Shown here piece after piece: positions 1 to 64,000 of a stretch of 64,000 nt of DNA (position 1 is the stretch's first letter; every line of letters starts with the position of its first letter). Origin of the DNA: Acidilutibacter cellobiosedens. GTDB lineage: Bacteria; Bacillota; Clostridia; Tissierellales; Acidilutibacteraceae. The stretch covers positions 1,168,673-1,232,672 of the forward strand of contig NZ_CP035282.1 in the NCBI RefSeq assembly GCF_004103715.1, read 5' to 3'. The notes under the pieces were generated by a model. The model was not told the DNA's origin. It worked only from the letters and a program-made list of their open reading frames with translations, and did not search any database. The translations under genes were made by a program, and so were the position numbers.

Positions 1-64
1 TATTGACGGAGGATGGATGGGGAGGTAATATTTATATAAAATTAATATTGAGAAGTTAGCTGTT

Positions 65-107
65 TATTTGGACGTATTTTCCAAAATACGTCCAAATAAT
101 TTTTTTG
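65..107 (+). terminator. Rho-independent terminator of an upstream gene
   Basis: A 15-bp stem (ATTTGGACGTATTTT and its complement) with a two-base loop is followed by a T-run. The gene it terminates lies to the left, outside the window. The first 60 bases show nothing else that can be called. Confidence 0.8.
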
Positions 108-155
108 ACTAAGTATATAAATTCCCTGTATTTACAGTAAAACTGTTTATAATGC

Positions 156-184
156 TTGACAACAGGGTATTACATGAATATGAT
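156..184 (+). promoter_or_regulatory. Sigma-A promoter for the first IclR gene
   Basis: TTGACA at 156-161 and TATGAT at 179-184 are separated by 17 bp, a near-consensus housekeeping promoter. An inverted repeat, ACAGT-AAA-ACTGT, lies just upstream at 134-146. It could be an autoregulatory operator, but that is inference only. Confidence 0.7.
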
Positions 185-260
185 TTATTTATAATAAGGA
201 TATTAAAAATTACAATTTGGTTTTATTTAAACAGTATTATTTTGAAGAGGAGAGAAATCT

Positions 261-1058
261 ATGCAAAATGGAGAACCTGAAAGAAAAAATAAGTTTTTTG
301 TGCAATCTTTACATAGGACATTTGAAATAATCGACATAATCAGTGAAGCGGAGGGAAAAGGTGTCAACGTTACAGAGATAAGCAAAAAAATTAAACTACC
401 CATAAGTACGGTTTATAGATTGTTACAAAACTTAATAGAAGGGGGCTATGTAGAAGAAATAGACGGTTGTAACTATATTCTCGGACTGAAATTTTTAGAA
501 TTAGGGGTAAAAGTTCAAAAAAATATTGATATACGTAATGTTGCACGGGACTTTCTTGAAAAGCTTAATGAAGAAACGAAAGAAACCATATATGTTGCAA
601 AGTTTGACTCTAAACAGTTAAATATAATTTATATTGAAAAAATACAAAGCAAGAGAAATATAACATTAACTGCAGGGATAGGTTCGAGAAACTATGTTCA
701 TTCTACCGCTAATGGGAAATGTCTTCTGTCCGGTTTTAGTGATGAAAAGATAATAGAAATTTTGAAAAAAACAGGAATGCCTGCTTTAACTGATTATACC
801 ATAGTTGATGCGGAACAGTATTTAGAAGAAATAAGAAAGGTACGACAAGATGGATATGCAATTGATGATAGGGAGAATGAAAACGATGTACGTTGTATTT
901 CTTCCCCGATATTTGATCATGAAAATAAAGTGACGGCAGCAGTAAGTATTTCCGGGGTAATAAATAACATGGATTTAGAGCTTATGCATACAAAATATAG
1001 GGATCTTATAATAGAGACTGCAAGATCTATATCTGAAAAATTAGGATACTGGAAGTAA
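261..1058 (+). CDS. IclR family transcriptional regulator
   Basis: This 265-residue protein has the IclR architecture. An N-terminal winged helix-turn-helix at about residues 15-75 includes 'VTEISKKIKLPISTVYRLL'. A GAF-like effector-binding domain at about 90-260 carries the family's conserved 'ANGKCLLSG' and 'DDRENENDVRCISSPIF' segments. IclR proteins are usually local repressors or activators that respond to a small carboxylate or aromatic ligand. The start is supported by GAGGAGAG a few bases upstream. It is followed by its own strong terminator and by the Re-citrate synthase operon in the same direction, so it may control that operon. It is a different gene from the second IclR at 20905. 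Confidence 0.9.
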   Translation: MQNGEPERKNKFFVQSLHRTFEIIDIISEAEGKGVNVTEISKKIKLPISTVYRLLQNLIEGGYVEEIDGCNYILGLKFLELGVKVQKNIDIRNVARDFLEKLNEETKETIYVAKFDSKQLNIIYIEKIQSKRNITLTAGIGSRNYVHSTANGKCLLSGFSDEKIIEILKKTGMPALTDYTIVDAEQYLEEIRKVRQDGYAIDDRENENDVRCISSPIFDHENKVTAAVSISGVINNMDLELMHTKYRDLIIETARSISEKLGYWK

Positions 1059-1080
1059 TAAACAGACTTTAATAAATACG

Positions 1081-1140
1081 ATAGCAAACAAAAATGCAAG
1101 TTTTTATATAAAAACTTGCATTTTTGTTTGCTATTTTTTT
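1081..1140 (+). terminator. Rho-independent terminator after the IclR gene
   Basis: A very long near-perfect stem starts with ATAGCAAACAAAAATGCAAG, has an AT-rich loop, and is followed by seven Ts. It separates the regulator from the operon that begins at 1415. Confidence 0.9.
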
Positions 1141-1414
1141 ATATACGTGTTAAAATATATTTTATAATTTCAATAATATACATATCCAATATATAATATA
1201 TGTAAGAATAAAATAATAATTAGATATGCGGCATTCTGTAAAATGAATATATTGGTTATCCATATTGCATTAATTGAGATATAAGAAAAGCTTCTATAGG
1301 AATATTATAAGGTAGTTTTTCTTGAAGCTCATTTACGGAAAGTTCTTTTTAATCAATATTTTATAAGTGAGAACTTTCCTATTCGTTATAAAAATATAAT
1401 CGGGAGGGATTAAC
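1141..1414 (+). other. AT-rich leader of the citrate/2-oxoglutarate operon
   Basis: This 274-bp non-coding stretch holds a clear hairpin at 1337-1379 (GGAAAGTTCT paired with AGAACTTTCC around a 23-base loop). A weaker AGCTTC/GAAGCT pairing lies at about 1289-1329. No poly-T tail follows either, so neither is a simple terminator. GGGAGGG sits before the GTG start at 1415. No known riboswitch motif was recognised. Confidence 0.4.
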
Positions 1415-2764
1415 GTGTATAATCCAGTAGATGTACTAAAGCCAAATCTTTATAAGAGTATATTTCCTTATTCGGAAATTCCAAAGGTTGTTTTTAATAA
1501 TATTCAACTGCCTATGGAATTGCCGGAGAACATATGGATTACGGATACTACTTTTAGAGATGGGCAGCAGTCTATGTCTTTTATGACGGTGAAACAGATA
1601 GTCAAGATTTATGATTATCTGCATGAATTAGATAACGGTTCAGGGGTTATATGCCAATCCGAGTTTTTTCTGTATTCCGATAAGGATAGAAAAGCTGTAG
1701 AGAAATGCAGAGAAAGAGGATATGAATTTCCACAGATAACATCCTGGATTAGAGCAGATAAGAGGGATTTTAAGTTAGTAAAGGATATGAAAATTAAAGA
1801 AACGGGAATATTGATGTCCTGTTCGGATTATCATATATTTCACAAATTGAATATGACGAGAAAACAAGCCATGAACAAATATCTTTCCATTGCGGAAAGC
1901 GCATTGGAATATGGCATAATTCCGAGATGCCATCTGGAAGATATAACAAGAGCAGACTTTTTTGGGTTTGTCGTTCCACTGGTCAAAAATCTGATGGGAC
2001 TTTCCAAGAAATCGGGAATACAAGTAAAAATAAGAGCTTGTGATACATTAGGAGTTGGAGTTCCTTATAATGGAGTAGAACTTCCCAGAAGTGTACCTGC
2101 AATTATTCACGGTTTAAGGTATTATTGCAATGTTCCCTCGGAATCCATTGAATGGCATGGCCATAATGATTATTACGGAGTAGTGACTAATTCAACAACT
2201 TCTTGGCTGTATGGATGCTCTTCGGTAAATACCACATTATTCGGAATCGGAGAAAGATCCGGGAATTGCCCTCTGGAAGCCATGATAATGGAATATGCTC
2301 AGTTAAAAGGTACGACAAAAAATATGAACCTAAAGGTTATTTCTGATATATCCGATTATTTTCAAAGAGAATTTAATTATAAAATACCTGTGCGTACACC
2401 TTTTGTAGGAAGTGAATTCAATGTTACAAGGGCTGGAATACATGCGGACGGATTGTTAAAAAATGAAGAGATATATAATAGTTTTGATACCGAAAAGGTA
2501 TTGAACAGGCCTATAATAGTAGCGGTAAATTCTTATTCGGGATTGGCGGGAATAGCAGCCTGGATAAACAGTTATTTTAAGCTTAAAAGTGACAAAAAAA
2601 TAGATAAAAATGACGAAAGAGTGCTTTCGATTAAAAAGTGGGTAGATGAAGAATATAAAAGGGGAAGAACTTCGAATATAAAAAATGACGAACTGAAAGA
2701 GATTGTATTAAAATATTTTCCAAACATTTTAAACGATGATAAAACAAAGGCCATAGAGGCATAA
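1415..2764 (+). CDS. Re-type citrate synthase (DRE-TIM/LeuA-like family)
   Basis: This 449-residue protein belongs to the isopropylmalate/homocitrate synthase superfamily. The TIM barrel opens with 'DTTFRDGQQ' (about residues 43-51) and carries the metal-binding 'HGHND' (about 249). It lacks a LeuA-type C-terminal regulatory domain of normal size. Family knowledge: Re-citrate synthase of Clostridium kluyveri belongs to this group and condenses acetyl-CoA with oxaloacetate. Aconitase, isocitrate dehydrogenase and pyruvate carboxylase lie directly downstream, which makes citrate the likely product rather than isopropylmalate or homocitrate. No leuB/leuC/leuD-type set is present. The start is GTG after GGGAGGG. 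Homocitrate synthase is the main alternative. Confidence 0.8.
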   Translation: MYNPVDVLKPNLYKSIFPYSEIPKVVFNNIQLPMELPENIWITDTTFRDGQQSMSFMTVKQIVKIYDYLHELDNGSGVICQSEFFLYSDKDRKAVEKCRERGYEFPQITSWIRADKRDFKLVKDMKIKETGILMSCSDYHIFHKLNMTRKQAMNKYLSIAESALEYGIIPRCHLEDITRADFFGFVVPLVKNLMGLSKKSGIQVKIRACDTLGVGVPYNGVELPRSVPAIIHGLRYYCNVPSESIEWHGHNDYYGVVTNSTTSWLYGCSSVNTTLFGIGERSGNCPLEAMIMEYAQLKGTTKNMNLKVISDISDYFQREFNYKIPVRTPFVGSEFNVTRAGIHADGLLKNEEIYNSFDTEKVLNRPIIVAVNSYSGLAGIAAWINSYFKLKSDKKIDKNDERVLSIKKWVDEEYKRGRTSNIKNDELKEIVLKYFPNILNDDKTKAIEA

Positions 2765-2778
2765 TAGGAGGAAATAAT

Positions 2779-4698
2779 ATGAGACTGACGGTGGCGCAGA
2801 AAATCATAAAAGATCATTTATCGATTGGAGAAATGAAAAAAGGAACTGAAATAGGGATAAGGATAGATCAAACCTTAACTCAGGATTCTACAGGAACTAT
2901 GGCTTACCTTCAACTGGAATCTTTGGGAGTTGATAAGGTTAAGACTAAAAGATCCGTGGCTTATATAGATCATAATATGCTTCAGACGGGTCCGGAGAAT
3001 GCAGATGATCATAGATATATTCAAAGTGTAGCAAAAAAATACGGAATATATTTTTCAAAGCCCGGAAACGGCATATGCCATCAGGTTCACTTAGAAAGAT
3101 TCGGAGTGCCTGGGGAAACTTTATTAGGCTCCGACAGCCATACTCCGACTTGCGGAGGAATAGGAATGATTGCTATAGGTGCCGGCGGATTGGACGTGGC
3201 TGTGGCTATGGCAGGAGGAGAATATTTTATAACCATGCCCGAGATTGTTAAAGTGGAGCTGAAGGGCTGCTTAAAGCCGGGAGTATCGGCTAAGGATATA
3301 ATCTTGGAGATATTGAGAAGATATAAAGTTAAAGGCGGAGTAAATAAGATATTTGAATACTGGGGAGAAGGAGTTAAAAGTTTAACGGTTCCCGAAAGAG
3401 CTACCATAACAAATATGGGAGCCGAACTCGGAGCGACTACATCTGTTTTCCCTTCCGATGAGGTTACTTATGAATTTCTGAAAGCTCAGGGAAGAGGCAG
3501 TGATTATAGAGAAATAACCGCCGATGAAGGAGCTGTTTTTGATGAAGAGTTTGTAATAAATCTTGATGAGCTAAGGCCGTTAGTAGCCTGCTATCATAGC
3601 CCCGACAATGTAGTGCCCATAGGGAAAGTGGAAAATATCAGGGTAGACCAAGTTGCTATAGGAAGCTGCACTAATTCTTCCTATAGGGATTTAATGAGAG
3701 TTGCTCAAATTTTAGATGGAAAGACGGTAGCCGAACATGTTTCGCTGACTATTTCTCCGGGTTCCAAACAAGTACTGAATATGCTTGCGGAAAACGGAGC
3801 TTTGTCAAAGATTATTTCATCGGGAGCAAGAATATTGGAATGCGGATGCGGACCATGTATCGGAATGGGGCAGGCGCCAAATACCGACGGGGTTTCTTTG
3901 AGGACTTTTAACAGGAATTTTAAGGGAAGATCCGGAACTCCTTCAGCAAAGGTATATTTGGCAAGTCCCGAAGTAGCGGCAGTATCAGCTTTAACGGGAT
4001 ATATCACTGATCCAACGAAATATATTTCCGAAGGTGATATAAATCTGCCGAAACATTTTCTTATAAATGACAACTCCATAATTCCGCCGGCAGAAAAAGG
4101 AGAGAATGTTGAAATAGTCAAGGGACCGAATATAAAACCCTTTCCTCAAGGAAAGCCGTTAACAAAAGATATCGGCGGGAAAGTACTTATTAAGTTGGGA
4201 GATAATATAACAACCGATCATATAATGCCGTCAAATGCGAAATTATTGCCTTACAGATCCAATATCCCATATTTAGCGGACTATTGCTTGTTGCCCTGTG
4301 ATAGTGAATTCCCTCAAAAAGCAGAAAAATTTGGAGGAGGAATAATTGTTTCCGGATTTAACTATGGTCAAGGTTCAAGCCGTGAACATGCTGCATTGGT
4401 TCCCCTGTATTTGGGGATTAAAGCTGTTTTGGCCAAGTCCTTTGCCAGAATTCACAAACAGAATTTAATTAACAACGGAATAATTCCCCTTATTTTTCAA
4501 CAGGAAAAAGATTATGATGATATAGATGTTATGGATGAACTGGTTTTAGAAAATATTTTGGAGCAGATGGAAGGAGACACCATTGTTGCAAATAATGTGA
4601 CTCAAAATAAAAGATATACTTTGATATTGGACGAAACGGAAAGACAAAAAGAAATATTAAGGGCGGGGGGACTTTTAAACTTTATAAAAAGCAGGTAA
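2779..4698 (+). CDS. Aconitate hydratase
   Basis: This 639-residue aconitase is close to the short, mitochondrial-like bacterial form. Iron-sulfur ligands are visible in 'GSCTNSS' (about 295) and 'CGCGPCIGMG' (about 355). Substrate-site segments include 'GSDSHTPTCGG' near 115 and, in the C-terminal swivelling domain, 'GFNYGQGSSREHAALVP'. It isomerises citrate to isocitrate with a [4Fe-4S] cluster. It begins 14 bp after the citrate synthase-like gene with GGAGG upstream, so the two are co-transcribed. The operon context argues against a LeuC-type isopropylmalate isomerase, as does the presence of both large and small domains in one chain. Confidence 0.93.
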   Translation: MRLTVAQKIIKDHLSIGEMKKGTEIGIRIDQTLTQDSTGTMAYLQLESLGVDKVKTKRSVAYIDHNMLQTGPENADDHRYIQSVAKKYGIYFSKPGNGICHQVHLERFGVPGETLLGSDSHTPTCGGIGMIAIGAGGLDVAVAMAGGEYFITMPEIVKVELKGCLKPGVSAKDIILEILRRYKVKGGVNKIFEYWGEGVKSLTVPERATITNMGAELGATTSVFPSDEVTYEFLKAQGRGSDYREITADEGAVFDEEFVINLDELRPLVACYHSPDNVVPIGKVENIRVDQVAIGSCTNSSYRDLMRVAQILDGKTVAEHVSLTISPGSKQVLNMLAENGALSKIISSGARILECGCGPCIGMGQAPNTDGVSLRTFNRNFKGRSGTPSAKVYLASPEVAAVSALTGYITDPTKYISEGDINLPKHFLINDNSIIPPAEKGENVEIVKGPNIKPFPQGKPLTKDIGGKVLIKLGDNITTDHIMPSNAKLLPYRSNIPYLADYCLLPCDSEFPQKAEKFGGGIIVSGFNYGQGSSREHAALVPLYLGIKAVLAKSFARIHKQNLINNGIIPLIFQQEKDYDDIDVMDELVLENILEQMEGDTIVANNVTQNKRYTLILDETERQKEILRAGGLLNFIKSR

Positions 4699-4737
4699 AC
4701 CTAAAATTGATATTTAAACAGTTGGAAGGACGGTGAG

Positions 4738-5742
4738 ATGATGCACAATATAACATTGATATATGGAGACGGAATAGGAAAAGAAGTAATAGCTTCGGTT
4801 AAAAAGATAATTGATTATTCGGGTGCTGATATTAATTGGGATATTGTTGAAGCCGGCTATTCTGCTCAGGAGAGATACGGAACTCCTCTTCCTGATCATG
4901 TGACAGACAGTATAAAGAAGAATAGAATAGCATTGAAAGGGCCGGTGACGACTCCTATAGGCAAGGGGTTCAGAAGTGTAAATGTGGCTTTAAGAAAACA
5001 ACTAAATCTTTTTGCTAATGTAAGACCGATAAAATCCTATGACGGTGTCGACAGTATTCATAAAAATGTGGATTTTGTCATAGTGAGAGAAAATACCGAA
5101 GATTTATATTCCGGAGTTGAGCATATGGTAGGAGAAGATGCTGCGGAGAGCATAAAGATTATAACGAGAAAAGCAAGTGAAAGGATATGCAGATTTGCTT
5201 TTGAATTGGCAAGGAAGGAAAACAGGAAGAAGGTAACTTTAGTTCATAAGGCGAATATTATGAAACTTTCCGATGGACTTTTCTTAAATAGTGGGATAAA
5301 ATGTAGTAAGGAATATGAGGATATACAATTTGAAGAAGTGATAGTTGATGCGATGAGTATGAAGCTTGTTCAGTCTCCACAGGACTATAGCGTGATAGTT
5401 GCGCCTAATCTTTACGGAGATATATTATCGGATTTGTCTGCAGGGTTGATAGGAGGATTGGGATTGGCTCCGGGAGCTAATATAGGAGAAAATATAGCGG
5501 TGTTTGAACCGGTTCATGGCTCAGCACCGGATATTGCAGGGAAGAATATTGCAAATCCCACATCTGCTATATTATCGGGTATAATGTTGTTAAAATATAT
5601 CGGAGAAGTAAACAGAGCAGAGACGATAGAAAAAGCTTTGAAAGAAATATTTAAAGATAGGGCTAAATGTACCGAAGATTTGGGAGGAAGCCTTGGGACA
5701 AGAGAATTTACTCAGGAAATTATCAATCAAATGAAAGGATAA
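4738..5742 (+). CDS. NAD-type isocitrate dehydrogenase
   Basis: This 334-residue member of the isocitrate/isopropylmalate dehydrogenase family shows the NAD-IDH pattern 'KGPVTTPIGKGFRSVNVALR' for substrate binding, and 'NLYGDILSDLSAGLIGGLGLAPGANIG' with the metal-binding aspartates. It oxidatively decarboxylates isocitrate to 2-oxoglutarate. The length and the Ser-Val-Asn segment fit the short NAD-dependent class rather than the longer NADP enzyme. It follows aconitase by 39 bp. The start is the first ATG after GGACGGTGAG; a second ATG directly follows. Tartrate or isopropylmalate dehydrogenase is possible by family but unlikely in this operon. Confidence 0.88.
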   Translation: MMHNITLIYGDGIGKEVIASVKKIIDYSGADINWDIVEAGYSAQERYGTPLPDHVTDSIKKNRIALKGPVTTPIGKGFRSVNVALRKQLNLFANVRPIKSYDGVDSIHKNVDFVIVRENTEDLYSGVEHMVGEDAAESIKIITRKASERICRFAFELARKENRKKVTLVHKANIMKLSDGLFLNSGIKCSKEYEDIQFEEVIVDAMSMKLVQSPQDYSVIVAPNLYGDILSDLSAGLIGGLGLAPGANIGENIAVFEPVHGSAPDIAGKNIANPTSAILSGIMLLKYIGEVNRAETIEKALKEIFKDRAKCTEDLGGSLGTREFTQEIINQMKG

Positions 5743-5782
5743 TTAAAGAAGAAATTTTGTTGTGTTAACGGAGGTAATTTAA

Positions 5783-8700
5783 ATGAATAAGAGATTTAAA
5801 AAGGTTTTAGTTGCAAACAGAGGAGAAATTGCCATAAGAGTGTTCAGAGCCTGCAATGAACTGGGAATAAGAACCGTAGCCATATATTCCGATGAGGATA
5901 AAAATTCTCTTTTCAGAACTAAAGCCGACGAATCTTATTTAATAGGAAGAAATAAAGGGCCTGTAGAGGCATATCTGGATATTCATGAAATTATTAAGAT
6001 TGCTTTGAAAAGGGGAGTAGACGCTATTCATCCCGGTTACGGATTTTTATCCGAGAATCCGGAATTTGCAAGAAAATGCGAAGAAGTAGGGATTGAATTT
6101 ATAGGACCTACTCATGAGATAATGGAAAAACTTGGAGATAAAATACAATCCAAGATTGTGGCTCATAACGTTGGAGTACCTATTATCCCGGGAATAGAAA
6201 AGTCAGTATATTCTAAGGAAGAAGCTTTGGAATATGCTGATTATTGCGGTTATCCCGTTATTCTAAAGGCATCTGCCGGAGGCGGCGGCAGAGGAATGAG
6301 AGTGGTGAGGAATAAAGAAGACCTGATAAAAGAGTATTACAGTGCTAAAAACGAAGCTAAAAAAGCTTTCGGAATAGAGGATATCTTCATAGAAAAATAT
6401 ATAGAAAAGCCTAAGCATATAGAAGTTCAAATTTTAGGGGATAAATACGGAAATATTGTGCATCTTTACGAAAGAGATTGTTCAATACAGAGAAGGCATC
6501 AAAAGGTTATAGAATTTACACCTGCCTTTTCTATAACGGAAGAACAGAGGAAAGGGATATGTAATGATGCTATAAAGATAGCAAAAGCCGTTAACTACAG
6601 GAGTGCGGGGACAGTTGAGTTTTTATTGGATTCCAGCGGAAATCACTATTTTATTGAAGTGAATCCCAGAATTCAGGTGGAACATACCGTTACGGAAATG
6701 GTTACGGGGATTGATATAGTTGAGAGCCAAATTTTAATAGCCGAAGGGTATTCCCTTGATTCCGATGAGATAGGGATTAAAAGCCAAAAAGATGTAAAGC
6801 CGAGAGGGTATTCCATTCAATGCAGGGTAACTACTGAAGACCCTCTAAACAAATTTGCACCGGATATAGGAACAATAGATACCTATAGAACAGGTTCGGG
6901 CTTTGGAATAAGGCTTGACGGGGGTAACGGATTTACAGGTTCTAATATAAGCCCCTATTATGACAGCCTTTTGGTAAAAATAACTTCTTGGTCCAGAACC
7001 TTTGAAGACGCTGCACGAAAATCAAGCAGGGCTTTGAAGGAATTGAAAATAAGAGGAGTAAAGACAAATGTCCCGTTTTTAATAAATGTACTTAATCACG
7101 AAGACTTTTTAAGGGGAAGATGTAATACCGGATTTATTGCCGATAATCCGGAACTATTTGATATAATTACGAAAAGAGATATAGAATTGCGGATATTGAA
7201 TTATATAGGAGAAAAGGTAGTAAACGAGACTAAGGGCAATAAACCGGATTTTGATATTCCCGTTGTTCCCAAAGTTGTTAGGCCTAAAGAGCAGTACGGA
7301 ACAAAACAAATATTGGATGAAAAAGGACCCGACGGGCTTATAGAATGGATTAAGAACCAAAAGGGCCTTCTTCTTACTGACACTACCATGAGAGATGCTC
7401 ATCAATCTTTGATGGCAACAAGAATGAGGACGAGGGATATGATGAAAATAGCCAAGGCGGTATCCGTGCTGGGCAATGATTTGTTTTCCCTGGAAATGTG
7501 GGGGGGAGCAACTTTTGATGTTTCCTACAGATTTTTAAAGGAATCTCCATGGGAAAGATTGGAATTATTGAGAAAGAAAATACCCAATATACTTTTTCAA
7601 ATGCTTTTAAGAGGAGCCAACGGAGTCGGATATAAGAATTATCCTGATAATGTTATAAGGGAGTTTGTAAGGGAATCGGCTGAAAAAGGCATAGATATAT
7701 TCAGAATATTTGATTCTTTAAATTGGTTAAAAGGAATGGAAGTAGCCATAGATGAGGCTTTAAAGTCGGGAAAGATTGCGGAAGCATGTATATGTTATAC
7801 GGGAGATATATTGGATGAGAGCAAAGATAAATATACTCTTGATTATTACGTTAAGACGGCAAAGGAAATAGAAAGGACCGGCGCTCAGATTTTAGGAATA
7901 AAGGATATGTCGTCTTTGTTAAAACCTCAGGCAGCTTATAAACTAATAAAGGCTTTAAAAAATGAAATTGGTATTCCTATACACCTTCATACTCACGATA
8001 CAAGCGGAAACGGAGTGGCAACTGTTTTTATGGCTGCTTATGCGGGAGTGGATATTGCGGATACTGCTTTTAACAGTATGGCAGGGTTGACAAGTCAGCC
8101 GGCTCTTAATTCGGTAGTTGCAGCTTTGGAACATACAGACAGAAGTACGGGGCTTAAATTAGACGACCTTCAAAAAATTTCGGACTATTGGGCAGCAGTA
8201 AGACCTGTATATAAGAATTTTGAATCAGGGTTAAAATCAGGTACAGCCGAAATATATAAATATGAGATTCCCGGGGGACAATATTCCAATCTAAAACCCC
8301 AAGTCGAGAGCTTCGGATTGGGGCATAGATTTGAAGACGTAAAGAAAATGTATATGGCAGTAAATAACATGTTTGGGAATATAGTAAAAGTGACACCTTC
8401 TTCTAAGGCTGTAGGAGATATGGCTATTTTTATGATACAAAACGGATTAACTCCCGAAAATATTTATGATAAAGGAAAAGATATGGCATTTCCCGATTCC
8501 GTCGTTTCATATTTCAAGGGGATGATGGGGCAGCCCATGGGAGGGTTTCCGGAAGAACTTCAGAAACTTGTATTAAAAGGAGAAAAGCCTATAACAGGCA
8601 GACCCGGAGAACTCCTTGAACCTGAAAATTTCGGGAAAATAGAATCATATCTGAGAGATAATTATAAGATAGAGCCTAAAAAGGAAGATGTTCTGTCCTA

Positions 8701-9214
8701 TGCTTTGTATCCGAAAGTATTCGAAGATTACTTAAAATATGTCGAGGAAAACGGAGATTTAAGCAGGATGGACAGTGACGTATTTTTCCATGGGTTAAGA
8801 GAAGGAGAAACATGTGAAGTAGAAATTGAAGAAGGAAAAACCTTAGTCATAAAACTTATAGAGATAGGCAAATTAGATGATGACGGAAACAGAACATTGT
8901 ATTTTGAAGTAAATGACAGTACAAGAGCAGTAAAAATTCATGATAAAGCAAGCAAGACAATAAAGGAAACTTCCCTTACGAAATTGGCAGATCCGAAAAA
9001 CAAGCTTGAAATCGGAGCAAGCATACCGGGAACTATTATAAAAGTATTGGTGGAGCCGGGACAAAAGGTTAAGGAGAATCAATTGGTTGCCATAATAGAG
9101 GCAATGAAAATGGAAACTCAAGTTTTATCTCCTGTTAATGGATCCGTAAAATCAATATTTGTAAAAGAAGGGCAAAAAGTAGAGAGCGGAGAGCTGCTCA
9201 TTATGCTGAAATGA
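5783..9214 (+). CDS. pyc: Pyruvate carboxylase
   Basis: This 1143-residue single-chain enzyme has three parts. Biotin carboxylase spans about residues 1-455 ('ANRGEIAIRVFRAC', the glycine-rich 'KASAGGGGRGMR', 'EVNPRIQVEHTVTE'). The carboxyltransferase barrel spans about 530-1000 ('LLTDTTMRDAHQSLMATR'). A C-terminal biotinyl domain carries 'EAMKMET', with the biotinylated Lys near 1109. It makes oxaloacetate from pyruvate, bicarbonate and ATP. It closes an operon that would run pyruvate to oxaloacetate, citrate, isocitrate and 2-oxoglutarate, i.e. carbon for glutamate. CGGAGG precedes the ATG. The length is normal for the family and no frame problem is seen. Confidence 0.95.
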   Translation: MNKRFKKVLVANRGEIAIRVFRACNELGIRTVAIYSDEDKNSLFRTKADESYLIGRNKGPVEAYLDIHEIIKIALKRGVDAIHPGYGFLSENPEFARKCEEVGIEFIGPTHEIMEKLGDKIQSKIVAHNVGVPIIPGIEKSVYSKEEALEYADYCGYPVILKASAGGGGRGMRVVRNKEDLIKEYYSAKNEAKKAFGIEDIFIEKYIEKPKHIEVQILGDKYGNIVHLYERDCSIQRRHQKVIEFTPAFSITEEQRKGICNDAIKIAKAVNYRSAGTVEFLLDSSGNHYFIEVNPRIQVEHTVTEMVTGIDIVESQILIAEGYSLDSDEIGIKSQKDVKPRGYSIQCRVTTEDPLNKFAPDIGTIDTYRTGSGFGIRLDGGNGFTGSNISPYYDSLLVKITSWSRTFEDAARKSSRALKELKIRGVKTNVPFLINVLNHEDFLRGRCNTGFIADNPELFDIITKRDIELRILNYIGEKVVNETKGNKPDFDIPVVPKVVRPKEQYGTKQILDEKGPDGLIEWIKNQKGLLLTDTTMRDAHQSLMATRMRTRDMMKIAKAVSVLGNDLFSLEMWGGATFDVSYRFLKESPWERLELLRKKIPNILFQMLLRGANGVGYKNYPDNVIREFVRESAEKGIDIFRIFDSLNWLKGMEVAIDEALKSGKIAEACICYTGDILDESKDKYTLDYYVKTAKEIERTGAQILGIKDMSSLLKPQAAYKLIKALKNEIGIPIHLHTHDTSGNGVATVFMAAYAGVDIADTAFNSMAGLTSQPALNSVVAALEHTDRSTGLKLDDLQKISDYWAAVRPVYKNFESGLKSGTAEIYKYEIPGGQYSNLKPQVESFGLGHRFEDVKKMYMAVNNMFGNIVKVTPSSKAVGDMAIFMIQNGLTPENIYDKGKDMAFPDSVVSYFKGMMGQPMGGFPEELQKLVLKGEKPITGRPGELLEPENFGKIESYLRDNYKIEPKKEDVLSYALYPKVFEDYLKYVEENGDLSRMDSDVFFHGLREGETCEVEIEEGKTLVIKLIEIGKLDDDGNRTLYFEVNDSTRAVKIHDKASKTIKETSLTKLADPKNKLEIGASIPGTIIKVLVEPGQKVKENQLVAIIEAMKMETQVLSPVNGSVKSIFVKEGQKVESGELLIMLK

Positions 9215-9248
9215 TGAGACAAAGGCGAATGAATAATATAGTTTAAGC

Positions 9249-9292
9249 ATAAAAACCATATACTGAAGTTTAAATGTATATGGTTTTTTTAT
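9249..9292 (+). terminator. Rho-independent terminator of the 2-oxoglutarate operon
   Basis: AAAAACCATATAC pairs with GTATATGGTTTTT around a 12-base loop, followed by a T-run. It lies 35 bp after the pyruvate carboxylase stop. Confidence 0.85.
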
Positions 9293-9596
9293 ATTTAAGA
9301 AAACGATGTCAGTATTTTTAGAATATTGTATTATTTTTTGAAAATAAAGAAGGATTTTGACTATTTATATAGAATAAATAAAAGATACAATATAATAATT
9401 GAAGAAATTATTTCTTCAATTACTATATTTATATTTTTATTCTATAATAGTGCTTTAAATTGTCATATTCCGCATTGGTAATTTAAAACATTATAGTTTA
9501 AAAGTTATTGTTTTATGAGGAGGTGAGTAACAGATAAATAATATAAGGCTGAAAGAACCGTTGTGGTTAAATTAAACTTAGAGGGGGAATATATTT
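9293..9596. other. Intergenic region with a hairpin and promoter-like AT-rich DNA
   Basis: The stretch holds a perfect short inverted repeat at about 9397-9421 (AATTGAAGAAA / TTTCTTCAATT). GAGGAGGTGAG at about 9518 has no good ORF after it. The true RBS for the SLH protein, AGAGGGGG, lies at about 9580. No riboswitch class was recognised. Confidence 0.35.
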
Positions 9597-10904
9597 ATGC
9601 ATAAGAAGAAGAAATTGATATCCGTAGTTCTTGGAATAGTACTCTTTGTTACTGCTAACAGTATTTCTTTCGCACAATTTAGTGATATGAATTCTCATTG
9701 GGCAAAAGACGAAGTACTGAAATTATCGGAAGAAAAAGTTGTATCAGGATATCCGGATGGAACGTATAAACCAAATAGAACGATTACAAAAGGAGAATTT
9801 TTTACAATATTGAACCGTGTATTAAATTATAATATAGAAAGTGTTGAAAGTCCAGATGCTCCTATTACACGAGGAGAAGTAATTAAGGTTTTGGGGCAAG
9901 CTTTTGATATTAAGGGACAAGGTGATAAATCTTCCCTTGGATTTACAGATAAAGAACAAATACCTGAAGATATTGTTGAATATTTAAAGGGAATGAAAGA
10001 GGAAGGATATATTTCCGGTTATGCAGACGGTAGTTTCAAGCCTGATAATGTGATTACAAGGGCGGAGATTGCCAAGATACTTAACAATATATGCAAGGAT
10101 ATATATAATTCAGAAGATGTTTATACAGGAACCGTGGAAGGAAACTTGGTCTTAAACGGTTCGGGAACTAAACTTAAAGATGTATTGGTGAAGGGAAACT
10201 TATATATTGCAAGTAAAAAGGGAATTGAGGGCAAGAACGTTAAAGTAGAGGGAAAGATAATAATACTCGGCGGCACGGAAGGAAATGTCGTTCTTGAAGA
10301 CTCTACCGCATCAAAAGTTATTATAAATAAAGATCATATTAATTTGGAATTAAAAAATGTCAGTATAGATGAGATTTTGATATCTGCTAAGGATACTACA
10401 ATAAATAGTGATAAAGAATCTAAAATAGGGAAAATAAAAGCGGAAGAAGATGTCAAATTTAACGGAGAAACGGTTAATAAAGGCGGAGAAATAACGCCTG
10501 TACTTTCCACGATACCTTCCACTCCTTCTTCAGGAAATTCAGGCGGCGGAGGAAGTTCAGATAATGGAGGAAATTCGGGCGGAGGCAGCTCAGGTGGGGG
10601 TAATTCCGGAGGAGGAACAACTCAACCTGAGGAAAAAACGATAAAAGCTGAATTTCATAAATATGTGCTGGATAACTTCGGAGAGGTCTCAATTAAGATC
10701 ACAGGAATAGATGGAGCTAAGAAGTTTTCCGTGGCATTTAAGTATTCCGACGGAACAACTGAAGATACTGTTGGTCCGGTGAATATAGGTGAAAATACGA
10801 CGGCTATATTTTATGACGGGAAGAATCCCGTAACAATTACAATATACGGTGAAGACGGAGTCACACCGATACATGTATTTGAAGATGTAACACTTAGTGA
10901 ATGA
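9597..10904 (+). CDS. S-layer homology (SLH) domain surface protein
   Basis: This 435-residue exported protein has a signal peptide at about 1-26, ending near 'ANSISFAQF'. SLH repeats follow: 'FSDMNSHWAKDEVLKLSEEKVVSGYPDGTYKPNRTITKGEFF', and a later unit with 'GYISGYADGSFKPDNVITRAEIAKIL', with a degenerate stretch between. SLH domains anchor proteins to pyruvylated wall polymers. Residues about 175-290 look like a short beta-solenoid ('GNLVLNGSG', 'GNLYIASKKGIEGKNV'). A Gly/Ser linker at about 312-345 leads to a final beta-rich domain. Its stop overlaps the Shine-Dalgarno region of the protease gene that follows, so the two are translationally coupled. Confidence 0.85.
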   Translation: MHKKKKLISVVLGIVLFVTANSISFAQFSDMNSHWAKDEVLKLSEEKVVSGYPDGTYKPNRTITKGEFFTILNRVLNYNIESVESPDAPITRGEVIKVLGQAFDIKGQGDKSSLGFTDKEQIPEDIVEYLKGMKEEGYISGYADGSFKPDNVITRAEIAKILNNICKDIYNSEDVYTGTVEGNLVLNGSGTKLKDVLVKGNLYIASKKGIEGKNVKVEGKIIILGGTEGNVVLEDSTASKVIINKDHINLELKNVSIDEILISAKDTTINSDKESKIGKIKAEEDVKFNGETVNKGGEITPVLSTIPSTPSSGNSGGGGSSDNGGNSGGGSSGGGNSGGGTTQPEEKTIKAEFHKYVLDNFGEVSIKITGIDGAKKFSVAFKYSDGTTEDTVGPVNIGENTTAIFYDGKNPVTITIYGEDGVTPIHVFEDVTLSE

Positions 10905-10918
10905 GAGGGGGGTTTTTT

Positions 10919-13900
10919 GTGAAAAGTATAAAAAAATTACTATCCGTTTTCCTTGTTTTGACTTTATTTATTCCTTCTCTTTCTTTTGCCGGATCTTTGA
11001 ATGATACTGTTTATTATAGCAATTCTGAAGATGCGGAAAAAATTGCGGAAGATGAAAAAACAGAGAATATAAATGATGAAAATAGTGATAAAAATTTGGA
11101 GACAGAAGAAGAATCATTAAAATTAAATAATAGTTCGGAATTAAAAGAAGAACTTGGAGAAAAGAAATTTAAAGGTAAAATTACAGACGAAAATGATAAT
11201 AAGAAAGTAAGAGTAATAGTAGAGGTTGATGGAGACCCTCTTATTGTTTATGCTACAATAAGAGGAAAGAAACTGGAAGATTTAAAGGAAAGTGAAAAAA
11301 GCAGCCTTGAAAAGAATATTATTTCATCTCAAAATGATGTTATAGAAAGTATCAAAGATGAAAATATAAATTTTTCTACAAAAGATCCTGCAACAAAAAA
11401 GGAAATGCCTAAATTTACAACTGCTTTTAACGGCTTTTCCGGTTTTGTTGAAAAAGGTAAGATAGAAAAGTTAAAAGAAATTCCGGGCGTTAAAAATGTA
11501 TATATTTCTCAAGAGTATGATAGACCAAAGCCTGATATGAATAATTCCGGAGGTATGGTTAAAGCCGGAGAGACTTGGGATCTGGGATATAAGGGAGAAG
11601 GAACTGTTGTAGCCATAATTGATACGGGAATCGACCCGGCTCATAAGGATATGGTGTTGAGTGATGAAACGAAGCCGAAACTTACTAAAGAAGCGGTGAA
11701 TAGTTCTATATCTGAAAATAACCTCAAAGGGAAATATTTTACGGAAAAAGTTCCCTACGGATATAACTATTATGATCAAAATGATCAGATATTGGATTTG
11801 GGTCCGTCAGCTTCGGAGCATGGTATGCATGTAGCCGGGACTGTGGGAGCCAACGGAGACCCTGAAAATGGAGGAGTCAAGGGAATAGCACCTGAATCAC
11901 AGCTTCTTGCAATGAAGGTATTCAGTAATGATCCAATATATGCTACAACTTATGATGATATATATCTTAAAGCTATTGATGAAGCCATAAAACTTAAAGC
12001 AGATGTTCTTAATATGAGTTTGGGCTCAACAGCATCGTTTTACATTCCGAAAAGTGCCGTGGATGCGGCTATCACCAATGCGGTGGATAACGGAATAGTA
12101 TGCTCCATATCGGCAGGAAATTCGGGATATATAAGCTATGGATACGGCAATCCTATAAAGTCAAATCCGGATATAGGAGTTGTAGGCGCACCGGGACTTT
12201 CAAAGGATTCAATATCTGTTGCTTCTGTTGAAAATTTAAAATTGACTGTTCCTTATCTTGTATACGGAGAAGACAATAAAGTTGGTATGATGGTTGCAGG
12301 AAGTATAGATCCTGCAGATGTGTTCGGAAATGGTGAAGAAACAAGCGATAGTGTTCTTCCTTCAAATTCGGTTATAATTGGTAATAAAGCTTATGATATT
12401 GACTACTTAAATCAAAATGTAGATTCTCAAAGAAAATTGATAGAAAAATTAGAAGATAAAGAACCTGTATATATAAAAAATGACAGTAAAACATTGTTAG
12501 ATTTTTATGGTAAAAAAATAAATTCTTATTCAGACCTTCCTCATGATCTGGAGTATTATAATAATAAAGGAGAAAAAACTATTTATTCTGATGTAATGGA
12601 AATGAAAGCTAGAGTTGAATATGTAGACTGCGGTACAGGACAAGCTCAGGAATTTGAAGGTAAGGATTTAGCAGGAAAAGTTGCTCTTGTAATGCGTGGA
12701 GGAAACACATTTGTAGAGAAGATAACGAATGCTCAAAATGCAGGAGCAGCAGGAATAATAGTCTACAATCACGAAGCAGGGGGAGAAGATTTAATAAATA
12801 TGGCCACTCCGTCAAATCAGACAATTCCTGCTGCATTTATAGGATATAAAGAAGGAAAAGCTCTTGCCGACTTGGCAGAGAAGAGGATTCAGTTCACAAA
12901 GGAAGTAATGAGTATTCCTAATATTGTGGGAGGACAGATGTCCGATTTCACTTCATGGGGAACGACTCCTACTCTCGAGATAAAACCTGAAATTACGGCT
13001 CCCGGAGGACAGATCTATTCAACCCTTCAGGATAACAAGTATGGGACTATGAGCGGAACAAGTATGGCAGCACCTCATGTTTCGGGAGGTTCTGCATTGG
13101 TTAGACAGTATATATCGGAAAATTACGAAGGATTGTCTTTAGGGGAACAGACAAGACTTGCGAAGGTGCTTCTCATGAATACGGCAGAACCTTTGATAGA
13201 TGAATATGATGCTGTTTATTCACCGAGAAGGCAGGGAGCAGGATTAATGAACCTATACGGAGCGGTATCAACTCCTGTTACTGTAACAGATGCTTCAACA
13301 AATGAAGCAAAGGTTGAACTGAAGGACTTTGACAGTGAAAACTTCTCTATGACCTTAAGAGCAACCAATTTGTCTGATGATGAAGTAACATACGGAGTGG
13401 ATACAAGTGTATTGACCGATGAAATACTGAATTATCAAGGTACGGAATATAACCTTTTAGGAACAGTGGAGATGGATGCAGTAGTGGATGCTCCTGAGAC
13501 TGTAACTGTACCTGCTAACGGTTCAACGGAATTTACGATAAACGTTGATTTCTCAGAAGACCAGAATGCATACAGAAACATGTTCGTAGAAGGATTTGTA
13601 ACCCTAACAGAAGTAACGGATACTCATCCGACTCTCAGTGTACCATATGTGGGATTCTACGGTGACTGGACTGAACCGAGCATAATAGACGGTTTTGAAG
13701 ACTTAGGAGAAATCCCGTTCTATGGGATGTCAGGCATGGTAGATACGGAGACTTATTTCATGGTTCCGGGAAAAGCTGCTATAAGTCCGGGAACGGAAGA
13801 TGGAAAATCAGATGGTACGGATACAGTGACACCTGTTCTTTCCTTCCTAAGAAACGCCGAAGAAGTACAATATAATATTCTGGATAAGGATAAAAACAAT

Positions 13901-15229
13901 TTAAGAACAATTGAGCTTGAAAATTTTGCAAGAAAGACTTATATAGACGGAGGCGTAAATCCCGAATATTCTTTCAGCCTTGATAGACTGTGGGACGGAA
14001 AAGTAAACGGCAAAAAAGTTGAGGACGGTCTCTATTATTATCAGATAAAATCCAAGCTGCAGAATACTGATAAGTGGCAGGAAAAAGATATTCCTGTATA
14101 TGTTGATACAGTGGCACCGGAGATTACAGATGCTTCATATGACAGCGGAAAGATAAAATTTAAGGTAGAAGATGCTACATCGGGATTCAGAGGATATGCC
14201 GTATGGATTGACGGAGAACAAGTTGTAAAATTTACTAAAGATACCGAGGTACCGGAAGAGAAAGACGAATATGAAATTGATATAACAGATAAAGTCAGCG
14301 GAAAAACGGATCCTAAGATACAGTTGGTGGTATTCGATTATGCTTTGAATTCAAGTGTTAAAACTGTATCCTATAAAGAAGAGTCGGGTCATCCTGTAAT
14401 ATATATTACAGGACCTGTATTGTTAGATGCTTATAATACAAAGACTGTACCTATTGAAGGAGCAGTATTTGACGTAAATAATCCTGTAATCAAGGTTAAT
14501 GGAAAAGAAGTGGAAGCCGTAGAAGAAAGTAATATTACAGTTCTTGATCCTGAAGATTCATCTAAGATTTTAAAACAAGGCGACGGATATACATTTAGTA
14601 CTGTTATTGAAGCGGAAGATGTTTATAATACGGTACAGGTTGAGGTTACGTCGGCTGAAGGGCAACCTATGTCAATATCAAGGAATTTCATGGTGGATAC
14701 CGAAAATCCGGAAATTTCGGCATCATTTAAGGAATGGAATTCTGAGACAAAAAAGGCTACATTGAGTGTCAATATGAAAGACAATGTTCCTATTCTTACT
14801 CTTTATGCGGGAGACAGTATGGTTGCCTCAATAGATGAGGTAGATGAAATATTCTCAAATATTGAACCTATCGATGTAACGAAGGATATTACGGCTTATG
14901 CGGGTGACGAAGATTCCGTAACTCTTAAGTTGGTGGATTGTGCCGGAAATGAGGCTGTTCTTGAAGTACCTATTGAAAAGACGGGAGATAGCCAAGGCAG
15001 TAATCACGAAAAAGCAGATAATGTAATTGATTTGATTAATAATATACCTTCTTTGGAATCTTTAACTTTAGATGACAAAGGTTATGTGGAATCAGTAAGG
15101 GAAGCTTATGACGACTTATCTCAAGCTGAAAAGGAATCTGTCGATAATGCTGATATATTAATATCTGCCGAAAATAAGATTTCTGAATTGGAAAATGGAC
15201 TTAAAGAAGAGGATATTCTTCAAGAATAA
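10919..15229 (+). CDS. Secreted subtilisin-like (S8) protease with PA domain, lactocepin type
   Basis: This protein of about 1436 residues starts at a GTG preceded by GAGAGGGGGG; an ATG at 10901 overlaps that Shine-Dalgarno. A signal peptide is followed by an acidic stretch and an I9-like propeptide. The S8 catalytic triad is complete: Asp in 'VAIIDTGID', His in 'SEHGMHVAGTVGA', Ser in 'SGTSMAAPHVSGG'. A PA domain is inserted before the catalytic Ser ('GKVALVMRGGNTFVEKITNAQNAGAAGIIVYN'). Long beta-sandwich regions follow, as in lactocepin and C5a-peptidase relatives. No LPXTG anchor was seen. It directly follows an SLH protein, so both probably act at the cell surface. Confidence 0.9.
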   Translation: MKSIKKLLSVFLVLTLFIPSLSFAGSLNDTVYYSNSEDAEKIAEDEKTENINDENSDKNLETEEESLKLNNSSELKEELGEKKFKGKITDENDNKKVRVIVEVDGDPLIVYATIRGKKLEDLKESEKSSLEKNIISSQNDVIESIKDENINFSTKDPATKKEMPKFTTAFNGFSGFVEKGKIEKLKEIPGVKNVYISQEYDRPKPDMNNSGGMVKAGETWDLGYKGEGTVVAIIDTGIDPAHKDMVLSDETKPKLTKEAVNSSISENNLKGKYFTEKVPYGYNYYDQNDQILDLGPSASEHGMHVAGTVGANGDPENGGVKGIAPESQLLAMKVFSNDPIYATTYDDIYLKAIDEAIKLKADVLNMSLGSTASFYIPKSAVDAAITNAVDNGIVCSISAGNSGYISYGYGNPIKSNPDIGVVGAPGLSKDSISVASVENLKLTVPYLVYGEDNKVGMMVAGSIDPADVFGNGEETSDSVLPSNSVIIGNKAYDIDYLNQNVDSQRKLIEKLEDKEPVYIKNDSKTLLDFYGKKINSYSDLPHDLEYYNNKGEKTIYSDVMEMKARVEYVDCGTGQAQEFEGKDLAGKVALVMRGGNTFVEKITNAQNAGAAGIIVYNHEAGGEDLINMATPSNQTIPAAFIGYKEGKALADLAEKRIQFTKEVMSIPNIVGGQMSDFTSWGTTPTLEIKPEITAPGGQIYSTLQDNKYGTMSGTSMAAPHVSGGSALVRQYISENYEGLSLGEQTRLAKVLLMNTAEPLIDEYDAVYSPRRQGAGLMNLYGAVSTPVTVTDASTNEAKVELKDFDSENFSMTLRATNLSDDEVTYGVDTSVLTDEILNYQGTEYNLLGTVEMDAVVDAPETVTVPANGSTEFTINVDFSEDQNAYRNMFVEGFVTLTEVTDTHPTLSVPYVGFYGDWTEPSIIDGFEDLGEIPFYGMSGMVDTETYFMVPGKAAISPGTEDGKSDGTDTVTPVLSFLRNAEEVQYNILDKDKNNLRTIELENFARKTYIDGGVNPEYSFSLDRLWDGKVNGKKVEDGLYYYQIKSKLQNTDKWQEKDIPVYVDTVAPEITDASYDSGKIKFKVEDATSGFRGYAVWIDGEQVVKFTKDTEVPEEKDEYEIDITDKVSGKTDPKIQLVVFDYALNSSVKTVSYKEESGHPVIYITGPVLLDAYNTKTVPIEGAVFDVNNPVIKVNGKEVEAVEESNITVLDPEDSSKILKQGDGYTFSTVIEAEDVYNTVQVEVTSAEGQPMSISRNFMVDTENPEISASFKEWNSETKKATLSVNMKDNVPILTLYAGDSMVASIDEVDEIFSNIEPIDVTKDITAYAGDEDSVTLKLVDCAGNEAVLEVPIEKTGDSQGSNHEKADNVIDLINNIPSLESLTLDDKGYVESVREAYDDLSQAEKESVDNADILISAENKISELENGLKEEDILQE

Positions 15230-15272
15230 ACTAAAAGTTGTTATGGATATAAATTAAAGACTGGTAATATAT

Positions 15273-15318
15273 GAGCGTTGTAAGGCCAAGGGGCTTTACA
15301 ACGCTTATTTTTTTATAT
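15273..15318 (+). terminator. Rho-independent terminator after the protease gene
   Basis: AGCGTTGTAAGGCC pairs with GGCTTTACAACGCT around a four-base loop, followed by ATTTTTTT. Confidence 0.9.
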
Positions 15319-15391
15319 GGTGTAATTCTGCTATAATTTTGTTGAAAAACGTTAATCTTTTTCTGTCATATGCTTTCAAATATAATAGAAA

Positions 15392-17533
15392 ATGAAAGAG
15401 GTGATAATTATTATACTCAATGTAAGGCGGATGCACATACTTTTAAACCTCATGGATTTAAATTCTCCCATAAACATATCTGATTTGGCGCATTTGTTTA
15501 AAGTGAGTAATAGGACAATTTGTAACGACCTTGACTGCATTGATGAGTTTTTGAATCATAATAAATTACCTGCGCTGATTAGAAAGCCAAATGTGGGAGT
15601 TCAATTTCGTGAACCGAATAAATATAAAGATGATGTGTTAAAGGCAATGGGAAATATCAGCATTTATCATTATAACCTTTCCGTGAGGGAGAGAGTAAAC
15701 ATTATTTTGGATAACCTCCTTCAGGAAAGGGATTTTACAACTATTAATGATATGGCAGATAAGCTTTATGTATCCCGCAGTACTATTGTTAAAGATCTCA
15801 GTCTGGTAAGAAAATGGCTTAAAGTAAGGGGATTAGAGCTTCAATCTATTCCTAAACACGGAATTAAAGTGATAGGAGATGAGAAAAAACTTCGCAAAGC
15901 AGCTATGGAATTGTTGACGGAATCATCGAATTTAGACAATAAATCCGAGAAATCCGAGATACCAATGATAGTTCGTGTAAATTTAGGGGTTGACAGGGAG
16001 ATAAATAATTTTTTTAAAGATATAGATATTGTTTATATCGAAGAATGCATAAAAACTGCAGAGAAAGAACTTAACACCGTTTTTTCAGATGCGGCTTATT
16101 CGGGAATCGTGATGCATTTGGCTATAGCTGTGAAGAGGATAAAGCTCGGCCGAGATATTATAATGCCGGAAGATGAGTTAAAATCTCTTCAAATTACAAA
16201 GGAATTCAGCGTAGCTTCAAATATAACAAATATGTTGGAAAAGCATTTTGAAATAAACATTCCTTCCGATGAGATAGGATATATAACGGTACATTTGTTA
16301 GGTGCAAATATATCCAACACCAATCGTAACAAGAATAAAAACTGGATTGACTACGAATTGATAACTGAAAGGATTATATCCGAAGTTGACAGCAGATTGA
16401 ATATGGCTTTGTCCAAGGACAGTCAACTTTTCGAGGGATTGCTGGAACACTTGGAACCGGCAGTATACAGGTTAAAACATGATTTATTGTTAAAAAATCC
16501 TCTTTTAAATGATATCAAGCTAAAATACAATAATCTTTTTAATATAGTAAAGATGAGTTTAAAACCATTAGAAAATTATGTGGGAAAGGATATTGATGAA
16601 GAAGAAGTCGGCTATTTTACAATACATTTTGGTGCCGCAATAGAAAGATATAAAACCTCTCATATGAAAAAAACTGATGTTTTGGTTGTTTGCAGTACTG
16701 GGGTAGGTACGGCCAAGATGTTGTCGTCAAGATTACAAGCGGTATTTGACGTTAACATAGTAAATTGTATCGCATATCACCAGATAAAAGATTTTGTAAT
16801 TAAAAATCCGGTAGATATTATAGTGACCACAATTCCGATAAGAGTTGAAGGAATAAAAACAATAACAGTTAATCCTCTTTTACCTGAAAGGGATATAGAA
16901 AATCTGAGAAAATATCTTAATATATCTAAGCCAAAGGACAGCGTTTTAAAAGAACTTATAAATATCATAGAAAAGCATTGTACTATACTGGATAAGGATA
17001 GTATCGTCAAAGAATTATCAATATTTTTGAATACGACAACAATTGAAAAAACGAGAGGAGTTGTTCAGCCATTGTTAAAAGATATTTTGACAGAAGAAGT
17101 AATAAAACTAAATGTTGAAGTTAAAGATTGGGAAGATGCAGTAAGAAAGGGGGGATATTTGTTAGAAAAAACAGGTGCGGTAGAACATCGGTACGTGGAT
17201 GCTATGGTTAATTCGGTAAAGACTATAGGACCATACATTGTAATAGCTCCAGGAATTGCTATGCCTCATGCAAGGCCGGAATCGGGATCAAAGAAGGTTG
17301 GAATGAGTTTGATAACATTAAAAAATCCTGTGAATTTCGGCAATAAGGAAAACGATCCTGTAAAAATAGTGGTTTGCCTTTGTGCCATAGATCATGTGAC
17401 TCATTTGAAAGCATTGTCAGAGCTTGTAGAAATGTTGGGAGATGATGAAAATGTGAAAATTATCAGCAGTTCAACTGATGTAAATGAGGTGCTTGGAATG
17501 ATTAGAAGAAGTAGTGACAAATTTAAAAATTGA
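15392..17533 (+). CDS. PRD-containing PTS-controlled activator/antiterminator with EIIB-like and EIIA domains
   Basis: This 713-residue regulator is of the MtlR/LicR type. Two N-terminal DNA-binding helix-turn-helix domains lie at about 10-170 ('ISDLAHLFKVSNRTICNDL', 'MADKLYVSRSTIVKDL'). Two PRD domains lie at about 205-415. An EIIB-like domain at about 425-510 carries 'VVCSTGVGTAKM'. A mannitol/ascorbate-type EIIA domain at about 565-710 has its active His in 'IAMPHARPESG'. Such proteins sense PTS phosphorylation and sugar supply. No separate EIIA gene lies in the cluster, so this domain may also serve the transporter. The start is uncertain: AGAGGTGA lies inside the given start, and GTG or ATA codons nearby, or ATG 15431, are alternatives. 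Confidence 0.88.
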   Translation: MKEVIIIILNVRRMHILLNLMDLNSPINISDLAHLFKVSNRTICNDLDCIDEFLNHNKLPALIRKPNVGVQFREPNKYKDDVLKAMGNISIYHYNLSVRERVNIILDNLLQERDFTTINDMADKLYVSRSTIVKDLSLVRKWLKVRGLELQSIPKHGIKVIGDEKKLRKAAMELLTESSNLDNKSEKSEIPMIVRVNLGVDREINNFFKDIDIVYIEECIKTAEKELNTVFSDAAYSGIVMHLAIAVKRIKLGRDIIMPEDELKSLQITKEFSVASNITNMLEKHFEINIPSDEIGYITVHLLGANISNTNRNKNKNWIDYELITERIISEVDSRLNMALSKDSQLFEGLLEHLEPAVYRLKHDLLLKNPLLNDIKLKYNNLFNIVKMSLKPLENYVGKDIDEEEVGYFTIHFGAAIERYKTSHMKKTDVLVVCSTGVGTAKMLSSRLQAVFDVNIVNCIAYHQIKDFVIKNPVDIIVTTIPIRVEGIKTITVNPLLPERDIENLRKYLNISKPKDSVLKELINIIEKHCTILDKDSIVKELSIFLNTTTIEKTRGVVQPLLKDILTEEVIKLNVEVKDWEDAVRKGGYLLEKTGAVEHRYVDAMVNSVKTIGPYIVIAPGIAMPHARPESGSKKVGMSLITLKNPVNFGNKENDPVKIVVCLCAIDHVTHLKALSELVEMLGDDENVKIISSSTDVNEVLGMIRRSSDKFKN

Positions 17534-17543
17534 GGTGAAAATT

Positions 17544-17849
17544 ATGGATAAAAGATATGAAATTACGGCTTTATGCGGAATGGGATTAGGTTCAAGCAGT
17601 ATAGCAAGGATGGCAATAATGGAGTTTGTTGACAAATATAAAATCAATGCCTTTGTAAATGTTGCGGATATTGGTATGATAAAAGGATTAAAAAGCGATA
17701 TTGTTTTAACTACAAAAAGTATGGAAAGCCACATACCTAAAGAAATGTATGAGAACATGAAGGTTGTCTTTGTTACAAATCTTATGAAAAAAGATGAAAT
17801 AAACAATTCCCTTTATAAAATATTTAAAGAGTGGGGAGCAATAAAATAA
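17544..17849 (+). CDS. PTS ascorbate-type EIIB component
   Basis: This protein of about 101 residues is of the UlaB/SgaB family. It opens with the phosphocysteine loop 'TALCGMGLGSSSIARM', where Cys is the phosphorylation site. The ATG at 17544 is chosen because GAGGTGA lies 5-11 bp before it; an upstream ATG at 17514 overlaps the regulator gene and lacks a site. It would pass phosphate from an EIIA domain to the sugar taken up by the EIIC protein encoded 39 bp downstream. The substrate is not shown by sequence; L-ascorbate or a related sugar acid/lactone or pentose derivative is possible. Confidence 0.88.
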   Translation: MDKRYEITALCGMGLGSSSIARMAIMEFVDKYKINAFVNVADIGMIKGLKSDIVLTTKSMESHIPKEMYENMKVVFVTNLMKKDEINNSLYKIFKEWGAIK

Positions 17850-17888
17850 TTTTATAAATTTTTATAAATATAAAAGGAGGATGAGAGA

Positions 17889-19187
17889 ATGAAAACGGTT
17901 ATACATTTTATTATTTTCCAGATACTTGATCAAGCTCCTATATTTTTAGGAATTATAGCTCTTGTCGGACTACTGGTTCAAAAAAAGAAATTCTCGGATA
18001 TTTTTGACGGAGTTATAAAAACGATAGTAGGTTTGATAATACTTTCCTTGGGAGCAACGGCAATATCTGATTCCATAGGTCCTGTGATTGGCCTGTTGAA
18101 CAACGTTGTTAAGGTTAAAGGGGTAATGCCCATGAATGAAGCCGCTTTTGGGGTATCTATGTTAAAGATTGCTAATCAAGTAGTTTTAACATTTATCATC
18201 GGATTTTTGATCCATTTGGCCCTTGTATTTATATTACCGTGGAAAAATTTTAAGAATGTTTATTTAACAGCTCATATGATGCTTTATCTATCGGTATTTT
18301 TAAATTTGTCATTGGGATCGGTTTTAGGTATCAAGGGAACTTCATTGGTTATTGTTTCGGCGATATTTGCTGCAATATATTGGACTTTCACTCCGGCAAT
18401 TCCGAGGGTACTTGGGAGAAAGTTTGTTGGAGATGACTTTACATTGGGACATGCTCAACAGTTCGGTGCTTTAATAGGTGCAGGCATAGGAAAATTATTC
18501 GGAAAACCCGAAGAAAACGACTCGGATAAAATAAAATTGCCGGGAGGATTATATCTTTTCCAGGATATAACATTAGCTTTGGCCATAATCATTCCCATAT
18601 TATATATAATTATAGGACTGATTGTCGGGCAAAGTAATGTAAGTACATTATCGAAGGATCAGAATTGGATTATTTGGCTTATTATGCAGTCATTATATTT
18701 TGTTGCCGGAGTTTCGGTCATGCTTGTAGGGGTAAGGATGTTTTTAAATTCCATAATACCTGCTTTCAAAGGTATATCCGAAAAGATAATTCCGAATTCG
18801 ATTGCGGCTTTAGACTGCCCCGTTTATTATCCTTATAGTTCTTCGGGAGCGATGATTGGTTTTTTAGGGTCCATTCCCGCTTCGATAGTTGTCACACTTA
18901 TATTGATAGCCTTTAAGTCTCCTATAGTTGTATTTCCGAGTCCTATAATATTATTCTTTGACGGATGTACCGTGGGAGTTTTCGGGAATAAATACGGCGG
19001 ATGGAAAGGAGCCTTAGTTGGAGGATTTGTCAGCAGTTTTATTGCTCATCTTGGTGTGGCGGCGTTATATCCGATGATGGGAATGTTATACGGTTCGGGT
19101 GTTATGTTCAGCAATATAGATTATGCGGTATTTTGGCTTCCGATATTGTGGATTTTAAAATTGTTAAGACCTGTATTTGGGATATGA
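17889..19187 (+). CDS. PTS ascorbate-type EIIC permease
   Basis: This 432-residue multi-spanning membrane protein is of the UlaA/SgaT family, with about ten hydrophobic segments beginning 'FLGIIALVGLLVQ'. Conserved features include 'MNEAAFGVSMLKIANQV', 'GHAQQFGALIGAGIGK', and 'ALDCPVYYPYSSSGAMIGFLGS' near the substrate path. It carries the sugar across the membrane while EIIB phosphorylates it. A strong AAAGGAGG site precedes it, and it lies in one operon with EIIB and the downstream lactonase-like gene. Length is slightly shorter than E. coli UlaA, as is common in Firmicutes. Confidence 0.9.
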   Translation: MKTVIHFIIFQILDQAPIFLGIIALVGLLVQKKKFSDIFDGVIKTIVGLIILSLGATAISDSIGPVIGLLNNVVKVKGVMPMNEAAFGVSMLKIANQVVLTFIIGFLIHLALVFILPWKNFKNVYLTAHMMLYLSVFLNLSLGSVLGIKGTSLVIVSAIFAAIYWTFTPAIPRVLGRKFVGDDFTLGHAQQFGALIGAGIGKLFGKPEENDSDKIKLPGGLYLFQDITLALAIIIPILYIIIGLIVGQSNVSTLSKDQNWIIWLIMQSLYFVAGVSVMLVGVRMFLNSIIPAFKGISEKIIPNSIAALDCPVYYPYSSSGAMIGFLGSIPASIVVTLILIAFKSPIVVFPSPIILFFDGCTVGVFGNKYGGWKGALVGGFVSSFIAHLGVAALYPMMGMLYGSGVMFSNIDYAVFWLPILWILKLLRPVFGI

Positions 19188-19259
19188 ATTTGCCTTAAAA
19201 TAAATATATAATAAATGAGAAATGATTTTCTCGTTTATTATATAATGGAGGGGATAGAA

Positions 19260-20228
19260 TTGAAATTTGTTCAAACTGTGTTAGGAAAAGTTCCCATTAA
19301 TAAGATTGGAAAGACGGACTCCCATGAGCATCTTATCAGAATCGGAGGAGGGGAAGTTATTCATGGAGGGAATGATTTCCTGATGGACAGCGTAGATAAT
19401 GCTGAGAAAGAGATATCGCTGTATAAAAATGCAGGCGGAGATACGATTGTTGAAATGACTCCCTGCGGAAGCGGCAGGGATATAAACAGCTTGATTAAAT
19501 TAAGCGAGATTTCCAATATAAATATAATTGCTACAACAGGGTTCCATAAATCAGAACTTTATGACAGAACTCATTTTCTTTACAGGTATTCAACAGAAGA
19601 TATAGCGGATTTATTAATAAAGGATATTGAAGAAGGAATAGATGAATATGATTATGCCGGACCGATAGTCAGAAGATCAAAGGGAAAAGCAGGAGTGATA
19701 AAAGCTGCTGCAAGTTATCAGGTAATTACAGAGATAGAGAAGAAGGAATTAAAAGCTGCGGGAATTGCTTCCGTTAAAACCGGATTTCCCGTTTCTCTAC
19801 ATCTTGAAAGAGGTACTATGGCTTTGGAAGCTGTCGAAATTTTGCTGCAAACCGGGGTAAGGCCTGATAATATTATCTTAGGACATATAGATAGAAATCC
19901 GGATTTGCTGTATCATAAAAAAATTGCTTCTAAGGGAGTTTATCTTATTTATGACGGCCCCGGAAGAATAAAATATTATACAGACGAAGTAATCTCGAAT
20001 TTATTTAAAAATATGGAGAATGAAGGTTTTGGTTCCCAGATATTGATTGGAGGAGATCTGGGCAGAAGGTCTTACTTTAAATCCTATGGAGGAGGACCGG
20101 GACTTGATTATAATCTTAACACATTTGTACCGAGGCTTTTGGAAATAGGACTCAGTGAAACCTCAGTAAGAAATATTTGTTGTGAAAATGCAAGGAATGC
20201 TTTTTCAAATAAGATCTATGAAATTTAA
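19260..20228 (+). CDS. Phosphotriesterase-family (COG1735) hydrolase, probable sugar lactone phosphate lactonase
   Basis: This protein of about 322 residues has the amidohydrolase-superfamily PTE fold. Metal ligands are visible in 'DSHEH' (strand 1 HxH), a Lys in 'ASVKTGFPVSLHLERG', His in 'LGHIDRNP', and Asp in 'GGDLGRRSY'. TTG 19260 is chosen because GGAGGGG lies just upstream; an ATG at 19215 would add 15 residues without a site. Family knowledge: COG1735 members next to PTS genes, such as Lmo2620 and Bh0225, hydrolyse five-carbon aldonolactone phosphates. That fits here as the step after PTS uptake. The exact substrate is inferred only. Confidence 0.78.
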   Translation: MKFVQTVLGKVPINKIGKTDSHEHLIRIGGGEVIHGGNDFLMDSVDNAEKEISLYKNAGGDTIVEMTPCGSGRDINSLIKLSEISNINIIATTGFHKSELYDRTHFLYRYSTEDIADLLIKDIEEGIDEYDYAGPIVRRSKGKAGVIKAAASYQVITEIEKKELKAAGIASVKTGFPVSLHLERGTMALEAVEILLQTGVRPDNIILGHIDRNPDLLYHKKIASKGVYLIYDGPGRIKYYTDEVISNLFKNMENEGFGSQILIGGDLGRRSYFKSYGGGPGLDYNLNTFVPRLLEIGLSETSVRNICCENARNAFSNKIYEI

Positions 20229-20354
20229 TAGGAATCCATTTTCATACTTGATCCGGCATAAATTTTTACATTTATTTATCATATTATTTTGAAGTTTATT
20301 TTAATGTAGGATATAATATATATAAATATTTTGTCTATGGGGAGAGTGAAAAAT

Positions 20355-20747
20355 GTGGTTGATAAGGAATTCCAGAAAATAGTGTTGGAAGAACTAAGAG
20401 ACCTGAGGGAAGGACAAAAGAACTTAGTGGAGGGACAGAAAAGTTTAGTAGAAGAACAGAGAAGATTGGGAGAAAGACAGGAGAATCTGGAAAGAAGAGT
20501 TGACGAAAATTCCATAGCAATCAGAGGAATGAAGGAAGAACATGGAGTATTGTTAAGAGGGATAGAAGAGAAATTGAAAATACAGCAGAAATCCGTGGAA
20601 AAGATAGATTTTATAGAAGGAGCCGTTAAAGAAATAAAGAAAGACATTAACAAAGTAGAGCAGGTAACGGCCGATAACTGGTCTGATATTGCCAAATTGA
20701 AATCATTTAAGGTTATGGAAACATATAAAAAAGGGGAAACCGATTAA
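20355..20747 (+). CDS. Small coiled-coil protein of unknown function
   Basis: This highly charged protein of about 130 residues has heptad-like repeats: 'LRDLREGQKNLVEGQKSL', 'EEQRRLGERQENLERRV'. It is predicted to be one long alpha-helical coiled coil with no signal peptide or membrane segment. Start choice: GTG 20355, nine bases after GGGGAGAG; in-frame TTG 20331, ATG 20337 and GTG 20346 are alternatives. Its stop codon lies inside the stem of its own terminator. It stands alone between the PTS cluster and the next IclR gene. Similar short coiled-coil proteins occur widely in clostridia without known function. Confidence 0.6.
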   Translation: MVDKEFQKIVLEELRDLREGQKNLVEGQKSLVEEQRRLGERQENLERRVDENSIAIRGMKEEHGVLLRGIEEKLKIQQKSVEKIDFIEGAVKEIKKDINKVEQVTADNWSDIAKLKSFKVMETYKKGETD

Positions 20748-20768
20748 ACCGGTTTTCCTTTTTTTTAT
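20732..20768 (+). terminator. Rho-independent terminator overlapping the coiled-coil gene stop
   Basis: GGGGAAACCG pairs with CGGTTTTCC, followed by a run of eight Ts. The stem contains the stop codon. Confidence 0.85.
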
Positions 20769-20774
20769 AATATT

Positions 20775-20792
20775 AATTCGTTAATAACGAAT
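20775..20792 (+). promoter_or_regulatory. IclR operator copy 1
   Basis: The perfect palindrome TTCGTTAATAACGAA (core 20777-20791) lies 28 bp upstream of the -35 box of the IclR gene. The identical 15-mer recurs at 21743-21757 before the next gene. Two identical palindromes flanking an iclR gene strongly suggest its own binding site. Confidence 0.75.
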
Positions 20793-20818
20793 ATAATTCT
20801 ATAATACAAAAAAATATA

Positions 20819-20847
20819 TTGACAACGTATTCTTAACATATTATAAT
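20819..20847 (+). promoter_or_regulatory. Consensus sigma-A promoter of the second IclR gene
   Basis: TTGACA at 20819-20824 and TATAAT at 20842-20847 with exactly 17 bp between: a perfect consensus promoter. The operator palindrome upstream suggests regulated rather than constitutive use. Confidence 0.85.
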
Positions 20848-20904
20848 TTATTATGAAGATAAAAATTAATTAGAATAATAGATAAACGATAGGCAGGTAT
20901 ATAA

Positions 20905-21681
20905 ATGATAAAAGCAGAAGGGGTTATAGTTCAGTCGGTAGCTCGTGCTTTAGATATAATACAGTGTTTTAGCGGCAATAATGTGGAATTGGGTATTTCA
21001 GAAATTGCAGATAAAATGGATTTAAGTAAAAGCACGGTTTATGGATTGGTAAATACATTAGTATCAAAGGGATATTTGGAACAGAATCATCAAAGTAAAA
21101 AATATCGTCTTGGGATTAAATTATTTGAGTTCGGAAATTTAGTTCAGAATCGTATGGATTTGAGGAATGAGGCAAAACCTTTTTGCCAGTTATTATCCGA
21201 AAAGTATAAAACTACGGTACACTTGGCAGCCCATTATAGAGGAGAAGTTATTTATATAGATAAAATTGATGCAAATGATTGGGTGATTGCTTATTCTCAG
21301 GTGGGCAAGAGAGCGCCCATGCATTGTACAGGGGTAGGGAAAGCTATTCTTGCATATGCAGGTGAGAAATATATAGAAGAATTCATATTAAAGGAACCTT
21401 TAAAAAAGATAACTGAAAACACAATTACCGAACCTGAAAATCTTCTAAAGGAGTTAGAGACGGTTAAAAAAAGAGGTTATGCAGTAGATGATGAAGAAAT
21501 TGAAGTTGGTATAAGATGCGTGGCTGCACCGGTTTTTAATTACGAGAAATACCCTATAGCAGCTATCAGTGTATCGGCACCTTATAGGAAATTACAAGAT
21601 GAAATTATAAATGAAGTGGCAGCGGATGTTAAATATTATGCGTTAAAAATTTCCGAGCGTATGGGATATTCGGATAAATAA
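20905..21681 (+). CDS. IclR family transcriptional regulator of the hydratase/aldolase cluster
   Basis: This 258-residue protein has an N-terminal winged HTH ('ISEIADKMDLSKSTVYGLVNTL') and a GAF-like ligand domain with 'MHCTGVGKAILAY' and 'AVDDEEIEVGIRCVAAPVFNY'. It stands at the head of the catabolic cluster and is bracketed by two identical 15-bp palindromes, one upstream of its own promoter and one just before the next gene. It therefore probably controls both itself and the pathway. IclR regulators of aromatic or keto-acid catabolism commonly bind the pathway substrate or an intermediate. The RBS is weak (GATAGGCAGG), consistent with low expression. Confidence 0.9.
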   Translation: MIKAEGVIVQSVARALDIIQCFSGNNVELGISEIADKMDLSKSTVYGLVNTLVSKGYLEQNHQSKKYRLGIKLFEFGNLVQNRMDLRNEAKPFCQLLSEKYKTTVHLAAHYRGEVIYIDKIDANDWVIAYSQVGKRAPMHCTGVGKAILAYAGEKYIEEFILKEPLKKITENTITEPENLLKELETVKKRGYAVDDEEIEVGIRCVAAPVFNYEKYPIAAISVSAPYRKLQDEIINEVAADVKYYALKISERMGYSDK

Positions 21682-21742
21682 AAGATATAATTTGGAGAAT
21701 GGGATATTTCTCCAAAAAAAATACCGATATTTATGAACATAA

Positions 21743-21757
21743 TTCGTTAATAACGAA
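21743..21757 (+). promoter_or_regulatory. IclR operator copy 2
   Basis: TTCGTTAATAACGAA, identical to 20777-20791, sits immediately before the Shine-Dalgarno AAAGGAGG of the NadC-like gene. Bound protein here could block initiation or elongation into the pathway genes. Confidence 0.75.
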
Positions 21758-21772
21758 AAAAGGAGGAAGATT

Positions 21773-22567
21773 ATGCAAGATATCAGAGACATTATATTTA
21801 AGAGTATTGAAAATCAGAAATTTAATGCTCTTTTGATTCCCGAAAGAAACGGCTTACTGTCAGGAGTTAAATATGCCCTTGAAGAAGCGGAAAAAATCAA
21901 AATTGAAATTGAATTTTATAAAAAAGAGGGAAATCAAATCGAAAGGGACAAGCCTATTGCTAAGATATCTGCTTTTCCTAAGAATATGGCTTTGGCGGAA
22001 GAAAGAATTATAGGTACTCTGTCTAAATTTTCCGGAATTGCCACTGCAGCAAAAAAAGCAGTAGATTTTTCTGAAGGAAAAATTAGGGTAGTCTCCGGTT
22101 CGTGGAAAAAGATGCCCCCGTCTATTAAAGATGGTGTGAGAAGTGCCATTGTTTCCGGCGGAGCACACTTTAGGATTACTGACGACAATATGATTTATCT
22201 TGATAAAAATTATATTAAAATGTTTGGCTCTATACCTAAGACACTAGATGCAGTGAAGGATTTTAAAAGCTTTACAAAAGTAATCCAAATTAAAGGAAAA
22301 CAACTTACTGTTGAAGAGGAAACAAGGCGGGCTTTAGAAAACGGTTGCGGCATATTGATGGTGGATACGGGAGAAATTAATGATGTTGTCCGCTGCTTAA
22401 AAATTGTTGATTCCATGGGAATGAGAAATAAAGTTAAAATTGCTTTCGCGGGAGGCATAAAAATCATAGAAATTAAAGAACTGGCGAAATTGGGCATAGA
22501 TGTTCTTTGTATAGGCAAGGAAATTGTAGATGCCCCACTGCTTGATATGAGACTTGATGTGATATAA
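21773..22567 (+). CDS. NadC/ModD-like (quinolinate phosphoribosyltransferase fold) protein of unknown specificity
   Basis: This 264-residue protein resembles nicotinate-nucleotide pyrophosphorylase and ModD. It has an N-terminal half-barrel-capping domain, 'AEERIIGTLSKFSGIATAAKKAV' (matching ER..LN.L...SGIAT), and C-terminal 'GCGILMVDTG' and 'VKIAFAGGI' barrel motifs. The catalytic segment normally reading TRKTTPG is 'SWKKMPPS', so an Arg of NadC is lost while a Lys is kept. There are no nadA or nadB neighbours, which argues against ordinary NAD synthesis. It begins a gene string with a MoCF-domain protein and catabolic enzymes. A role in a modified pyridine nucleotide or a non-NAD substrate is possible but unproven. 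Confidence 0.6.
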   Translation: MQDIRDIIFKSIENQKFNALLIPERNGLLSGVKYALEEAEKIKIEIEFYKKEGNQIERDKPIAKISAFPKNMALAEERIIGTLSKFSGIATAAKKAVDFSEGKIRVVSGSWKKMPPSIKDGVRSAIVSGGAHFRITDDNMIYLDKNYIKMFGSIPKTLDAVKDFKSFTKVIQIKGKQLTVEEETRRALENGCGILMVDTGEINDVVRCLKIVDSMGMRNKVKIAFAGGIKIIEIKELAKLGIDVLCIGKEIVDAPLLDMRLDVI

Positions 22568-22587
22568 AAATATCCGGAGGCGAGAAA

Positions 22588-23493
22588 ATGGGATTAAATT
22601 TATTGGAAAAAACGGAATTATGGATAAACAATATAACCCTTGACAATGCAAATCTTACTGAAATTGCGGAAACAGTTGCACAAATTTTAAAGCTGAAAAA
22701 AGGAAATGTGCTGGTTGTAGATGTTCGGCCGAATCATATTACTTTAGATATTTTGGAAAAGGATATTCCGGAGGAAAACATTTTGGGAAAAGAAAAAGAT
22801 ATACTGATTGCTCTCTCAAAGTTAAAAGGAGTTAATATTACTGATGACACTTATATCCATTCAAACGGTATTTTAGGAATGGTTTGTTTTGAAACGGAAA
22901 ATCCTAAAGAGATGTTGAAAAGTGTTGCGAATATGGTTGATGAGATGAAGGAAAAGATTTCTAAGCGAGCTATAGTTTTTCCTACGGGTTTTGAATTAAA
23001 GAAAAATTTAATAGAAGATACAAATACTCCTTATCTAAAAGGAGTTTTAGAAGAAGAAGGATTCAAAGTAACGGTGGGGGATATTATGGATGATGATATC
23101 GAAAGTGTGGAATATATATTGTCTGAAGCCGTATCTAAGGCTTATGGCCTTATAATTACTACGGGAGGCATAGGGGCGGAAGATAAGGATAAAACCGTGG
23201 AAGGCATATTAAGGATTGATCCTCAAGCTGCGACTCCATATATTGTAAAATTTAAAAAAGGAACAGGGCGTCACGTAAAAGATGGGGTAAGAATTGCTGT
23301 CGGTAAAGTCGGACCTACATATATTGTTGCATTGCCCGGCCCAAATGACGAAGTGAAGATTGCTTCCGAGATTCTAATAAAATTATTAAAGAATAATTGT
23401 GATAAAGAGCAAATTGCTCAACAGATTGCCAATGCTTTGGCAGAAAAAATGTCTAAGAAAAAATTCAATCATGAAAGTTTATTACATAAATAA
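22588..23493 (+). CDS. MoCF-domain (MogA/MoaB/CinA-like) protein
   Basis: This 301-residue protein has a C-terminal molybdopterin-binding-like domain (about 125-280), seen in 'TPYLKGVLEEEGFKV', 'LIITTGGIGAEDKDKTVEGI' and 'IVALPGPNDEV'. The N-terminal 120 residues are not recognised. It is longer than MogA/MoaB and lacks the PncC domain of full CinA. It is 20 bp from the NadC-like gene and 16 bp from the hydratase gene, so it is in the operon. Its job could be molybdopterin- or nucleotide-related cofactor chemistry; no molybdenum enzyme lies in the window. Confidence 0.65.
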   Translation: MGLNLLEKTELWINNITLDNANLTEIAETVAQILKLKKGNVLVVDVRPNHITLDILEKDIPEENILGKEKDILIALSKLKGVNITDDTYIHSNGILGMVCFETENPKEMLKSVANMVDEMKEKISKRAIVFPTGFELKKNLIEDTNTPYLKGVLEEEGFKVTVGDIMDDDIESVEYILSEAVSKAYGLIITTGGIGAEDKDKTVEGILRIDPQAATPYIVKFKKGTGRHVKDGVRIAVGKVGPTYIVALPGPNDEVKIASEILIKLLKNNCDKEQIAQQIANALAEKMSKKKFNHESLLHK

Positions 23494-23509
23494 TGAGGAG
23501 GTATTTAAT

Positions 23510-24283
23510 ATGGATTACAAAAAAATAGCTCAGGATCTTTATAATGCGGAAAAAGGAACTTATCAAATTGATATGATAAGCAAATCCAATCCCGATATGA
23601 CTGTAGAAGATTCATATAAGATACAGTTGGAAAATATATCAAGAAGAATTTCCCAAGGGGAAAAGGTTGTAGGAATGAAAATAGGGCTTACAAGTAAGGG
23701 AATGCAGAATCTTTTGGGAGTGAATGAACCTGATTACGGACACCTTACGGATAAGATGATAGTAATGGAAGGAGAGATATGCCCTATAAAAAGTCTTATT
23801 CAGCCTAAAGTAGAAGGTGAATTGGCTTTTTTCTTAAAGAAAAGTTTAAAAGGGCCAGGTATTACAATAGCTGATGTTTATCATGCTACCGATTGGATTG
23901 TGTCTGCCATTGAAATAGTGGACAGTCGAATAAAGGATTGGAAAATAAAGTTGGTAGATACTATTGCTGATAACGGTTCAAGTGCGAAATTTGTTTTAGG
24001 AAATAGAATAACCAAGATAGATGGTATTGATATGCGGTTAATAGGAATGAATTTGGAAAAGAACGGAGAACTTGTAAGTACGGGAACAAGTGCCGAAGTC
24101 TTAGGAAACCCCGCGGCATCCGTTGCATGGCTGGCAAATAAATTGTCTCAATTTGGTATTGAGCTTAAAGAAGGAAGTATTATTTTATCGGGAGCAGTAA
24201 CCGCTGCAGAAAAGGTTCAAGCGGGAGACTCTTTTACTGTTAGTTTTCAGGATATGGGAAGGGTAACAGTAAAATTTAAATAA
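23510..24283 (+). CDS. 2-hydroxypenta-2,4-dienoate (2-keto-4-pentenoate) hydratase
   Basis: This 257-residue protein is of the MhpD/DmpE and fumarylacetoacetase-like fold. Family segments are '[12 protein letters not shown]', 'EGELAFFL', '[14 protein letters not shown]' with metal-binding acidic residues, and '[14 protein letters not shown]'. It hydrates 2-hydroxypentadienoate to 4-hydroxy-2-oxovalerate. The ATG at 23510 follows GAGGAGG; upstream in-frame codons overlap the previous gene and lack a site. The next two genes encode the enzymes that consume its product, so the assignment is well supported. Related oxalocrotonate decarboxylases share the fold, but none of the rest of a meta-cleavage route is here. 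Confidence 0.85.
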
Positions 24284-24327
24284 TTATATACAGCACTAAA
24301 TTAAACACTTTAAGGAGGATAATATTT

Positions 24328-25221
24328 ATGAAAAAAGTCAAGGTAGGCATAATAGGTCCGGGAAATATAGGAACGGATCTGATGTATAAAGTTATGAGGA
24401 GTAAGAACCTTGAAATGTATATGATGGCAGGAATTTATGAATCCGAAGGATTAAAAAGAGCGGCAAAATTGGGATTTAAAACTTCAATTGAAGGTGTAAA
24501 AGCCATTGTTAAGGAACCCGAAATAAAGATAGTATTTGATGCTACCAGTGCCAAAGCCCATGAAGTCAATGCCCCGCTGCTTAAGAAGGCTGGAAAGATC
24601 GCTATTGATATGACTCCGGCAGCAGTGGGTCCCTATGTGGTTCCTTGTGTTAATTTGGATAAGTTAACTTTTGAAAATAATTTTAACATGGTAACCTGCG
24701 GAGGTCAGGCAACGGTTCCTATTGCCTATGCTATTAATGAGGTTGCCGATTCATCTTATACGGAAATTGTATCTTGTATTTCTTCCAAGAGTGCGGGGCC
24801 TGGAACGAGAGCCAATATCGATGAATTTACTCAGACGACGGCAAAAGCTCTGGAAAAGGTAGGGGGAGCTGATAAAGGCAAGGCAATCATTATTTTAAAT
24901 CCGGCAGATCCGCCTCTATTGATGTCCAATACAATATATTCTATTGTTAAGCATCCTGATGAAAAAAAGATAATCGAATCCGTAGAGAAGATGGTTTCGA
25001 AAGTACAAGCCTATGTGCCTGGATACAGATTTAGAGTACCGCCAATTGTGGAGGGGAATAAAGTTACGGTCATAGTTGAAGTGGAAGGAGCAGGAGATTT
25101 TTTACCTAAATATTCCGGAAATCTTGATATTATTAATGCAGCAGCAGTAAGTGTAGCAGAAAAATTGGTTCAAGGAATGACAACGGAAGGGGTGGATAAC
25201 AGTGGAAAAGCAGAAAATTAA
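24328..25221 (+). CDS. Acetaldehyde dehydrogenase (acetylating)
   Basis: This 297-residue protein is of the MhpF/DmpF family. It has the NAD-binding '[17 protein letters not shown]', the catalytic Cys in '[15 protein letters not shown]' (about residue 131), '[19 protein letters not shown]', and C-terminal '[24 protein letters not shown]'. It converts acetaldehyde, CoA and NAD to acetyl-CoA, usually channelled from the partner aldolase. The aldolase gene overlaps it by 20 bp, the usual arrangement for this pair. A good AAGGAGG site precedes the ATG. Length is close to the family norm. Confidence 0.93.
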
Positions 25222-26227
25222 TATAGTTGATACGACTTTAAGAGACGGAAGTCATGCAGTAAGCCATAGCTTTACAACAAAAGAGGCAGAGGATATAGCC
25301 GAAGGATTGGATAAGATAGGAGTAAGCATTATAGAGATAAGCCACGGAGACGGTATTGGCGGTTCTTCAATTAATTATGGGTTTTCAAAGGTTCCTGAAA
25401 TGGAATTGATCAAAGGGGCCAGAAAAAAAATAAACAATGCAAAGTTGGGGGTACTTCTTCTTCCGGGGGTTGGAACCATTGAGGATTTGGAAGAAGCTCG
25501 ACGAAACGGAGCAGAAGTAGTCAGAGTTGCCACACATGTTTCCGAAGCGGATATCGGAATCCAACATATTAAATATGCAAAGAAAATGGGAATGAAAGCA
25601 GTGGGGTTTTTGATGATGTGCCATATGGGAAGCTCCGAATTAATTGTAGAACAAGCTAAGATTTTTGAAGACAGCGGAGCGGATTATATAAATGTTGCAG
25701 ATTCGGCAGGTCATATGGTTCCCGATGATGTGAGGGAAAGAATAAGCCTATTAAAAAAATCCATAAATATTCCTATAGGTTTTCATGCTCATAACAATCT
25801 TGGTTTAGCTATAGCAAATTCCATTGCTGCCGTTGAGGAAGGTGCTACTTACATTGACGGGACCTGCAGAGGTCTCGGGGCAGGAGCCGGAAACGCCCAG
25901 CTGGAAGTTTTAGCGGCAGTTTTAAACAGACTGGGTTATGATACTGGAATTGATATTTACGGAGCTATGGATGTAGCGGAAGATATTGTTGAACCTATAA
26001 TGCAAAGACCTCAGGTTATAAATACGGCATCATTGATGTTAGGATATGCCGGGGTTTACTCAAGTTTCTTGCTTCATACTTATAGGGCTGCGGAGAAGTT
26101 TAAGCTGAACCCGAGAGATATTCTTGTGGAATTGGGAAGAAGAAAGATGGTTGGAGGACAGGAGGATATGATAGTTGATGTTGCCTTTTCTTTAGCTCAG
26201 AAGAAGAAAGAAACAGCTCACAGTTAA
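25202..26227 (+). CDS. 4-hydroxy-2-oxovalerate aldolase
   Basis: This 341-residue protein is of the MhpE/DmpG family. The barrel opens with '[15 protein letters not shown]'; metal binding is by 'HAHNN'. '[17 protein letters not shown]' and a C-terminal communication domain are visible. It cleaves 4-hydroxy-2-oxovalerate to pyruvate and acetaldehyde, the latter passed to the acetylating dehydrogenase. The GTG start overlaps the end of the dehydrogenase gene, implying coupled translation and complex formation. Pyruvate plus acetyl-CoA are the end products of the route. Confidence 0.93.
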
Positions 26228-26254
26228 TTATGTGTATTCGATAAATTTGCAAAA

Positions 26255-26292
26255 GTTTTTCTACCGTTTTGTATATTTAAAGGTGGAAAAAC
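26255..26292 (+). other. Intercistronic hairpin between the aldolase and ferredoxin genes
   Basis: GTTTTTCTACC pairs with GGTGGAAAAAC (one mismatch). No T-run follows, so it is more likely an RNA-processing or stabilising element than a full terminator. It may set different expression of the upstream and downstream halves of the cluster. Confidence 0.4.
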
Positions 26293-26349
26293 TCAGCAAT
26301 TTTATATAAAACAATATCCAAAAAATTATTATGAAGGAGGGTTTGTTAT

Positions 26350-26988
26350 ATGAAAAGTGTCACCCTTGTGGCAAAGGTAAATAGGGAAAAGTGCAGAGGA
26401 TGCAGAATCTGTACGAAAGTCTGTCCTGTATTGGCAATTTCCGTAACAGACAAAAAGGCAGTTGTAAATGAAGAGGAATGCCGGGCCTGTGCAAACTGCG
26501 AACAACGTTGTCCATTCCATGCAATCGAGATGGTAAAACGTGAAGAACCCCTTGAAATCGGAGTGGATGTAACAAAATTTGATTACGGAGAAATAAGAAA
26601 AATTTGCGAGAAAGCCCATCTTAATCCGGAGCAGATTCTTTGTTACTGTGTAGGAGTAAGGGCGGAGGAAGTAGCTGCTGCTATTTTGGATGGGGCTGAT
26701 ACTCCGGAAAAGGTTTCTTCCAGAACAGGAATTAGGACAGGCTGTACTATTGAGTGCATACAACCTCTTCTAAGATTGCTGGATGCAGCGGGGTACAAGC
26801 TAAATCCTATTGAAGGAGGATGGCAGTGGTATGGGAAAACCGCAACAGCTTGGACTGTTCCCGAAAGTGTAAAGGAAAAGTACAGCAGCAGAGGATTTTA
26901 TTTTGACGAAGATGAAAGACTTTTGGATGAAGTCGTAGCAACCCATACTGATTATGAAAGTAAAGGAGGAAAAAATCATGATGAATAA
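26350..26988 (+). CDS. Ferredoxin with two [4Fe-4S] motifs and a BFD-like [2Fe-2S] domain
   Basis: This 212-residue protein has two clusters of four cysteines ('CRGCRICTKVCPV', 'CRACANCEQRCPF'), typical of a 2[4Fe-4S] ferredoxin. A BFD-type domain follows with 'CYCVG' and, about 33 residues later, 'CTIEC' (about 96-145). The last 65 residues are unrecognised. Such composite proteins pass electrons between oxidoreductase subunits. No obvious partner oxidoreductase lies beside it, so its partner is unknown. It is the first gene after an intercistronic hairpin and is coupled to the LarA-like gene, whose start lies within its last codons. Confidence 0.8.
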   Translation: MKSVTLVAKVNREKCRGCRICTKVCPVLAISVTDKKAVVNEEECRACANCEQRCPFHAIEMVKREEPLEIGVDVTKFDYGEIRKICEKAHLNPEQILCYCVGVRAEEVAAAILDGADTPEKVSSRTGIRTGCTIECIQPLLRLLDAAGYKLNPIEGGWQWYGKTATAWTVPESVKEKYSSRGFYFDEDERLLDEVVATHTDYESKGGKNHDE

Positions 26989-28429
26989 ACCGATTACCCC
27001 AATATCTGCTAAACCATCGGAATATGGAATTGATCCTTCTCTTGTAAAGAAACGTGCCGCAGAATTACCTGATATGGTATCGATTATGTTGAAAGATTTG
27101 TTTCCGGATCTTCCCGATATTATTTACCCCAATGAAGAAAACAGCTTGGAAGGTGTGCGCAAAGCTGCCGTAGATTCATTGATGAAAGTTGATATGAGCA
27201 TGATTAAACCTGGAGATTCCGTAAATGTTCTTGCCTCCCATCACGGTTTTACTCTTCTCGGAGGACAGCCTTATGCCGAATTATTAAAGGCTGTTAAGGA
27301 TGTTGTTGAAAAGAAGACAGGCTGTAAGGATATTCGCCTTAGAGCAGGAGTAGGCATGAGATTCCGTGAAACGGAAGAATATATTAAACGTTACGGTCTG
27401 GATACTTATTATAACGGAAAAGCTGTGGGAGTGGCACCGGTTGATGAAGGCGTTCCTATAGAAACGGAAATAGGAACTCTGTATGGATTGAAAAAAATTT
27501 ATGATGCGGATTGGATTATACATGTTCATCATACGGATGTCCGGGAAGTCCATTTTCACAGACAAGTTGATAAAGCGGTTAAACCCTTTGGAATGTCCTA
27601 TGCACGTATAGAAACGAGAAGTACTTATCATCAGAATTTGGGACCCAGAGCGGCTAATTTTGTTGCAAGAGCTATATTTGAATCAAAGTTTGTACAAAGC
27701 AAATTCGCATTTGCCGCATTTTTGGATGTAGGACCTCACGGTATTGTAGGGGTAGATTGCGACAATGATCTTTATGCTTTAAACGATAGGGCAACTTTTA
27801 TCGGATGTCAGCGTTACGGAAAAGTCATGACCTTATTCGGAGAAATTAAAGATTGTATTGCAGTCCTTGATTTTCCGTGCCCTGTACCCTATGTATTTTC
27901 CGCCGGCGTTATATTCGCCAATTTTGTAGGGGCAAATACGGATCTCTATGATTTAAAGAGCCCCCTTCCGCCTTATACATGGTATACCGAAGCATTTTAC
28001 GGAAAAAACGGTAAGCCGTTATTAGATGAAATTCCTGCAATTAATCCGGCAATAAAAATGTGTATTCACAATTATGCGTGGGTAGGATATCCGTCTGCCT
28101 TTTTCGCAGAATATATTCCTACGGTAGTAGTCGGAAGAGAACAAGGGGATCTGTTTAACAAGGACCCGTTAAATATGAGATATATGGATTATGCATTAAC
28201 TGCCAAGACATTGGATTCGGCTATGAATTTTGCTTATAAGACAACGGGAACGGATAAGGTTATTATATTTGACGGTGCAATGGGTGGTATGAATGTCAGC
28301 AAATCCATGGCTGAATTTCTTATGGAAAAAGCACCCCTTGTCAGTGAAAGAGTGGAAAATGCTTTACTTCCCAAATGGCTTAAACAAAGGGGAGTGGATG
28401 TTTCCATATTAAATAAATTAGAAAAATAA
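26978..28429 (+). CDS. Divergent LarA-type (DUF2088, nickel-pincer racemase superfamily) protein
   Basis: This 483-residue protein resembles lactate racemase LarA. 'HVHHTDVREVHFHR..DKAVKPFG' aligns with the LarA stretch holding the cofactor-linked His and Lys. The C-terminal 'ALTAKTLDSAMNFAYKTTG' followed by 'KVIIFDG' matches LarA's end. The Arg/His substrate residues of L. plantarum LarA appear replaced ('SHHGFTLLGGQ', 'GVGMRFRETEEYI'), so lactate is probably not the substrate. ATG 26978 is chosen after AAAGGAGG. Family knowledge: LarA enzymes racemise or epimerise 2-hydroxy acids using a nickel pincer nucleotide. No larB, larC or larE lies in the window. Confidence 0.65.
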   Translation: MMNKPITPISAKPSEYGIDPSLVKKRAAELPDMVSIMLKDLFPDLPDIIYPNEENSLEGVRKAAVDSLMKVDMSMIKPGDSVNVLASHHGFTLLGGQPYAELLKAVKDVVEKKTGCKDIRLRAGVGMRFRETEEYIKRYGLDTYYNGKAVGVAPVDEGVPIETEIGTLYGLKKIYDADWIIHVHHTDVREVHFHRQVDKAVKPFGMSYARIETRSTYHQNLGPRAANFVARAIFESKFVQSKFAFAAFLDVGPHGIVGVDCDNDLYALNDRATFIGCQRYGKVMTLFGEIKDCIAVLDFPCPVPYVFSAGVIFANFVGANTDLYDLKSPLPPYTWYTEAFYGKNGKPLLDEIPAINPAIKMCIHNYAWVGYPSAFFAEYIPTVVVGREQGDLFNKDPLNMRYMDYALTAKTLDSAMNFAYKTTGTDKVIIFDGAMGGMNVSKSMAEFLMEKAPLVSERVENALLPKWLKQRGVDVSILNKLEK

Positions 28430-28463
28430 GTAAAAAAATAATTTTATAAGGGAGGATTAATTT

Positions 28464-29723
28464 ATGTCATCTGTAGGTGAGAAACATTTCCTGATTGAAA
28501 AGGGACCGGGCTTTCGTTCCGGCTTCTCTGATCTTGGAAAGAATTTAAATACTAAGACGATTACGGCAGGTGTTGTTGCGGCAATTTTTGGATGTACTGG
28601 TCCGGCATTGATTACAATTAATGCAAGTACTACCGCTGGCTATAATACAGCACAAACTGTAAGTTGGCTTTTTGGAATTTATGTTTTTGGTGGATTAATT
28701 AGTATAATAATGGCTCTTTATTATAAAATGCCAATTGTTGGAGCTTATTCGATTCCGGGAGCAACTATGCTTGGAGCTGCATTGACTGGATTTACATTTA
28801 ATGAAGCAGCAGCTTCTTTTATCATAGCCGGAATTATAGTATTAATACTTGGAGTTACAGGATTAATAGGAAAAGTTATGAAGTGGCTTCCACAACCTAT
28901 TGTTATGGGAATGATCGGAGGATGCATGCTGCGCTTCGGTACATCTATTGTGACTTCTACAAAAGAATCTCCGATTATATGCAGTGTTGCTTTACTCGGA
29001 TTTTTCATAATTCCAAAATTAATCAAAAAATTTCCACCAGTTTTAGCAGCTCTTATATGTGGTTTTATTGCATTGTTAATAACAGGTACTGTGAATTCCA
29101 ATGCTTTTAACAATATGACTTATATTCCACCTCAAGTGGTTATTCCACATTTTAATGTTGCAACTATATTATCCGTATCTGTACCTCTTGCCGTTTTAGT
29201 TATGGGAGCCGAAAATGCCCAGGCGATAGGTGTTCTTTATGCGCAAAGTTATAGGCCACCTATAAATGCAATGACAATTGTCAGTGGTATAGGAGGTATA
29301 TTGAGTGGTATTTTTGGCGCACACAATGCTAATATCGCTGGACCAATGACAGCGATATGTTCTTCCGAAGAAGCAGGAGAAAACAAAGAAGGCAGGTATG
29401 CAGCCAGCATTGTAGATGGTATTTTATTTGTGGCTTTCGGAATATTTGCATCGTATACCATTGGATTTGTTCAGGCAATTCCAGCTAGCTTGGTTAGCAT
29501 TTTAGCAGGTCTTGCTATGATTAATGTTTTAATTAATTCATTTCAGGAAGCTTTTATAACAAAAAAGTTTAAAATAGGTGCATTTTTTGCCTTGATAATA
29601 GGAACAAGCGGAATTTCTATTTTGAATATAGGTTCAGCATTTTGGGCTTTGGTTGGTGGAGTAATTATCTCGTTGATTTGTGAAAAGAAAGATTTTGTTA
29701 TGAAAGCGGAAAAAGTAAATTAA
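28464..29723 (+). CDS. BenE/benzoate-transporter-like membrane protein
   Basis: This 419-residue protein with about 11-12 hydrophobic segments resembles the BenE benzoate:proton symporter family, a relative of NCS2. It has 'IFGCTGPALITINAS', 'MPIVGAYSIPGATMLGAAL', 'PQPIVMGMIGGCMLRFG', 'AENAQAIGVLYAQSYRPPINAM' and 'GIFGAHNANIAGPMTAICSSEEAG'. It is 34 bp after the LarA-like gene with GGGAGG upstream, so it very likely imports the pathway substrate. Family members transport aromatic or other small carboxylates; the sequence alone does not fix which. No exporter or ABC alternative is present in the cluster. Confidence 0.78.
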   Translation: MSSVGEKHFLIEKGPGFRSGFSDLGKNLNTKTITAGVVAAIFGCTGPALITINASTTAGYNTAQTVSWLFGIYVFGGLISIIMALYYKMPIVGAYSIPGATMLGAALTGFTFNEAAASFIIAGIIVLILGVTGLIGKVMKWLPQPIVMGMIGGCMLRFGTSIVTSTKESPIICSVALLGFFIIPKLIKKFPPVLAALICGFIALLITGTVNSNAFNNMTYIPPQVVIPHFNVATILSVSVPLAVLVMGAENAQAIGVLYAQSYRPPINAMTIVSGIGGILSGIFGAHNANIAGPMTAICSSEEAGENKEGRYAASIVDGILFVAFGIFASYTIGFVQAIPASLVSILAGLAMINVLINSFQEAFITKKFKIGAFFALIIGTSGISILNIGSAFWALVGGVIISLICEKKDFVMKAEKVN

Positions 29724-29783
29724 GACAATATTTTATTTTGAAATATAAAAATTTTGATTAACTATAGATATAATAAAAAAACC

Positions 29784-29829
29784 TTAGGGACACAAAATCA
29801 TGAATGGATAACAGGTTTTGTATCCCTAA
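29784..29829 (+). terminator. Hairpin after the transporter gene, probable terminator
   Basis: TTAGGGACACAAAATC pairs with GGTTTTGTATCCCTAA with one mismatch and a wobble. The tail is AT-rich rather than a clean T-run, so termination efficiency is uncertain. Confidence 0.5.
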
Positions 29830-29909
29830 AATATAAATAATATTTTTATAAATTGATTGAAATTAAAAAATTTCAAAAGAAATCTTTGTTTGTGAATAGG
29901 AGGTAGGGT

Positions 29910-31022
29910 ATGAAAGAGAAAATTGGGGAAAGAATAAATAATTTGCAGAAGGAAGTAGTGAGTTTAGGTTTAGATGCTGCAGTAATTAAAGACAGAGAAA
30001 ATTTGATTTATTTTGTGGGAGTGGAAGATTTGGAATGTGGTTCTTTAATTGTCCCCGCAAAGGGAGAAGCCGTACTTTTTTGCTTGTGGCTTGATGCTAA
30101 TCATGTAAGAGAAGTAAGCGGAATAAAGAATGTAATTCCATATATGTTTCCAAAGGAAAATATAAGCAAAAAAACAGCAGAATATATAGCTCAGATGGGA
30201 ATAAATGAACCCAAAGTTGGCTTTACAAGATATTTTATTGACTTGCAGGATTTTTTATGGTTACATCGACTTGTTCCTAAAATTCACGTGAAAGATATAG
30301 GGGGAGTTTGTTATAAACTTCGTTCCGTTAAGGACCAAGAAGAAATTGATTATATAAGAAAAGCGGCGGGATTTTTACAATATGGAATGAAAGCCGCGGT
30401 TGATGCTCTGAAACCAAATGTAAAGGAGACGGATATTTTGGCAGAAGCGGATTATGCCATGAGAAAAGCCGGTTCCGAAGGGGCCACATTTAAGATGCAG
30501 GTTCTGAGGCATGACAGGCAAATGTTGGTTCATCCTTATGCTGGTAATTATATTATTGAAAACAATCAACCGGTGGTAGTTCATTTGGGCTCTTCGTATA
30601 AAGGATATACCGCAAAAATGTGCCGTACCATATTTTTGGGGAATGTAGATAAAGAAACCGTAAAGATATATAACATTTTGATTAAAGCTCAGGAAATTGC
30701 AGTAAATAATTTGGTCCCGGGGGTAAAAACTTCCGAAATATATGATGCGGTATATAGATATATAGATGATCAGGGATACGGTAAAACCTTTATAGATTAT
30801 ATTGGATACGGCGTCGGGATACGCCAATCGGAATTCTATCCTATTATAGGGAAGAATTTAGATCATATTATAGAAGAAAATATGGTAGTAGATGTTTTAC
30901 TTCCGACTTTATATAAGCCTAAAGTCGGGGGACCGAGAATTACAGATACTATATTAGTAAAAAAGAACTCCTGTGAGTACTTGACTTCTTTTGATAGAAA
31001 TCCTATAGTTAAAAATTTTTAA
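29910..31022 (+). CDS. M24 family peptidase/creatinase-fold protein (Xaa-Pro aminopeptidase-like)
   Basis: This 370-residue protein has an N-terminal creatinase-like domain (about 1-130) and a C-terminal pita-bread fold (about 140-365). The usual metal-ligand motifs are imperfect. The segments 'QPVVVHLGSSYKGYTAKMCRTIF' and 'YIGYGVGIRQSEFYPIIG' lack the full Asp-Asp-His-Glu-Glu set: 'VVVHLGSSYKGY' stands where DxGxxxxGYxxDxxR is normal, and 'GYGVGIRQSEFYP' where GHGVG..xHE..P is normal. It may be a non-peptidase hydrolase or lyase of the creatinase type. AGGAGG precedes the start. It follows the transporter after a hairpin and may act on the same or a related substrate. Confidence 0.7.
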   Translation: MKEKIGERINNLQKEVVSLGLDAAVIKDRENLIYFVGVEDLECGSLIVPAKGEAVLFCLWLDANHVREVSGIKNVIPYMFPKENISKKTAEYIAQMGINEPKVGFTRYFIDLQDFLWLHRLVPKIHVKDIGGVCYKLRSVKDQEEIDYIRKAAGFLQYGMKAAVDALKPNVKETDILAEADYAMRKAGSEGATFKMQVLRHDRQMLVHPYAGNYIIENNQPVVVHLGSSYKGYTAKMCRTIFLGNVDKETVKIYNILIKAQEIAVNNLVPGVKTSEIYDAVYRYIDDQGYGKTFIDYIGYGVGIRQSEFYPIIGKNLDHIIEENMVVDVLLPTLYKPKVGGPRITDTILVKKNSCEYLTSFDRNPIVKNF

Positions 31023-31077
31023 AATTGAAAAACATGACAAAATCTGATATTCTATATTATATGAGGGAGTTGAACAG

Positions 31078-31509
31078 ATGAAAGATTTAGAGCTGGCTGA
31101 AAAGATTATTGAAGAAAAGGGTCTTACATTGGTTGTGGTAAAAGAAGGGAATATACTGTTTACGAGTGCTGACAGAGGGATAAAGCCTATATATACTGCT
31201 GTGACAGATTTCAAAGAAGGACTTGAAGGCTCCAGTGTTGCAGACAGAGTTACGGGCAGAGCTGCCGCAATTCTGTGTAAGTATGGAAATATAGAGGAAA
31301 TTCATACGGACCTTATTTCCGATGAAGCTATAAAGATTTTTAAAAAGAGTGGTATTAAATATTTTTATGAAGAATATTCGCAATATATTAAAAACAGGGA
31401 TAAGACGGATATGTGTCCGGTAGAAAAGCTGGCTTACGGTGTAGATGATCCCCAAGAACTGATTCAAAGAATATCGGAATTTATAGGAAGTATGAAAGGG
31501 GAGGTATGA
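31078..31509 (+). CDS. DUF1893-like protein
   Basis: This 143-residue protein resembles DUF1893 proteins: 'GLTLVVVKEGNILFTSADRGIKPIY' and 'GSSVADRVTGRAAAILCKYG', followed by a C-terminal 'DKTDMCPVEKLA' segment. The deaminase-like fold is known for the family, but no function is established. It lies 55 bp after the M24-fold gene and its stop overlaps the start region of the next gene, so the two small proteins are co-translated. There is no signal peptide or membrane segment. Confidence 0.7.
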   Translation: MKDLELAEKIIEEKGLTLVVVKEGNILFTSADRGIKPIYTAVTDFKEGLEGSSVADRVTGRAAAILCKYGNIEEIHTDLISDEAIKIFKKSGIKYFYEEYSQYIKNRDKTDMCPVEKLAYGVDDPQELIQRISEFIGSMKGEV

Positions 31510-31925
31510 TATTGAAGATTGCTGTAATAGACGGAAAAGGCGGAGGCATAGGCTGTCAGGTAATAGAAAGACTGAAGTCTTTAAAAAACAGTGATATTGA
31601 AATCATTGCGTTGGGAACAAATTCCCAAGCTACGGCTAATATGCTGAAGGCCGGAGCAAATGACGGTGCTACCGGAGAAAATGCAATAGTTTGGATGAGC
31701 AACAAAGCAGATGTTATTATCGGACCTATGGCAATAATTGCAGCCAACTCCATGATGGGAGAAATAAGTCCGAAGATGGCGGAGACTATTTCAGGCAGTA
31801 ATGCAAAAAAACTTTTGTTGCCTATAAACAAATGTAATTTTGAAATAATAGGTCTTGAAAATTGTCAATTGAAACAGCTTTTTGATATATTAATAGAAAA
31901 AATAAAAATGATGTTGAAAAAATAA
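31506..31925 (+). CDS. DUF3842-like small protein
   Basis: This 139-residue protein begins 'IAVIDGKGGGIGCQVIERL', a glycine-rich nucleotide-binding-like loop after the first strand. 'IALGTNSQATANMLKAGANDGATGENAIVWM' and 'VIIGPMAIIAANSMMGEI' follow. The resemblance is to DUF3842, a clostridial family without known function. ATG 31506 overlaps the previous stop; TTG 31512, with GGGGAGG at better spacing, may be the real start. It is followed by a strong terminator whose T-tract is the target of an IS insertion. Confidence 0.7.
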   Translation: MILKIAVIDGKGGGIGCQVIERLKSLKNSDIEIIALGTNSQATANMLKAGANDGATGENAIVWMSNKADVIIGPMAIIAANSMMGEISPKMAETISGSNAKKLLLPINKCNFEIIGLENCQLKQLFDILIEKIKMMLKK

Positions 31926-31973
31926 AACCACGAAGGTTTTTTCCTAGGAAGGAAACTTTCGTGGTTATTTTTT
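31926..31973 (+). terminator. Rho-independent terminator after the DUF3842-like gene
   Basis: AACCACGAA pairs with TTCGTGGTT with further internal pairing (GGTTTTTTCC / GGAAGGAAAC), followed by a T-run. The final TATTTTTT (31966-31973) is the left copy of the 8-bp target duplication of the IS that follows. Confidence 0.85.
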
Positions 31974-32066
31974 GATAGTGTAAAGTAGCCTATGAAAAAC
32001 AGAGTCAAAGAAATTAGGCTCAAATGAACCTAGAAAATTGCAAAATATATTTAAACTTGGTGCGCC

Positions 32067-32212
32067 GCCACCCTTGACAGCATGCCAAAACAATGCTGCG
32101 TAATATTTACCGACGGCGAAGAAACTCAAGAACAGAGAATTTATTGTGCCGTCTTAACAATATTGTAGCATTGTATTTGTCCTGCCATCAAGGGCAAGCC
32201 CTAAAGGGTGGC
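32067..32212 (-). ncRNA. Candidate structured RNA in the IS 3' region (copy 1)
   Basis: A 146-nt imperfect inverted repeat lies on the transposase strand downstream of its stop. The outer pair is GCCACCCTT/AAGGGTGGC and the inner pair GACGGC/GCCGTC, around a loop of about 30 nt. One arm carries an extra mini-hairpin (AGGGC-TT-GCCCT). The same 146-nt structure occurs in copy 2 at 53192-53337. Whether it is transcribed is unknown. Confidence 0.45.
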
Positions 32213-32252
32213 TGGATTACCTCTGGCTCTGAAATCTAAGAACAGATAGAAA

Positions 32253-33695
32253 TCAAGATGCAGGATTTTCTTGCATATTGAGAATAACCTGTTGTCCTAG
32301 AAAAATCAAAAGTTGCCATTTGCCAGGCATATTGCCAGCATTCTTAAGCATTTCAACTTCATTTAAAGGACGACTCCTTCTATACAGTTCATGAGGACGT
32401 AGGAAGTTGTAGTAGGCAACCCAAAGATTTACACCATAATAAGCACCATCATCAGTACCATAACCACATGTAACACGATAAGAGGCTTTAAAAGTGCGGT
32501 TAAGACGTTCAATCTTTTGTTTAAAGGGGCGATACTCCTTGGATACAGTATCATCGTTAGTCAGACCAATAACTTGTGTAACATCAAAGTCCCAATCCTT
32601 CTCAATCTTAAATTGTTGAGCAGCCAAAGGATAAGCACTGTAACCATCAGATATAAATTTTAAAGCTTTACCAGGGAATTCTTTAAATTTATCAAAAGCC
32701 ATTCTCATGGTAAGTATACAAGGTCCGACATCACGACTATTAGAGACTTGATAACCAAGAATAGAGCGGGAAACAGTGTCCATGATGAGCCAAACATAAC
32801 CTTTGAGCCCCTTAATCTTGATATAGGTTTCATCAGCAGCTAGGTTATTTGAAGGATTGTAATCAAAGGCATCCACAAAGGGTTTGATAATAACTGAGGC
32901 AGTTCTAGCATAGTTGGCAACCATAGTGTGTGAAATATTGATATTATGAATTTCACGCATAGCTTCAGCAGTTTTGCGAAGGGAAAGACCAAGATTAACA
33001 TGATAAGTTAAACAAAGCCCCATAATATGAGCATTGTTCTTTCTGTATTTAAAACTTGTAGCCCAAGAAGGTAGCTCGTTCAAATCCATAGAAAAGAAAT
33101 CTAGCGTAAATTCACGATAGATGTAATGAAGCTTGTATTTGTGCTTCTCACTAGGATCTAAGTCCTTAGGAAGTTGTTTTAAATTGCTTTTGTAATACGA
33201 ACAATTTTTATTGACACATTTATGCACAATAAAGTGTTTACGGTCTTTTTTAGCAACTAAAGCATGTCCACAATAAGGGCAAATAAGAACTAAAGGAGAA
33301 GTTGCTTGTTCACCCGCAATAAAAGTTTGACCACAGACTTTGCATTGGTATTGGCCTTTGCCACCATTGTTATCATAAATGTATTGATGAGGGGCACCAC
33401 ATAAAGGGCATACAATCTCTTCGGGTATAGTTTTGCCATTACGACGCTGAACTGGCTTAATAGGCTTATTGTATTTCCAAAGATAGTATTCGAGCAGAAA
33501 ACTGTAATCCTGCTTAAAGAACTTTTTGATTATTGGGAGCTTATCTATTTTAAATTTCTGATAAGAAGGACTTTTAGAATCATCAAAAGCCCATTGTTTA
33601 AGAGGAATATATTTTGCGATAAATAGGGTTAATTCATAAATTTGATTAAGTAAGTATTGATTATATACAAGTAAATAGGTTATAATTTGAGACAT
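32253..33695 (-). CDS. IS6-like DDE transposase with N-terminal zinc ribbons (copy 1)
   Basis: This protein of about 480 residues has two cysteine pairs near the N-terminus ('CPLCGAPHQYIY', 'CKVCGQTF') and a further 'CPYCGHALV'. A helix-turn-helix and a DDE core follow: 'AADETYIKIKGLKGYVWLIMD' (first Asp), 'FISDGYSAYP' (second Asp), and a late Glu in 'IERLNRTFKAS'. The core resembles IS6/IS240 transposases but the zinc-binding front is unusual for the best-known members. ATG 33695 follows AAAGGTGA. It is about 93 percent similar by eye to the copy at 51709, so the two are not recent duplicates of each other. The frame is intact. Confidence 0.85.
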   Translation of the reverse strand: MSQIITYLLVYNQYLLNQIYELTLFIAKYIPLKQWAFDDSKSPSYQKFKIDKLPIIKKFFKQDYSFLLEYYLWKYNKPIKPVQRRNGKTIPEEIVCPLCGAPHQYIYDNNGGKGQYQCKVCGQTFIAGEQATSPLVLICPYCGHALVAKKDRKHFIVHKCVNKNCSYYKSNLKQLPKDLDPSEKHKYKLHYIYREFTLDFFSMDLNELPSWATSFKYRKNNAHIMGLCLTYHVNLGLSLRKTAEAMREIHNINISHTMVANYARTASVIIKPFVDAFDYNPSNNLAADETYIKIKGLKGYVWLIMDTVSRSILGYQVSNSRDVGPCILTMRMAFDKFKEFPGKALKFISDGYSAYPLAAQQFKIEKDWDFDVTQVIGLTNDDTVSKEYRPFKQKIERLNRTFKASYRVTCGYGTDDGAYYGVNLWVAYYNFLRPHELYRRSRPLNEVEMLKNAGNMPGKWQLLIFLGQQVILNMQENPAS

Positions 33696-33870
33696 AACAA
33701 TGATCACCTTTTCTATAAATTTTGTGTGTAGTAACTCAAATTATAACAGAAAATAGGGGGTCATTGTTTTTATTTTATAAAAAACTCTGTAACCCTTGAT
33801 AATATAAGGCTTTAATAAAAAAAGAGGGGTGTCTTATTGACACTACCTATTTTTTTAGGAGGGTTAGAAT

Positions 33871-34401
33871 ATGAAAAAATTTACTACAAGAGATTTAATT
33901 TTATCCGGTATATTGTTGGCATTGGGAATTATAATTCCGATGATATTCCATGCTGTGGGAGGTATGGCGGGTTCTGTGCTTTTACCTATGCATATACCGG
34001 TTTTAATAGGAGGATTTATGTTGCCGCCATTATTCGCTTTTTTATTGGGACTGATTACGCCTTTGCTGAATAGCATTTTCACGGGTATGCCGCCCATGTT
34101 TCCGATGGCCTTAATTATGATGTTTGAATTAGGAACTTATGGATTGGCAGCGGCTTTGGCCGTTAGAAAATTAAGACTTTCTTCCATACCGTCCCTTATT
34201 ATTTCTATGATTTCAGGAAGGGTGATAGCAGGGATAATTGTATTTATACTGTCTTCGTTCTTCGGAGTGCAGATGAATGCCTTTACTTACGTTAAAGGAG
34301 CTGTAGTTACGGGACTTCCGGGGATAGTCATTCAATTGATACTTATACCTTCTTTGATGCAGGTTTTGGGGAAAAATTATAAAGTAGGTACAAATAATTA
34401 A
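33871..34401 (+). CDS. ECF transporter S component
   Basis: This 176-residue protein with about five to six hydrophobic helices begins 'MKKFTTRDLILSGILLALGIIIPM', a start typical of ECF S components. 'GSVLLPMHIPVLIGGFMLPP' and 'GLITPLLNSIFTGMPPMFPMAL' carry the family pattern. These proteins bind a vitamin or its precursor and dock to a shared EcfAAT module, not present here; the ligand is not evident. Its RBS AGGAGGG lies one base after the IS target duplication, so the IS now separates it from everything upstream. Confidence 0.8.
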   Translation: MKKFTTRDLILSGILLALGIIIPMIFHAVGGMAGSVLLPMHIPVLIGGFMLPPLFAFLLGLITPLLNSIFTGMPPMFPMALIMMFELGTYGLAAALAVRKLRLSSIPSLIISMISGRVIAGIIVFILSSFFGVQMNAFTYVKGAVVTGLPGIVIQLILIPSLMQVLGKNYKVGTNN

Positions 34402-34415
34402 AATACAATAAAATT

Positions 34416-34455
34416 GCCCCAAACCCGTTTGACTGGGTTCGGGGCAGCTTTTTAT
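34416..34455 (+). terminator. Rho-independent terminator after the S component gene
   Basis: GCCCCAAACCCG pairs with TGGGTTCGGGGC around a short loop, then AGCTTTTT. Confidence 0.9.
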
Positions 34456-34500
34456 TTAAACCCTCTTTCATACTGCTTCTGATATTCTACGTCCCTGTTA
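34448..34500 (-). repeat. Duplicated 3' end of the Old Yellow Enzyme gene (copy A, remnant)
   Basis: These 53 bases match 36777-36829 with two mismatches. The other copy is the genuine 3' end, with stop codon, of the flavin oxidoreductase gene on the minus strand. Here nothing else of that gene is present, so this is a fragment. The remaining 300 bp up to 34803 hold AT-rich DNA with a possible promoter (TTGACA at 34529-34534) and no gene. Confidence 0.85.
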
Positions 34501-34803
34501 CAAAAATTTAACATATTTATCTCAAAATTTGACAAGTTTAAATATAGCAATTATGGTATTATATATACAAATATCTTTTATACAAATTCTTATTTAAAAT
34601 AATTAATACTCATATCTAAAATATTTTATCATGAAAATTATCAATAGTTTAAGCTATCTTTGTTAAGTTCATAAAATAGATGTATTTTTTAATATTTAGT
34701 AACGTATATTTAAATATTTATTTAAAGGAAGTGATTCCGATGGTAATATTTATTTGTAAGTTATGAAAATGAAATATGTGGGTATGAAAAGGAGTGGATA
34801 AGT

Positions 34804-36704
34804 ATGTTAAAAAAACATATGTGTTTAATGACATTCATAACTATTTTGATGCTTTCTCTTTTGACATCTGCCTATGCGGATTCAGCCAAATATATAATAA
34901 TATCGTCAACCGGAGAAGATAATAAATCTAATCCTACGGAGGTTGTAACGATGGATAAAGACAATATTCAGCAAGGAACGGATGAGGATTTGTCCATATA
35001 TAAGATGTCCGATAATGATGTAATAGAACTTCCTTCGTTTAAACCGAGAGGTTTTTCTCCCGTACAGGATACTGAGAAATACAAAAAGTGGCAAGGAAAT
35101 AAATTGTCATATGAAATCAGGCAGAAGAAAGAATCGGGGAAATATTCCAAAGATGATGTGATAAAAGTATGTGTAAGCCCGGACTTTGATGTTGCAGATG
35201 AAGAATTCATAAAGAAAATCAAAGAAAATCTCGGTGAGTTTGTAGAATATAAAAAAATAGGTACAAGATATGAGATGGATATAAAATTTGAACAGTTAGA
35301 TATTCTGGAAAAGATGGATGAAGTAAGGAGAATTGCTGACCCTATTGAATATACGGAAAAGACTAATTTTGCTACTGGTTTTAAAATCGACAAAGATATA
35401 GGCCTTAATTTAAACGAAGCTACGGAAATGATGGGAATAAAAAAGGCACGTTCTGATTTCGGAGTGACAGGAGATATTTAGATGGAAGTGAAAACAGATA
35501 TTCAAAGAATGATGTGGTAATAGCCGTCATAGATACGGGAATAGATGCGGAACATGTGGACTTAGACGGGGGAAAAGTTATCGGATGGTATGATGCATTA
35601 AACGGAAAAGCAAATCCATATGACGATGAAGGTCATGGAACCCATGTTTCCAGTATCGCAGCCGGTACGGGAGAAGGAAATCTCAATACTCAAGTGGGTT
35701 TTGCACCGGGTGCTGCTTTAGTTGGTGTAAAGGTATTAGATGAAAACGGGAATGGTTCTAATGAGAATATGATAGATGGTCTTGAATGGATATATAATAA
35801 TATTGATAAATATAAAATTGACGTTGTAAATATGAGTATAGGAACACATCTTCCATATATAGATGTCGAAGAGATAATTGATTTAATAAATGCTATAGAC
35901 AGTGAAGGAGTGCCGGTATTTGTTTCTGCGGGAAATGAGGGAGACGGAGAAAAGTTAGGCAGATACTATGATACTTTAACTACCTATGCTAAATATACAT
36001 CAACATCTGTGGGAAGTGTCAGGGACCCTTACGAGGGTGGATGGGGATTAAGCAAGTTTTCATCCAGAGGTACAGGCAGTCAAGGGCCTTATATAGTTGC
36101 CCCAGGGCATAATATCAGGGCGGCTGAAGCTAATTCTCGGAGTGCATATGTTACGTTAAGCGGTACATCTATGTCTACTCCGGCAGTTGCCGGAACCTTC
36201 GCACTTATGTATGATGCAGCATACAGTACGGGGAATTCGGAAATAAGTTTTTCGGCATTTGATATGGGGCCCAATGATTATGATAAATTATATGGTAATG
36301 GAAATTTACTTGGATACGAATCTATAAGAAGAGCCGGTGAATATACAGGAAGCTTTGATAATCATCGTACTTATATCAGAAACCCTGAAGGTTATATTGA
36401 AAAAGGGAAAGCGGTACTATTTCCGATAGAAGTGAACTCATCATCGGAAGATCTTAATGTGAATATGTTAATATTGGATGAAAATAATGAAAATTTAGAT
36501 ATAGTTATATGGGAAGCGGGAACAGATCCTTTTGCAGGAGACCCGTCAACATATTTAATTGGAGAAGAAGAAAAGATGCCACATGAACATATAAGAATAG
36601 AAAGTCCCAAAGTAGGTACCTATTATATAGGAGTGGCAGCTATAGAGGATTCGGGAAATTATTCATTAGAGATTACTGGATATAATATAGATATAGGTGA
36701 ATGA
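34804..36704 (+). pseudogene. Secreted subtilisin-like (S8) protease interrupted by a -1 frameshift
   Basis: The N-terminal part (34804-35481) has a signal peptide ('ITILMLSLLTSAYADS') and a propeptide-like domain ending 'ARSDFGVTGDI' then stop. The C-terminal part continues in another frame from about 35478: 'VVIAVIDTGIDAEHVDL' (catalytic Asp), 'DDEGHGTHVSSIAAG' (His), 'LSGTSMSTPAVAG' (Ser), then a P-domain-like C-terminus. Adding one T to the TTT at 35477-35479 would join the frames as GDILDGSENRYSKNDVVIAV. So one base has been lost in a short T-run. It may be a true pseudogene, a phase-variable gene or a sequencing error. About 633 residues if repaired. Confidence 0.85.
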
Positions 36705-36739
36705 ATGGTAATACTTTTAGTATGAAGTTCAAAAAAAGA

Positions 36740-36785
36740 CTGTATATCAGCGGTTATCAACCGCTGATATACAGCCCTTTTTATT
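36740..36785. terminator. Bidirectional terminator between the subtilase and OYE genes
   Basis: CTGTATATCAGCGGTT pairs perfectly with AACCGCTGATATACAG around a three-base loop, followed by CCCTTTTT. The two genes are convergent. Confidence 0.88.
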
Positions 36786-36829
36786 TAAACCCTCTTTCAT
36801 ACTGCTTCGGATATTCTACGTCCGTGTTA
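36777..36829 (-). repeat. 3' end of the OYE gene that matches the upstream remnant (copy B)
   Basis: The same 53 bases as 34448-34500, differing at two positions. They hold the stop codon and last codons of the flavin oxidoreductase gene, so this is the original copy. Confidence 0.85.
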
Positions 36830-37806
36830 TACCCGTGTTTATAAGCGTTAATCAATACCCAATAGGGGTTTCTCAGCAATTCCCTTCCGAGAGCTACCAA
36901 ATCTGCTCTGTTATTTGAAAGTATATCCTCTACATGGTCGTATTCCTTAATTAAACCTACAGCAATTGTCGGTATGCCGCATTCTTTTCTTATAGCTTCG
37001 GCATAGGAGACTTGATAACCCGGATAAGTTTTGATTTTCACGTCTTCCAATAACCCTCCCGAACTTACATGGACAATATCTATTTCATTTTTTACTGTAT
37101 TGATTATTTTGACCATTTCTTTAATATCAATGCCGCCTTCTTTATAATCGTCGGCAGAAACTCTGAGGAGAATCGGCTTGTCTTTAGGCCAGACTTCTTT
37201 GACTGCGGCTATAATTTCTCTCAAAAACCTTGTTCTGTTTTCTAAACTGCCCCCATATTCATCGGTTCTTCTGTTAGAAAGAGGCGACAGAAATTCATGA
37301 ATTAAATATCCGTGAGCTCCATGAATTTCTATTGCGTCAAATCCTGCTTTATCGGCTCTTTTTGCTGCGTCTCTGAAATTTTTTATTATCTCTTTTATTT
37401 CATCTATGGTTAACTCCTTTGGAATTTTATAATGGCCGCTGAAATCAATAGAAGAAGGGGCAACGGTATATTCTTCGTCCGCATCGCATTTTCTCCCTGC
37501 ATGAGCCAATTGGACAGCTATTTTTGCGCCGTATTCTTTGCAGCCCTCAACCAATGACCTTAACCCGGGTATATGTTCATCTTTCCATATTCCCAGATCA
37601 TTACTGCTTATTCTTCCCCTCGGAACTACAGCCGTGGCTTCTACGATAATCAATCCGACGCCTCCGACAGCCCTTGATATATAATGAGTTTTGTGAAAAT
37701 CCTTTACAAATCCATCATTATCCGAGGAATACATACACATGGGAGGCATCACTATTCTGTTTCTTAAATTCATTCCCTTTAAATCATACTCTTTAAAAGT
37801 TTTCAA
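36781..37806 (-). CDS. NADH:flavin oxidoreductase (Old Yellow Enzyme, YqjM/NamA-like)
   Basis: This TIM-barrel FMN enzyme of about 341 residues starts 'LRNRIVMPPMCMYSSDNDGFV'. 'VQLAHAGRKC' gives FMN/substrate residues and 'GFDAIEIHGAHGYLIHEFLSPLSNRRTDEYGGSLENR' is the OYE signature. The end carries 'DLVALGRELLRNPYW'. The YqjM-like class lacks the extra Fe-S and FAD domains of the 2,4-dienoyl-CoA reductases. It reduces activated C=C bonds of enones with NAD(P)H. The TTG at 37806 is chosen because AAGGTGGTGA lies just upstream; two GTG codons overlap that site. Its last 50 bases are duplicated 2.3 kb away. Confidence 0.88.
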   Translation of the reverse strand: MKTFKEYDLKGMNLRNRIVMPPMCMYSSDNDGFVKDFHKTHYISRAVGGVGLIIVEATAVVPRGRISSNDLGIWKDEHIPGLRSLVEGCKEYGAKIAVQLAHAGRKCDADEEYTVAPSSIDFSGHYKIPKELTIDEIKEIIKNFRDAAKRADKAGFDAIEIHGAHGYLIHEFLSPLSNRRTDEYGGSLENRTRFLREIIAAVKEVWPKDKPILLRVSADDYKEGGIDIKEMVKIINTVKNEIDIVHVSSGGLLEDVKIKTYPGYQVSYAEAIRKECGIPTIAVGLIKEYDHVEDILSNNRADLVALGRELLRNPYWVLINAYKHGYNTDVEYPKQYERGFK

Positions 37807-38030
37807 ATATATCACCACCTTATATTAATATATACCATTTTTTTATATGATATAATCAATGATGAAATTTATACAGGAGTATAGTTTATTTGATATATGG
37901 CGGATTATATGATAAGTTAAATATAAAGATTTTATAACAATAAATCAAATATTTCCCATAAAAAACGAGATCAACTTGATTGATTTAAGAAGAATAATAA
38001 CCGATACTGTATGTTGAGGGGGACAAATTA

Positions 38031-38789
38031 ATGGTGGTAAATTCAATATTTAAAAAAAGATATCATTTGGAATTTGATGATGTGGATTTCATGAAAAAGT
38101 TAAAATTAAGTACTCTATTTTTATTTTTTCAAGAAGCTGCAAATTTACATTCCGAGGAACTTGGTGTGGGACTTGATACTTTAGATAAGGAGTATAATGT
38201 GGCTTGGGTTTTGATTAGGCTTAAGGCTGATATAATAAGATATCCTCAGTGGAATGATGAGATAATTATGGAAACTTGGCATCAGGAGCCTAAAAAATAT
38301 GAGTTTGAAAGAGATTTTATTGTAAGAGATATTCATGGAAACATAATTATCAGAAGTATTTCCACTTGGGTAATAATTGATAAAACTACAAGGGAGTTAA
38401 AGAAAAGCAGCTTAATTCCATATAAACCCTCGTCTATAATTGAAAGGCGAGCTATTGAATGTAAATTGGGAAAATTAAAAGCAGTTAAAGAGCGTGAGGT
38501 TATATATAAAAGAATCGTGGGATATAGCGATATTGATGTGAACGGACATCTTAACAATTCAAAATATATTGATTTTATTATGGATTGTTTTTCCTTTGAA
38601 GATCATAAAAGATATAGAGTCAAATCCATTCAGATTAATTATATGAATGAAGCTCTGCCTGATGATGCTATTTTAATTTGCAAGGACGTTTCTAAATTTG
38701 ATGAAAATATAATGTATATGGAAGGAATCAGAGAAAAGAACAATGATATTGTATTTAGGGCGGATATAGAAATAGAAAAAAATATATAA
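38031..38789 (+). CDS. Acyl-ACP thioesterase (FatA/FatB-like)
   Basis: This 252-residue double hot-dog protein has an N-terminal half with 'LFLFFQEAANLHSEELGVGLDTL' and 'NVAWVLIRLKADIIRYPQWNDEI'. The second half carries 'GYSDIDVNGHLNNSKYIDFIMD', with the Asn/His of the FatA/FatB active site. It would release fatty acids from acyl carrier protein in the cytoplasm. The start follows GAGGGGGA. It is a single gene followed by the helicase after 81 bp without a clear terminator. Acyl-ACP thioesterases are common in clostridia, so there is no reason to suspect transfer. Confidence 0.9.
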   Translation: MVVNSIFKKRYHLEFDDVDFMKKLKLSTLFLFFQEAANLHSEELGVGLDTLDKEYNVAWVLIRLKADIIRYPQWNDEIIMETWHQEPKKYEFERDFIVRDIHGNIIIRSISTWVIIDKTTRELKKSSLIPYKPSSIIERRAIECKLGKLKAVKEREVIYKRIVGYSDIDVNGHLNNSKYIDFIMDCFSFEDHKRYRVKSIQINYMNEALPDDAILICKDVSKFDENIMYMEGIREKNNDIVFRADIEIEKNI

Positions 38790-38870
38790 AAATTTTTACC
38801 GAAATTATGATAAAATAATATTGTATGTGTTATATGTAAAGAATTTTAAATTTGTTTTTAGAGGTGAATC

Positions 38871-41800
38871 ATGTTAAAAATAAATGACAGGATTCTTATG
38901 GATATAGCTAAAAGTTATGAGTCCTATATAAGAGGCAGACAATATTATGAAAATGGAAGAGTATCCAATGTGAAATTTAATAAGGAGTGTACCCGATTCA
39001 AGGGAATCGTAAGGGGAAATGAGAACTATGAGGTTTCCGCTGTCTTTGACGGTATGGGAAATCTTTTATCCTCCAGTTGTACATGTCCTGCCTATGCTAA
39101 ATATTCGGGTGACTGTAAACATATAATTGCCTTTTTACTTAAGATAAAAGAATTTGAATCGATGGGAGCCTTTGGAGAAAGAATTGATAAAAACAGTGCT
39201 AAAAATATAATAGAGTATTATAGAGATAAAGATGAAGAAGAAAAAATTTCAGTAAATATAGAATGCGAATACGAATTCAGTATGAAGCCATATCAAAAAG
39301 TAGGAGAGTCCTCATATCTGAATTTAAAAATTGGAGAAGATAGGTTATATGTAGTTAAGAATATAAAGGGTTTTCTTCGAAGTTTAGAGACCGGTGAAGA
39401 TATAAATTTTGGAAAAAATTTTAAATTTTCTCCTCAAATTCATAAATTCAAAGATGAAGATATGGGAATTATCAACTTCTTAAGGCTCCTATATGAAAAT
39501 TATGAAATAAATTATTCTGAATATGGCTTTAAGAAAGAAAATATTTTTAGAAATCAAAAAGTCCTTCTTACTCCCATAGCCTTAAAAAGTTTTTTTAGTC
39601 TGATGAATGGGAAAAAATTCAATGCCGATATAATGGGAAGAAAATATGAGAATATAACAATAATGGAAGATGATCTGCTTTTTAACATGAAGATTAAGGG
39701 CAGAAATTCAGATTTAATAATGGGTGTTGATTCCGGGGAAGATACTTTCCCTCTTACTTCCGATGGTGAATACTTTTTTCACGGAAATCAAATATATAGG
39801 ATTTCCAAAGAACAAAGAGAAAAAGTCGTTCCTTTATATAATGAAATAATGCATAGTAAAAATGGAATTTTGAGAATACCGGAACAATATAAGGAGGACT
39901 TCATTTCGGAAGTCTTGCCTAATATTAAAAATAAAGTTAATTTAAGTATAGACAAAAAGGTAGAAGATGCAATATATAGTCCTGAATTCAAATGTGATAT
40001 TTATTTTGACAGACAGGACGAGGTAATCTTAGGCAAAGTAAGTTTTATATATGAAGACATAATTATAAATCCTTTCAGCTCAAGGATGGATGTTTCTGTA
40101 AACAAGGAGAGAATATTGCTCAGGGACAGAGAAAAGGAAAAATATATTTTTAAATTGCTGGAAGAAGGAGACTTTAGAGTTATAGATGGAGGAATATACA
40201 TAGACAAGGAAGAAAAAATATTTGATTTTATATATGAAGTTATTCCAAAATTACAGGAATGTTGTAATATATATTATTCGGAAAGTTTTAAAGGTTTAAG
40301 TATTAAGAATTCCTCATATTTCTCGGGAGGAATAAAACTTAATAAAAAATTAAACATGTTAGAATTTAATTTTGAAATAGATGGGATTGATTCTAAAGAA
40401 TTAGAACAGGTGTTTAAATCCATAAAGGAAAAGAAAAAATATTTTAGATTAAAAGACGGTTCATTTTTGCCTCTCGACAACAAGGAACTTATGGATGTCA
40501 GGAATATAGCAGAATATTTCGGCACTGACAAAAGAAAGTTTAAAAATGGGACCATGACTATACATCGATTTAATTCAATTTGTCTAAATAATTTTTTGAA
40601 GGAAAAGGGATTAAATTTTGTAAAAGAGGATGATAATTTCAAGAAACTTGTTCAAGATATAAATGAACCGAATGACATAGAATATGAAATACCGGCGGAA
40701 CTAAAAGGCATTCTCAGAGATTATCAGAAATTTGGATTCAAGTGGTTAAAAACTTTATCAAAGTATGGATTCGGAGGGATATTGGCAGACGATATGGGGC
40801 TTGGAAAAACCCTTCAAATTATTACGTTTTTACTTTCGGAAAAGAGGGAAAAAGGCCCTATGCCTTCTCTTATAATAGCACCCACGTCTTTAGTGTATAA
40901 CTGGGAAGAAGAAGTACGCAAATTTACATCGGATCTCAAGGTACTGATAATTGTAGGAAACAAACCGGGAAGAAAGGAATTGATTAAAAGCTTAGGAGAT
41001 TATGATATGGTTATAACATCTTATCCTCTTATCAGAAGGGATATAGATCTTTATCAAAAATTTGACTTCAGGTGTTGTATATTAGATGAAGCACAGCATA
41101 TAAAAAATTATCGTTCATTAAATGCAAATTCGGTAAAAAAAATAAAGGCAAATAATTATTTTGCCCTGACAGGAACTCCTATGGAAAATTCGTTAATAGA
41201 ATTGTGGTCTATTTTTGATTTTTTAATGCCCGGATATTTATTGTCCAACAGAAAATTTTTAGAAAAATATGAAAAACCTATTGTTAAGGGACAAGATGAA
41301 AGAACCCTTGATGACTTAAACAATCGTATAAAACCTTTTATTCTCAGAAGGCTTAAAAAAGACGTATTAAAGGAGTTGCCAGATAAAATAGAGCAAAGAA
41401 TAGTCGTGGATATGACAAAAGAACAGAAAAAAATATATCTTGCTTATCTGAAATCAATTAGAGGGGAAATAGAAAAGGAAATAAAGGATAAAGGATTTAA
41501 TAAAAGTCAGATTAAAATTTTAGCAGGGCTTACAAGATTGAGACAGATATGCTGTCATCCGGCAATATTCATTGAAAATTACACAGGGGAAAGCGGAAAG
41601 CTAAATTCTCTTGAGGAAATACTAAAGGATGCTATAGACGGAGGTAGGAGAATTCTTTTGTTTTCTCAGTTTACTACTATGCTTGGAATTATAAAGACCA
41701 TGTTGGAAAAAAACAACATATCCTATATGTATCTTGATGGTTCTGTAATTCCGCAGGAAAGGGGAAATTTAGTCAGAGAATTTAATGAAGGTGTGGGAAA

Positions 41801-42104
41801 GGTGTTTTTAATATCGCTAAAAGCCGGAGGAACAGGATTAAATCTAATCGGAGCCGATATGGTAATACATTTTGATCCCTGGTGGAATCCTGCTGTGGAA
41901 GAACAAGCTACGGATAGGGCTTACAGAATAGGACAGAAGAATACGGTTCAGGTTATAAAGTTGGTGACTAAGGGGACTATTGAAGAAAAGATATTTAAGC
42001 TTCAGGAAAGAAAAAAGGAAATAATAGACAAAGTAATAGTAGAAGGAGAAACCCTTATATCCAAGATGAGCCAAGATGAAATAAGTTATTTATTTGAATC
42101 ATAA
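38871..42104 (+). CDS. SWIM zinc finger SNF2/Rad54-family helicase
   Basis: This 1077-residue protein has a SWIM zinc finger at about 65-90 ('SSCTCPAY', then 'CKHIIAFLL') and a long middle region typical of bacterial SNF2-associated proteins. A complete SF2 motor occupies about 610-1070: motif I 'DDMGLGKTLQ', 'VITSYPLIRRD', motif II 'LDEAQHIKN', motif III 'ALTGTPMENS', then 'RILLFSQFTTML', 'SLKAGGTGLNLIGAD' and 'DRAYRIGQ'. It probably remodels or translocates on DNA; bacterial relatives are linked to transcription and stress. AGAGGTG precedes the ATG. No restriction or defence genes lie beside it. Confidence 0.92.
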   Translation: MLKINDRILMDIAKSYESYIRGRQYYENGRVSNVKFNKECTRFKGIVRGNENYEVSAVFDGMGNLLSSSCTCPAYAKYSGDCKHIIAFLLKIKEFESMGAFGERIDKNSAKNIIEYYRDKDEEEKISVNIECEYEFSMKPYQKVGESSYLNLKIGEDRLYVVKNIKGFLRSLETGEDINFGKNFKFSPQIHKFKDEDMGIINFLRLLYENYEINYSEYGFKKENIFRNQKVLLTPIALKSFFSLMNGKKFNADIMGRKYENITIMEDDLLFNMKIKGRNSDLIMGVDSGEDTFPLTSDGEYFFHGNQIYRISKEQREKVVPLYNEIMHSKNGILRIPEQYKEDFISEVLPNIKNKVNLSIDKKVEDAIYSPEFKCDIYFDRQDEVILGKVSFIYEDIIINPFSSRMDVSVNKERILLRDREKEKYIFKLLEEGDFRVIDGGIYIDKEEKIFDFIYEVIPKLQECCNIYYSESFKGLSIKNSSYFSGGIKLNKKLNMLEFNFEIDGIDSKELEQVFKSIKEKKKYFRLKDGSFLPLDNKELMDVRNIAEYFGTDKRKFKNGTMTIHRFNSICLNNFLKEKGLNFVKEDDNFKKLVQDINEPNDIEYEIPAELKGILRDYQKFGFKWLKTLSKYGFGGILADDMGLGKTLQIITFLLSEKREKGPMPSLIIAPTSLVYNWEEEVRKFTSDLKVLIIVGNKPGRKELIKSLGDYDMVITSYPLIRRDIDLYQKFDFRCCILDEAQHIKNYRSLNANSVKKIKANNYFALTGTPMENSLIELWSIFDFLMPGYLLSNRKFLEKYEKPIVKGQDERTLDDLNNRIKPFILRRLKKDVLKELPDKIEQRIVVDMTKEQKKIYLAYLKSIRGEIEKEIKDKGFNKSQIKILAGLTRLRQICCHPAIFIENYTGESGKLNSLEEILKDAIDGGRRILLFSQFTTMLGIIKTMLEKNNISYMYLDGSVIPQERGNLVREFNEGVGKVFLISLKAGGTGLNLIGADMVIHFDPWWNPAVEEQATDRAYRIGQKNTVQVIKLVTKGTIEEKIFKLQERKKEIIDKVIVEGETLISKMSQDEISYLFES

Positions 42105-42232
42105 ATCAAAAAATATATCTGAACATAATTTAAAATATCTTTATTTTTGTTGATTATAATGGTAATATAAATATGTAGTTTAATTATATTGTTTACTTAA
42201 TGATATTTATTATAAAAAATTTCAAAAAATTG

Positions 42233-42261
42233 TTTACATTATATTTTATAGGGAATATAAT
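42233..42261 (+). promoter_or_regulatory. Sigma-A promoter of purB
   Basis: TTTACA at 42233-42238 and a perfect TATAAT at 42256-42261 are separated by 17 bp. No purine riboswitch sequence was recognised between it and the start. Confidence 0.75.
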
Positions 42262-42297
42262 TAAAGTCTTGTTTTTATTTTTGAAGGAAGGATGATG

Positions 42298-43731
42298 ATG
42301 TTGAAGAATACTTATGAAAGTCCTTTTAATACGAGATATGCAAGTAAGGAAATGCAATATTTGTTTTCGCCGGATATGAAGTTTAAAACGTGGAGGAGGC
42401 TGTGGATTGCGTTAGCTAAGGCTGAGAAGGAGTTGGGGCTTAATATCACGGAGGAACAGATAGATGAGATGATAAGTCACAAAGATGACATAAATTATGA
42501 GGAAGCGGAAGAAAGGGAGAGAGAAGTACGCCATGACGTAATGGCCCATGTATATGCTTATGGACTTCAATGCCCTAAGGCAAAGCCCATTATACATCTG
42601 GGAGCAACTTCCTGTTATGTAGGAGATAATACTGATATAATTATAATGGTGGAAGCACTGAAGCTTATTCGCAAAAAAGTAATAAATGTAATAAATTCAC
42701 TGTCTAAATTTGCTTATAAATATAGAGAAATGCCTACTTTGGCTTTTACTCATTTTCAACCTGCCCAGCTTACTACGGTAGGGAAAAGAGCGACCTTATG
42801 GATTCAGGATTTACTTCTTGACTTGGAGGATATTGATTACCAGTTATCAAAAACAAAACTTCTTGGCTGTAAAGGAACTACCGGCACTCAAGCAAGTTTT
42901 TTGGAACTGTTTGAAGGAGACCAGGAAAAAGTTAAAAAGCTTGACATGATGATTGCAAAGCAGATGGGGTTTGAGAAAGTATTTCCCGTCTCAGGGCAGA
43001 CTTATACCAGAAAGTTAGACAGCCAATTTTTGAATATTCTCAGCGGAATAGCTCAAAGTGCGTATAAATTCAGCAATGATATTCGTCTCCTTCAGCATTT
43101 GAAGGAAATAGAAGAGCCCTTTGAAAAGCATCAAATCGGTTCTTCAGCTATGGCGTATAAGAGAAACCCAATGCGTTGTGAAAGGATATCTTCGTTATCA
43201 AGATATGTAATAGTTAATGCTTTAAACCCTGCCATAACGGCAAGTACTCAATGGTTTGAAAGAACATTGGATGATTCGGCAAACAGACGTATAAGTATTT
43301 CGGAAGGATTTTTAGCTGTGGATTCAATTCTTAATATATATATGAATGTAGCTGATGGCCTTGTAGTATATCCTAAGGTAATTGAACAAAGAATAAAGCA
43401 GGAGCTTCCCTTTATGGCTACTGAAAATATAATGATGGATGCAGTTAAAAGGGGAGGAGACAGGCAAGAGCTTCACGAGCACATAAGGGTTCATTCTATG
43501 GCTGCATCAAGAACTGTAAAGATTGAGGGCAAGCCCAATGATTTAATAGAGAGGATTGCTAAAGACAAAATGTTTGGCTTAACTAAGGAAGAAATTATGA
43601 GTATTATGGAACCTAAAAATTTTATCGGCAGATCTAAAGAACAGGTAGAAGAGTTTTTAGAAAAATATATAAATCCTGTTATTGAGAAAAATAAAGATAT
43701 ACTAAACATGAAATCAGAGTTAACTGTATAA
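42298..43731 (+). CDS. purB: Adenylosuccinate lyase
   Basis: This protein of about 477 residues is of the fumarase/aspartase superfamily. The signature loop is 'GSSAMAYKRNPMRCERI'. Other regions are 'HLGATSCYVGDNTDIIIM' and 'LAFTHFQPAQLTTVGKR'. It splits adenylosuccinate and SAICAR, releasing fumarate, in purine synthesis. Three ATG codons in tandem follow AAGGAAGG; the third (42298) has the best spacing, and 42292 is the alternative. purA follows, so the two steps from IMP to AMP are adjacent. Length is in the longer class, as in clostridia and animals. Confidence 0.93.
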   Translation: MLKNTYESPFNTRYASKEMQYLFSPDMKFKTWRRLWIALAKAEKELGLNITEEQIDEMISHKDDINYEEAEEREREVRHDVMAHVYAYGLQCPKAKPIIHLGATSCYVGDNTDIIIMVEALKLIRKKVINVINSLSKFAYKYREMPTLAFTHFQPAQLTTVGKRATLWIQDLLLDLEDIDYQLSKTKLLGCKGTTGTQASFLELFEGDQEKVKKLDMMIAKQMGFEKVFPVSGQTYTRKLDSQFLNILSGIAQSAYKFSNDIRLLQHLKEIEEPFEKHQIGSSAMAYKRNPMRCERISSLSRYVIVNALNPAITASTQWFERTLDDSANRRISISEGFLAVDSILNIYMNVADGLVVYPKVIEQRIKQELPFMATENIMMDAVKRGGDRQELHEHIRVHSMAASRTVKIEGKPNDLIERIAKDKMFGLTKEEIMSIMEPKNFIGRSKEQVEEFLEKYINPVIEKNKDILNMKSELTV

Positions 43732-43833
43732 ACTAATCTTAAAATATTTAATACGGAATTAAAACTTAAATATTTATCATATAATGATTTTGTTAACTAT
43801 TTAAGTTAAAGAATAAAACAGAGGTGAATGTTT

Positions 43834-45108
43834 ATGGTAAAAGCTATAGTTGGAGCAAATTGGGGTGATGAGGGGAAAGGTAAAATTACCGACATGTTTG
43901 CAAAGGAATCCGATATAGTTATCAGATTTCAAGGTGGAAGTAATGCAGGTCATACCATAGTAAATGAACATGGCAAATTTGCTCTCCATCAGTTACCCTC
44001 AGGAGTATTTTTCGATCATGTTACCAATATAATCGGCAATGGAGTTGCTCTTAATATACCGAACTTAATAAAGGAAATTAAGCAGATTGAAGAAAAGGGA
44101 GTTAAAAAACCTAAAATACTTGTTTCAGATCGTACCCAGATATTGATGTCCTACCATATTTTATTTGATAAATATGAGGAAGAAAGGCTTTCAAAAAAAC
44201 AATTTGGTTCTACTAAATCGGGAATTGCACCATTTTATTCTGATAAATATTATAAAAGGGGTCTTCAAATAAACGATTTGTTCTATGAAGATTCGTTGAG
44301 AGAAAAAGTTGAGGAAATTTGCACCATAAAAAATGTAACATTAAAGTACTTATATAATAAGCCTGAGTTAGATCCTGATGAGTTAATGAAGGAATTAATG
44401 GAATATAAAAGGGAAATAGAACCTTATGTTGCAAATACTTTTGAATTCATTCACAAGGCTTTAGATGAAGATAAAAAGATACTTTTAGAGGGACAATTGG
44501 GGGCATTGAAAGACCCTGATTTTGGAATATATCCCTATGTAACTTCTTCTTCCACTTTAGCAGGGTTTGGCACAGTAGGAGCAGGAATTCCTCCTTATAA
44601 AATAACAGATGTAATATCTGTTGTTAAAGCTTATTCAAGCGCGGTAGGAGCAGGTCCCTTTGTAACCGAGATATTCGGAGAAGAAGGGGACGAACTGAGA
44701 AGAAGAGGAGGAGACGGAGGAGAATACGGGGCAACTACAGGAAGACCCAGAAGGGTAGGCTGGCTTGATATGGTTGCCACAAGATACGGCTGTAAAGCAC
44801 AAGGGGCTACGGAAATTGCATTTACGGTATTGGATGTATTAGGATATTTGGACACTATTCCTGTTTGTGTGGCTTACGAAATAGACGGGAAAGAAACAAA
44901 GGAGTTTCCCGCTAACGCCCAACTTGAAAAAGCCAAACCGATATTTAAATATTTCCCCGGATGGAAATGCGATATCAGAGGAATTAAGGAATATAAGGAT
45001 TTACCTCAAAACGCTAAGAATTATATAAAATTTGTAGAAGAATATATAAATGTCCCCATTAAATTAATATCAAACGGTCCGAGAAGAGACGATATAATTC
45101 GCCTGTAA
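43834..45108 (+). CDS. purA: Adenylosuccinate synthetase
   Basis: This enzyme of about 424 residues opens with 'IVGANWGDEGKGKITDMFA', the GTP-binding loop with the catalytic Asp. 'QGGSNAGHTIV' (His), 'GTVGAGIPPY' and 'TTGRPRRVGWLDMVA' follow. It joins IMP and aspartate with GTP to make adenylosuccinate, which purB then cleaves to AMP. ATG 43834 lies 6 bp after AGAGGTGA; ATG 43828 is too close to that site. It is about 100 bp after purB and ends at a bidirectional terminator. All motifs are intact. Confidence 0.95.
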   Translation: MVKAIVGANWGDEGKGKITDMFAKESDIVIRFQGGSNAGHTIVNEHGKFALHQLPSGVFFDHVTNIIGNGVALNIPNLIKEIKQIEEKGVKKPKILVSDRTQILMSYHILFDKYEEERLSKKQFGSTKSGIAPFYSDKYYKRGLQINDLFYEDSLREKVEEICTIKNVTLKYLYNKPELDPDELMKELMEYKREIEPYVANTFEFIHKALDEDKKILLEGQLGALKDPDFGIYPYVTSSSTLAGFGTVGAGIPPYKITDVISVVKAYSSAVGAGPFVTEIFGEEGDELRRRGGDGGEYGATTGRPRRVGWLDMVATRYGCKAQGATEIAFTVLDVLGYLDTIPVCVAYEIDGKETKEFPANAQLEKAKPIFKYFPGWKCDIRGIKEYKDLPQNAKNYIKFVEEYINVPIKLISNGPRRDDIIRL

Positions 45109-45125
45109 TGAAATAAAGTTTTTTT

Positions 45126-45163
45126 AATGAAAGCTGTCTGAAAAATTCAGGCAGCTTTCATTG
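45126..45163. terminator. Bidirectional terminator between purA and thpR
   Basis: AATGAAAGCTGTCTGAA pairs with TTCAGGCAGCTTTCATT around three As. T-rich flanks lie on both sides, suiting the convergent genes. Confidence 0.85.
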
Positions 45164-45182
45164 TTTATAGAACAGTTCTTTT

Positions 45183-45725
45183 TTATTTGAAAAAACTGCT
45201 GTGAATATTGGTATAGACCATTCTGTTATTTATTCTTTCGCTTTTCATCAGATCTATGTGATTTAAAGTAAACTTTATTGGAGGAAAGTTCAAAGTTTTT
45301 TTTAGATCATTGGAATTTTTTTTGAATACTACTCTTCTTCCCAACGTCAAATGAGGAGAATACCTCCGCTTTTCCATCTCGAAACCTTTATCCGAAAGAT
45401 TTTTTGAAAGATTTTTGTGAATTAAATTTAAATTTTCGTTGTCATTAATTCCTACCCAAAGTATCAATCCGTCATTTCTTTCAAAGTTTCCGATATCTTC
45501 AATAATTATGGGGAAAGAAGAAATATTTTTAACAGAATCATCCATAGAGATTTTTATTGTTTCTATTTTTGAATTTTCAACTTCTCCCAAGAATATCACA
45601 GTTAAGTGAATATTATCTTTAAGCGAAAAACTTCCTCTTTCTGAAAACCGTTTCAATTTATCGGAAATATGAAAAAGCTCATCTTTTATTTCTTCACTGA
45701 AATTAACGGCTATGAATAATCTCAT
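45183..45725 (-). CDS. thpR: RNA 2',3'-cyclic phosphodiesterase
   Basis: This 2H phosphoesterase of about 180 residues has both HxT motifs visible: 'NIHLTVIFLGE' near residue 40 and 'YSPHLTLGRR' near 125. It opens 'MRLFIAVNFSEEIKDEL', the usual LigT/ThpR start. It opens 2',3'-cyclic phosphates and can join tRNA half molecules in the reverse sense. ATG 45725 follows AAGGAGG; the upstream in-frame extension lacks a site. It marks the left boundary of the mobile-element island, whose first repeat begins about 70 bp upstream of its start. Confidence 0.9.
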   Translation of the reverse strand: MRLFIAVNFSEEIKDELFHISDKLKRFSERGSFSLKDNIHLTVIFLGEVENSKIETIKISMDDSVKNISSFPIIIEDIGNFERNDGLILWVGINDNENLNLIHKNLSKNLSDKGFEMEKRRYSPHLTLGRRVVFKKNSNDLKKTLNFPPIKFTLNHIDLMKSERINNRMVYTNIHSSFFK

Positions 45726-46008
45726 AATATCCTCCTTCCGATTCAATATATAATATTTTATATCATTAAATTATTGATTGCAAAACTATAACGGATTTTG
45801 ATAGAGTCAAGTTACTGTAGGGAAAAAATATATAGATATCATCCAGAGAATATAATTAATTTTGTGCTTTAGAGAAAATATTTATCTCTAAGCTGACAAG
45901 AATTATTTAATTGGATATAAATAACAATTAAATAGCTTATTTTTAGTTTTGCCCATATTATTTTATTTTATGCATTAAAATGAATATTATGGGCAATAAT
46001 TTTAATTA

Positions 46009-47400
46009 TGGGGTAGTATGCTATTCTTTATTTGGCCATCAGGCTTTAAAATGGCCTTGTTCCTTATCTTATCATCTTTTAATAAGTTTTATAGATATTG
46101 TTCTACTCTTCCCTCGAAAAATATTATTAGTTGATTTAGTATTAAGTCCCAGTTTTTATATCTTTGAGTCCATTTCTTCACTACATTTTGACTTGCCAGA
46201 TATAACATTTTTTCCAGGGCTTGATCTGATGGAAACATTGTCTTATTCTTTGTTACTTTTCTAAGCTGTCTGTGAAATCCCTCTATTATGTTTGTTGTGT
46301 ACATTATTGTTCTTATTTCTTCGGGATATTTAAAGAACGGAGATAATACGTCCCAGTTCATTTGCCAGCTTTTGATGGCATAAGGGTACTTTTTACCCCA
46401 TTTTTCTTCTACTTCTTTCAGGTTCTCTATTGCTGCTTCCTCATTTGCTGCCTTGTATACTTCTTTAAAGTCTCCGGCAAATTCTTTTATGTCCTTATAG
46501 CTTACATGCTTAAATGAATTTCTTAATTGATGAATTATACATCTCTGTATTTCGGATCCAGGATATGCTGCTAATATGGCTTCTTTTATACCTGTAAGCC
46601 CATCAACACAAAATACTAATACATCTTTTACACCTCTGTTTTTTAGGTCGTTTAGTACTCCCAGCCAAAACTTTGAGGACTCATTTTCTCCTATCCAAAT
46701 TCCCAGAACATCTTTAAAACCATCCACATTAACCCCTAAAACTACGTATGCAGCTTTACTTTTTATTTGTCCATCTTCTCTGACTTTGTAGTGTATGGCA
46801 TCCATAAATACAAAGGTATATAATGATTCTAACGGTCTGTTTTGCCATTCTTTTATTTGGGGAATAATATTATCTGTGATTTTACTTACCATATCTGCGG
46901 ATAATTCTATCCCATATATATCTTTTATTTGATCATGAATGTCCCTCGTTGACATACCTCTTGCGTATAGTGCTATTACTTTTTCCTCAATTCCCGATAT
47001 ATCTCTTTTGTTCTTTGGAACTATAATTGGCTCAAATTCACTATTTCTATCCCTCGGAACTTCTATTGGCATTTCTCCAAATTGAGTTTTAACAGTTTTT
47101 TCTGTATAACCGTTTCTTCTGTTATCTGTCTGCTTATTTTTCTTATCTCCTTTAGAATATCCTAATTCTGTTTCCAATTTTGCCTCTAACATCTCTTGAA
47201 GTGCATCTTTAAACATATCTTTCAGATATGAATGAAGATCCCCTGCTGTTTTTAGATTTCCTTCTGCTATCATTTCCCTTAATACTTCTTTTGACAGTGT
47301 TGACATAAAAACGCTCCTTTCTGGTTTTCATATTATTTTTATTCTTGCCAGAAAAGAGCATTTATTTTCACAAAAGCACAGATTATTTTACACTACCATC
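46009..47400 (-). mobile_element. IS256-family insertion sequence nested in ISLre2
   Basis: The right end, read inward from 47400, is GATGGTAGTGTAAAATAATC, a typical IS256-type end, about 95 bp before the transposase start. The left end is uncertain: GGGGTAGTATGC near 46009 resembles it only weakly, and no clean target duplication was found, so this end may be eroded. The region 47401-47745 belongs to the host ISLre2 element. Confidence 0.6.
46089..47306 (-). CDS. IS256-family (Mutator-type) transposase
   Basis: This 405-residue transposase has the IS256 pattern. An N-terminal domain has 'LGYSKGDKKNKQTDNRRNGYTEKTVKTQFGEM', then 'EEKVIALYARGMSTRDIHDQI'. The DDE core has 'FVFMDAIHYKVREDG' (first Asp), 'VFCVDGLTGIKEAI' (second Asp), 'CIIHQLRNSFK' (the family's C-x-H), and 'YTTNIIEGFHRQLRKVTK' (Glu). 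AAAGGAGCG precedes the start. The frame is complete, so the element could still be active if its left end is intact. A short ORF on the opposite strand over its 3' end (45980-46264) is an overlap artefact. Confidence 0.93.
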   Translation of the reverse strand: MSTLSKEVLREMIAEGNLKTAGDLHSYLKDMFKDALQEMLEAKLETELGYSKGDKKNKQTDNRRNGYTEKTVKTQFGEMPIEVPRDRNSEFEPIIVPKNKRDISGIEEKVIALYARGMSTRDIHDQIKDIYGIELSADMVSKITDNIIPQIKEWQNRPLESLYTFVFMDAIHYKVREDGQIKSKAAYVVLGVNVDGFKDVLGIWIGENESSKFWLGVLNDLKNRGVKDVLVFCVDGLTGIKEAILAAYPGSEIQRCIIHQLRNSFKHVSYKDIKEFAGDFKEVYKAANEEAAIENLKEVEEKWGKKYPYAIKSWQMNWDVLSPFFKYPEEIRTIMYTTNIIEGFHRQLRKVTKNKTMFPSDQALEKMLYLASQNVVKKWTQRYKNWDLILNQLIIFFEGRVEQYL

Positions 47401-47532
47401 ATCCATATTTAAAAAAATAAATTGTTTTATACAATTATTCCCTATGTTTGTAAAATAAGTTCTCCTTTTATTTCTTTTGGTATAAAATTTTTTATTACTT
47501 CGCTGCCGATTTGCCATTGACATGGAGCCTCT

Positions 47533-47612
47533 GCCTGCATGGTTTGTGTACCTAAAGGGGGTAACCCATAGATAACCGTACTACCCCCTCCTTTACAGGT
47601 TACCATGCAGGC
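47533..47612 (-). other. Long hairpin after the ISLre2 transposase
   Basis: An 80-nt inverted repeat: GCCTGCATGGT pairs with ACCATGCAGGC, then ACCT with AGGT, then AGGGGGTA with TACCCCCT, around an 18-nt loop. It lies 130 bp beyond the transposase stop on the transcribed strand. It could end transcription, shield the element from outside reading, or be an RNA with a role in transposition. The rest of 47401-47745 shows no gene. Confidence 0.55.
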
Positions 47613-47745
47613 TACTCCATATCAATGGTCCGCTGCGCCAAATCTTTTATCTCTATGGTTTTCTAACTAATATGCTAACTTTATAACTCTATTATATAAC
47701 TTTTATTTTTTGCTACAACTATTCTTACCTCTTATTTTACTTTAC

Positions 47746-49128
47746 TTAAATTCTACCCATTATTGCTCTTATTTCGTTATATAATCCTGTCTTTTCTCCT
47801 CTCACTATTGCTGTCGGTCTAATGTTCCAAGTATCATTATACCTGTTTGCAATACTTCTTGCTTCTTTTATTAACTCATCTTGTATCTGTTCTTTCTCTT
47901 CTTTTTCCCTTTTCATCTTTTGTGCCATTACTAAATCATATACTTTCCCTCCGTTCCATTTGTAAATTAATAACTTCGACATTTTATCCACTCCTATTTT
48001 TGACCATACTTTTGGCCTGCTGCTCAAACGGCTTGAAAATATATGGCTTACGTGTCCTTTCGTACTACATCCTATTATTCCTATCCTTTCTTCTGCTCTT
48101 TTTACTGCTTCCTTCTTTGTTTTATTTTCTGTAAGGCTCAATATCTCTTTAAATACTTTTTTTACTTCTTCTCTGTCCGGCCAGTCAACCGCATCTTTCA
48201 ATTCCTGTCTTATTATTTCATTATTTAGATGTGCAGTTGCTGTTATTATACACTTTTTCAGATGATATCCGTCAAGCACAAATTTACTCTTTTCAATCCA
48301 GTTTACTCCTTGGCGTATCCAGGATGCTCCATCTCCCGATATATATATTTTCTCTACATAATTCATGTTGTATTGTTTGTCTATATAATCTGCTACTTCA
48401 AGCCATAACTTTTCCGTATTTTCATACATCCCTCCAAAATATTTTACATTCTTTAACCTCTTTCTGCTTTTACTGCTTTTTTCTGCATCTATTCCTTCAT
48501 GTACATAAACAATCTTTGGCATTGCTATATTATACTTGTTTTTGTTACTTCCTTTTTGCTGTAGATGCACATGGTCTTCATCTGCTTCTATATATAATGT
48601 TTTTATATCCTTTTTCTTGTGTTTTTTAGTTTCTGTTGTTGTAAAATCAAGGTTGTGTATTTTATCCATCACGGCCTGTTTACTTATTTCATTCATATAT
48701 GACGCTTTTTCTCCCGCTTTTCTATAGCTGCTTTCTGCTGCCTCATCAACTGCATTTATTATTACATCCTCACTCATTTTTTCATGCGGTTTTATTCCAA
48801 CCATATCATCAACAAGATGATGCCTTTTCCCTCCCATTTTGGGTTTAAAATATGTTCTTTCATATGTTACAATACCAAAACTTGTTAAAATCCTATTTTT
48901 ATCTTTTCTTACTATTTCCCATTTTTTCTTTCTAACTCCGCTGTTACGTAGATATTCATCCATATTCTCCAATACTTCTGTTATAATATCTCTTCCCAGC
49001 TCAAATAAAATTTTTTGTAAGGCAAGTATTAAACCAACAATATTTTTATTCCCTTCCATGAAATTTTTTATCTCATTTTCAATTTTTTTTACTCCAAACT
49101 CATTAAAATGTTGTATACTATTATACAT
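47746..49128 (-). CDS. ISLre2-family transposase
   Basis: This 460-residue transposase is of the ISLre2 (UPF0236-like) family. N-terminal helices are followed by 'RILTSFGIVTYERTYFKPKMGGKRHHLVDDMVG', 'TLYIEADEDHVHLQ' (acidic catalytic candidates), 'KIYISGDGASWIRQGVNWI' (Asp) and 'FVLDGYHLKKCI', ending with a conserved 'GCSTKGHVSHIFSSRLSSRPKVW'. It is intact. AAAGGA lies before two ATGs (49140 and 49128); 49128 has the better distance. A decayed relative of its 5' third lies at about 56640-57060. Confidence 0.88.
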   Translation of the reverse strand: MYNSIQHFNEFGVKKIENEIKNFMEGNKNIVGLILALQKILFELGRDIITEVLENMDEYLRNSGVRKKKWEIVRKDKNRILTSFGIVTYERTYFKPKMGGKRHHLVDDMVGIKPHEKMSEDVIINAVDEAAESSYRKAGEKASYMNEISKQAVMDKIHNLDFTTTETKKHKKKDIKTLYIEADEDHVHLQQKGSNKNKYNIAMPKIVYVHEGIDAEKSSKSRKRLKNVKYFGGMYENTEKLWLEVADYIDKQYNMNYVEKIYISGDGASWIRQGVNWIEKSKFVLDGYHLKKCIITATAHLNNEIIRQELKDAVDWPDREEVKKVFKEILSLTENKTKKEAVKRAEERIGIIGCSTKGHVSHIFSSRLSSRPKVWSKIGVDKMSKLLIYKWNGGKVYDLVMAQKMKREKEEKEQIQDELIKEARSIANRYNDTWNIRPTAIVRGEKTGLYNEIRAIMGRI

Positions 49129-49336
49129 AGAAGATATCATCCTTTCTTAATTTATTGGTATTTCAACTTATATTTTAATAGGATGATATCTTCTTTTCAA
49201 CTATATATGGAAATATATTCTATTTCCCTACTGTAATTTTACACTAACACGGATTTTTAAGAGATGTCAAAAAATATAAAATTCAAAATATATCAAATTT
49301 TAATATATAAGATTAGATCTAATTTCAACTAATATA

Positions 49337-49369
49337 TTGACAATATCAATTAATAAGTTTATATTAATT
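49337..49369 (+). promoter_or_regulatory. Promoter and palindrome of the restriction-modification operon
   Basis: TTGACA at 49337-49342 and TATATT at 49360-49365 are 17 bp apart. An inverted repeat, AATTAATA-N6-TATTAATT (49348-49369), overlaps the -10 box, where a controller protein would act. A further perfect palindrome, ATTAGATCTAAT, lies upstream at 49312-49323. The assignment as a C-protein operator is inference. Confidence 0.6.
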
Positions 49370-49398
49370 ATAATGAAATTTATATTTGGAGGTTATAT

Positions 49399-49611
49399 AT
49401 GACAACATTAGAACAAATTAAAATTTTGTGTTTGAGATCAAATATAAGTATTTCTGAATTGGCGCGTCGAATGGGGCAATCACCACAAAATTTTAATGCT
49501 AAGTTGAAACGAGGGACGGTTTCTACAAAGGAGTTAATTTTGATTGGAAAAATTCTCAATGCAACATTTGAACAATATTTTGTTTTGAAAAATGGTGAAA
49601 TAATTAAATAA
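49399..49611 (+). CDS. Small XRE-type helix-turn-helix protein, candidate controller of the R-M system
   Basis: This 70-residue protein is essentially one Cro/C1-type HTH domain: 'QIKILCLRSNISISELARRMGQSPQNFNAKLKRG', then a short helix ending 'EQYFVLKNGEIIK'. It is 14 bp upstream of the methyltransferase gene with its own good promoter and GGAGG site. Small XRE proteins just before R-M genes often act as C proteins that delay endonuclease expression. Here the endonuclease gene is on the opposite strand, so the direct effect would be on the methyltransferase transcript. Another regulatory role is possible. Confidence 0.75.
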   Translation: MTTLEQIKILCLRSNISISELARRMGQSPQNFNAKLKRGTVSTKELILIGKILNATFEQYFVLKNGEIIK

Positions 49612-49625
49612 TAGGAGATTAAAAT

Positions 49626-50897
49626 ATGAGCAAACATAAGATAATTATCGGAGATAGCAGACAGTTAAATAAAATTCCTGATAAGTCTGTTCAATTAATT
49701 ATAACATCTCCACCATATTGGCAACTTAAAGATTATGGAGTAGATAATCAAATCGGATTTAATGATAGCTATGAAGAATATATTAATAATCTAAATTTGG
49801 TATGGAAGGAATGCTATCGTGTTCTTTCTGATGGATGCCGTATGTGTATAAATATTGGAGATCAATTTGCAAGGTCAGTTTATTATGGAAGATATAAAGT
49901 TATCCCTATTAGAACTGAAATTATTCGTTTTTGTGAGACTTTAGGAATGGATTATATGGGTGCAATTATATGGCAAAAAACCACCACAATGAATACAAGC
50001 GGTGGAGGCAGTGTAATGGGTAGTTTCCCTTATCCAAGGAATGGTATATTAAAAATAGATTATGAATTTATCCTTTTGTTCAAAAAATTAGGGAATGCTC
50101 CTAGGCCAACGATTGAGCAAAAGAAACAGTCTGAAATGACCAAAGAAGAGTGGAGACAATATTTTTCATCACATTGGAATTTTAATGGAGTAAAACAAAA
50201 GGGACATATTGCTATGTTTCCTGAGGAATTACCTAGACGTCTTATAAAAATGTTTTCTTTTGTTGGAGAAACTGTTTTTGATCCATTTTTAGGAAGTGGA
50301 ACAACTTCTCTTGCTGCAAGAAATCTTGGAAGAAATTCTATTGGATATGAAATAAATACGGAATTCATACCTATTATCAAAGATAAGTTAGGTGTAGAGG
50401 ATATAAATATGTTTAATGACCAGATTATAATTATTGAAGATGAACTTAAAGATTCCCTATCATTTGAAGGCTTACCTTACATATTTTCAGATCCTCATAA
50501 AATGGATAAAAAAATGGATATAAAGAAAAAAACATTTGGTTCAAGAATAGATCAAAACACTCAATTGCAAGAAAATCTTTTTTCAGTAAAAAAAATATAT
50601 TCTCCGGAAATGCTATTACTTAGTAATGGTCTTAAAGTAAAATTATTAGGAATAAAGAGTAAGCCAGAGACTTGTTCAGAGGCAGTAGACTTTTTAAAGA
50701 AAAAATTCTGGAAGCGAAAAGTATTTTTAAAGTTTGATACTGTTAAATATGATAAGGACAAGAATCTTTTATGTTATCTTTATCTTGATAATAAAACTTT
50801 TATTAATAATCATCTAGTTAGAACTGGCCTTGTTGATGTTGAAACTTCATTTGATTATTCATGTAAAGCCAAATTTTTAAAATCACTGCCGGTATAA
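49626..50897 (+). CDS. Type II DNA methyltransferase (probable N4-cytosine, CTAG) with SNase-like C-terminal domain
   Basis: This 423-residue protein opens with the catalytic motif IV 'LIITSPPYWQLKDYG'. The AdoMet-binding motif 'VFDPFLGSGTTSLAARNLGRNSIGYEIN' lies near 220-247: the beta order seen in many N4C/N6A enzymes. TSPPYW favours N4-cytosine. Residues about 330-415 look like a staphylococcal nuclease fold: 'GLKVKLLGIKSKPETCSEAVDFLKKKFWKRKVFLKFD', then 'NLLCYLYLDNKTFINNHLVRTGL'. Two of its usual catalytic Arg positions appear replaced. The convergent gene encodes a MjaI-like endonuclease, which implies CTAG as the target. Confidence 0.85.
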   Translation: MSKHKIIIGDSRQLNKIPDKSVQLIITSPPYWQLKDYGVDNQIGFNDSYEEYINNLNLVWKECYRVLSDGCRMCINIGDQFARSVYYGRYKVIPIRTEIIRFCETLGMDYMGAIIWQKTTTMNTSGGGSVMGSFPYPRNGILKIDYEFILLFKKLGNAPRPTIEQKKQSEMTKEEWRQYFSSHWNFNGVKQKGHIAMFPEELPRRLIKMFSFVGETVFDPFLGSGTTSLAARNLGRNSIGYEINTEFIPIIKDKLGVEDINMFNDQIIIIEDELKDSLSFEGLPYIFSDPHKMDKKMDIKKKTFGSRIDQNTQLQENLFSVKKIYSPEMLLLSNGLKVKLLGIKSKPETCSEAVDFLKKKFWKRKVFLKFDTVKYDKDKNLLCYLYLDNKTFINNHLVRTGLVDVETSFDYSCKAKFLKSLPV

Positions 50898-50935
50898 ATA
50901 GCAGGTCGGAAGTTAATTACTCTTCCGACCTAATT

Positions 50936-51529
50936 TCAATCTTCAACTTCGATTTTTAATCCTCCGGCTTTAGTTTTTTTGTAGTAAATCATCTTTACAT
51001 CTATTTTTTCTGAAAGCCGATCCATAGTCTTATATGTATCAGGCTTTATAGAATACGGAATAGAGCCGACATATCCATCGATTCCAATTGCTTCTTCATA
51101 TGGCGTAGCTAATCTATATTTTTGCTCTTTTTTTTCTGCTAAAAAAGCTAAAATTGCCTGTTGAACATAGAGACCATTATATGTTTTATAAATTATTAAA
51201 TCTTTTACCCATTTTCTAATTAAATTCTTATCAATTAAAGTTATTGCTTGTTTGAGATTTTCAACTTGGTCATATATTTTGTCAGTTGCGTTATTTATAA
51301 CATTGGGATATTTTTCAAGATACCACTTCTCCCAATTTTCTATGGTGATTGTTTTTGCTGATTTTTGAAATTCTGGGAATAGTTCAGACAACTGACCGAC
51401 TACTTTGGGACGAGTTCCCTGAGCGTTTTGATTGGCTAAGTTTATAAGTTGTGATGTATATTTTGGAAAATGGACATTTTCACTTCTATTGTATGCTTGA
51501 ATGTTTTCTTTGTTAATTGTATATTTCAT
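50936..51529 (-). CDS. MjaI-family type II restriction endonuclease (CTAG)
   Basis: This protein of about 197 residues resembles the MjaI family ('SQLINLANQNAQGTRPKVVGQLSELFPEF', 'VQQAILAFLAEKKEQKYRLATPYEEAIGIDGYVG'). MjaI cleaves CTAG. ATG 51529 follows AAGGGGA; the track's upstream extension lacks a site. It converges with the methyltransferase gene, ending 38 bp from it. An IS6-like element lies 26 bp upstream of its start codon, between the RBS and any native -35 region, so its expression may be changed or lost. The reading frame itself is intact. Confidence 0.8.
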   Translation of the reverse strand: MKYTINKENIQAYNRSENVHFPKYTSQLINLANQNAQGTRPKVVGQLSELFPEFQKSAKTITIENWEKWYLEKYPNVINNATDKIYDQVENLKQAITLIDKNLIRKWVKDLIIYKTYNGLYVQQAILAFLAEKKEQKYRLATPYEEAIGIDGYVGSIPYSIKPDTYKTMDRLSEKIDVKMIYYKKTKAGGLKIEVED

Positions 51530-51708
51530 TTTAGTATCCCCTTTTTTATAATAAGGTAGTGTCAATAAGACACCCCTCTTTTTTTATTAAAGCCTTATAT
51601 TATCAAGGGTTACAGAGTTTTTATAAAATAAAAAACAATGACCCCCCATTTTCTGCTATAATTTGAGTTATCACGCACTAAATTTAAATAGAAAGGTTGG
51701 TCATTGTT

Positions 51709-53151
51709 ATGTCTCAAATTATAACTTATTTACTACTATATAATCAATACTTACTTAATCGAATTTATGAATTAACTTTATTTATCGCAAAATATATTCC
51801 TCTTAAACAGTGGACTTTCGATGATTCTAAAAGTTCTTATTATCAGAAATTTAAAATTGATAAGCTCCCTATCATCAAAAAATTTATCAAACAAGATTAT
51901 AAATTCCTACTTGAATACTATATCTGGAAATATGGTAAGCCTGTCAGGCCTGTTCAACGCCGTAATGGTAAAACCATTCCTGAGGATACTGTCTGCCCTC
52001 TCTGTGGTGCTCCTCATCAATACATTTACGATAATAATGGTGGTAAAGGCCAATATCAATGTAAAGTCTGTGGTCAAACTTTTATTACAGGTAAACAAGC
52101 AACTTCTCCTTTGGTTCTTATTTGCCCTTATTGCGGACATGCTTTAGTTGCTAAAAAAGATCGTAAACACTTTATTGTGCATAAATGTGTCAATAAGAAT
52201 TGTTCTTACTACAAGAACAATTTAAACCTGCTTCCCAAAGACTCATATCCTAGTGAGAAGTATAAATACAAGCTCCATTACATCTATCGTGAATTTACGC
52301 TGGATTTCTTTTCTATGGATTTACATCAGCTTCCTTCATGGGCTACTAGTTTTAAGTTTAGAAAGAACAATGCTCATATTATGGGACTTTGTCTTACTTA
52401 CCATGTTAATCTTGGTTTATCTCTTCGTAAAACTGCTGAAGCTATGCGTGAAATCCATAATATTAATATATCTCACACTATGGTTGCAAGCTATGCAAGA
52501 ACTGCTGCTGTATTAATTAAGCCTTTTGTAGATACATTCGATTACAGTCCTTCAAATAACTTAGCTGCTGATGAAACCTATATCAAAATTAAAGGACTCA
52601 AAGGTTATGTTTGGCTCATTATGGATACTGTTTCTCGCTCTATTCTTGGTTATCAAGTCTCTAAAAGTCGTGACGTCGGCCCTTGTATACTTACCATGAG
52701 AATGGCTTTTGATAAATTTAGAAAATTCCCCGGTAAAGCTTTAAAATTTATATCTGATGGTTACAGTGCCTATCCTTTAGCTGCTCAACAGTTTAAAATT
52801 GAAAAGGACTGGGACTTTAATGTTACTCAAGTTATTGGTTTGACTAATGATGATGCTGTAACTAAAAAGTATCGTCCCTTTAAACAAAAGACTGAACGCC
52901 TTAACCGTACTCTCAAAGCTTCTTATCGTGTTACCTGCGGTTATGGTACCGATGATGGTGCTTATTATGGTGTAAACCTTTGGGTTGCTTACTATAACTT
53001 CCTGCGTCCTCATGAACTTTATAGTTGGAAACGTCCTTTAAATGAGGTTGATATGCTTAAGAATGCCGGCAATATGCCCGGTAAATGGCAGCTTCTTATC
53101 TTTTTAGGACAGCAAGTCATTCTTAATATGCAAGAAAATCCTGCATCTTGA
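51709..53151 (+). CDS. IS6-like DDE transposase with N-terminal zinc ribbons (copy 2)
   Basis: About 480 residues, same organisation as the copy at 32253-33695. Zinc-ribbon cysteines are at 'CPLCGAPHQYIY', 'CKVCGQTF' and 'CPYCGHALV'. The DDE core has 'AADETYIKIKGLKGYVWLIMD', 'FISDGYSAYP' and a Glu in 'TERLNRTLKAS'. The frame is complete. ATG 51709 follows AAAGGTTGG, slightly weaker than the AAAGGTGA of copy 1. Amino-acid differences are scattered rather than clustered, as expected for two functional lineages of the same element. Confidence 0.85.
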   Translation: MSQIITYLLLYNQYLLNRIYELTLFIAKYIPLKQWTFDDSKSSYYQKFKIDKLPIIKKFIKQDYKFLLEYYIWKYGKPVRPVQRRNGKTIPEDTVCPLCGAPHQYIYDNNGGKGQYQCKVCGQTFITGKQATSPLVLICPYCGHALVAKKDRKHFIVHKCVNKNCSYYKNNLNLLPKDSYPSEKYKYKLHYIYREFTLDFFSMDLHQLPSWATSFKFRKNNAHIMGLCLTYHVNLGLSLRKTAEAMREIHNINISHTMVASYARTAAVLIKPFVDTFDYSPSNNLAADETYIKIKGLKGYVWLIMDTVSRSILGYQVSKSRDVGPCILTMRMAFDKFRKFPGKALKFISDGYSAYPLAAQQFKIEKDWDFNVTQVIGLTNDDAVTKKYRPFKQKTERLNRTLKASYRVTCGYGTDDGAYYGVNLWVAYYNFLRPHELYSWKRPLNEVDMLKNAGNMPGKWQLLIFLGQQVILNMQENPAS

Positions 53152-53191
53152 TTTCTATCTGTTCTTAGATTTCAGAGCCTGAGGTAACCCA

Positions 53192-53337
53192 GCCACCCTT
53201 TAGGGCTTGCCCTTGATAGTAGGACAAATACAATGCTACAATACTGTAAAGACGGCACGAAAAATTATCTGTTCTTGAGTTTCTTCGCCGTCGGTAAATA
53301 TTGCGCAGCATTGTTTTGGCATACTGTCAAGGGTGGC
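53192..53337 (+). ncRNA. Candidate structured RNA in the IS 3' region (copy 2)
   Basis: The left arm (53192-53256) and right arm (53287-53337) pair along most of their length from GCCACCCTT/AAGGGTGGC to GACGGC/GCCGTC. An extra mini-hairpin (AGGGC-TT-GCCCT) lies in the left arm. The loop repeats a sequence found just after the transposase stop (TATCTGTTCTT). Size and position equal those in copy 1. The remaining DNA up to 53431 shows no ORF. Confidence 0.45.
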
Positions 53338-53513
53338 GGTGACTGCCATGAAAATATATTTTTGTAATTTTCCAGGTTCTATTCAGCCTGATTTTTTTAT
53401 TCTTGTTTTTCATAGGCTACTTTACACTATCTATAATAAAGTTATTTACTTGATATGATACTATTTACATTAAATATAAATTGAAATAATATTATCGTAT
53501 GGGCAAAGATTTA

Positions 53514-53834
53514 TTATATTTTTCCTACAGTAAGTTTATAATTTTGAGTAATAATCTCCTTTCGTTCACGAATTCCTTTAATTCGATTGTTAAGGTTATT
53601 TATATACTCATTATATTCTAATTCGTTATTTATTAGATAATAGCCATGATTGTCAGCAGCAAGGGGTAACTTGTAAACTTTTGTACATTCTAATATAAGT
53701 TTCCTTACTTGTGCATGGGTATCATCTTTTTTTGTAATACCTATGAGTTTTTCAATTTCTCTTGCAGTAATTTTATTTTTTTTACCATAATGCTTTAATA
53801 AAATATTTTTAATTTTTTCAATTTTTTTAGGCAT
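53514..53834 (-). CDS. Small hypothetical protein, possible winged-helix DNA-binding
   Basis: This basic protein of about 106 residues starts 'MPKKIEKIKNILLKHYGKKNKITAREIEKLIGITKKDDTHAQVRKLILE'. It reads like a winged helix-turn-helix, ending with a helical, charged tail. ATG 53834 lies after AAAGGAGGTGA; a longer frame upstream runs into ISLre2-remnant DNA. Before IS copy 2 arrived it lay about 100 bp upstream of the endonuclease gene in the same direction, so it may have been part of the R-M transcript. Phage- and plasmid-borne proteins of this kind are common; no function is claimed. Confidence 0.55.
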   Translation of the reverse strand: MPKKIEKIKNILLKHYGKKNKITAREIEKLIGITKKDDTHAQVRKLILECTKVYKLPLAADNHGYYLINNELEYNEYINNLNNRIKGIRERKEIITQNYKLTVGKI

Positions 53835-53867
53835 CTGAATAATCACCTCCTTTTTTATTTCATAGTT

Positions 53868-53960
53868 GATGTCAATAGTGTTAGGTTGCTGTAGGAAAAA
53901 AGAATATGGCTTATCACCCATATTTGAAATAAATTGACTTATCCAATTAATACTTGTATT
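53868..53960 (-). mobile_element. Left-end remnant of a second, decayed ISLre2 element
   Basis: TAGTGTTAGGTTGCTGTAGG followed by AAAAAAG resembles the left end of the intact ISLre2 element (45800) at many positions. The following bases also match it (ATCACCC... and AAATTGACTT against ATCATCC... and ATTTTGTGCTT). It stops where the IS21 element begins. The other part of the same element lies at 56517-57098. Confidence 0.55.
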
Positions 53961-54057
53961 TGTCAACCGAAAATTAGGTCAAAAGACCATTTAATTTTAG
54001 GTCACTTTCTTGTAAATAAATGTGCCTCTAAAATTTGTGTACAAAGGCACAAATACT

Positions 54058-54822
54058 TTAAGCTGTTAAAGATTTAATAGATGCACCATTTTCTCTTAAT
54101 GTTTCTCTTAGCCGATAAGAATCACCCTCCATGTCGACAAGAATTGCCTTGTAAGTAAGTCTATCTATCATCGCACTTGTAACTGTCGGATCACCGAAAA
54201 CCCCAATCCAACGCTCAAATGAAAGGTTAGAAGTAATTATTGTTGATTTCCTTGCTGCCCTTAAAGAAAGATTGTTAAACAGCAGATCTGTCCCTTCCCG
54301 GTCAAACGAGGTGTACCCAAGTTCATCTGCCACTACAAGGTCATACTTTTCAAATCTATTCTCAAAATATCTCAAGGTCTTAGCGCTATTGCTTTCCTTC
54401 AATGTAGTAACCAGTAGTGGAATTGTCGTGAACAGAACCTTATAACCTGCCATGCAAGCCTTTAATGCTAAAGCAATACTAACCATAGTTTTTCCGGTTC
54501 CCGGGTTACCGGTCATTATGATATTTTTGCCTTTTTCGATAAAATCAAGTGTTGCTAACTCAGGAAGTCTTTTCTGCATATCTACTGGGAGACAGTCAAT
54601 TTCAATATCTTCAATATATTGCCTGTAAGGCAAATGTGCATTTCGAATACGACATTCAATGGAACGCTTATCCTTTTCTTCCATCTCATAAGTTAAAAGC
54701 TTATGAAGAAAATCCTCATAATCAGCCGCTTCAGATATTACTTCTTCAAAGTGAGTTTTAATTCCTTTAAGTTTCAATATATTACAGTATTCTTTAATCT
54801 CTTCATTTAATTTAACCTTCAT
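54058..54822 (-). CDS. istB: IS21-family helper ATPase IstB
   Basis: This AAA+ protein of about 254 residues has Walker A 'MTGNPGTGKTMVSIALALKA' (about 105-125), Walker B 'DLVVADELGYTSFD' and the sensor region 'STIITSNLSFERWIGVFGD'. IstB helps IstA select and remodel target DNA. ATG 54822 follows AAGGAGG and begins one base after the istA stop, as usual for coupled istAB. The longer frame upstream overlaps istA and has no site. No internal stops are seen, so the element may be functional. Confidence 0.93.
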   Translation of the reverse strand: MKVKLNEEIKEYCNILKLKGIKTHFEEVISEAADYEDFLHKLLTYEMEEKDKRSIECRIRNAHLPYRQYIEDIEIDCLPVDMQKRLPELATLDFIEKGKNIIMTGNPGTGKTMVSIALALKACMAGYKVLFTTIPLLVTTLKESNSAKTLRYFENRFEKYDLVVADELGYTSFDREGTDLLFNNLSLRAARKSTIITSNLSFERWIGVFGDPTVTSAMIDRLTYKAILVDMEGDSYRLRETLRENGASIKSLTA

Positions 54823-54823
54823 A

Positions 54824-56407
54824 CTATACAGCCTCCTTGTTAAGCTTTCTTGATTGGAGTGCTGCAAGTTTATCATAAATCGATAATGTGCTCCTTGATT
54901 TTTCAGTTAGATGATCATTTAATGGAACAGTAACGCAAATTTCTTTTTCCTTTCTACTTTCACAAATCACCTTAACCTTATCAGCACTCATATCCATTGG
55001 TGACAGTTTTTCAAGTTCCCTTAAAGCTTCTGTCACAGCATGGATTCCTTTTTCATAAATAATTTCTAAAACTTGTAGAAATGTCTTGGCATCTTTGGTA
55101 TAATACTGTTCATAGATATATTTGATCTGGGTGTCCGTTTGGAGCAGTGCTGTGCTTCCTTTGAGGGCACCTGGTTTTTTATGTAGAGTTCTAAGATAAT
55201 GATGAATCTCAATTTTCCAGTCATGCAGTTTAAAACTGCGGTCATGTTTAGCTACAATGCTGTTATCGTAGTAGATAATTATCTTATCTGTAAACATCTT
55301 CACTTTTACCATTTTACCAACTAATGTATCCGGCACAGAATAATGATTTTGACTTACCGTTACGGTCGAATATTTGTCAACACGGTTTTCTGAATAAATA
55401 CTGCTTTCAAACTTAGGTAAGTTAGGAAACAAGTGTTTTTGCTCTTCTTTAAAGATTTCCATCGGCACCAATCCGTTAGATGCTTCTTTATTATTAAGCT
55501 TCATACATTCTTCAAAAAGAAACTTGTTTGCTTCTGCAAGAGTGCCGAATTTGTCATTACCCGGCTCACTGAATACTTTTCTTCTAACATATTCTACACT
55601 TCTCTCAACGTGGCCCTTTTCATTGCCTTTTGCAATATTCGTGAACCTAAAGTTGAATCCATAGTATATTGATAATTCTGTCAATGCTTTTGTTGGCTCT
55701 TTTTCGAACAATCCAACAAATTTCTTAACTGCAACCCTCATATTATCATAGACCATTGTTCTAAAATTACCTTTGCAAAATGAGAAAAATTCTGCATGTG
55801 ATTGTTGAAATGCTGGAGTATCTTGAGATTTAAAAAGCATTGAATATCTGATTCCGCTTTTAGCAGGAGTAAAAACTGCCATTTGATAAGCTTTATATCC
55901 TTCTCCTCCTATATCTAATTTTGTCGTACCCCAGTCAAATTCACATACATCTCCAAGAACATATTCTTGCCTTATGAAAGCTTCACGATGCCTATCCTCG
56001 ATTGTTTTAACTAATCTTTTAACTGATGAATAACTAATATTAAAATTTTTCTTTAACAAGTATTCATGAATATCAATTTTTCTCATTTGCTGCTTTGACA
56101 TACCGTTAGCACGCTTCCATTCATTAACCTTTAAGCATTCTTCAATTACTTCAATCATTTCAGATGTTACCTTGTTTGGCCCTCTGTTTTCAGAATTGTA
56201 TTTTGGTTTTTTAACAATTGCTTGAATTAATTCTTTTGTATCTGTTTCAGGATTTTTTGCTAAAAGTTCTTGCTTTTGATTTTTATACTCATTTACATAT
56301 TTATTTACAGTATCCTTGCTCATGTGAAGTTCACTGGCAATGCTTCGATTGCTCATACCGTCAATATGTTTAAGTATGATTCTTTGTTTTTGATTCAATT
56401 TTATCAC
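54824..56407 (-). CDS. istA: IS21-family transposase IstA
   Basis: This 527-residue DDE integrase has an N-terminal HTH ('GMSNRSIASELHMSKDTVNKYV') and a catalytic core with 'DVCEFDWGTTKLDI' (Asp), 'RTMVYDNMRVAV' (Asp) and 'GNEKGHVERSVEYVR' (Glu). A C-terminal Mu-transposase-like beta domain starts 'VSQNHYSVP'. GTG 56407 is given; TTG 56398 after GGAAGTGA is also plausible. Stop and istB start are one base apart, so translation is coupled. Confidence 0.93.
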   Translation of the reverse strand: MIKLNQKQRIILKHIDGMSNRSIASELHMSKDTVNKYVNEYKNQKQELLAKNPETDTKELIQAIVKKPKYNSENRGPNKVTSEMIEVIEECLKVNEWKRANGMSKQQMRKIDIHEYLLKKNFNISYSSVKRLVKTIEDRHREAFIRQEYVLGDVCEFDWGTTKLDIGGEGYKAYQMAVFTPAKSGIRYSMLFKSQDTPAFQQSHAEFFSFCKGNFRTMVYDNMRVAVKKFVGLFEKEPTKALTELSIYYGFNFRFTNIAKGNEKGHVERSVEYVRRKVFSEPGNDKFGTLAEANKFLFEECMKLNNKEASNGLVPMEIFKEEQKHLFPNLPKFESSIYSENRVDKYSTVTVSQNHYSVPDTLVGKMVKVKMFTDKIIIYYDNSIVAKHDRSFKLHDWKIEIHHYLRTLHKKPGALKGSTALLQTDTQIKYIYEQYYTKDAKTFLQVLEIIYEKGIHAVTEALRELEKLSPMDMSADKVKVICESRKEKEICVTVPLNDHLTEKSRSTLSIYDKLAALQSRKLNKEAV

Positions 56408-56516
56408 TTCCTTCTCTTCCTCCTCCCAGTTTATACTGAAAGGATACCATATTTTCTTAAGAAAGTGACCTAATTTTCAATGAGCCAGCTGACCTATTTT
56501 TAGATTAGCATAAACA

Positions 56517-57098
56517 AATAGTCAGTTTAAACCAAATCTTTTATTCTTTTGATTTAGTTGCTTCTTTTTCTAATAAAGTTTCTAAATTTTTTTCATAGTT
56601 TTCAAGAACTATATAAGATTTATTCTTGGAAATCCATTTACTAAGCATAAATCTATTATATAACATTTATCTTATATGACAACCATCCTAACACACATTA
56701 GGTTACTTAAAACTATATCATCAACAAAATAATGTCTATTTCCACTTTTCAAATCCAGAACTTGTCAAAATACTATTCTTATCTTTTTACTATCTCCCAT
56801 TTCTTCTTAATCATGCCATTTCATATATGATTACCCATATCCTCCAATATTTTTATTACAATATTTTTTCAAAACTCAGATGTGTCTTATTGCAGAACAA
56901 ATATTAAATCGTTAATATTTTCTTTGTTTTTATGAAATTTTTATTTTACTTTCGTTTTTTACTCTATATTCGTTAGAATGCTGAATACAATTCTATTTTT
57001 AAATTTTTTATTTATATTTACTTTATTAGAATGACATCTTCTTTTCAAGTATATGGAGCTTTATGCCATTTTCTTTTAGTAATTTTATACTGATCATA
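56517..57098 (-). pseudogene. Decayed ISLre2 transposase 5' part and right end
   Basis: From about 56690 to 57098 the sequence follows the 5' part and right end of the intact ISLre2 (48790-49245), for example ATCATCAACAA, AATATTTT and ACATCTTCTTTTCAAG. It has many substitutions and indels and no open frame. The right end (TAATTTTATACTGA) stops just before the MarR promoter. 56517-56690 is AT-rich and not confidently assigned. This is the right part of the element whose left end lies at 53868. Confidence 0.65.
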
Positions 57099-57160
57099 TT
57101 GTGTTAAACTAAAAAGGGTGTATAATATAATTAGTCGGCTGATAATTAACCGGCTAATTA
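57099..57160 (+). promoter_or_regulatory. Promoter and palindromic operator of the MarR gene
   Basis: TTGTGT at 57099-57104 and TATAAT at 57121-57126 (16-bp spacer) are followed at once by a 33-bp palindrome, 57128-57160. Its halves are TAATTAGTCGGCTGAT and ATTAACCGGCTAATTA, matching at 13 of 16 positions. Its position over the transcription start suits repression by the MarR protein encoded downstream. Confidence 0.75.
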
Positions 57161-57208
57161 TTTTTTAGCGCTTTAATTCAAAACTTTTTGGAATTGGAGG
57201 TGTAATTT

Positions 57209-57670
57209 TTGGATGAGGATAAATTGGAACTTATTAGTCTGAAGAGAAAGATTAAATGCCTTCACAGGGCTAATATGCGGGTAGTTTTAAAAAGATATGG
57301 GTTATACGAAGGTCAACCTTTTACTCTTATTCATCTAAAAAAGAAAGGAGAATGTACCCAAAGAGATCTGGCGGAATTTTTAAATGTCAGCAGTGCTACT
57401 ATTGCGGTTTCATTGAAGCGGTTGGAGAAATCGGGATTGATAAAAAAGACTCCTGATAAGAAAGATTTAAGATATAACAATATAAGTTTGACGGAAAAAG
57501 GCAGAGAAATAGTCGATAAGTGTGAAGACGCTTTTGAAAATGCGGATATCCATATGTTCGATGGGTTTAGCGATGAAGAAATAAAAAATCTGAAAATGTA
57601 TTATGCAAGAATCATAGACAATCTGGAGAAATTCAATTTTTCTAATAAAGGAGGTAATGCCGATGATTAA
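57209..57670 (+). CDS. MarR family transcriptional regulator
   Basis: This 153-residue winged-helix protein has 'CTQRDLAEFLNVSSATIAVSLKRLEKSGLIKK' as recognition helix and turn, the wing 'TPDKKDLRYNNISLTEKGREIV', and helical dimerisation ends. The TTG start follows GGAGGTG. It overlaps the ABC transporter gene, and a palindrome overlaps its promoter. MarR genes upstream of ABC exporter pairs usually repress them. The operon's exporter is damaged here, so this regulator may now have little to control. It is intact. Confidence 0.9.
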   Translation: MDEDKLELISLKRKIKCLHRANMRVVLKRYGLYEGQPFTLIHLKKKGECTQRDLAEFLNVSSATIAVSLKRLEKSGLIKKTPDKKDLRYNNISLTEKGREIVDKCEDAFENADIHMFDGFSDEEIKNLKMYYARIIDNLEKFNFSNKGGNADD

Positions 57671-59150
57671 AAAGCTTTTTTCATTTTTTGACGGATATAA
57701 AAAATATGCGGCTTTAGCAATATCATTTATGATCATTGACGTAATGGGAGAAATTATTCAACCTATGCTTATGTCCGATATAGTTGATATAGGAATAAAA
57801 AACAGGGATTTAAATTATATATTCAGAATAGGAGGTTTAATGCTTATAATGGCATTGATTGCCATTATAGGAGGTATTATAAACGTATATTTTGGATCAA
57901 AGGCAGGGGTAGGTTTTGCAACTAATATTAGAAAAGGTGTTTTTCATAAGATTCAAGAGTTTTCGTTTTCTAACATTGATGAGTTTAAAAGTGCATCTTT
58001 GGTTACAAGACTTACGAACGATGTAACTTTAATTCAACAGGTAACAATAATGGGACTGAGGATTCTTGTAAAAGCACCGCTTATGCTTATATTCGGAGCG
58101 ATTATGGCTTTTAAAATAAATTCGGAATTGGCTTTGGTAGTAGCCGTTGCAATACCTATTTTGGGAACGTGTGTATTTGTTATACTTAAAAAGTCCTTTC
58201 CTTTTTTCGTAAATATGCAGAAAAGGTTGGACAGAGTAAATGGAAATATTCAGGAGAATTTAACAAATATAAGGGTTGTAAAATCCTTTGTCAGAGAGGA
58301 TTTTGAGAGAAACAAATTTGAAGAATCCAGCGATGCGCTTATGAATAATGCTACGAGAGCTCTTCATATTGTAATTTGGGATAGACCTTTGATGATTGTC
58401 GTTATGAGATCTTCTATTATGGCGCTTCTCTGGTTCGGAGGAAATAAAATATTGCAGGGTTCTCTTCAAGTAGGAGAACTTATGTCATTTATAAGTTACA
58501 TCACTCAGATTTTATTCTCCCTTCTTCTTCTCGGTATGGTTATAACCCAGGCTTCAAGAGCAAGTGCCTCGGCAAAACGTATAATTGAGGTACTGGATAC
58601 GAAGATTGATATTAAAGACAAAGAAGATGCGGAAGAAAGAAAAGTCAAGGAAGGAATCGTAGAATTTAAAAACGTATTTTTTAAATATAAAGATGAAAAT
58701 GCCGATTACGCTTTAAAAGATATCTCCTTCAAAGTTAAAAAAGGAGAGATAATAGGGATAGTCGGTTCAACCGGGTCCGGAAAAACTTCTTTAGTTCAGC
58801 TTATTCCAAGACTTTATGATGCCACGAAAGGAAGTGTGCTTGTTGATGGAGTGGATGTAAGGGATTACAGATTAAACGACTTAAGAAAATCCATCGGGTT
58901 TGTTCTTCAAAAAAATGTATTGTTTTCAGGTACTATAAAAGATAATTTGAAGTGGGGAAATACTCAGGCTAAGACTGAGGAAATAGTTAGAGCGGCTAAA
59001 AATGCTCAGGCCCATGATTTTATAATGGAGTTTTCTAAGGGATATGAAACCGAGTTGGGACAAGAAGGAGTTAATATATCAGGAGGTCAGAAACAAAGGC
59101 TGAGTATAGCCAGAGCAATGCTCAAAAATCTTAAGATAAGGGAGATGTGA
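57663..59150 (+). pseudogene. ABC exporter subunit 1, truncated inside its ATPase domain
   Basis: About 495 residues. Six transmembrane helices occupy about 15-310. An ATPase domain follows with Walker A 'GSTGSGKTSLVQ', Q-loop and signature 'VNISGGQKQRLSIARAML'. The protein ends 'KNLKIREM' where Walker B (normally LILDDSTSAVD) should follow, so Walker B, D-loop and H-loop are absent. The last bases already belong to the sequence before the second subunit's ATPase domain. It resembles the first half of a heterodimeric multidrug-type exporter (YheI/YheH or EfrAB style). ATG 57663 has the right distance from AAAGGAGG. Non-functional as an ATPase alone. Confidence 0.85.
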
Positions 59151-59869
59151 GATTTAATAACGTAACCTTTGGATATAACTCCGATAAAATAGTACTTAAA
59201 AATATTTCTATTTATGCAAAGCCTGGGCAGAAAATTGCGTTGGTAGGTTCTACGGGAGCAGGGAAGACTACAATTACAAACCTTTTAACAAGGTTTTATG
59301 ATATAGATGAAGGAAGTATAACCATAGACGGAATCGATATCAGAAAAATAAAGAAAGAGAACCTAAGGAAATCCCTTGCCATGGTTTTACAAGATACTCA
59401 TTTGTTTACGGGAACGATTATAGACAACATAAGATACGGAAAACTGGAAGCTACTGACGAAGAAGTAATAAAAGCGGCTAAGTTAGCCGGAGCAGACTCT
59501 TTTATCAGAAGACTTTCCAATGGATATAATACTGTAATAGATGGAGACGGAAACAATTTAAGTCAAGGACAAAGACAATTGTTGAATATTGCCAGGGCAG
59601 CCGTAGCGGACCCGCCCATACTGATTTTAGACGAGGCCACCAGTTCCATAGATACCAGAACAGAAAAATATATTGAGGAAGGAATGGATAGGTTAATGGA
59701 AGGGAGGACAAATTTCATCATTGCCCATAGATTATCGACGGTAAGAAATGCTGATGCTATAATGGTTATTGAAAATGGAGAAATTATTGAAAGAGGAAAC
59801 CATGAAGAACTGTTGAAACAAAGAGGAAGATACTACGATTTGTGCACGGGAGCTTTTGAGTTAGAATAG
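59147..59869 (+). pseudogene. ABC exporter subunit 2, ATPase domain only
   Basis: About 240 residues form a complete nucleotide-binding domain: Walker A 'GSTGAGKTTITN', Q-loop 'LQDTHLF', signature 'LSQGQRQLLNIARA', Walker B 'PILILDEATSS', H-loop 'IIAHRLST'. The transmembrane domain that should precede it (about 340 residues) is absent. Its frame starts directly at the truncated end of subunit 1, with one base out of phase. A deletion fused the two genes. A GTG at 59147 could start it, but without a clear Shine-Dalgarno. Confidence 0.85.
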
Positions 59870-59967
59870 AATTTATTTTATATGATTTATAATAAAGAAT
59901 ATGAAATCTGGGTATAAGATGATATAATATAGAGGAAGTTTTATGGTATAAATAAGGAGAGTTGTAG

Positions 59968-61020
59968 ATGCTTGTAGAAAAATTATATGAAAATAATGAA
60001 CTTAAACCTTATGAACTTAAAGAATTGATTGAAGAAAACAGTGCGGAACCAAGCCCAAAGTTATTAAATGCTGCTTTATCGGTAAGAAAGAAATACTATG
60101 GGAATGGCATATATTTCAGAGGGCTGATTGAGTTCAGCAATTATTGTAAAAATGATTGCTACTATTGCGGAATAAGAAGGGGTAATGTTCATGCTCACAG
60201 ATACAGGCTTACAAAAGAGAAAATTTTAAAATGCTGCCGAAATGGCTATAGATTGGGATTTAGAACCTTTGTACTTCAAAGCGGAGAGGATATGTATTAT
60301 ACGGATGAGATAATGACGGATATAATAAGTTCAATCAGGAGAGAATTTCCTGACTGTGCCATTACCCTTTCTGTGGGGGAGAAATCCTATGAAACATATG
60401 AAAGATATTTTCAAGCAGGTGCTGACAGATACCTCCTAAGACATGAAACGGCAAATGAAGAACATTACAGAAAACTCCATCCTAAGGAATTGAGTCTCAA
60501 AAACAGAAAACAATGCTTATATAACTTAAAAGAGATAGGTTTTCAGATAGGAGCTGGATTTATGGTAGGCTCTCCTTATCAGACCACGGATAATTTGGTG
60601 GAGGATCTGTTATTTCTAAAAGAACTCAATCCTCATATGGTAGGAATAGGCCCTTTTGTTCCGAGTAAGGATACAATATTTGCTCATGAAAAAAAGGGAA
60701 CTTTGAATATGACCGTCGCTTTAATAGCTATAATAAGGCTTCTTCTTCCGAAAGCCCTCATACCTTCAACAACAGCCTTGGGAACAATTCATCCTTTGGG
60801 AAGGGAAAAAGGGTTTAAGGCAGGAGCAAATGTTGTAATGCCTAATCTTTCTCCGGTAGGAGTGAGAAGGGATTATTCCCTATATGATAATAAAATATGT
60901 ACAGGAGAAGAAGCAGCAGAATGCAGATATTGTTTGGACAACAGGATAAAGGTTGCGGGATTTGTTCCGGATTTTTCGAGAGGAGATTATTATGGTATGA
61001 AAAGTGTTCATGCCTTATAA
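59968..61020 (+). CDS. hydE: [FeFe]-hydrogenase H-cluster radical SAM maturase HydE
   Basis: This 350-residue radical SAM enzyme carries the cluster motif 'CKNDCYYCGIRRGN' (Cx3Cx2C, about 64-71). 'LRHETANEEHYRKLHP' and 'GAGFMVGSPYQTTDNLVEDL' are typical HydE segments, with a C-terminal 'CRYCLDNRIKVAG'. HydE works with HydG and HydF to build the two-iron subcluster of [FeFe] hydrogenase, so this organism probably makes hydrogen. hydF, hydG and hydA are not in the window. AGGAGAG precedes the start. PylB is a related alternative, but 'RRGNVHAHRYR' and length favour HydE. Confidence 0.87.
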   Translation: MLVEKLYENNELKPYELKELIEENSAEPSPKLLNAALSVRKKYYGNGIYFRGLIEFSNYCKNDCYYCGIRRGNVHAHRYRLTKEKILKCCRNGYRLGFRTFVLQSGEDMYYTDEIMTDIISSIRREFPDCAITLSVGEKSYETYERYFQAGADRYLLRHETANEEHYRKLHPKELSLKNRKQCLYNLKEIGFQIGAGFMVGSPYQTTDNLVEDLLFLKELNPHMVGIGPFVPSKDTIFAHEKKGTLNMTVALIAIIRLLLPKALIPSTTALGTIHPLGREKGFKAGANVVMPNLSPVGVRRDYSLYDNKICTGEEAAECRYCLDNRIKVAGFVPDFSRGDYYGMKSVHAL

Positions 61021-61113
61021 TATGAACCATATAGAAAAATTTTTATAAATAAGTTGAAATATGGAGTATTTTATGTTAAGATAAATTTACAATTATATAT
61101 TTAGTGTATATTT

Positions 61114-61190
61114 AAGTCCTTTAAATGATCCTGGGAGGTTGTAAGGCGAAAGCGAATGTCTTGATTTATAGGGATCAAGATATTTTTTTA
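61114..61190 (+). promoter_or_regulatory. PyrR-responsive attenuator in front of pyrR
   Basis: ATCCTGGGAGGTT at about 61128-61140 fits the known PyrR-binding loop pattern (ARUCCNGNGAGGYU). It sits in a stem closed by CCTT/AAGG. A terminator stem, TCTTGAT/ATCAAGA with a seven-T tail, follows at 61159-61188. PyrR bound to UMP would promote termination. Confidence 0.85.
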
Positions 61191-61217
61191 TCTTAATAGA
61201 AGAAAGGTGGAATTCGG

Positions 61218-61766
61218 GTGAATTTAAAGGCAATAATAATGGATGATGTTAAAATGAGGAAATCCATAGTCAGGATTTCTCATGAGATAATAGAAAGAAA
61301 TAATGATTTGAGCAATATAATGCTTGTGGGAATAAAAAGAAGAGGCATACCTATAGCTGAAAGGATTTCTGAAAATATAAAAAAATTTGAAGAAATAGAT
61401 GTTCCTGTATACAAGTTGGATATATCCTTATATAGAGATGATTTATCGGAATTAGCCGATTTTCCCATAGTTAAGGATAGTAAAATAGAGGCAAGTGTTG
61501 AGAAGAAAAATGTAATATTGGTAGACGATGTGATTTATACCGGAAGGACTGTAAGGGCAGCTATAGAAGCCATATTTGATAACGGAAGACCAGACAGAAT
61601 TCAATTGGCCGTTTTGATAGACAGAGGGCATAGGGAAATTCCTGTGAGGCCGGACTATGTAGGGAAAAATATACCTACTTCTCAAAATGAAATTGTTTCC
61701 GTAGAAGTCAATGAAATAGACGGAGTTGATTCAGCTAAAATCCTTGTACATCCTTTATATAAATAA
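61218..61766 (+). CDS. pyrR: PyrR bifunctional pyrimidine regulator / uracil phosphoribosyltransferase
   Basis: This 182-residue protein has the PRPP-binding loop 'VILVDDVIYTGRTVRAAIEAI' and 'LVGIKRRGIPIAERI' near the start. 'VLIDRGHREIPVRPDYVGKNIPTS' contains the RNA-binding region typical of PyrR. It binds an attenuator RNA in the presence of uridine nucleotides and can make UMP from uracil. The start follows GAAAGGTGG. It has its own attenuator but no pyr biosynthetic genes directly downstream; the next genes are preT and preA. Confidence 0.92.
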   Translation: MNLKAIIMDDVKMRKSIVRISHEIIERNNDLSNIMLVGIKRRGIPIAERISENIKKFEEIDVPVYKLDISLYRDDLSELADFPIVKDSKIEASVEKKNVILVDDVIYTGRTVRAAIEAIFDNGRPDRIQLAVLIDRGHREIPVRPDYVGKNIPTSQNEIVSVEVNEIDGVDSAKILVHPLYK

Positions 61767-62115
61767 TACAAAGGTTAATTGCGAACTTCTTATATTATTT
61801 AAAAGTTTGTACAAGGTTTTTTTCATAAATTCGGGTAAATTCCTTAAATGGGTTTAAAAAAGTTGAAATGGTTGGAAAGACTGGGTTTGAGATATTTTTT
61901 CGGATTAACATTTATTAGAAGGACATAATCATTGTTAAAAAGATGACGAAATCTGAAATAATTATTGGTATAAATTTAACATATCGATGTAGATAGTCGA
62001 ATTTTGACTTAAATAGAGGTTTAAGCATATTTCTTAAATAGAAATATGCTTATTTTTTTGTTAAAATATAAATGCAATTAACCTTTGAATATTAATATAT
62101 AAAGGAGGAATAGTT
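61767..62115 (+). other. Intergenic region with a terminator/antiterminator-like structure before preT
   Basis: AAGCATATTTC pairs with GAAATATGCTT (62022-62050) before ATTTTTTT, a strong terminator with no gene directly upstream after the pyrR end region. CTTAAA-TAGAGG-TTTAAG (62008-62025) overlaps its left arm, so the two stems exclude each other. A -10-like TATAAA lies near 61970. An attenuator or a small RNA end is possible; no known riboswitch was recognised. Confidence 0.5.
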
Positions 62116-63387
62116 TTGGATAAGGAAACAGATTATTTACAAGAGAAAGAGAAAATGTTTACCCCAATCTTGGCAGTCGAAGAAGCGTCAAGATGTCTTT
62201 TATGTTATGATGCTCCTTGTACAAATGCTTGCCCAGCTGGGACAGACCCCGCAAAGTTCATCCGTTCTTTGCGTTTCAGAAACTTTAAGGGGGCAGCATC
62301 AACTATCAGAGAAAATAATGTTCTCGGAGGAATATGCGCCAGAGTATGTCCTACAGATAAATATTGTGAAGGTGCCTGTAGCAGATGCGGTATAGATAAA
62401 CCTATACAGATTGGAAAACTTCAGCGCTATTTGACAGATTATGAACAAATGACAGGGATTAAATCCCTGGAGGCTGTAAAGGCTACAAAGGATAAAGTAG
62501 CAATCGTAGGTTCAGGTCCCAGCGGACTTTCCGCGGCAGCTAAATTAGCTTTGGCAGGATATAAAGTAACTGTATTTGAAGCAAGAGAACAACTCGGAGG
62601 TTGGCTGACATACGGAATTCCGGAAAACAGACTGCCTCAGCAAGTTGTAGAAAATGAAATACAATATGTTAAGGATTTGGGAGTTGAATTTAAAACTAAT
62701 TGTAAAGTAGGAAAGGGTATTAAAATAGAGGACCTCAAAAAAGACGGGTTTAGAGCATTTCTGTTAGCGACAGGAATGCAAAAAGGTAAAGGTGTTAATA
62801 TAAAAGGAAACGATTTGAAAGGTGTTATAAACGGAGTGGATTTTTTGGCCAAAGCCAAAACATCCAGAGGAAATATTGAAGTAGGAAAGAAAGTTGTAGT
62901 TATAGGCGGAGGAGACGTTGCCATGGATTGTGCTTCTACGGTTAAACTTTTAGGGGCAGAAGATGTAAAAGTAGTTTACAGAAGAAATATGGAAAAGATG
63001 CCTGCCGACAGAAAAGAATTAGCATATATTCAAGAACTTAACATACCTGTTTTTACCGGATTTAAACCTGCAGAAATAGTCGGTGAAAATGGAAGGGTTT
63101 CTAAATTTAAAGCAGTAGGTATGTTTGATAATTCAGAACTTAATCTTGATGCCGATATGGTCATATTCGCAGTAGGACAAGAGCCGGAAAAGAATATAGT
63201 GTCTGCTGATGTTAATGAAAAGGGAATATTTAAAACATCTAAATATATGACCAATGTAGACGGAATATTTGCCTCGGGAGATATTGCCGAAGGAGATAAA
63301 ACAGTGGTATATGCGGTAAAAGAAGGCAAAGAGGCAGCAGATTCAATAATTAAATACTTAACAAGCAAGAAAGAAGGTGTAAGATAA
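62116..63387 (+). CDS. preT: NAD-dependent dihydropyrimidine dehydrogenase subunit PreT-like (GltD/PreT family)
   Basis: This 423-residue flavoprotein has N-terminal cysteine clusters ('[19 protein letters not shown]', '[18 protein letters not shown]') for [4Fe-4S] centres. Two dinucleotide-binding folds follow: '[30 protein letters not shown]' for FAD and '[14 protein letters not shown]' for NAD(P)H, then '[24 protein letters not shown]'. Paired with the next gene (PreA) it reduces uracil/thymine. Glutamate synthase small subunit has the same fold; the overlapping preA gene decides for PreT. The TTG start follows AAAGGAGGAA. Confidence 0.87.
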
Positions 63388-64000
63388 TGAAAAAGAAAGA
63401 TCTTTCTATAGAATTTTGCGGAGTAAAATGTGAAAATCCATTTTTCTTATCATCATCACCAGTGGGCAATTGTTATGAAATGTGTGCTAAGGCTTTAGAT
63501 ACCGGCTGGGGCGGTGTTGTATTCAAAACTGTAGGATTCTTTATAGCAAATGAAGTTTCACCCCGTTTTGATAACTTAAGAAAAGAAAGTACACCCTTTA
63601 TAGGGTTTAAAAATATGGAACAAATAGCAGAGCATCCTTTGGAAGAAAACCTTGAAGCTATAAGAAGAATAAAAAAGGATTATCCCAATAAAGTATTGAT
63701 AGCTTCCATAATGGGACAAAATGAAGAAGAATGGGAGAAACTTGCAAAACTTGTTACTGAGGCGGGAGCGGATATAATTGAATGTAATTTTTCATGCCCT
63801 CAGATGACGAGCCATGCAATGGGTTCAGATGTAGGCCAGAATCCGGAACTGGTAAAGAAATATTGCCAGGCCGTAAGACAGGGAACCTCTCTTCCGTTTC
63901 TTGCTAAAATGACTCCGAATATAGGCAATATGTCATTACCTGCAATAGCTTCAATTGAAGGAGGAGCAACAGGAATATCGGCAATCAATACGGTTAAGAG
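63387..64000 (+). CDS. preA: Dihydropyrimidine dehydrogenase catalytic subunit PreA-like (partial, runs off window)
   Basis: The first 204 or so residues are present. They show a DHOD-like FMN barrel: '[32 protein letters not shown]', '[13 protein letters not shown]', '[33 protein letters not shown]' (catalytic-loop region), and '[10 protein letters not shown]' with the FMN-binding Lys. It overlaps the preT stop by one base (TAATG), implying coupled translation. The C-terminal 2[4Fe-4S] domain expected for PreA would lie beyond the window end. Activity: NAD-linked reduction of uracil or thymine to the dihydro-form, or the reverse. Confidence 0.85.

What the first reader, a model, noticed from the sequence alone, without database searches (positions are those of the whole stretch)
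53192..53337. Conserved 146-nt hairpin after the transposase in both IS6-like copies
Both copies carry the same long imperfect inverted repeat with an extra mini-hairpin in one arm and a 30-nt loop that repeats sequence from just after the transposase stop. The size is identical although the two copies have diverged. Elements of other families carry guide or bridge RNAs in such non-coding ends; none is known to me for this type. It may instead be an anti-readthrough or translation-control structure.
Basis: partly seen in the sequence, partly recalled or inferred. Interest (0 to 1): 0.55.

Follow-up and report, generated by a model that had tools for sequence, protein, structure and literature searches.

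The report
Foldable promoter hairpin inside insertion sequences
A jumping gene carries, just behind its transposase gene, a DNA hairpin that, when single-stranded, could fold into what looks like a ready-made start site for copying the strand, resembling devices known from plasmids that travel between bacteria.

Summary
The hairpin is real (53192-53337; RNA fold z -5.7) and conserved; it covaries strongly in 25 relatives. A guide RNA is unlikely. Its 5' arm holds a sigma-70 promoter placed so that -35 and spacer are paired and the helix opens at -11, the geometry of an opened promoter. Best reading (inferred, not shown): on single-stranded DNA it folds into a promoter from which host RNA polymerase primes the second strand, as in single-strand origins and Frpo. 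Relatives carry other modules at the same place; one shares a core with about 1,750 plasmid records, lying opposite the early-entry genes in 9 of 10 conjugative records inspected. Such modules also follow some IS3 and ISNCY transposases. One multicopy relative lacks a hairpin, so it is accessory. Separately, this IS clade inserts at ribosome-binding sites: a start codon lies 23-25 nt from the left end in 32 of 33 insertions read.

The parts
51555..53431 (+). insertion sequence copy B, TSD TATAATAA on both sides (51547-51554, 53432-53439)
   Evidence: perfect 8-bp repeat and ends GGTAGTGT / ACACTATC
31974..33847 (-). insertion sequence copy A, TSD AAAAAATA
51697..53151 (+). transposase, 484 aa, DDE_Tnp_IS240 with N-terminal zinc-ribbon-like part (copy A: 32253-33707 -)
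53156..53187 (+). R1: direct repeat beside the tnp stop, just 5' of the hairpin base
   Evidence: concerted with R2
53192..53337 (+). the hairpin (copy A: 32067-32212 -)
   Evidence: covariation
53202..53213 (+). mini-hairpin in the 5' arm (MFE fold; other pairings are possible)
   Evidence: relatives have a mini-hairpin there with other sequence (by eye)
53213..53242 (+). promoter in the 5' arm: -35 TTGATA 53213-53218, 18 nt, extended -10 TACAAT 53237-53242
   Evidence: geometry
53251..53292 (+). apical hairpin GACGGC/GCCGTC
53266..53297 (+). R2: copy of R1 in the loop, ending in GGTAA
53373..53390 (+). intrinsic terminator CAGGTTCTATTCAGCCTG + T run; copy A has one at 32032-32015 (-)

Best explanation
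The hairpin is a folded single-stranded-DNA promoter, that is, a priming site. Shown by sequence: when the tnp-sense strand is single-stranded it can fold so that the -35 box and spacer are double-stranded and the -10 box opens from -11. Inferred: host RNA polymerase recognises this fold and copies the loop as a short RNA; the RNA primes synthesis of the complementary strand from near the 3' end of the element leftwards across the whole IS. Inferred, weaker: the promoter faces into a closed loop, so the primer made on R2 is released and re-anneals to its identical copy R1 just outside the hairpin base, which would explain why R1 and R2 stay identical. It is an accessory module, swapped for other modules or lost in relatives. 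When the IS is single-stranded (conjugative entry of its host replicon, or a strand displaced or circularised during transposition) is not determined.
For: Covariation: 16 pairs with changes on both sides (shuffled mean 8.3), 66 such cells (17.5), score 0.240 (0.119; slid versions at most 0.083), 25 sequences. In 40 tails scanned, the best promoter had -35 paired at 95% and spacer at 88% of positions; -11 unpaired in 35 of 40, -12 paired in 32, both in 28; mean DNA pairing probability 0.91 at -13, 0.74 at -12, 0.21 at -11; the -10 is extended (TG) in 35 of 40. Cousins with Tnp only 33-42% identical keep the design with unrelated spacer sequence (L125, L126, L133, L138). R1/R2: of 50 elements, 43 have a matching block of score 9 or more, 27 different words; over the 11 positions before the block end own identity is 0.77-1.0 against 0.25-0.66 in cross-comparison of 26 words. 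The R word does not depend on one transposase: hairpins behind IS3-family transposases have their own matched pair (L166, L169). A module at the same place in relatives (type 3) has a core that matches 1,754 plasmid records, 1,377 typed conjugative (blastn at E 0.01 with 101 nt, mostly 60-80% identity); in 9 of 10 typed-conjugative records inspected it lies on the strand opposite the leading-region genes. Published: Frpo folds as ssDNA into -35/-10 with complementary regions and is needed for early expression (passages of PMC9849209, PMC11541004); F and many Gram-positive RCR plasmids have origins that fold into promoters whose transcript primes the second strand (passages of PMC4595007).
Against: No transcription or priming data. 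The promoter could act in double-stranded DNA. Both strands fold about equally well. Only 18 G.T against 8 A.C among 350 spacer-helix cells, weak evidence for which strand matters. My promoter-geometry scan did not clearly recover the published Frpo1/Frpo2 promoters, so the rule is not validated on a proven case. Model R1 found no convincing match in the conjugative loci searched and also missed L138 and L092, which I call cousins by plan only. The plasmid core resembles another module (type 3), not this hairpin, and I saw no clear -10 at 15-19 nt in type 3. One typed-conjugative record (CP066363) has mixed strands and three other records were ambiguous or uninformative. Type 3p elements have a 5'-arm promoter but no R1/R2 block; L092 and L126 do not exceed shuffles and L125 and L138 barely do: the primer-hop is not general. 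A multicopy relative without the hairpin exists (G356; weakly structured G281).
Confidence: 0.55

Rival explanations
1. A separate small RNA gene: the promoter works in double-stranded DNA, RNA starts about 53249 and ends at the terminator behind 53390; the sRNA (or the structured 3' UTR of the tnp mRNA) regulates transposase expression or binds transposase.
For: Good promoter and, about 150 nt downstream on the same strand, a terminator, both found in copy A too; strong RNA fold.
Against: A ds promoter does not need a covarying palindrome from -35 to -12. No antisense partner conserved across lineages in the element. R words vary freely while R1=R2 holds, also next to an unrelated transposase family, so a co-evolving protein or RNA partner is not needed. 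No Rfam family reached its gathering score in the window; 20 relative loci gave only a tRNA.
Confidence: 0.2
2. Structural 3' UTR: the hairpin protects the tnp mRNA or stops readthrough or antisense transcription.
For: Sits between the stop codon and the right end in the type 1 elements whose right end was found.
Against: Does not explain the conserved -35/-10 or R1=R2; a separate terminator is present in the window copies.
Confidence: 0.1
3. A palindrome shaped mainly by mutation: template switching between R1 and R2 and between the arms homogenises repeats and arms without selection for function.
For: Repeated strand switching could produce concerted direct repeats beside a palindrome; it would explain why the words are arbitrary.
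Against: The -35, the -10 and the GCC of the repeat stay in place in lineages with strongly diverged transposases; in relatives the module is often replaced by another structured module rather than simply lost (by eye).
Confidence: 0.1
4. Guide or bridge RNA that selects target or donor ends, as in IS110/IS1111.
For: Position in a non-coding end; bipartite matches (R2 to R1, 3' arm to 5' arm) superficially resemble two guide segments.
Against: No clear match to ends or flanks; identical tails of a type 3 relative at four unrelated targets; target preference kept without the hairpin; DDE element with 8-bp TSD.
Confidence: 0.03

Closest known systems
Frpo / ssi single-stranded promoters of F and ColIb-P9
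   Same: Folded single strand rebuilding -35/-10; a start for primer and transcript; type 3 relatives have a core that also occurs in plasmid leading regions on the strand opposite the genes
   Different: Sits behind a transposase gene, not upstream of early genes; promoter of the window hairpin faces the loop, not out of the hairpin; no R1/R2 repeat is described in the passages that I read
Single-strand origins of rolling-circle plasmids and ICEs (ssoA, ssoU, sso1 of ICEBs1)
   Same: Imperfect palindromes active only as ssDNA; RNA-polymerase priming of the second strand (PMC4595007, passages)
   Different: No blastn match of the window tail at E 1 in 72,556 plasmid records; ssoA signature boxes (recalled) not tested
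IS6 family, clade VIII of Harmer and Hall / clade i of Varani (ISHahy6, ISHco2, ISTet2)
   Same: DDE_Tnp_IS240 core, zinc-ribbon and further N-terminal part, about 450-480 aa, 8-bp TSD (PMC6807381 and PMC7986276, passages)
   Different: 'hairpin' and 'non-coding' do not occur in the first paper and my terms returned no passage on a DNA hairpin in the second; our protein is below the curated IS6 cut-off
Bridge RNA / seekRNA of IS110/IS1111 (recalled)
   Same: Structured sequence in a non-coding IS end
   Different: No guide matches; DDE transposase; target choice independent of it

Membership tests
Frpo-type single-stranded promoter | single strand folds so that -35 and -10 are rebuilt from complementary regions | tested here: met
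   (prediction from sequence only; in the window copy -11 is unpaired but -10 to -7 pair further up)
Frpo-type single-stranded promoter | sequence similarity to F Frpo | tested here: not met
   only a 15.9-bit, E 0.4 hit in the F segment, not at Frpo1/2
Frpo-type single-stranded promoter | lies in a conjugative leading region upstream of early genes | tested here: not met
   the window copies lie inside an IS on the single 3.7-Mb contig of the genome
Frpo-type single-stranded promoter | RNA polymerase starts on ssDNA and not on dsDNA | not testable with these tools
   needs in vitro transcription
Single-strand origin (sso) of rolling-circle plasmids | converts ssDNA to dsDNA in vivo | not testable with these tools
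   needs the classic sso assay
Single-strand origin (sso) of rolling-circle plasmids | RSB / CS-6 type conserved boxes (recalled) | not tested
   -
IS6 family | IS240-type DDE domain and 8-bp TSD | tested here: met
IS6 family | curated NCBIfam IS6 cut-off | tested here: not met
   72.1 and 72.4 bits against 125; Harmer and Hall propose to split the long members off
Bridge RNA / seekRNA | loop segments matching target and donor ends | tested here: not met
   best were 7-nt matches, 23 and 67 of 500 shuffles as good (window copy B only)
Known RNA family (Rfam 15) | match above gathering score | tested here: not met
   0 in the window; 20 of the relative loci scanned gave only a tRNA; permissive scan of 53100-53500 gave three weak unrelated hits

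The most novel reading that the evidence does not exclude
Several families of DDE insertion sequences (IS6-like clade VIII, IS3, ISNCY) carry interchangeable single-strand initiation cassettes behind their transposase gene, shared in part with conjugative plasmids. In the window type, RNA polymerase makes a primer inside a closed loop and a direct repeat outside the hairpin lets the primer hop out, a priming design not known to me. This would imply that these IS regularly pass through a single-stranded phase that they manage themselves.
Probability: 0.3. Interest if true: 0.85.

Novelty: new variant of a known kind. Interest (0 to 1): 0.68.

Why it matters
Single-stranded promoters and origins are known from plasmids, phages and ICEs. 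I saw none reported in a DDE insertion sequence in the listings of six searches (open-access PMC papers only; some searches listed only the top 20 of 702, 12 of 232 and 10 of 13). If correct, it makes the question whether IS6-like elements pass through a single-stranded stage directly testable, links IS modules with plasmid establishment modules, and gives a natural set of covarying ssDNA promoters for studying promoter opening. The R1/R2 rule offers a clean compensatory-mutation experiment. The ribosome-binding-site targeting noticed on the way is independently testable.

Tried and rejected
Guide RNA: rejected for lack of matches and because target choice is independent of the hairpin. Antisense control of tnp: in 13 of the 25 elements whose R2 was found, R1 or R2 has an exact antisense match of 9-10 nt somewhere in the element, but the only recurrent one (TCAAGAACA, 7 close relatives, inside tnp) is not shared across lineages. 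Rfam: nothing. Viral contigs and phages: no relative of the transposase found. Type 2 module and window tail against plasmids: no match. Small peptides coded by R1/R2: considered while reading, dropped because the frames are not kept (no call). 6S-like RNA mimic: considered; a sequence-specific -35/-10 argues for DNA (no call).

Rows left out: alignment A2 uses 25 type 1 hairpins; near-duplicates (L052, L054-L057, L060-L062, L064, L093, L101, L012, L037) and the six distant ones (L092, L125, L126, L133, L137, L138) were left out. The 40 tails still include near-duplicates (for example L051, L060, L086, L106; L067 and L115 appear to be the same contig), so counts are not independent. The scan favours consensus-like boxes. 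In L016 the pairing pattern of the best hit does not fit the arm; in L119 the promoter is in the 3' arm. In one search the word is taken from the best block, which in L156 lies elsewhere. The sorting of tails into types 1, 2, 3, 3p, 4 and none was done by eye.

Full report
OBSERVATION. The 146-nt hairpin at 53192-53337 is real and far beyond chance (RNA z -5.74; DNA z -5.14). It lies between the transposase stop (53151) and the right end (53431) of a 1,877-bp insertion sequence with perfect 8-bp target duplications. A second copy (31974-33847, - strand) is about 89% identical. The own genome holds 9 near-full-length matches to the tail and 2 fragments. The transposase (484 aa) has an IS240-type DDE domain and scores below the curated IS6 cut-off. 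By size, zinc-ribbon part and 8-bp TSD it fits the long clostridial group, clade VIII of Harmer and Hall / clade i of Varani (passages of PMC6807381 and PMC7986276).

RELATIVES. A genome scan gave 68 relatives; 25 of 100 near genomes had a match at E 0.001 and 23 of 391 genomes of the class at E 1e-60. Tails between stop and right end were compared by eye. Many are strongly structured, but in different ways. Type 1 is the window hairpin (27 tails used, including near-duplicates). Type 3 is about 250 nt with a conserved internal loop; type 3p looks like a circular permutation of it; type 2 and type 4 are further designs. L114/L131 (G356, at least 4 copies, two tails read) and L019/L020 have no strong structure, and L044/L059/L111 little. 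So the module is accessory.

COVARIATION. On 25 type 1 hairpins, 16 of 39 pairs show changes on both sides against 8.3 in shuffles; 66 cells against 17.5; covariation score 0.240 against 0.119, 0 of 500 shuffles as high; slid structures reach at most 0.083. RNAalifold on its own finds 33 pairs, 14 with compensatory changes. The structure was taken from one member (L051), so the percentage paired leans towards it. Sequences are related, so the shuffle counts are not probabilities.

THE PROMOTER. The most constant positions inside the otherwise variable 5' arm are those of a sigma-70 promoter. In 40 tails the best-scoring promoter has -35 TTGATG in 19, TTGATA in 7, TTGACA in 6, spacer 17 in 27 (15-19 in the rest), -10 TACAAT in 18, TAAAAT in 7 and similar, with T1, A2 and T6 in all (the scan favours such boxes), and TG before the -10 in 35. 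In 6 tails tested, 0 to 7 of 200 shuffles scored as high. Folding as DNA, -35 and spacer are paired and the helix ends at about -12: mean pairing probability 0.91 (-13), 0.74 (-12), 0.21 (-11). This is the fork geometry at which RNA polymerase opens DNA (general knowledge). A double-stranded promoter needs no palindrome and an RNA helix needs no -35/-10, so the combination points to a promoter formed by folded single-stranded DNA (inference).

THE REPEAT. R1 (53156-53187) and R2 (53266-53297) align without gaps. Across lineages the shared word changes (CTGTTCTT, TCTGTTTTT, CTTGTTTTT, GTTCCT, GCTTGCTTT, CATATTTTT, TTTTTGTCC and others) but changes in both copies together. Of 50 elements, 43 have a block of score 9 or more; 27 words; over the last 11 block positions own identity is 0.77-1.0 against 0.25-0.66 in cross-comparison of 26 words (the block end is defined by the match, which inflates the last positions). 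The spacing from the word to GCC is equal in R1 and R2 in 7 of 8 pairs that I counted by eye (8 to 11 nt; not in L116). On the folded strand the template side of the loop would be read from about GGTAA (53293-53297) back to the word, so the primer's 3' end would be complementary to the shared word, which R1 offers again just outside the hairpin base. I therefore propose a primer hop from R2 to R1. Against generality: L092 and L126 do not beat shuffles (121 and 227 of 300) and L125 and L138 barely do (17 and 19 of 300), and type 3p has no such repeat.

MODULES ELSEWHERE. A type 3 core (ACCGTGGAATA..TATGCCGCGAAAG between stems of varying sequence) matches 1,754 plasmid records at E 0.01, 1,377 typed conjugative (short, mostly 60-80% identical matches, not all inspected). 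In F it lies at 54.00-54.06 kb on the - strand, distinct from Frpo1 and Frpo2, and in ColIb-P9 at 23.7 kb on the - strand upstream of a methylase gene. In 9 of 10 typed-conjugative records inspected it is on the strand opposite the leading-region genes (F, NC_005327, CP156904, CP152372, NC_009350, CP026717, CP013415, CP016446, ColIb-P9); the tenth, CP066363, is mixed. CP095281 (mobilizable) is ambiguous, its nearest genes being two IS transposases on the same strand, and two mini-plasmids are uninformative. Published passages place such genes so that the transferred strand is their template (PMC11541004) and describe Frpo (ssi) upstream of a plasmid methylase gene (PMC7736820). A covariance model of type 1 hit 22 of 391 class genomes at E 1e-4. 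Two hits follow IS3-family transposases directly (L166, L169; 326 and 318 bits against a cut-off of 160); others are dispersed, for example 7 in G314. The type 3 core pattern hit 6 of 391 genomes, reversed control 0 in the rows shown. In G218 all ten copies lie about 138 nt behind a 453-aa ORF, checked in one (L182) to be an ISNCY-family transposase; in L183 it lies 10 nt behind an IS3-family transposase.

WHAT IS SHOWN AND WHAT IS INFERRED. Shown: structure, covariation, promoter boxes in the arm, their geometry in prediction, R1=R2, modular exchange, a core shared with plasmids, absence in a multicopy relative. Inferred: that the fold forms in vivo on ssDNA, that RNA polymerase uses it, that the product is a primer, and the hop. 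Weak points: both strands fold; G.T versus A.C counts are 18 to 8 of 350; the geometry scan did not clearly recover the published Frpo promoters; type 3 has no clear -10; the model missed the cousins L138 and L092.

A SECOND RESULT, NOT ASKED FOR. These IS land at ribosome-binding sites. In 33 distinct insertions with perfect TSDs a start codon heading an ORF of 60 codons or more lies within 40 nt of the left end in 28 (18 at exactly 23 nt, 5 at 24, 2 at 25; 3 nearer, where the script chose an earlier start), but in only 4 of 33 at the right end. Reading the flanks by eye, 32 of 33 have an ATG at 23-25 nt behind a Shine-Dalgarno-like stretch (exception L132). A second set of 20 flanks gave 17 with such an ORF at 23-24 nt, two more (L222, L225) with the motif at 23 but a short or stopped frame, and one without (L215); L230 repeats L046. 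Random points in the window meet start plus ORF at 23-25 nt in 2.6%, with a Shine-Dalgarno-like stretch in 0.35%; intergenic points in 0.9%. The relative without the hairpin (G356) and the weakly structured one (G281) do the same, so the hairpin is not what finds the target. My one paper search on this listed a single paper, on an IS6100 transposon, which I did not read.

PAPERS. Seen as passages found by term: PMC9849209, PMC11541004, PMC4595007, PMC7736820, PMC6807381, PMC7986276, PMC8708921. Others only as search listings. IS110 bridge RNAs, seekRNA and sso boxes are recalled.

CHECK.

Noticed in passing
left flanks of the IS: window 51527-51554 (gene on - strand, ATG 25 nt from the IS) and 33848-33873 (gene 33871-34401 +): The IS clade inserts just upstream of Shine-Dalgarno sequences: ATG at 23-25 nt from the left end in 32 of 33 insertions read by eye (25 of 33 in the strict ORF test), and 17 to 19 of 20 in a second set, independent of the hairpin.
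   Followed up: yes
51635-51711 (+): Inverted repeat ACAATGACC ... GGTCATTGT around the tnp start with a TGCTATAAT box between the arms: looks like the usual device that silences tnp when transcription reads in from outside while leaving its own transcript free.
   Followed up: no
plasmids, for example L139:13987-14082 (-), L141:3988-4078, L197:23721-23774 (-): A hairpin core ACCGTGGAATA..TATGCCGCGAAAG matched in about 1,750 plasmid records, mostly opposite the leading-region genes where inspected, distinct from Frpo1/2 of F; also in an Actinobacteria plasmid (L148).
   Followed up: partly
L182, L188-L196 (G218): Ten copies of the same core, each about 138 nt behind a 453-aa ORF; the one checked is an ISNCY-family transposase.
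   Followed up: partly
L166, L169: The window-type hairpin directly behind IS3-family transposases, with its own matched R1/R2 word.
   Followed up: partly
L168, L178, L199-L204 (G314): Seven dispersed repeats carrying the hairpin amid other short repeats; whether any belongs to a transposase gene was not checked for all.
   Followed up: partly
L107: An element whose hairpin is cut from the -35 region to just before the TATCTGCAGTTTTCAAGG stretch: a natural deletion.
   Followed up: no
window 31974-53431: The two IS copies lie as inverted repeats around about 17.7 kb, so the segment could be inverted or moved.
   Followed up: no
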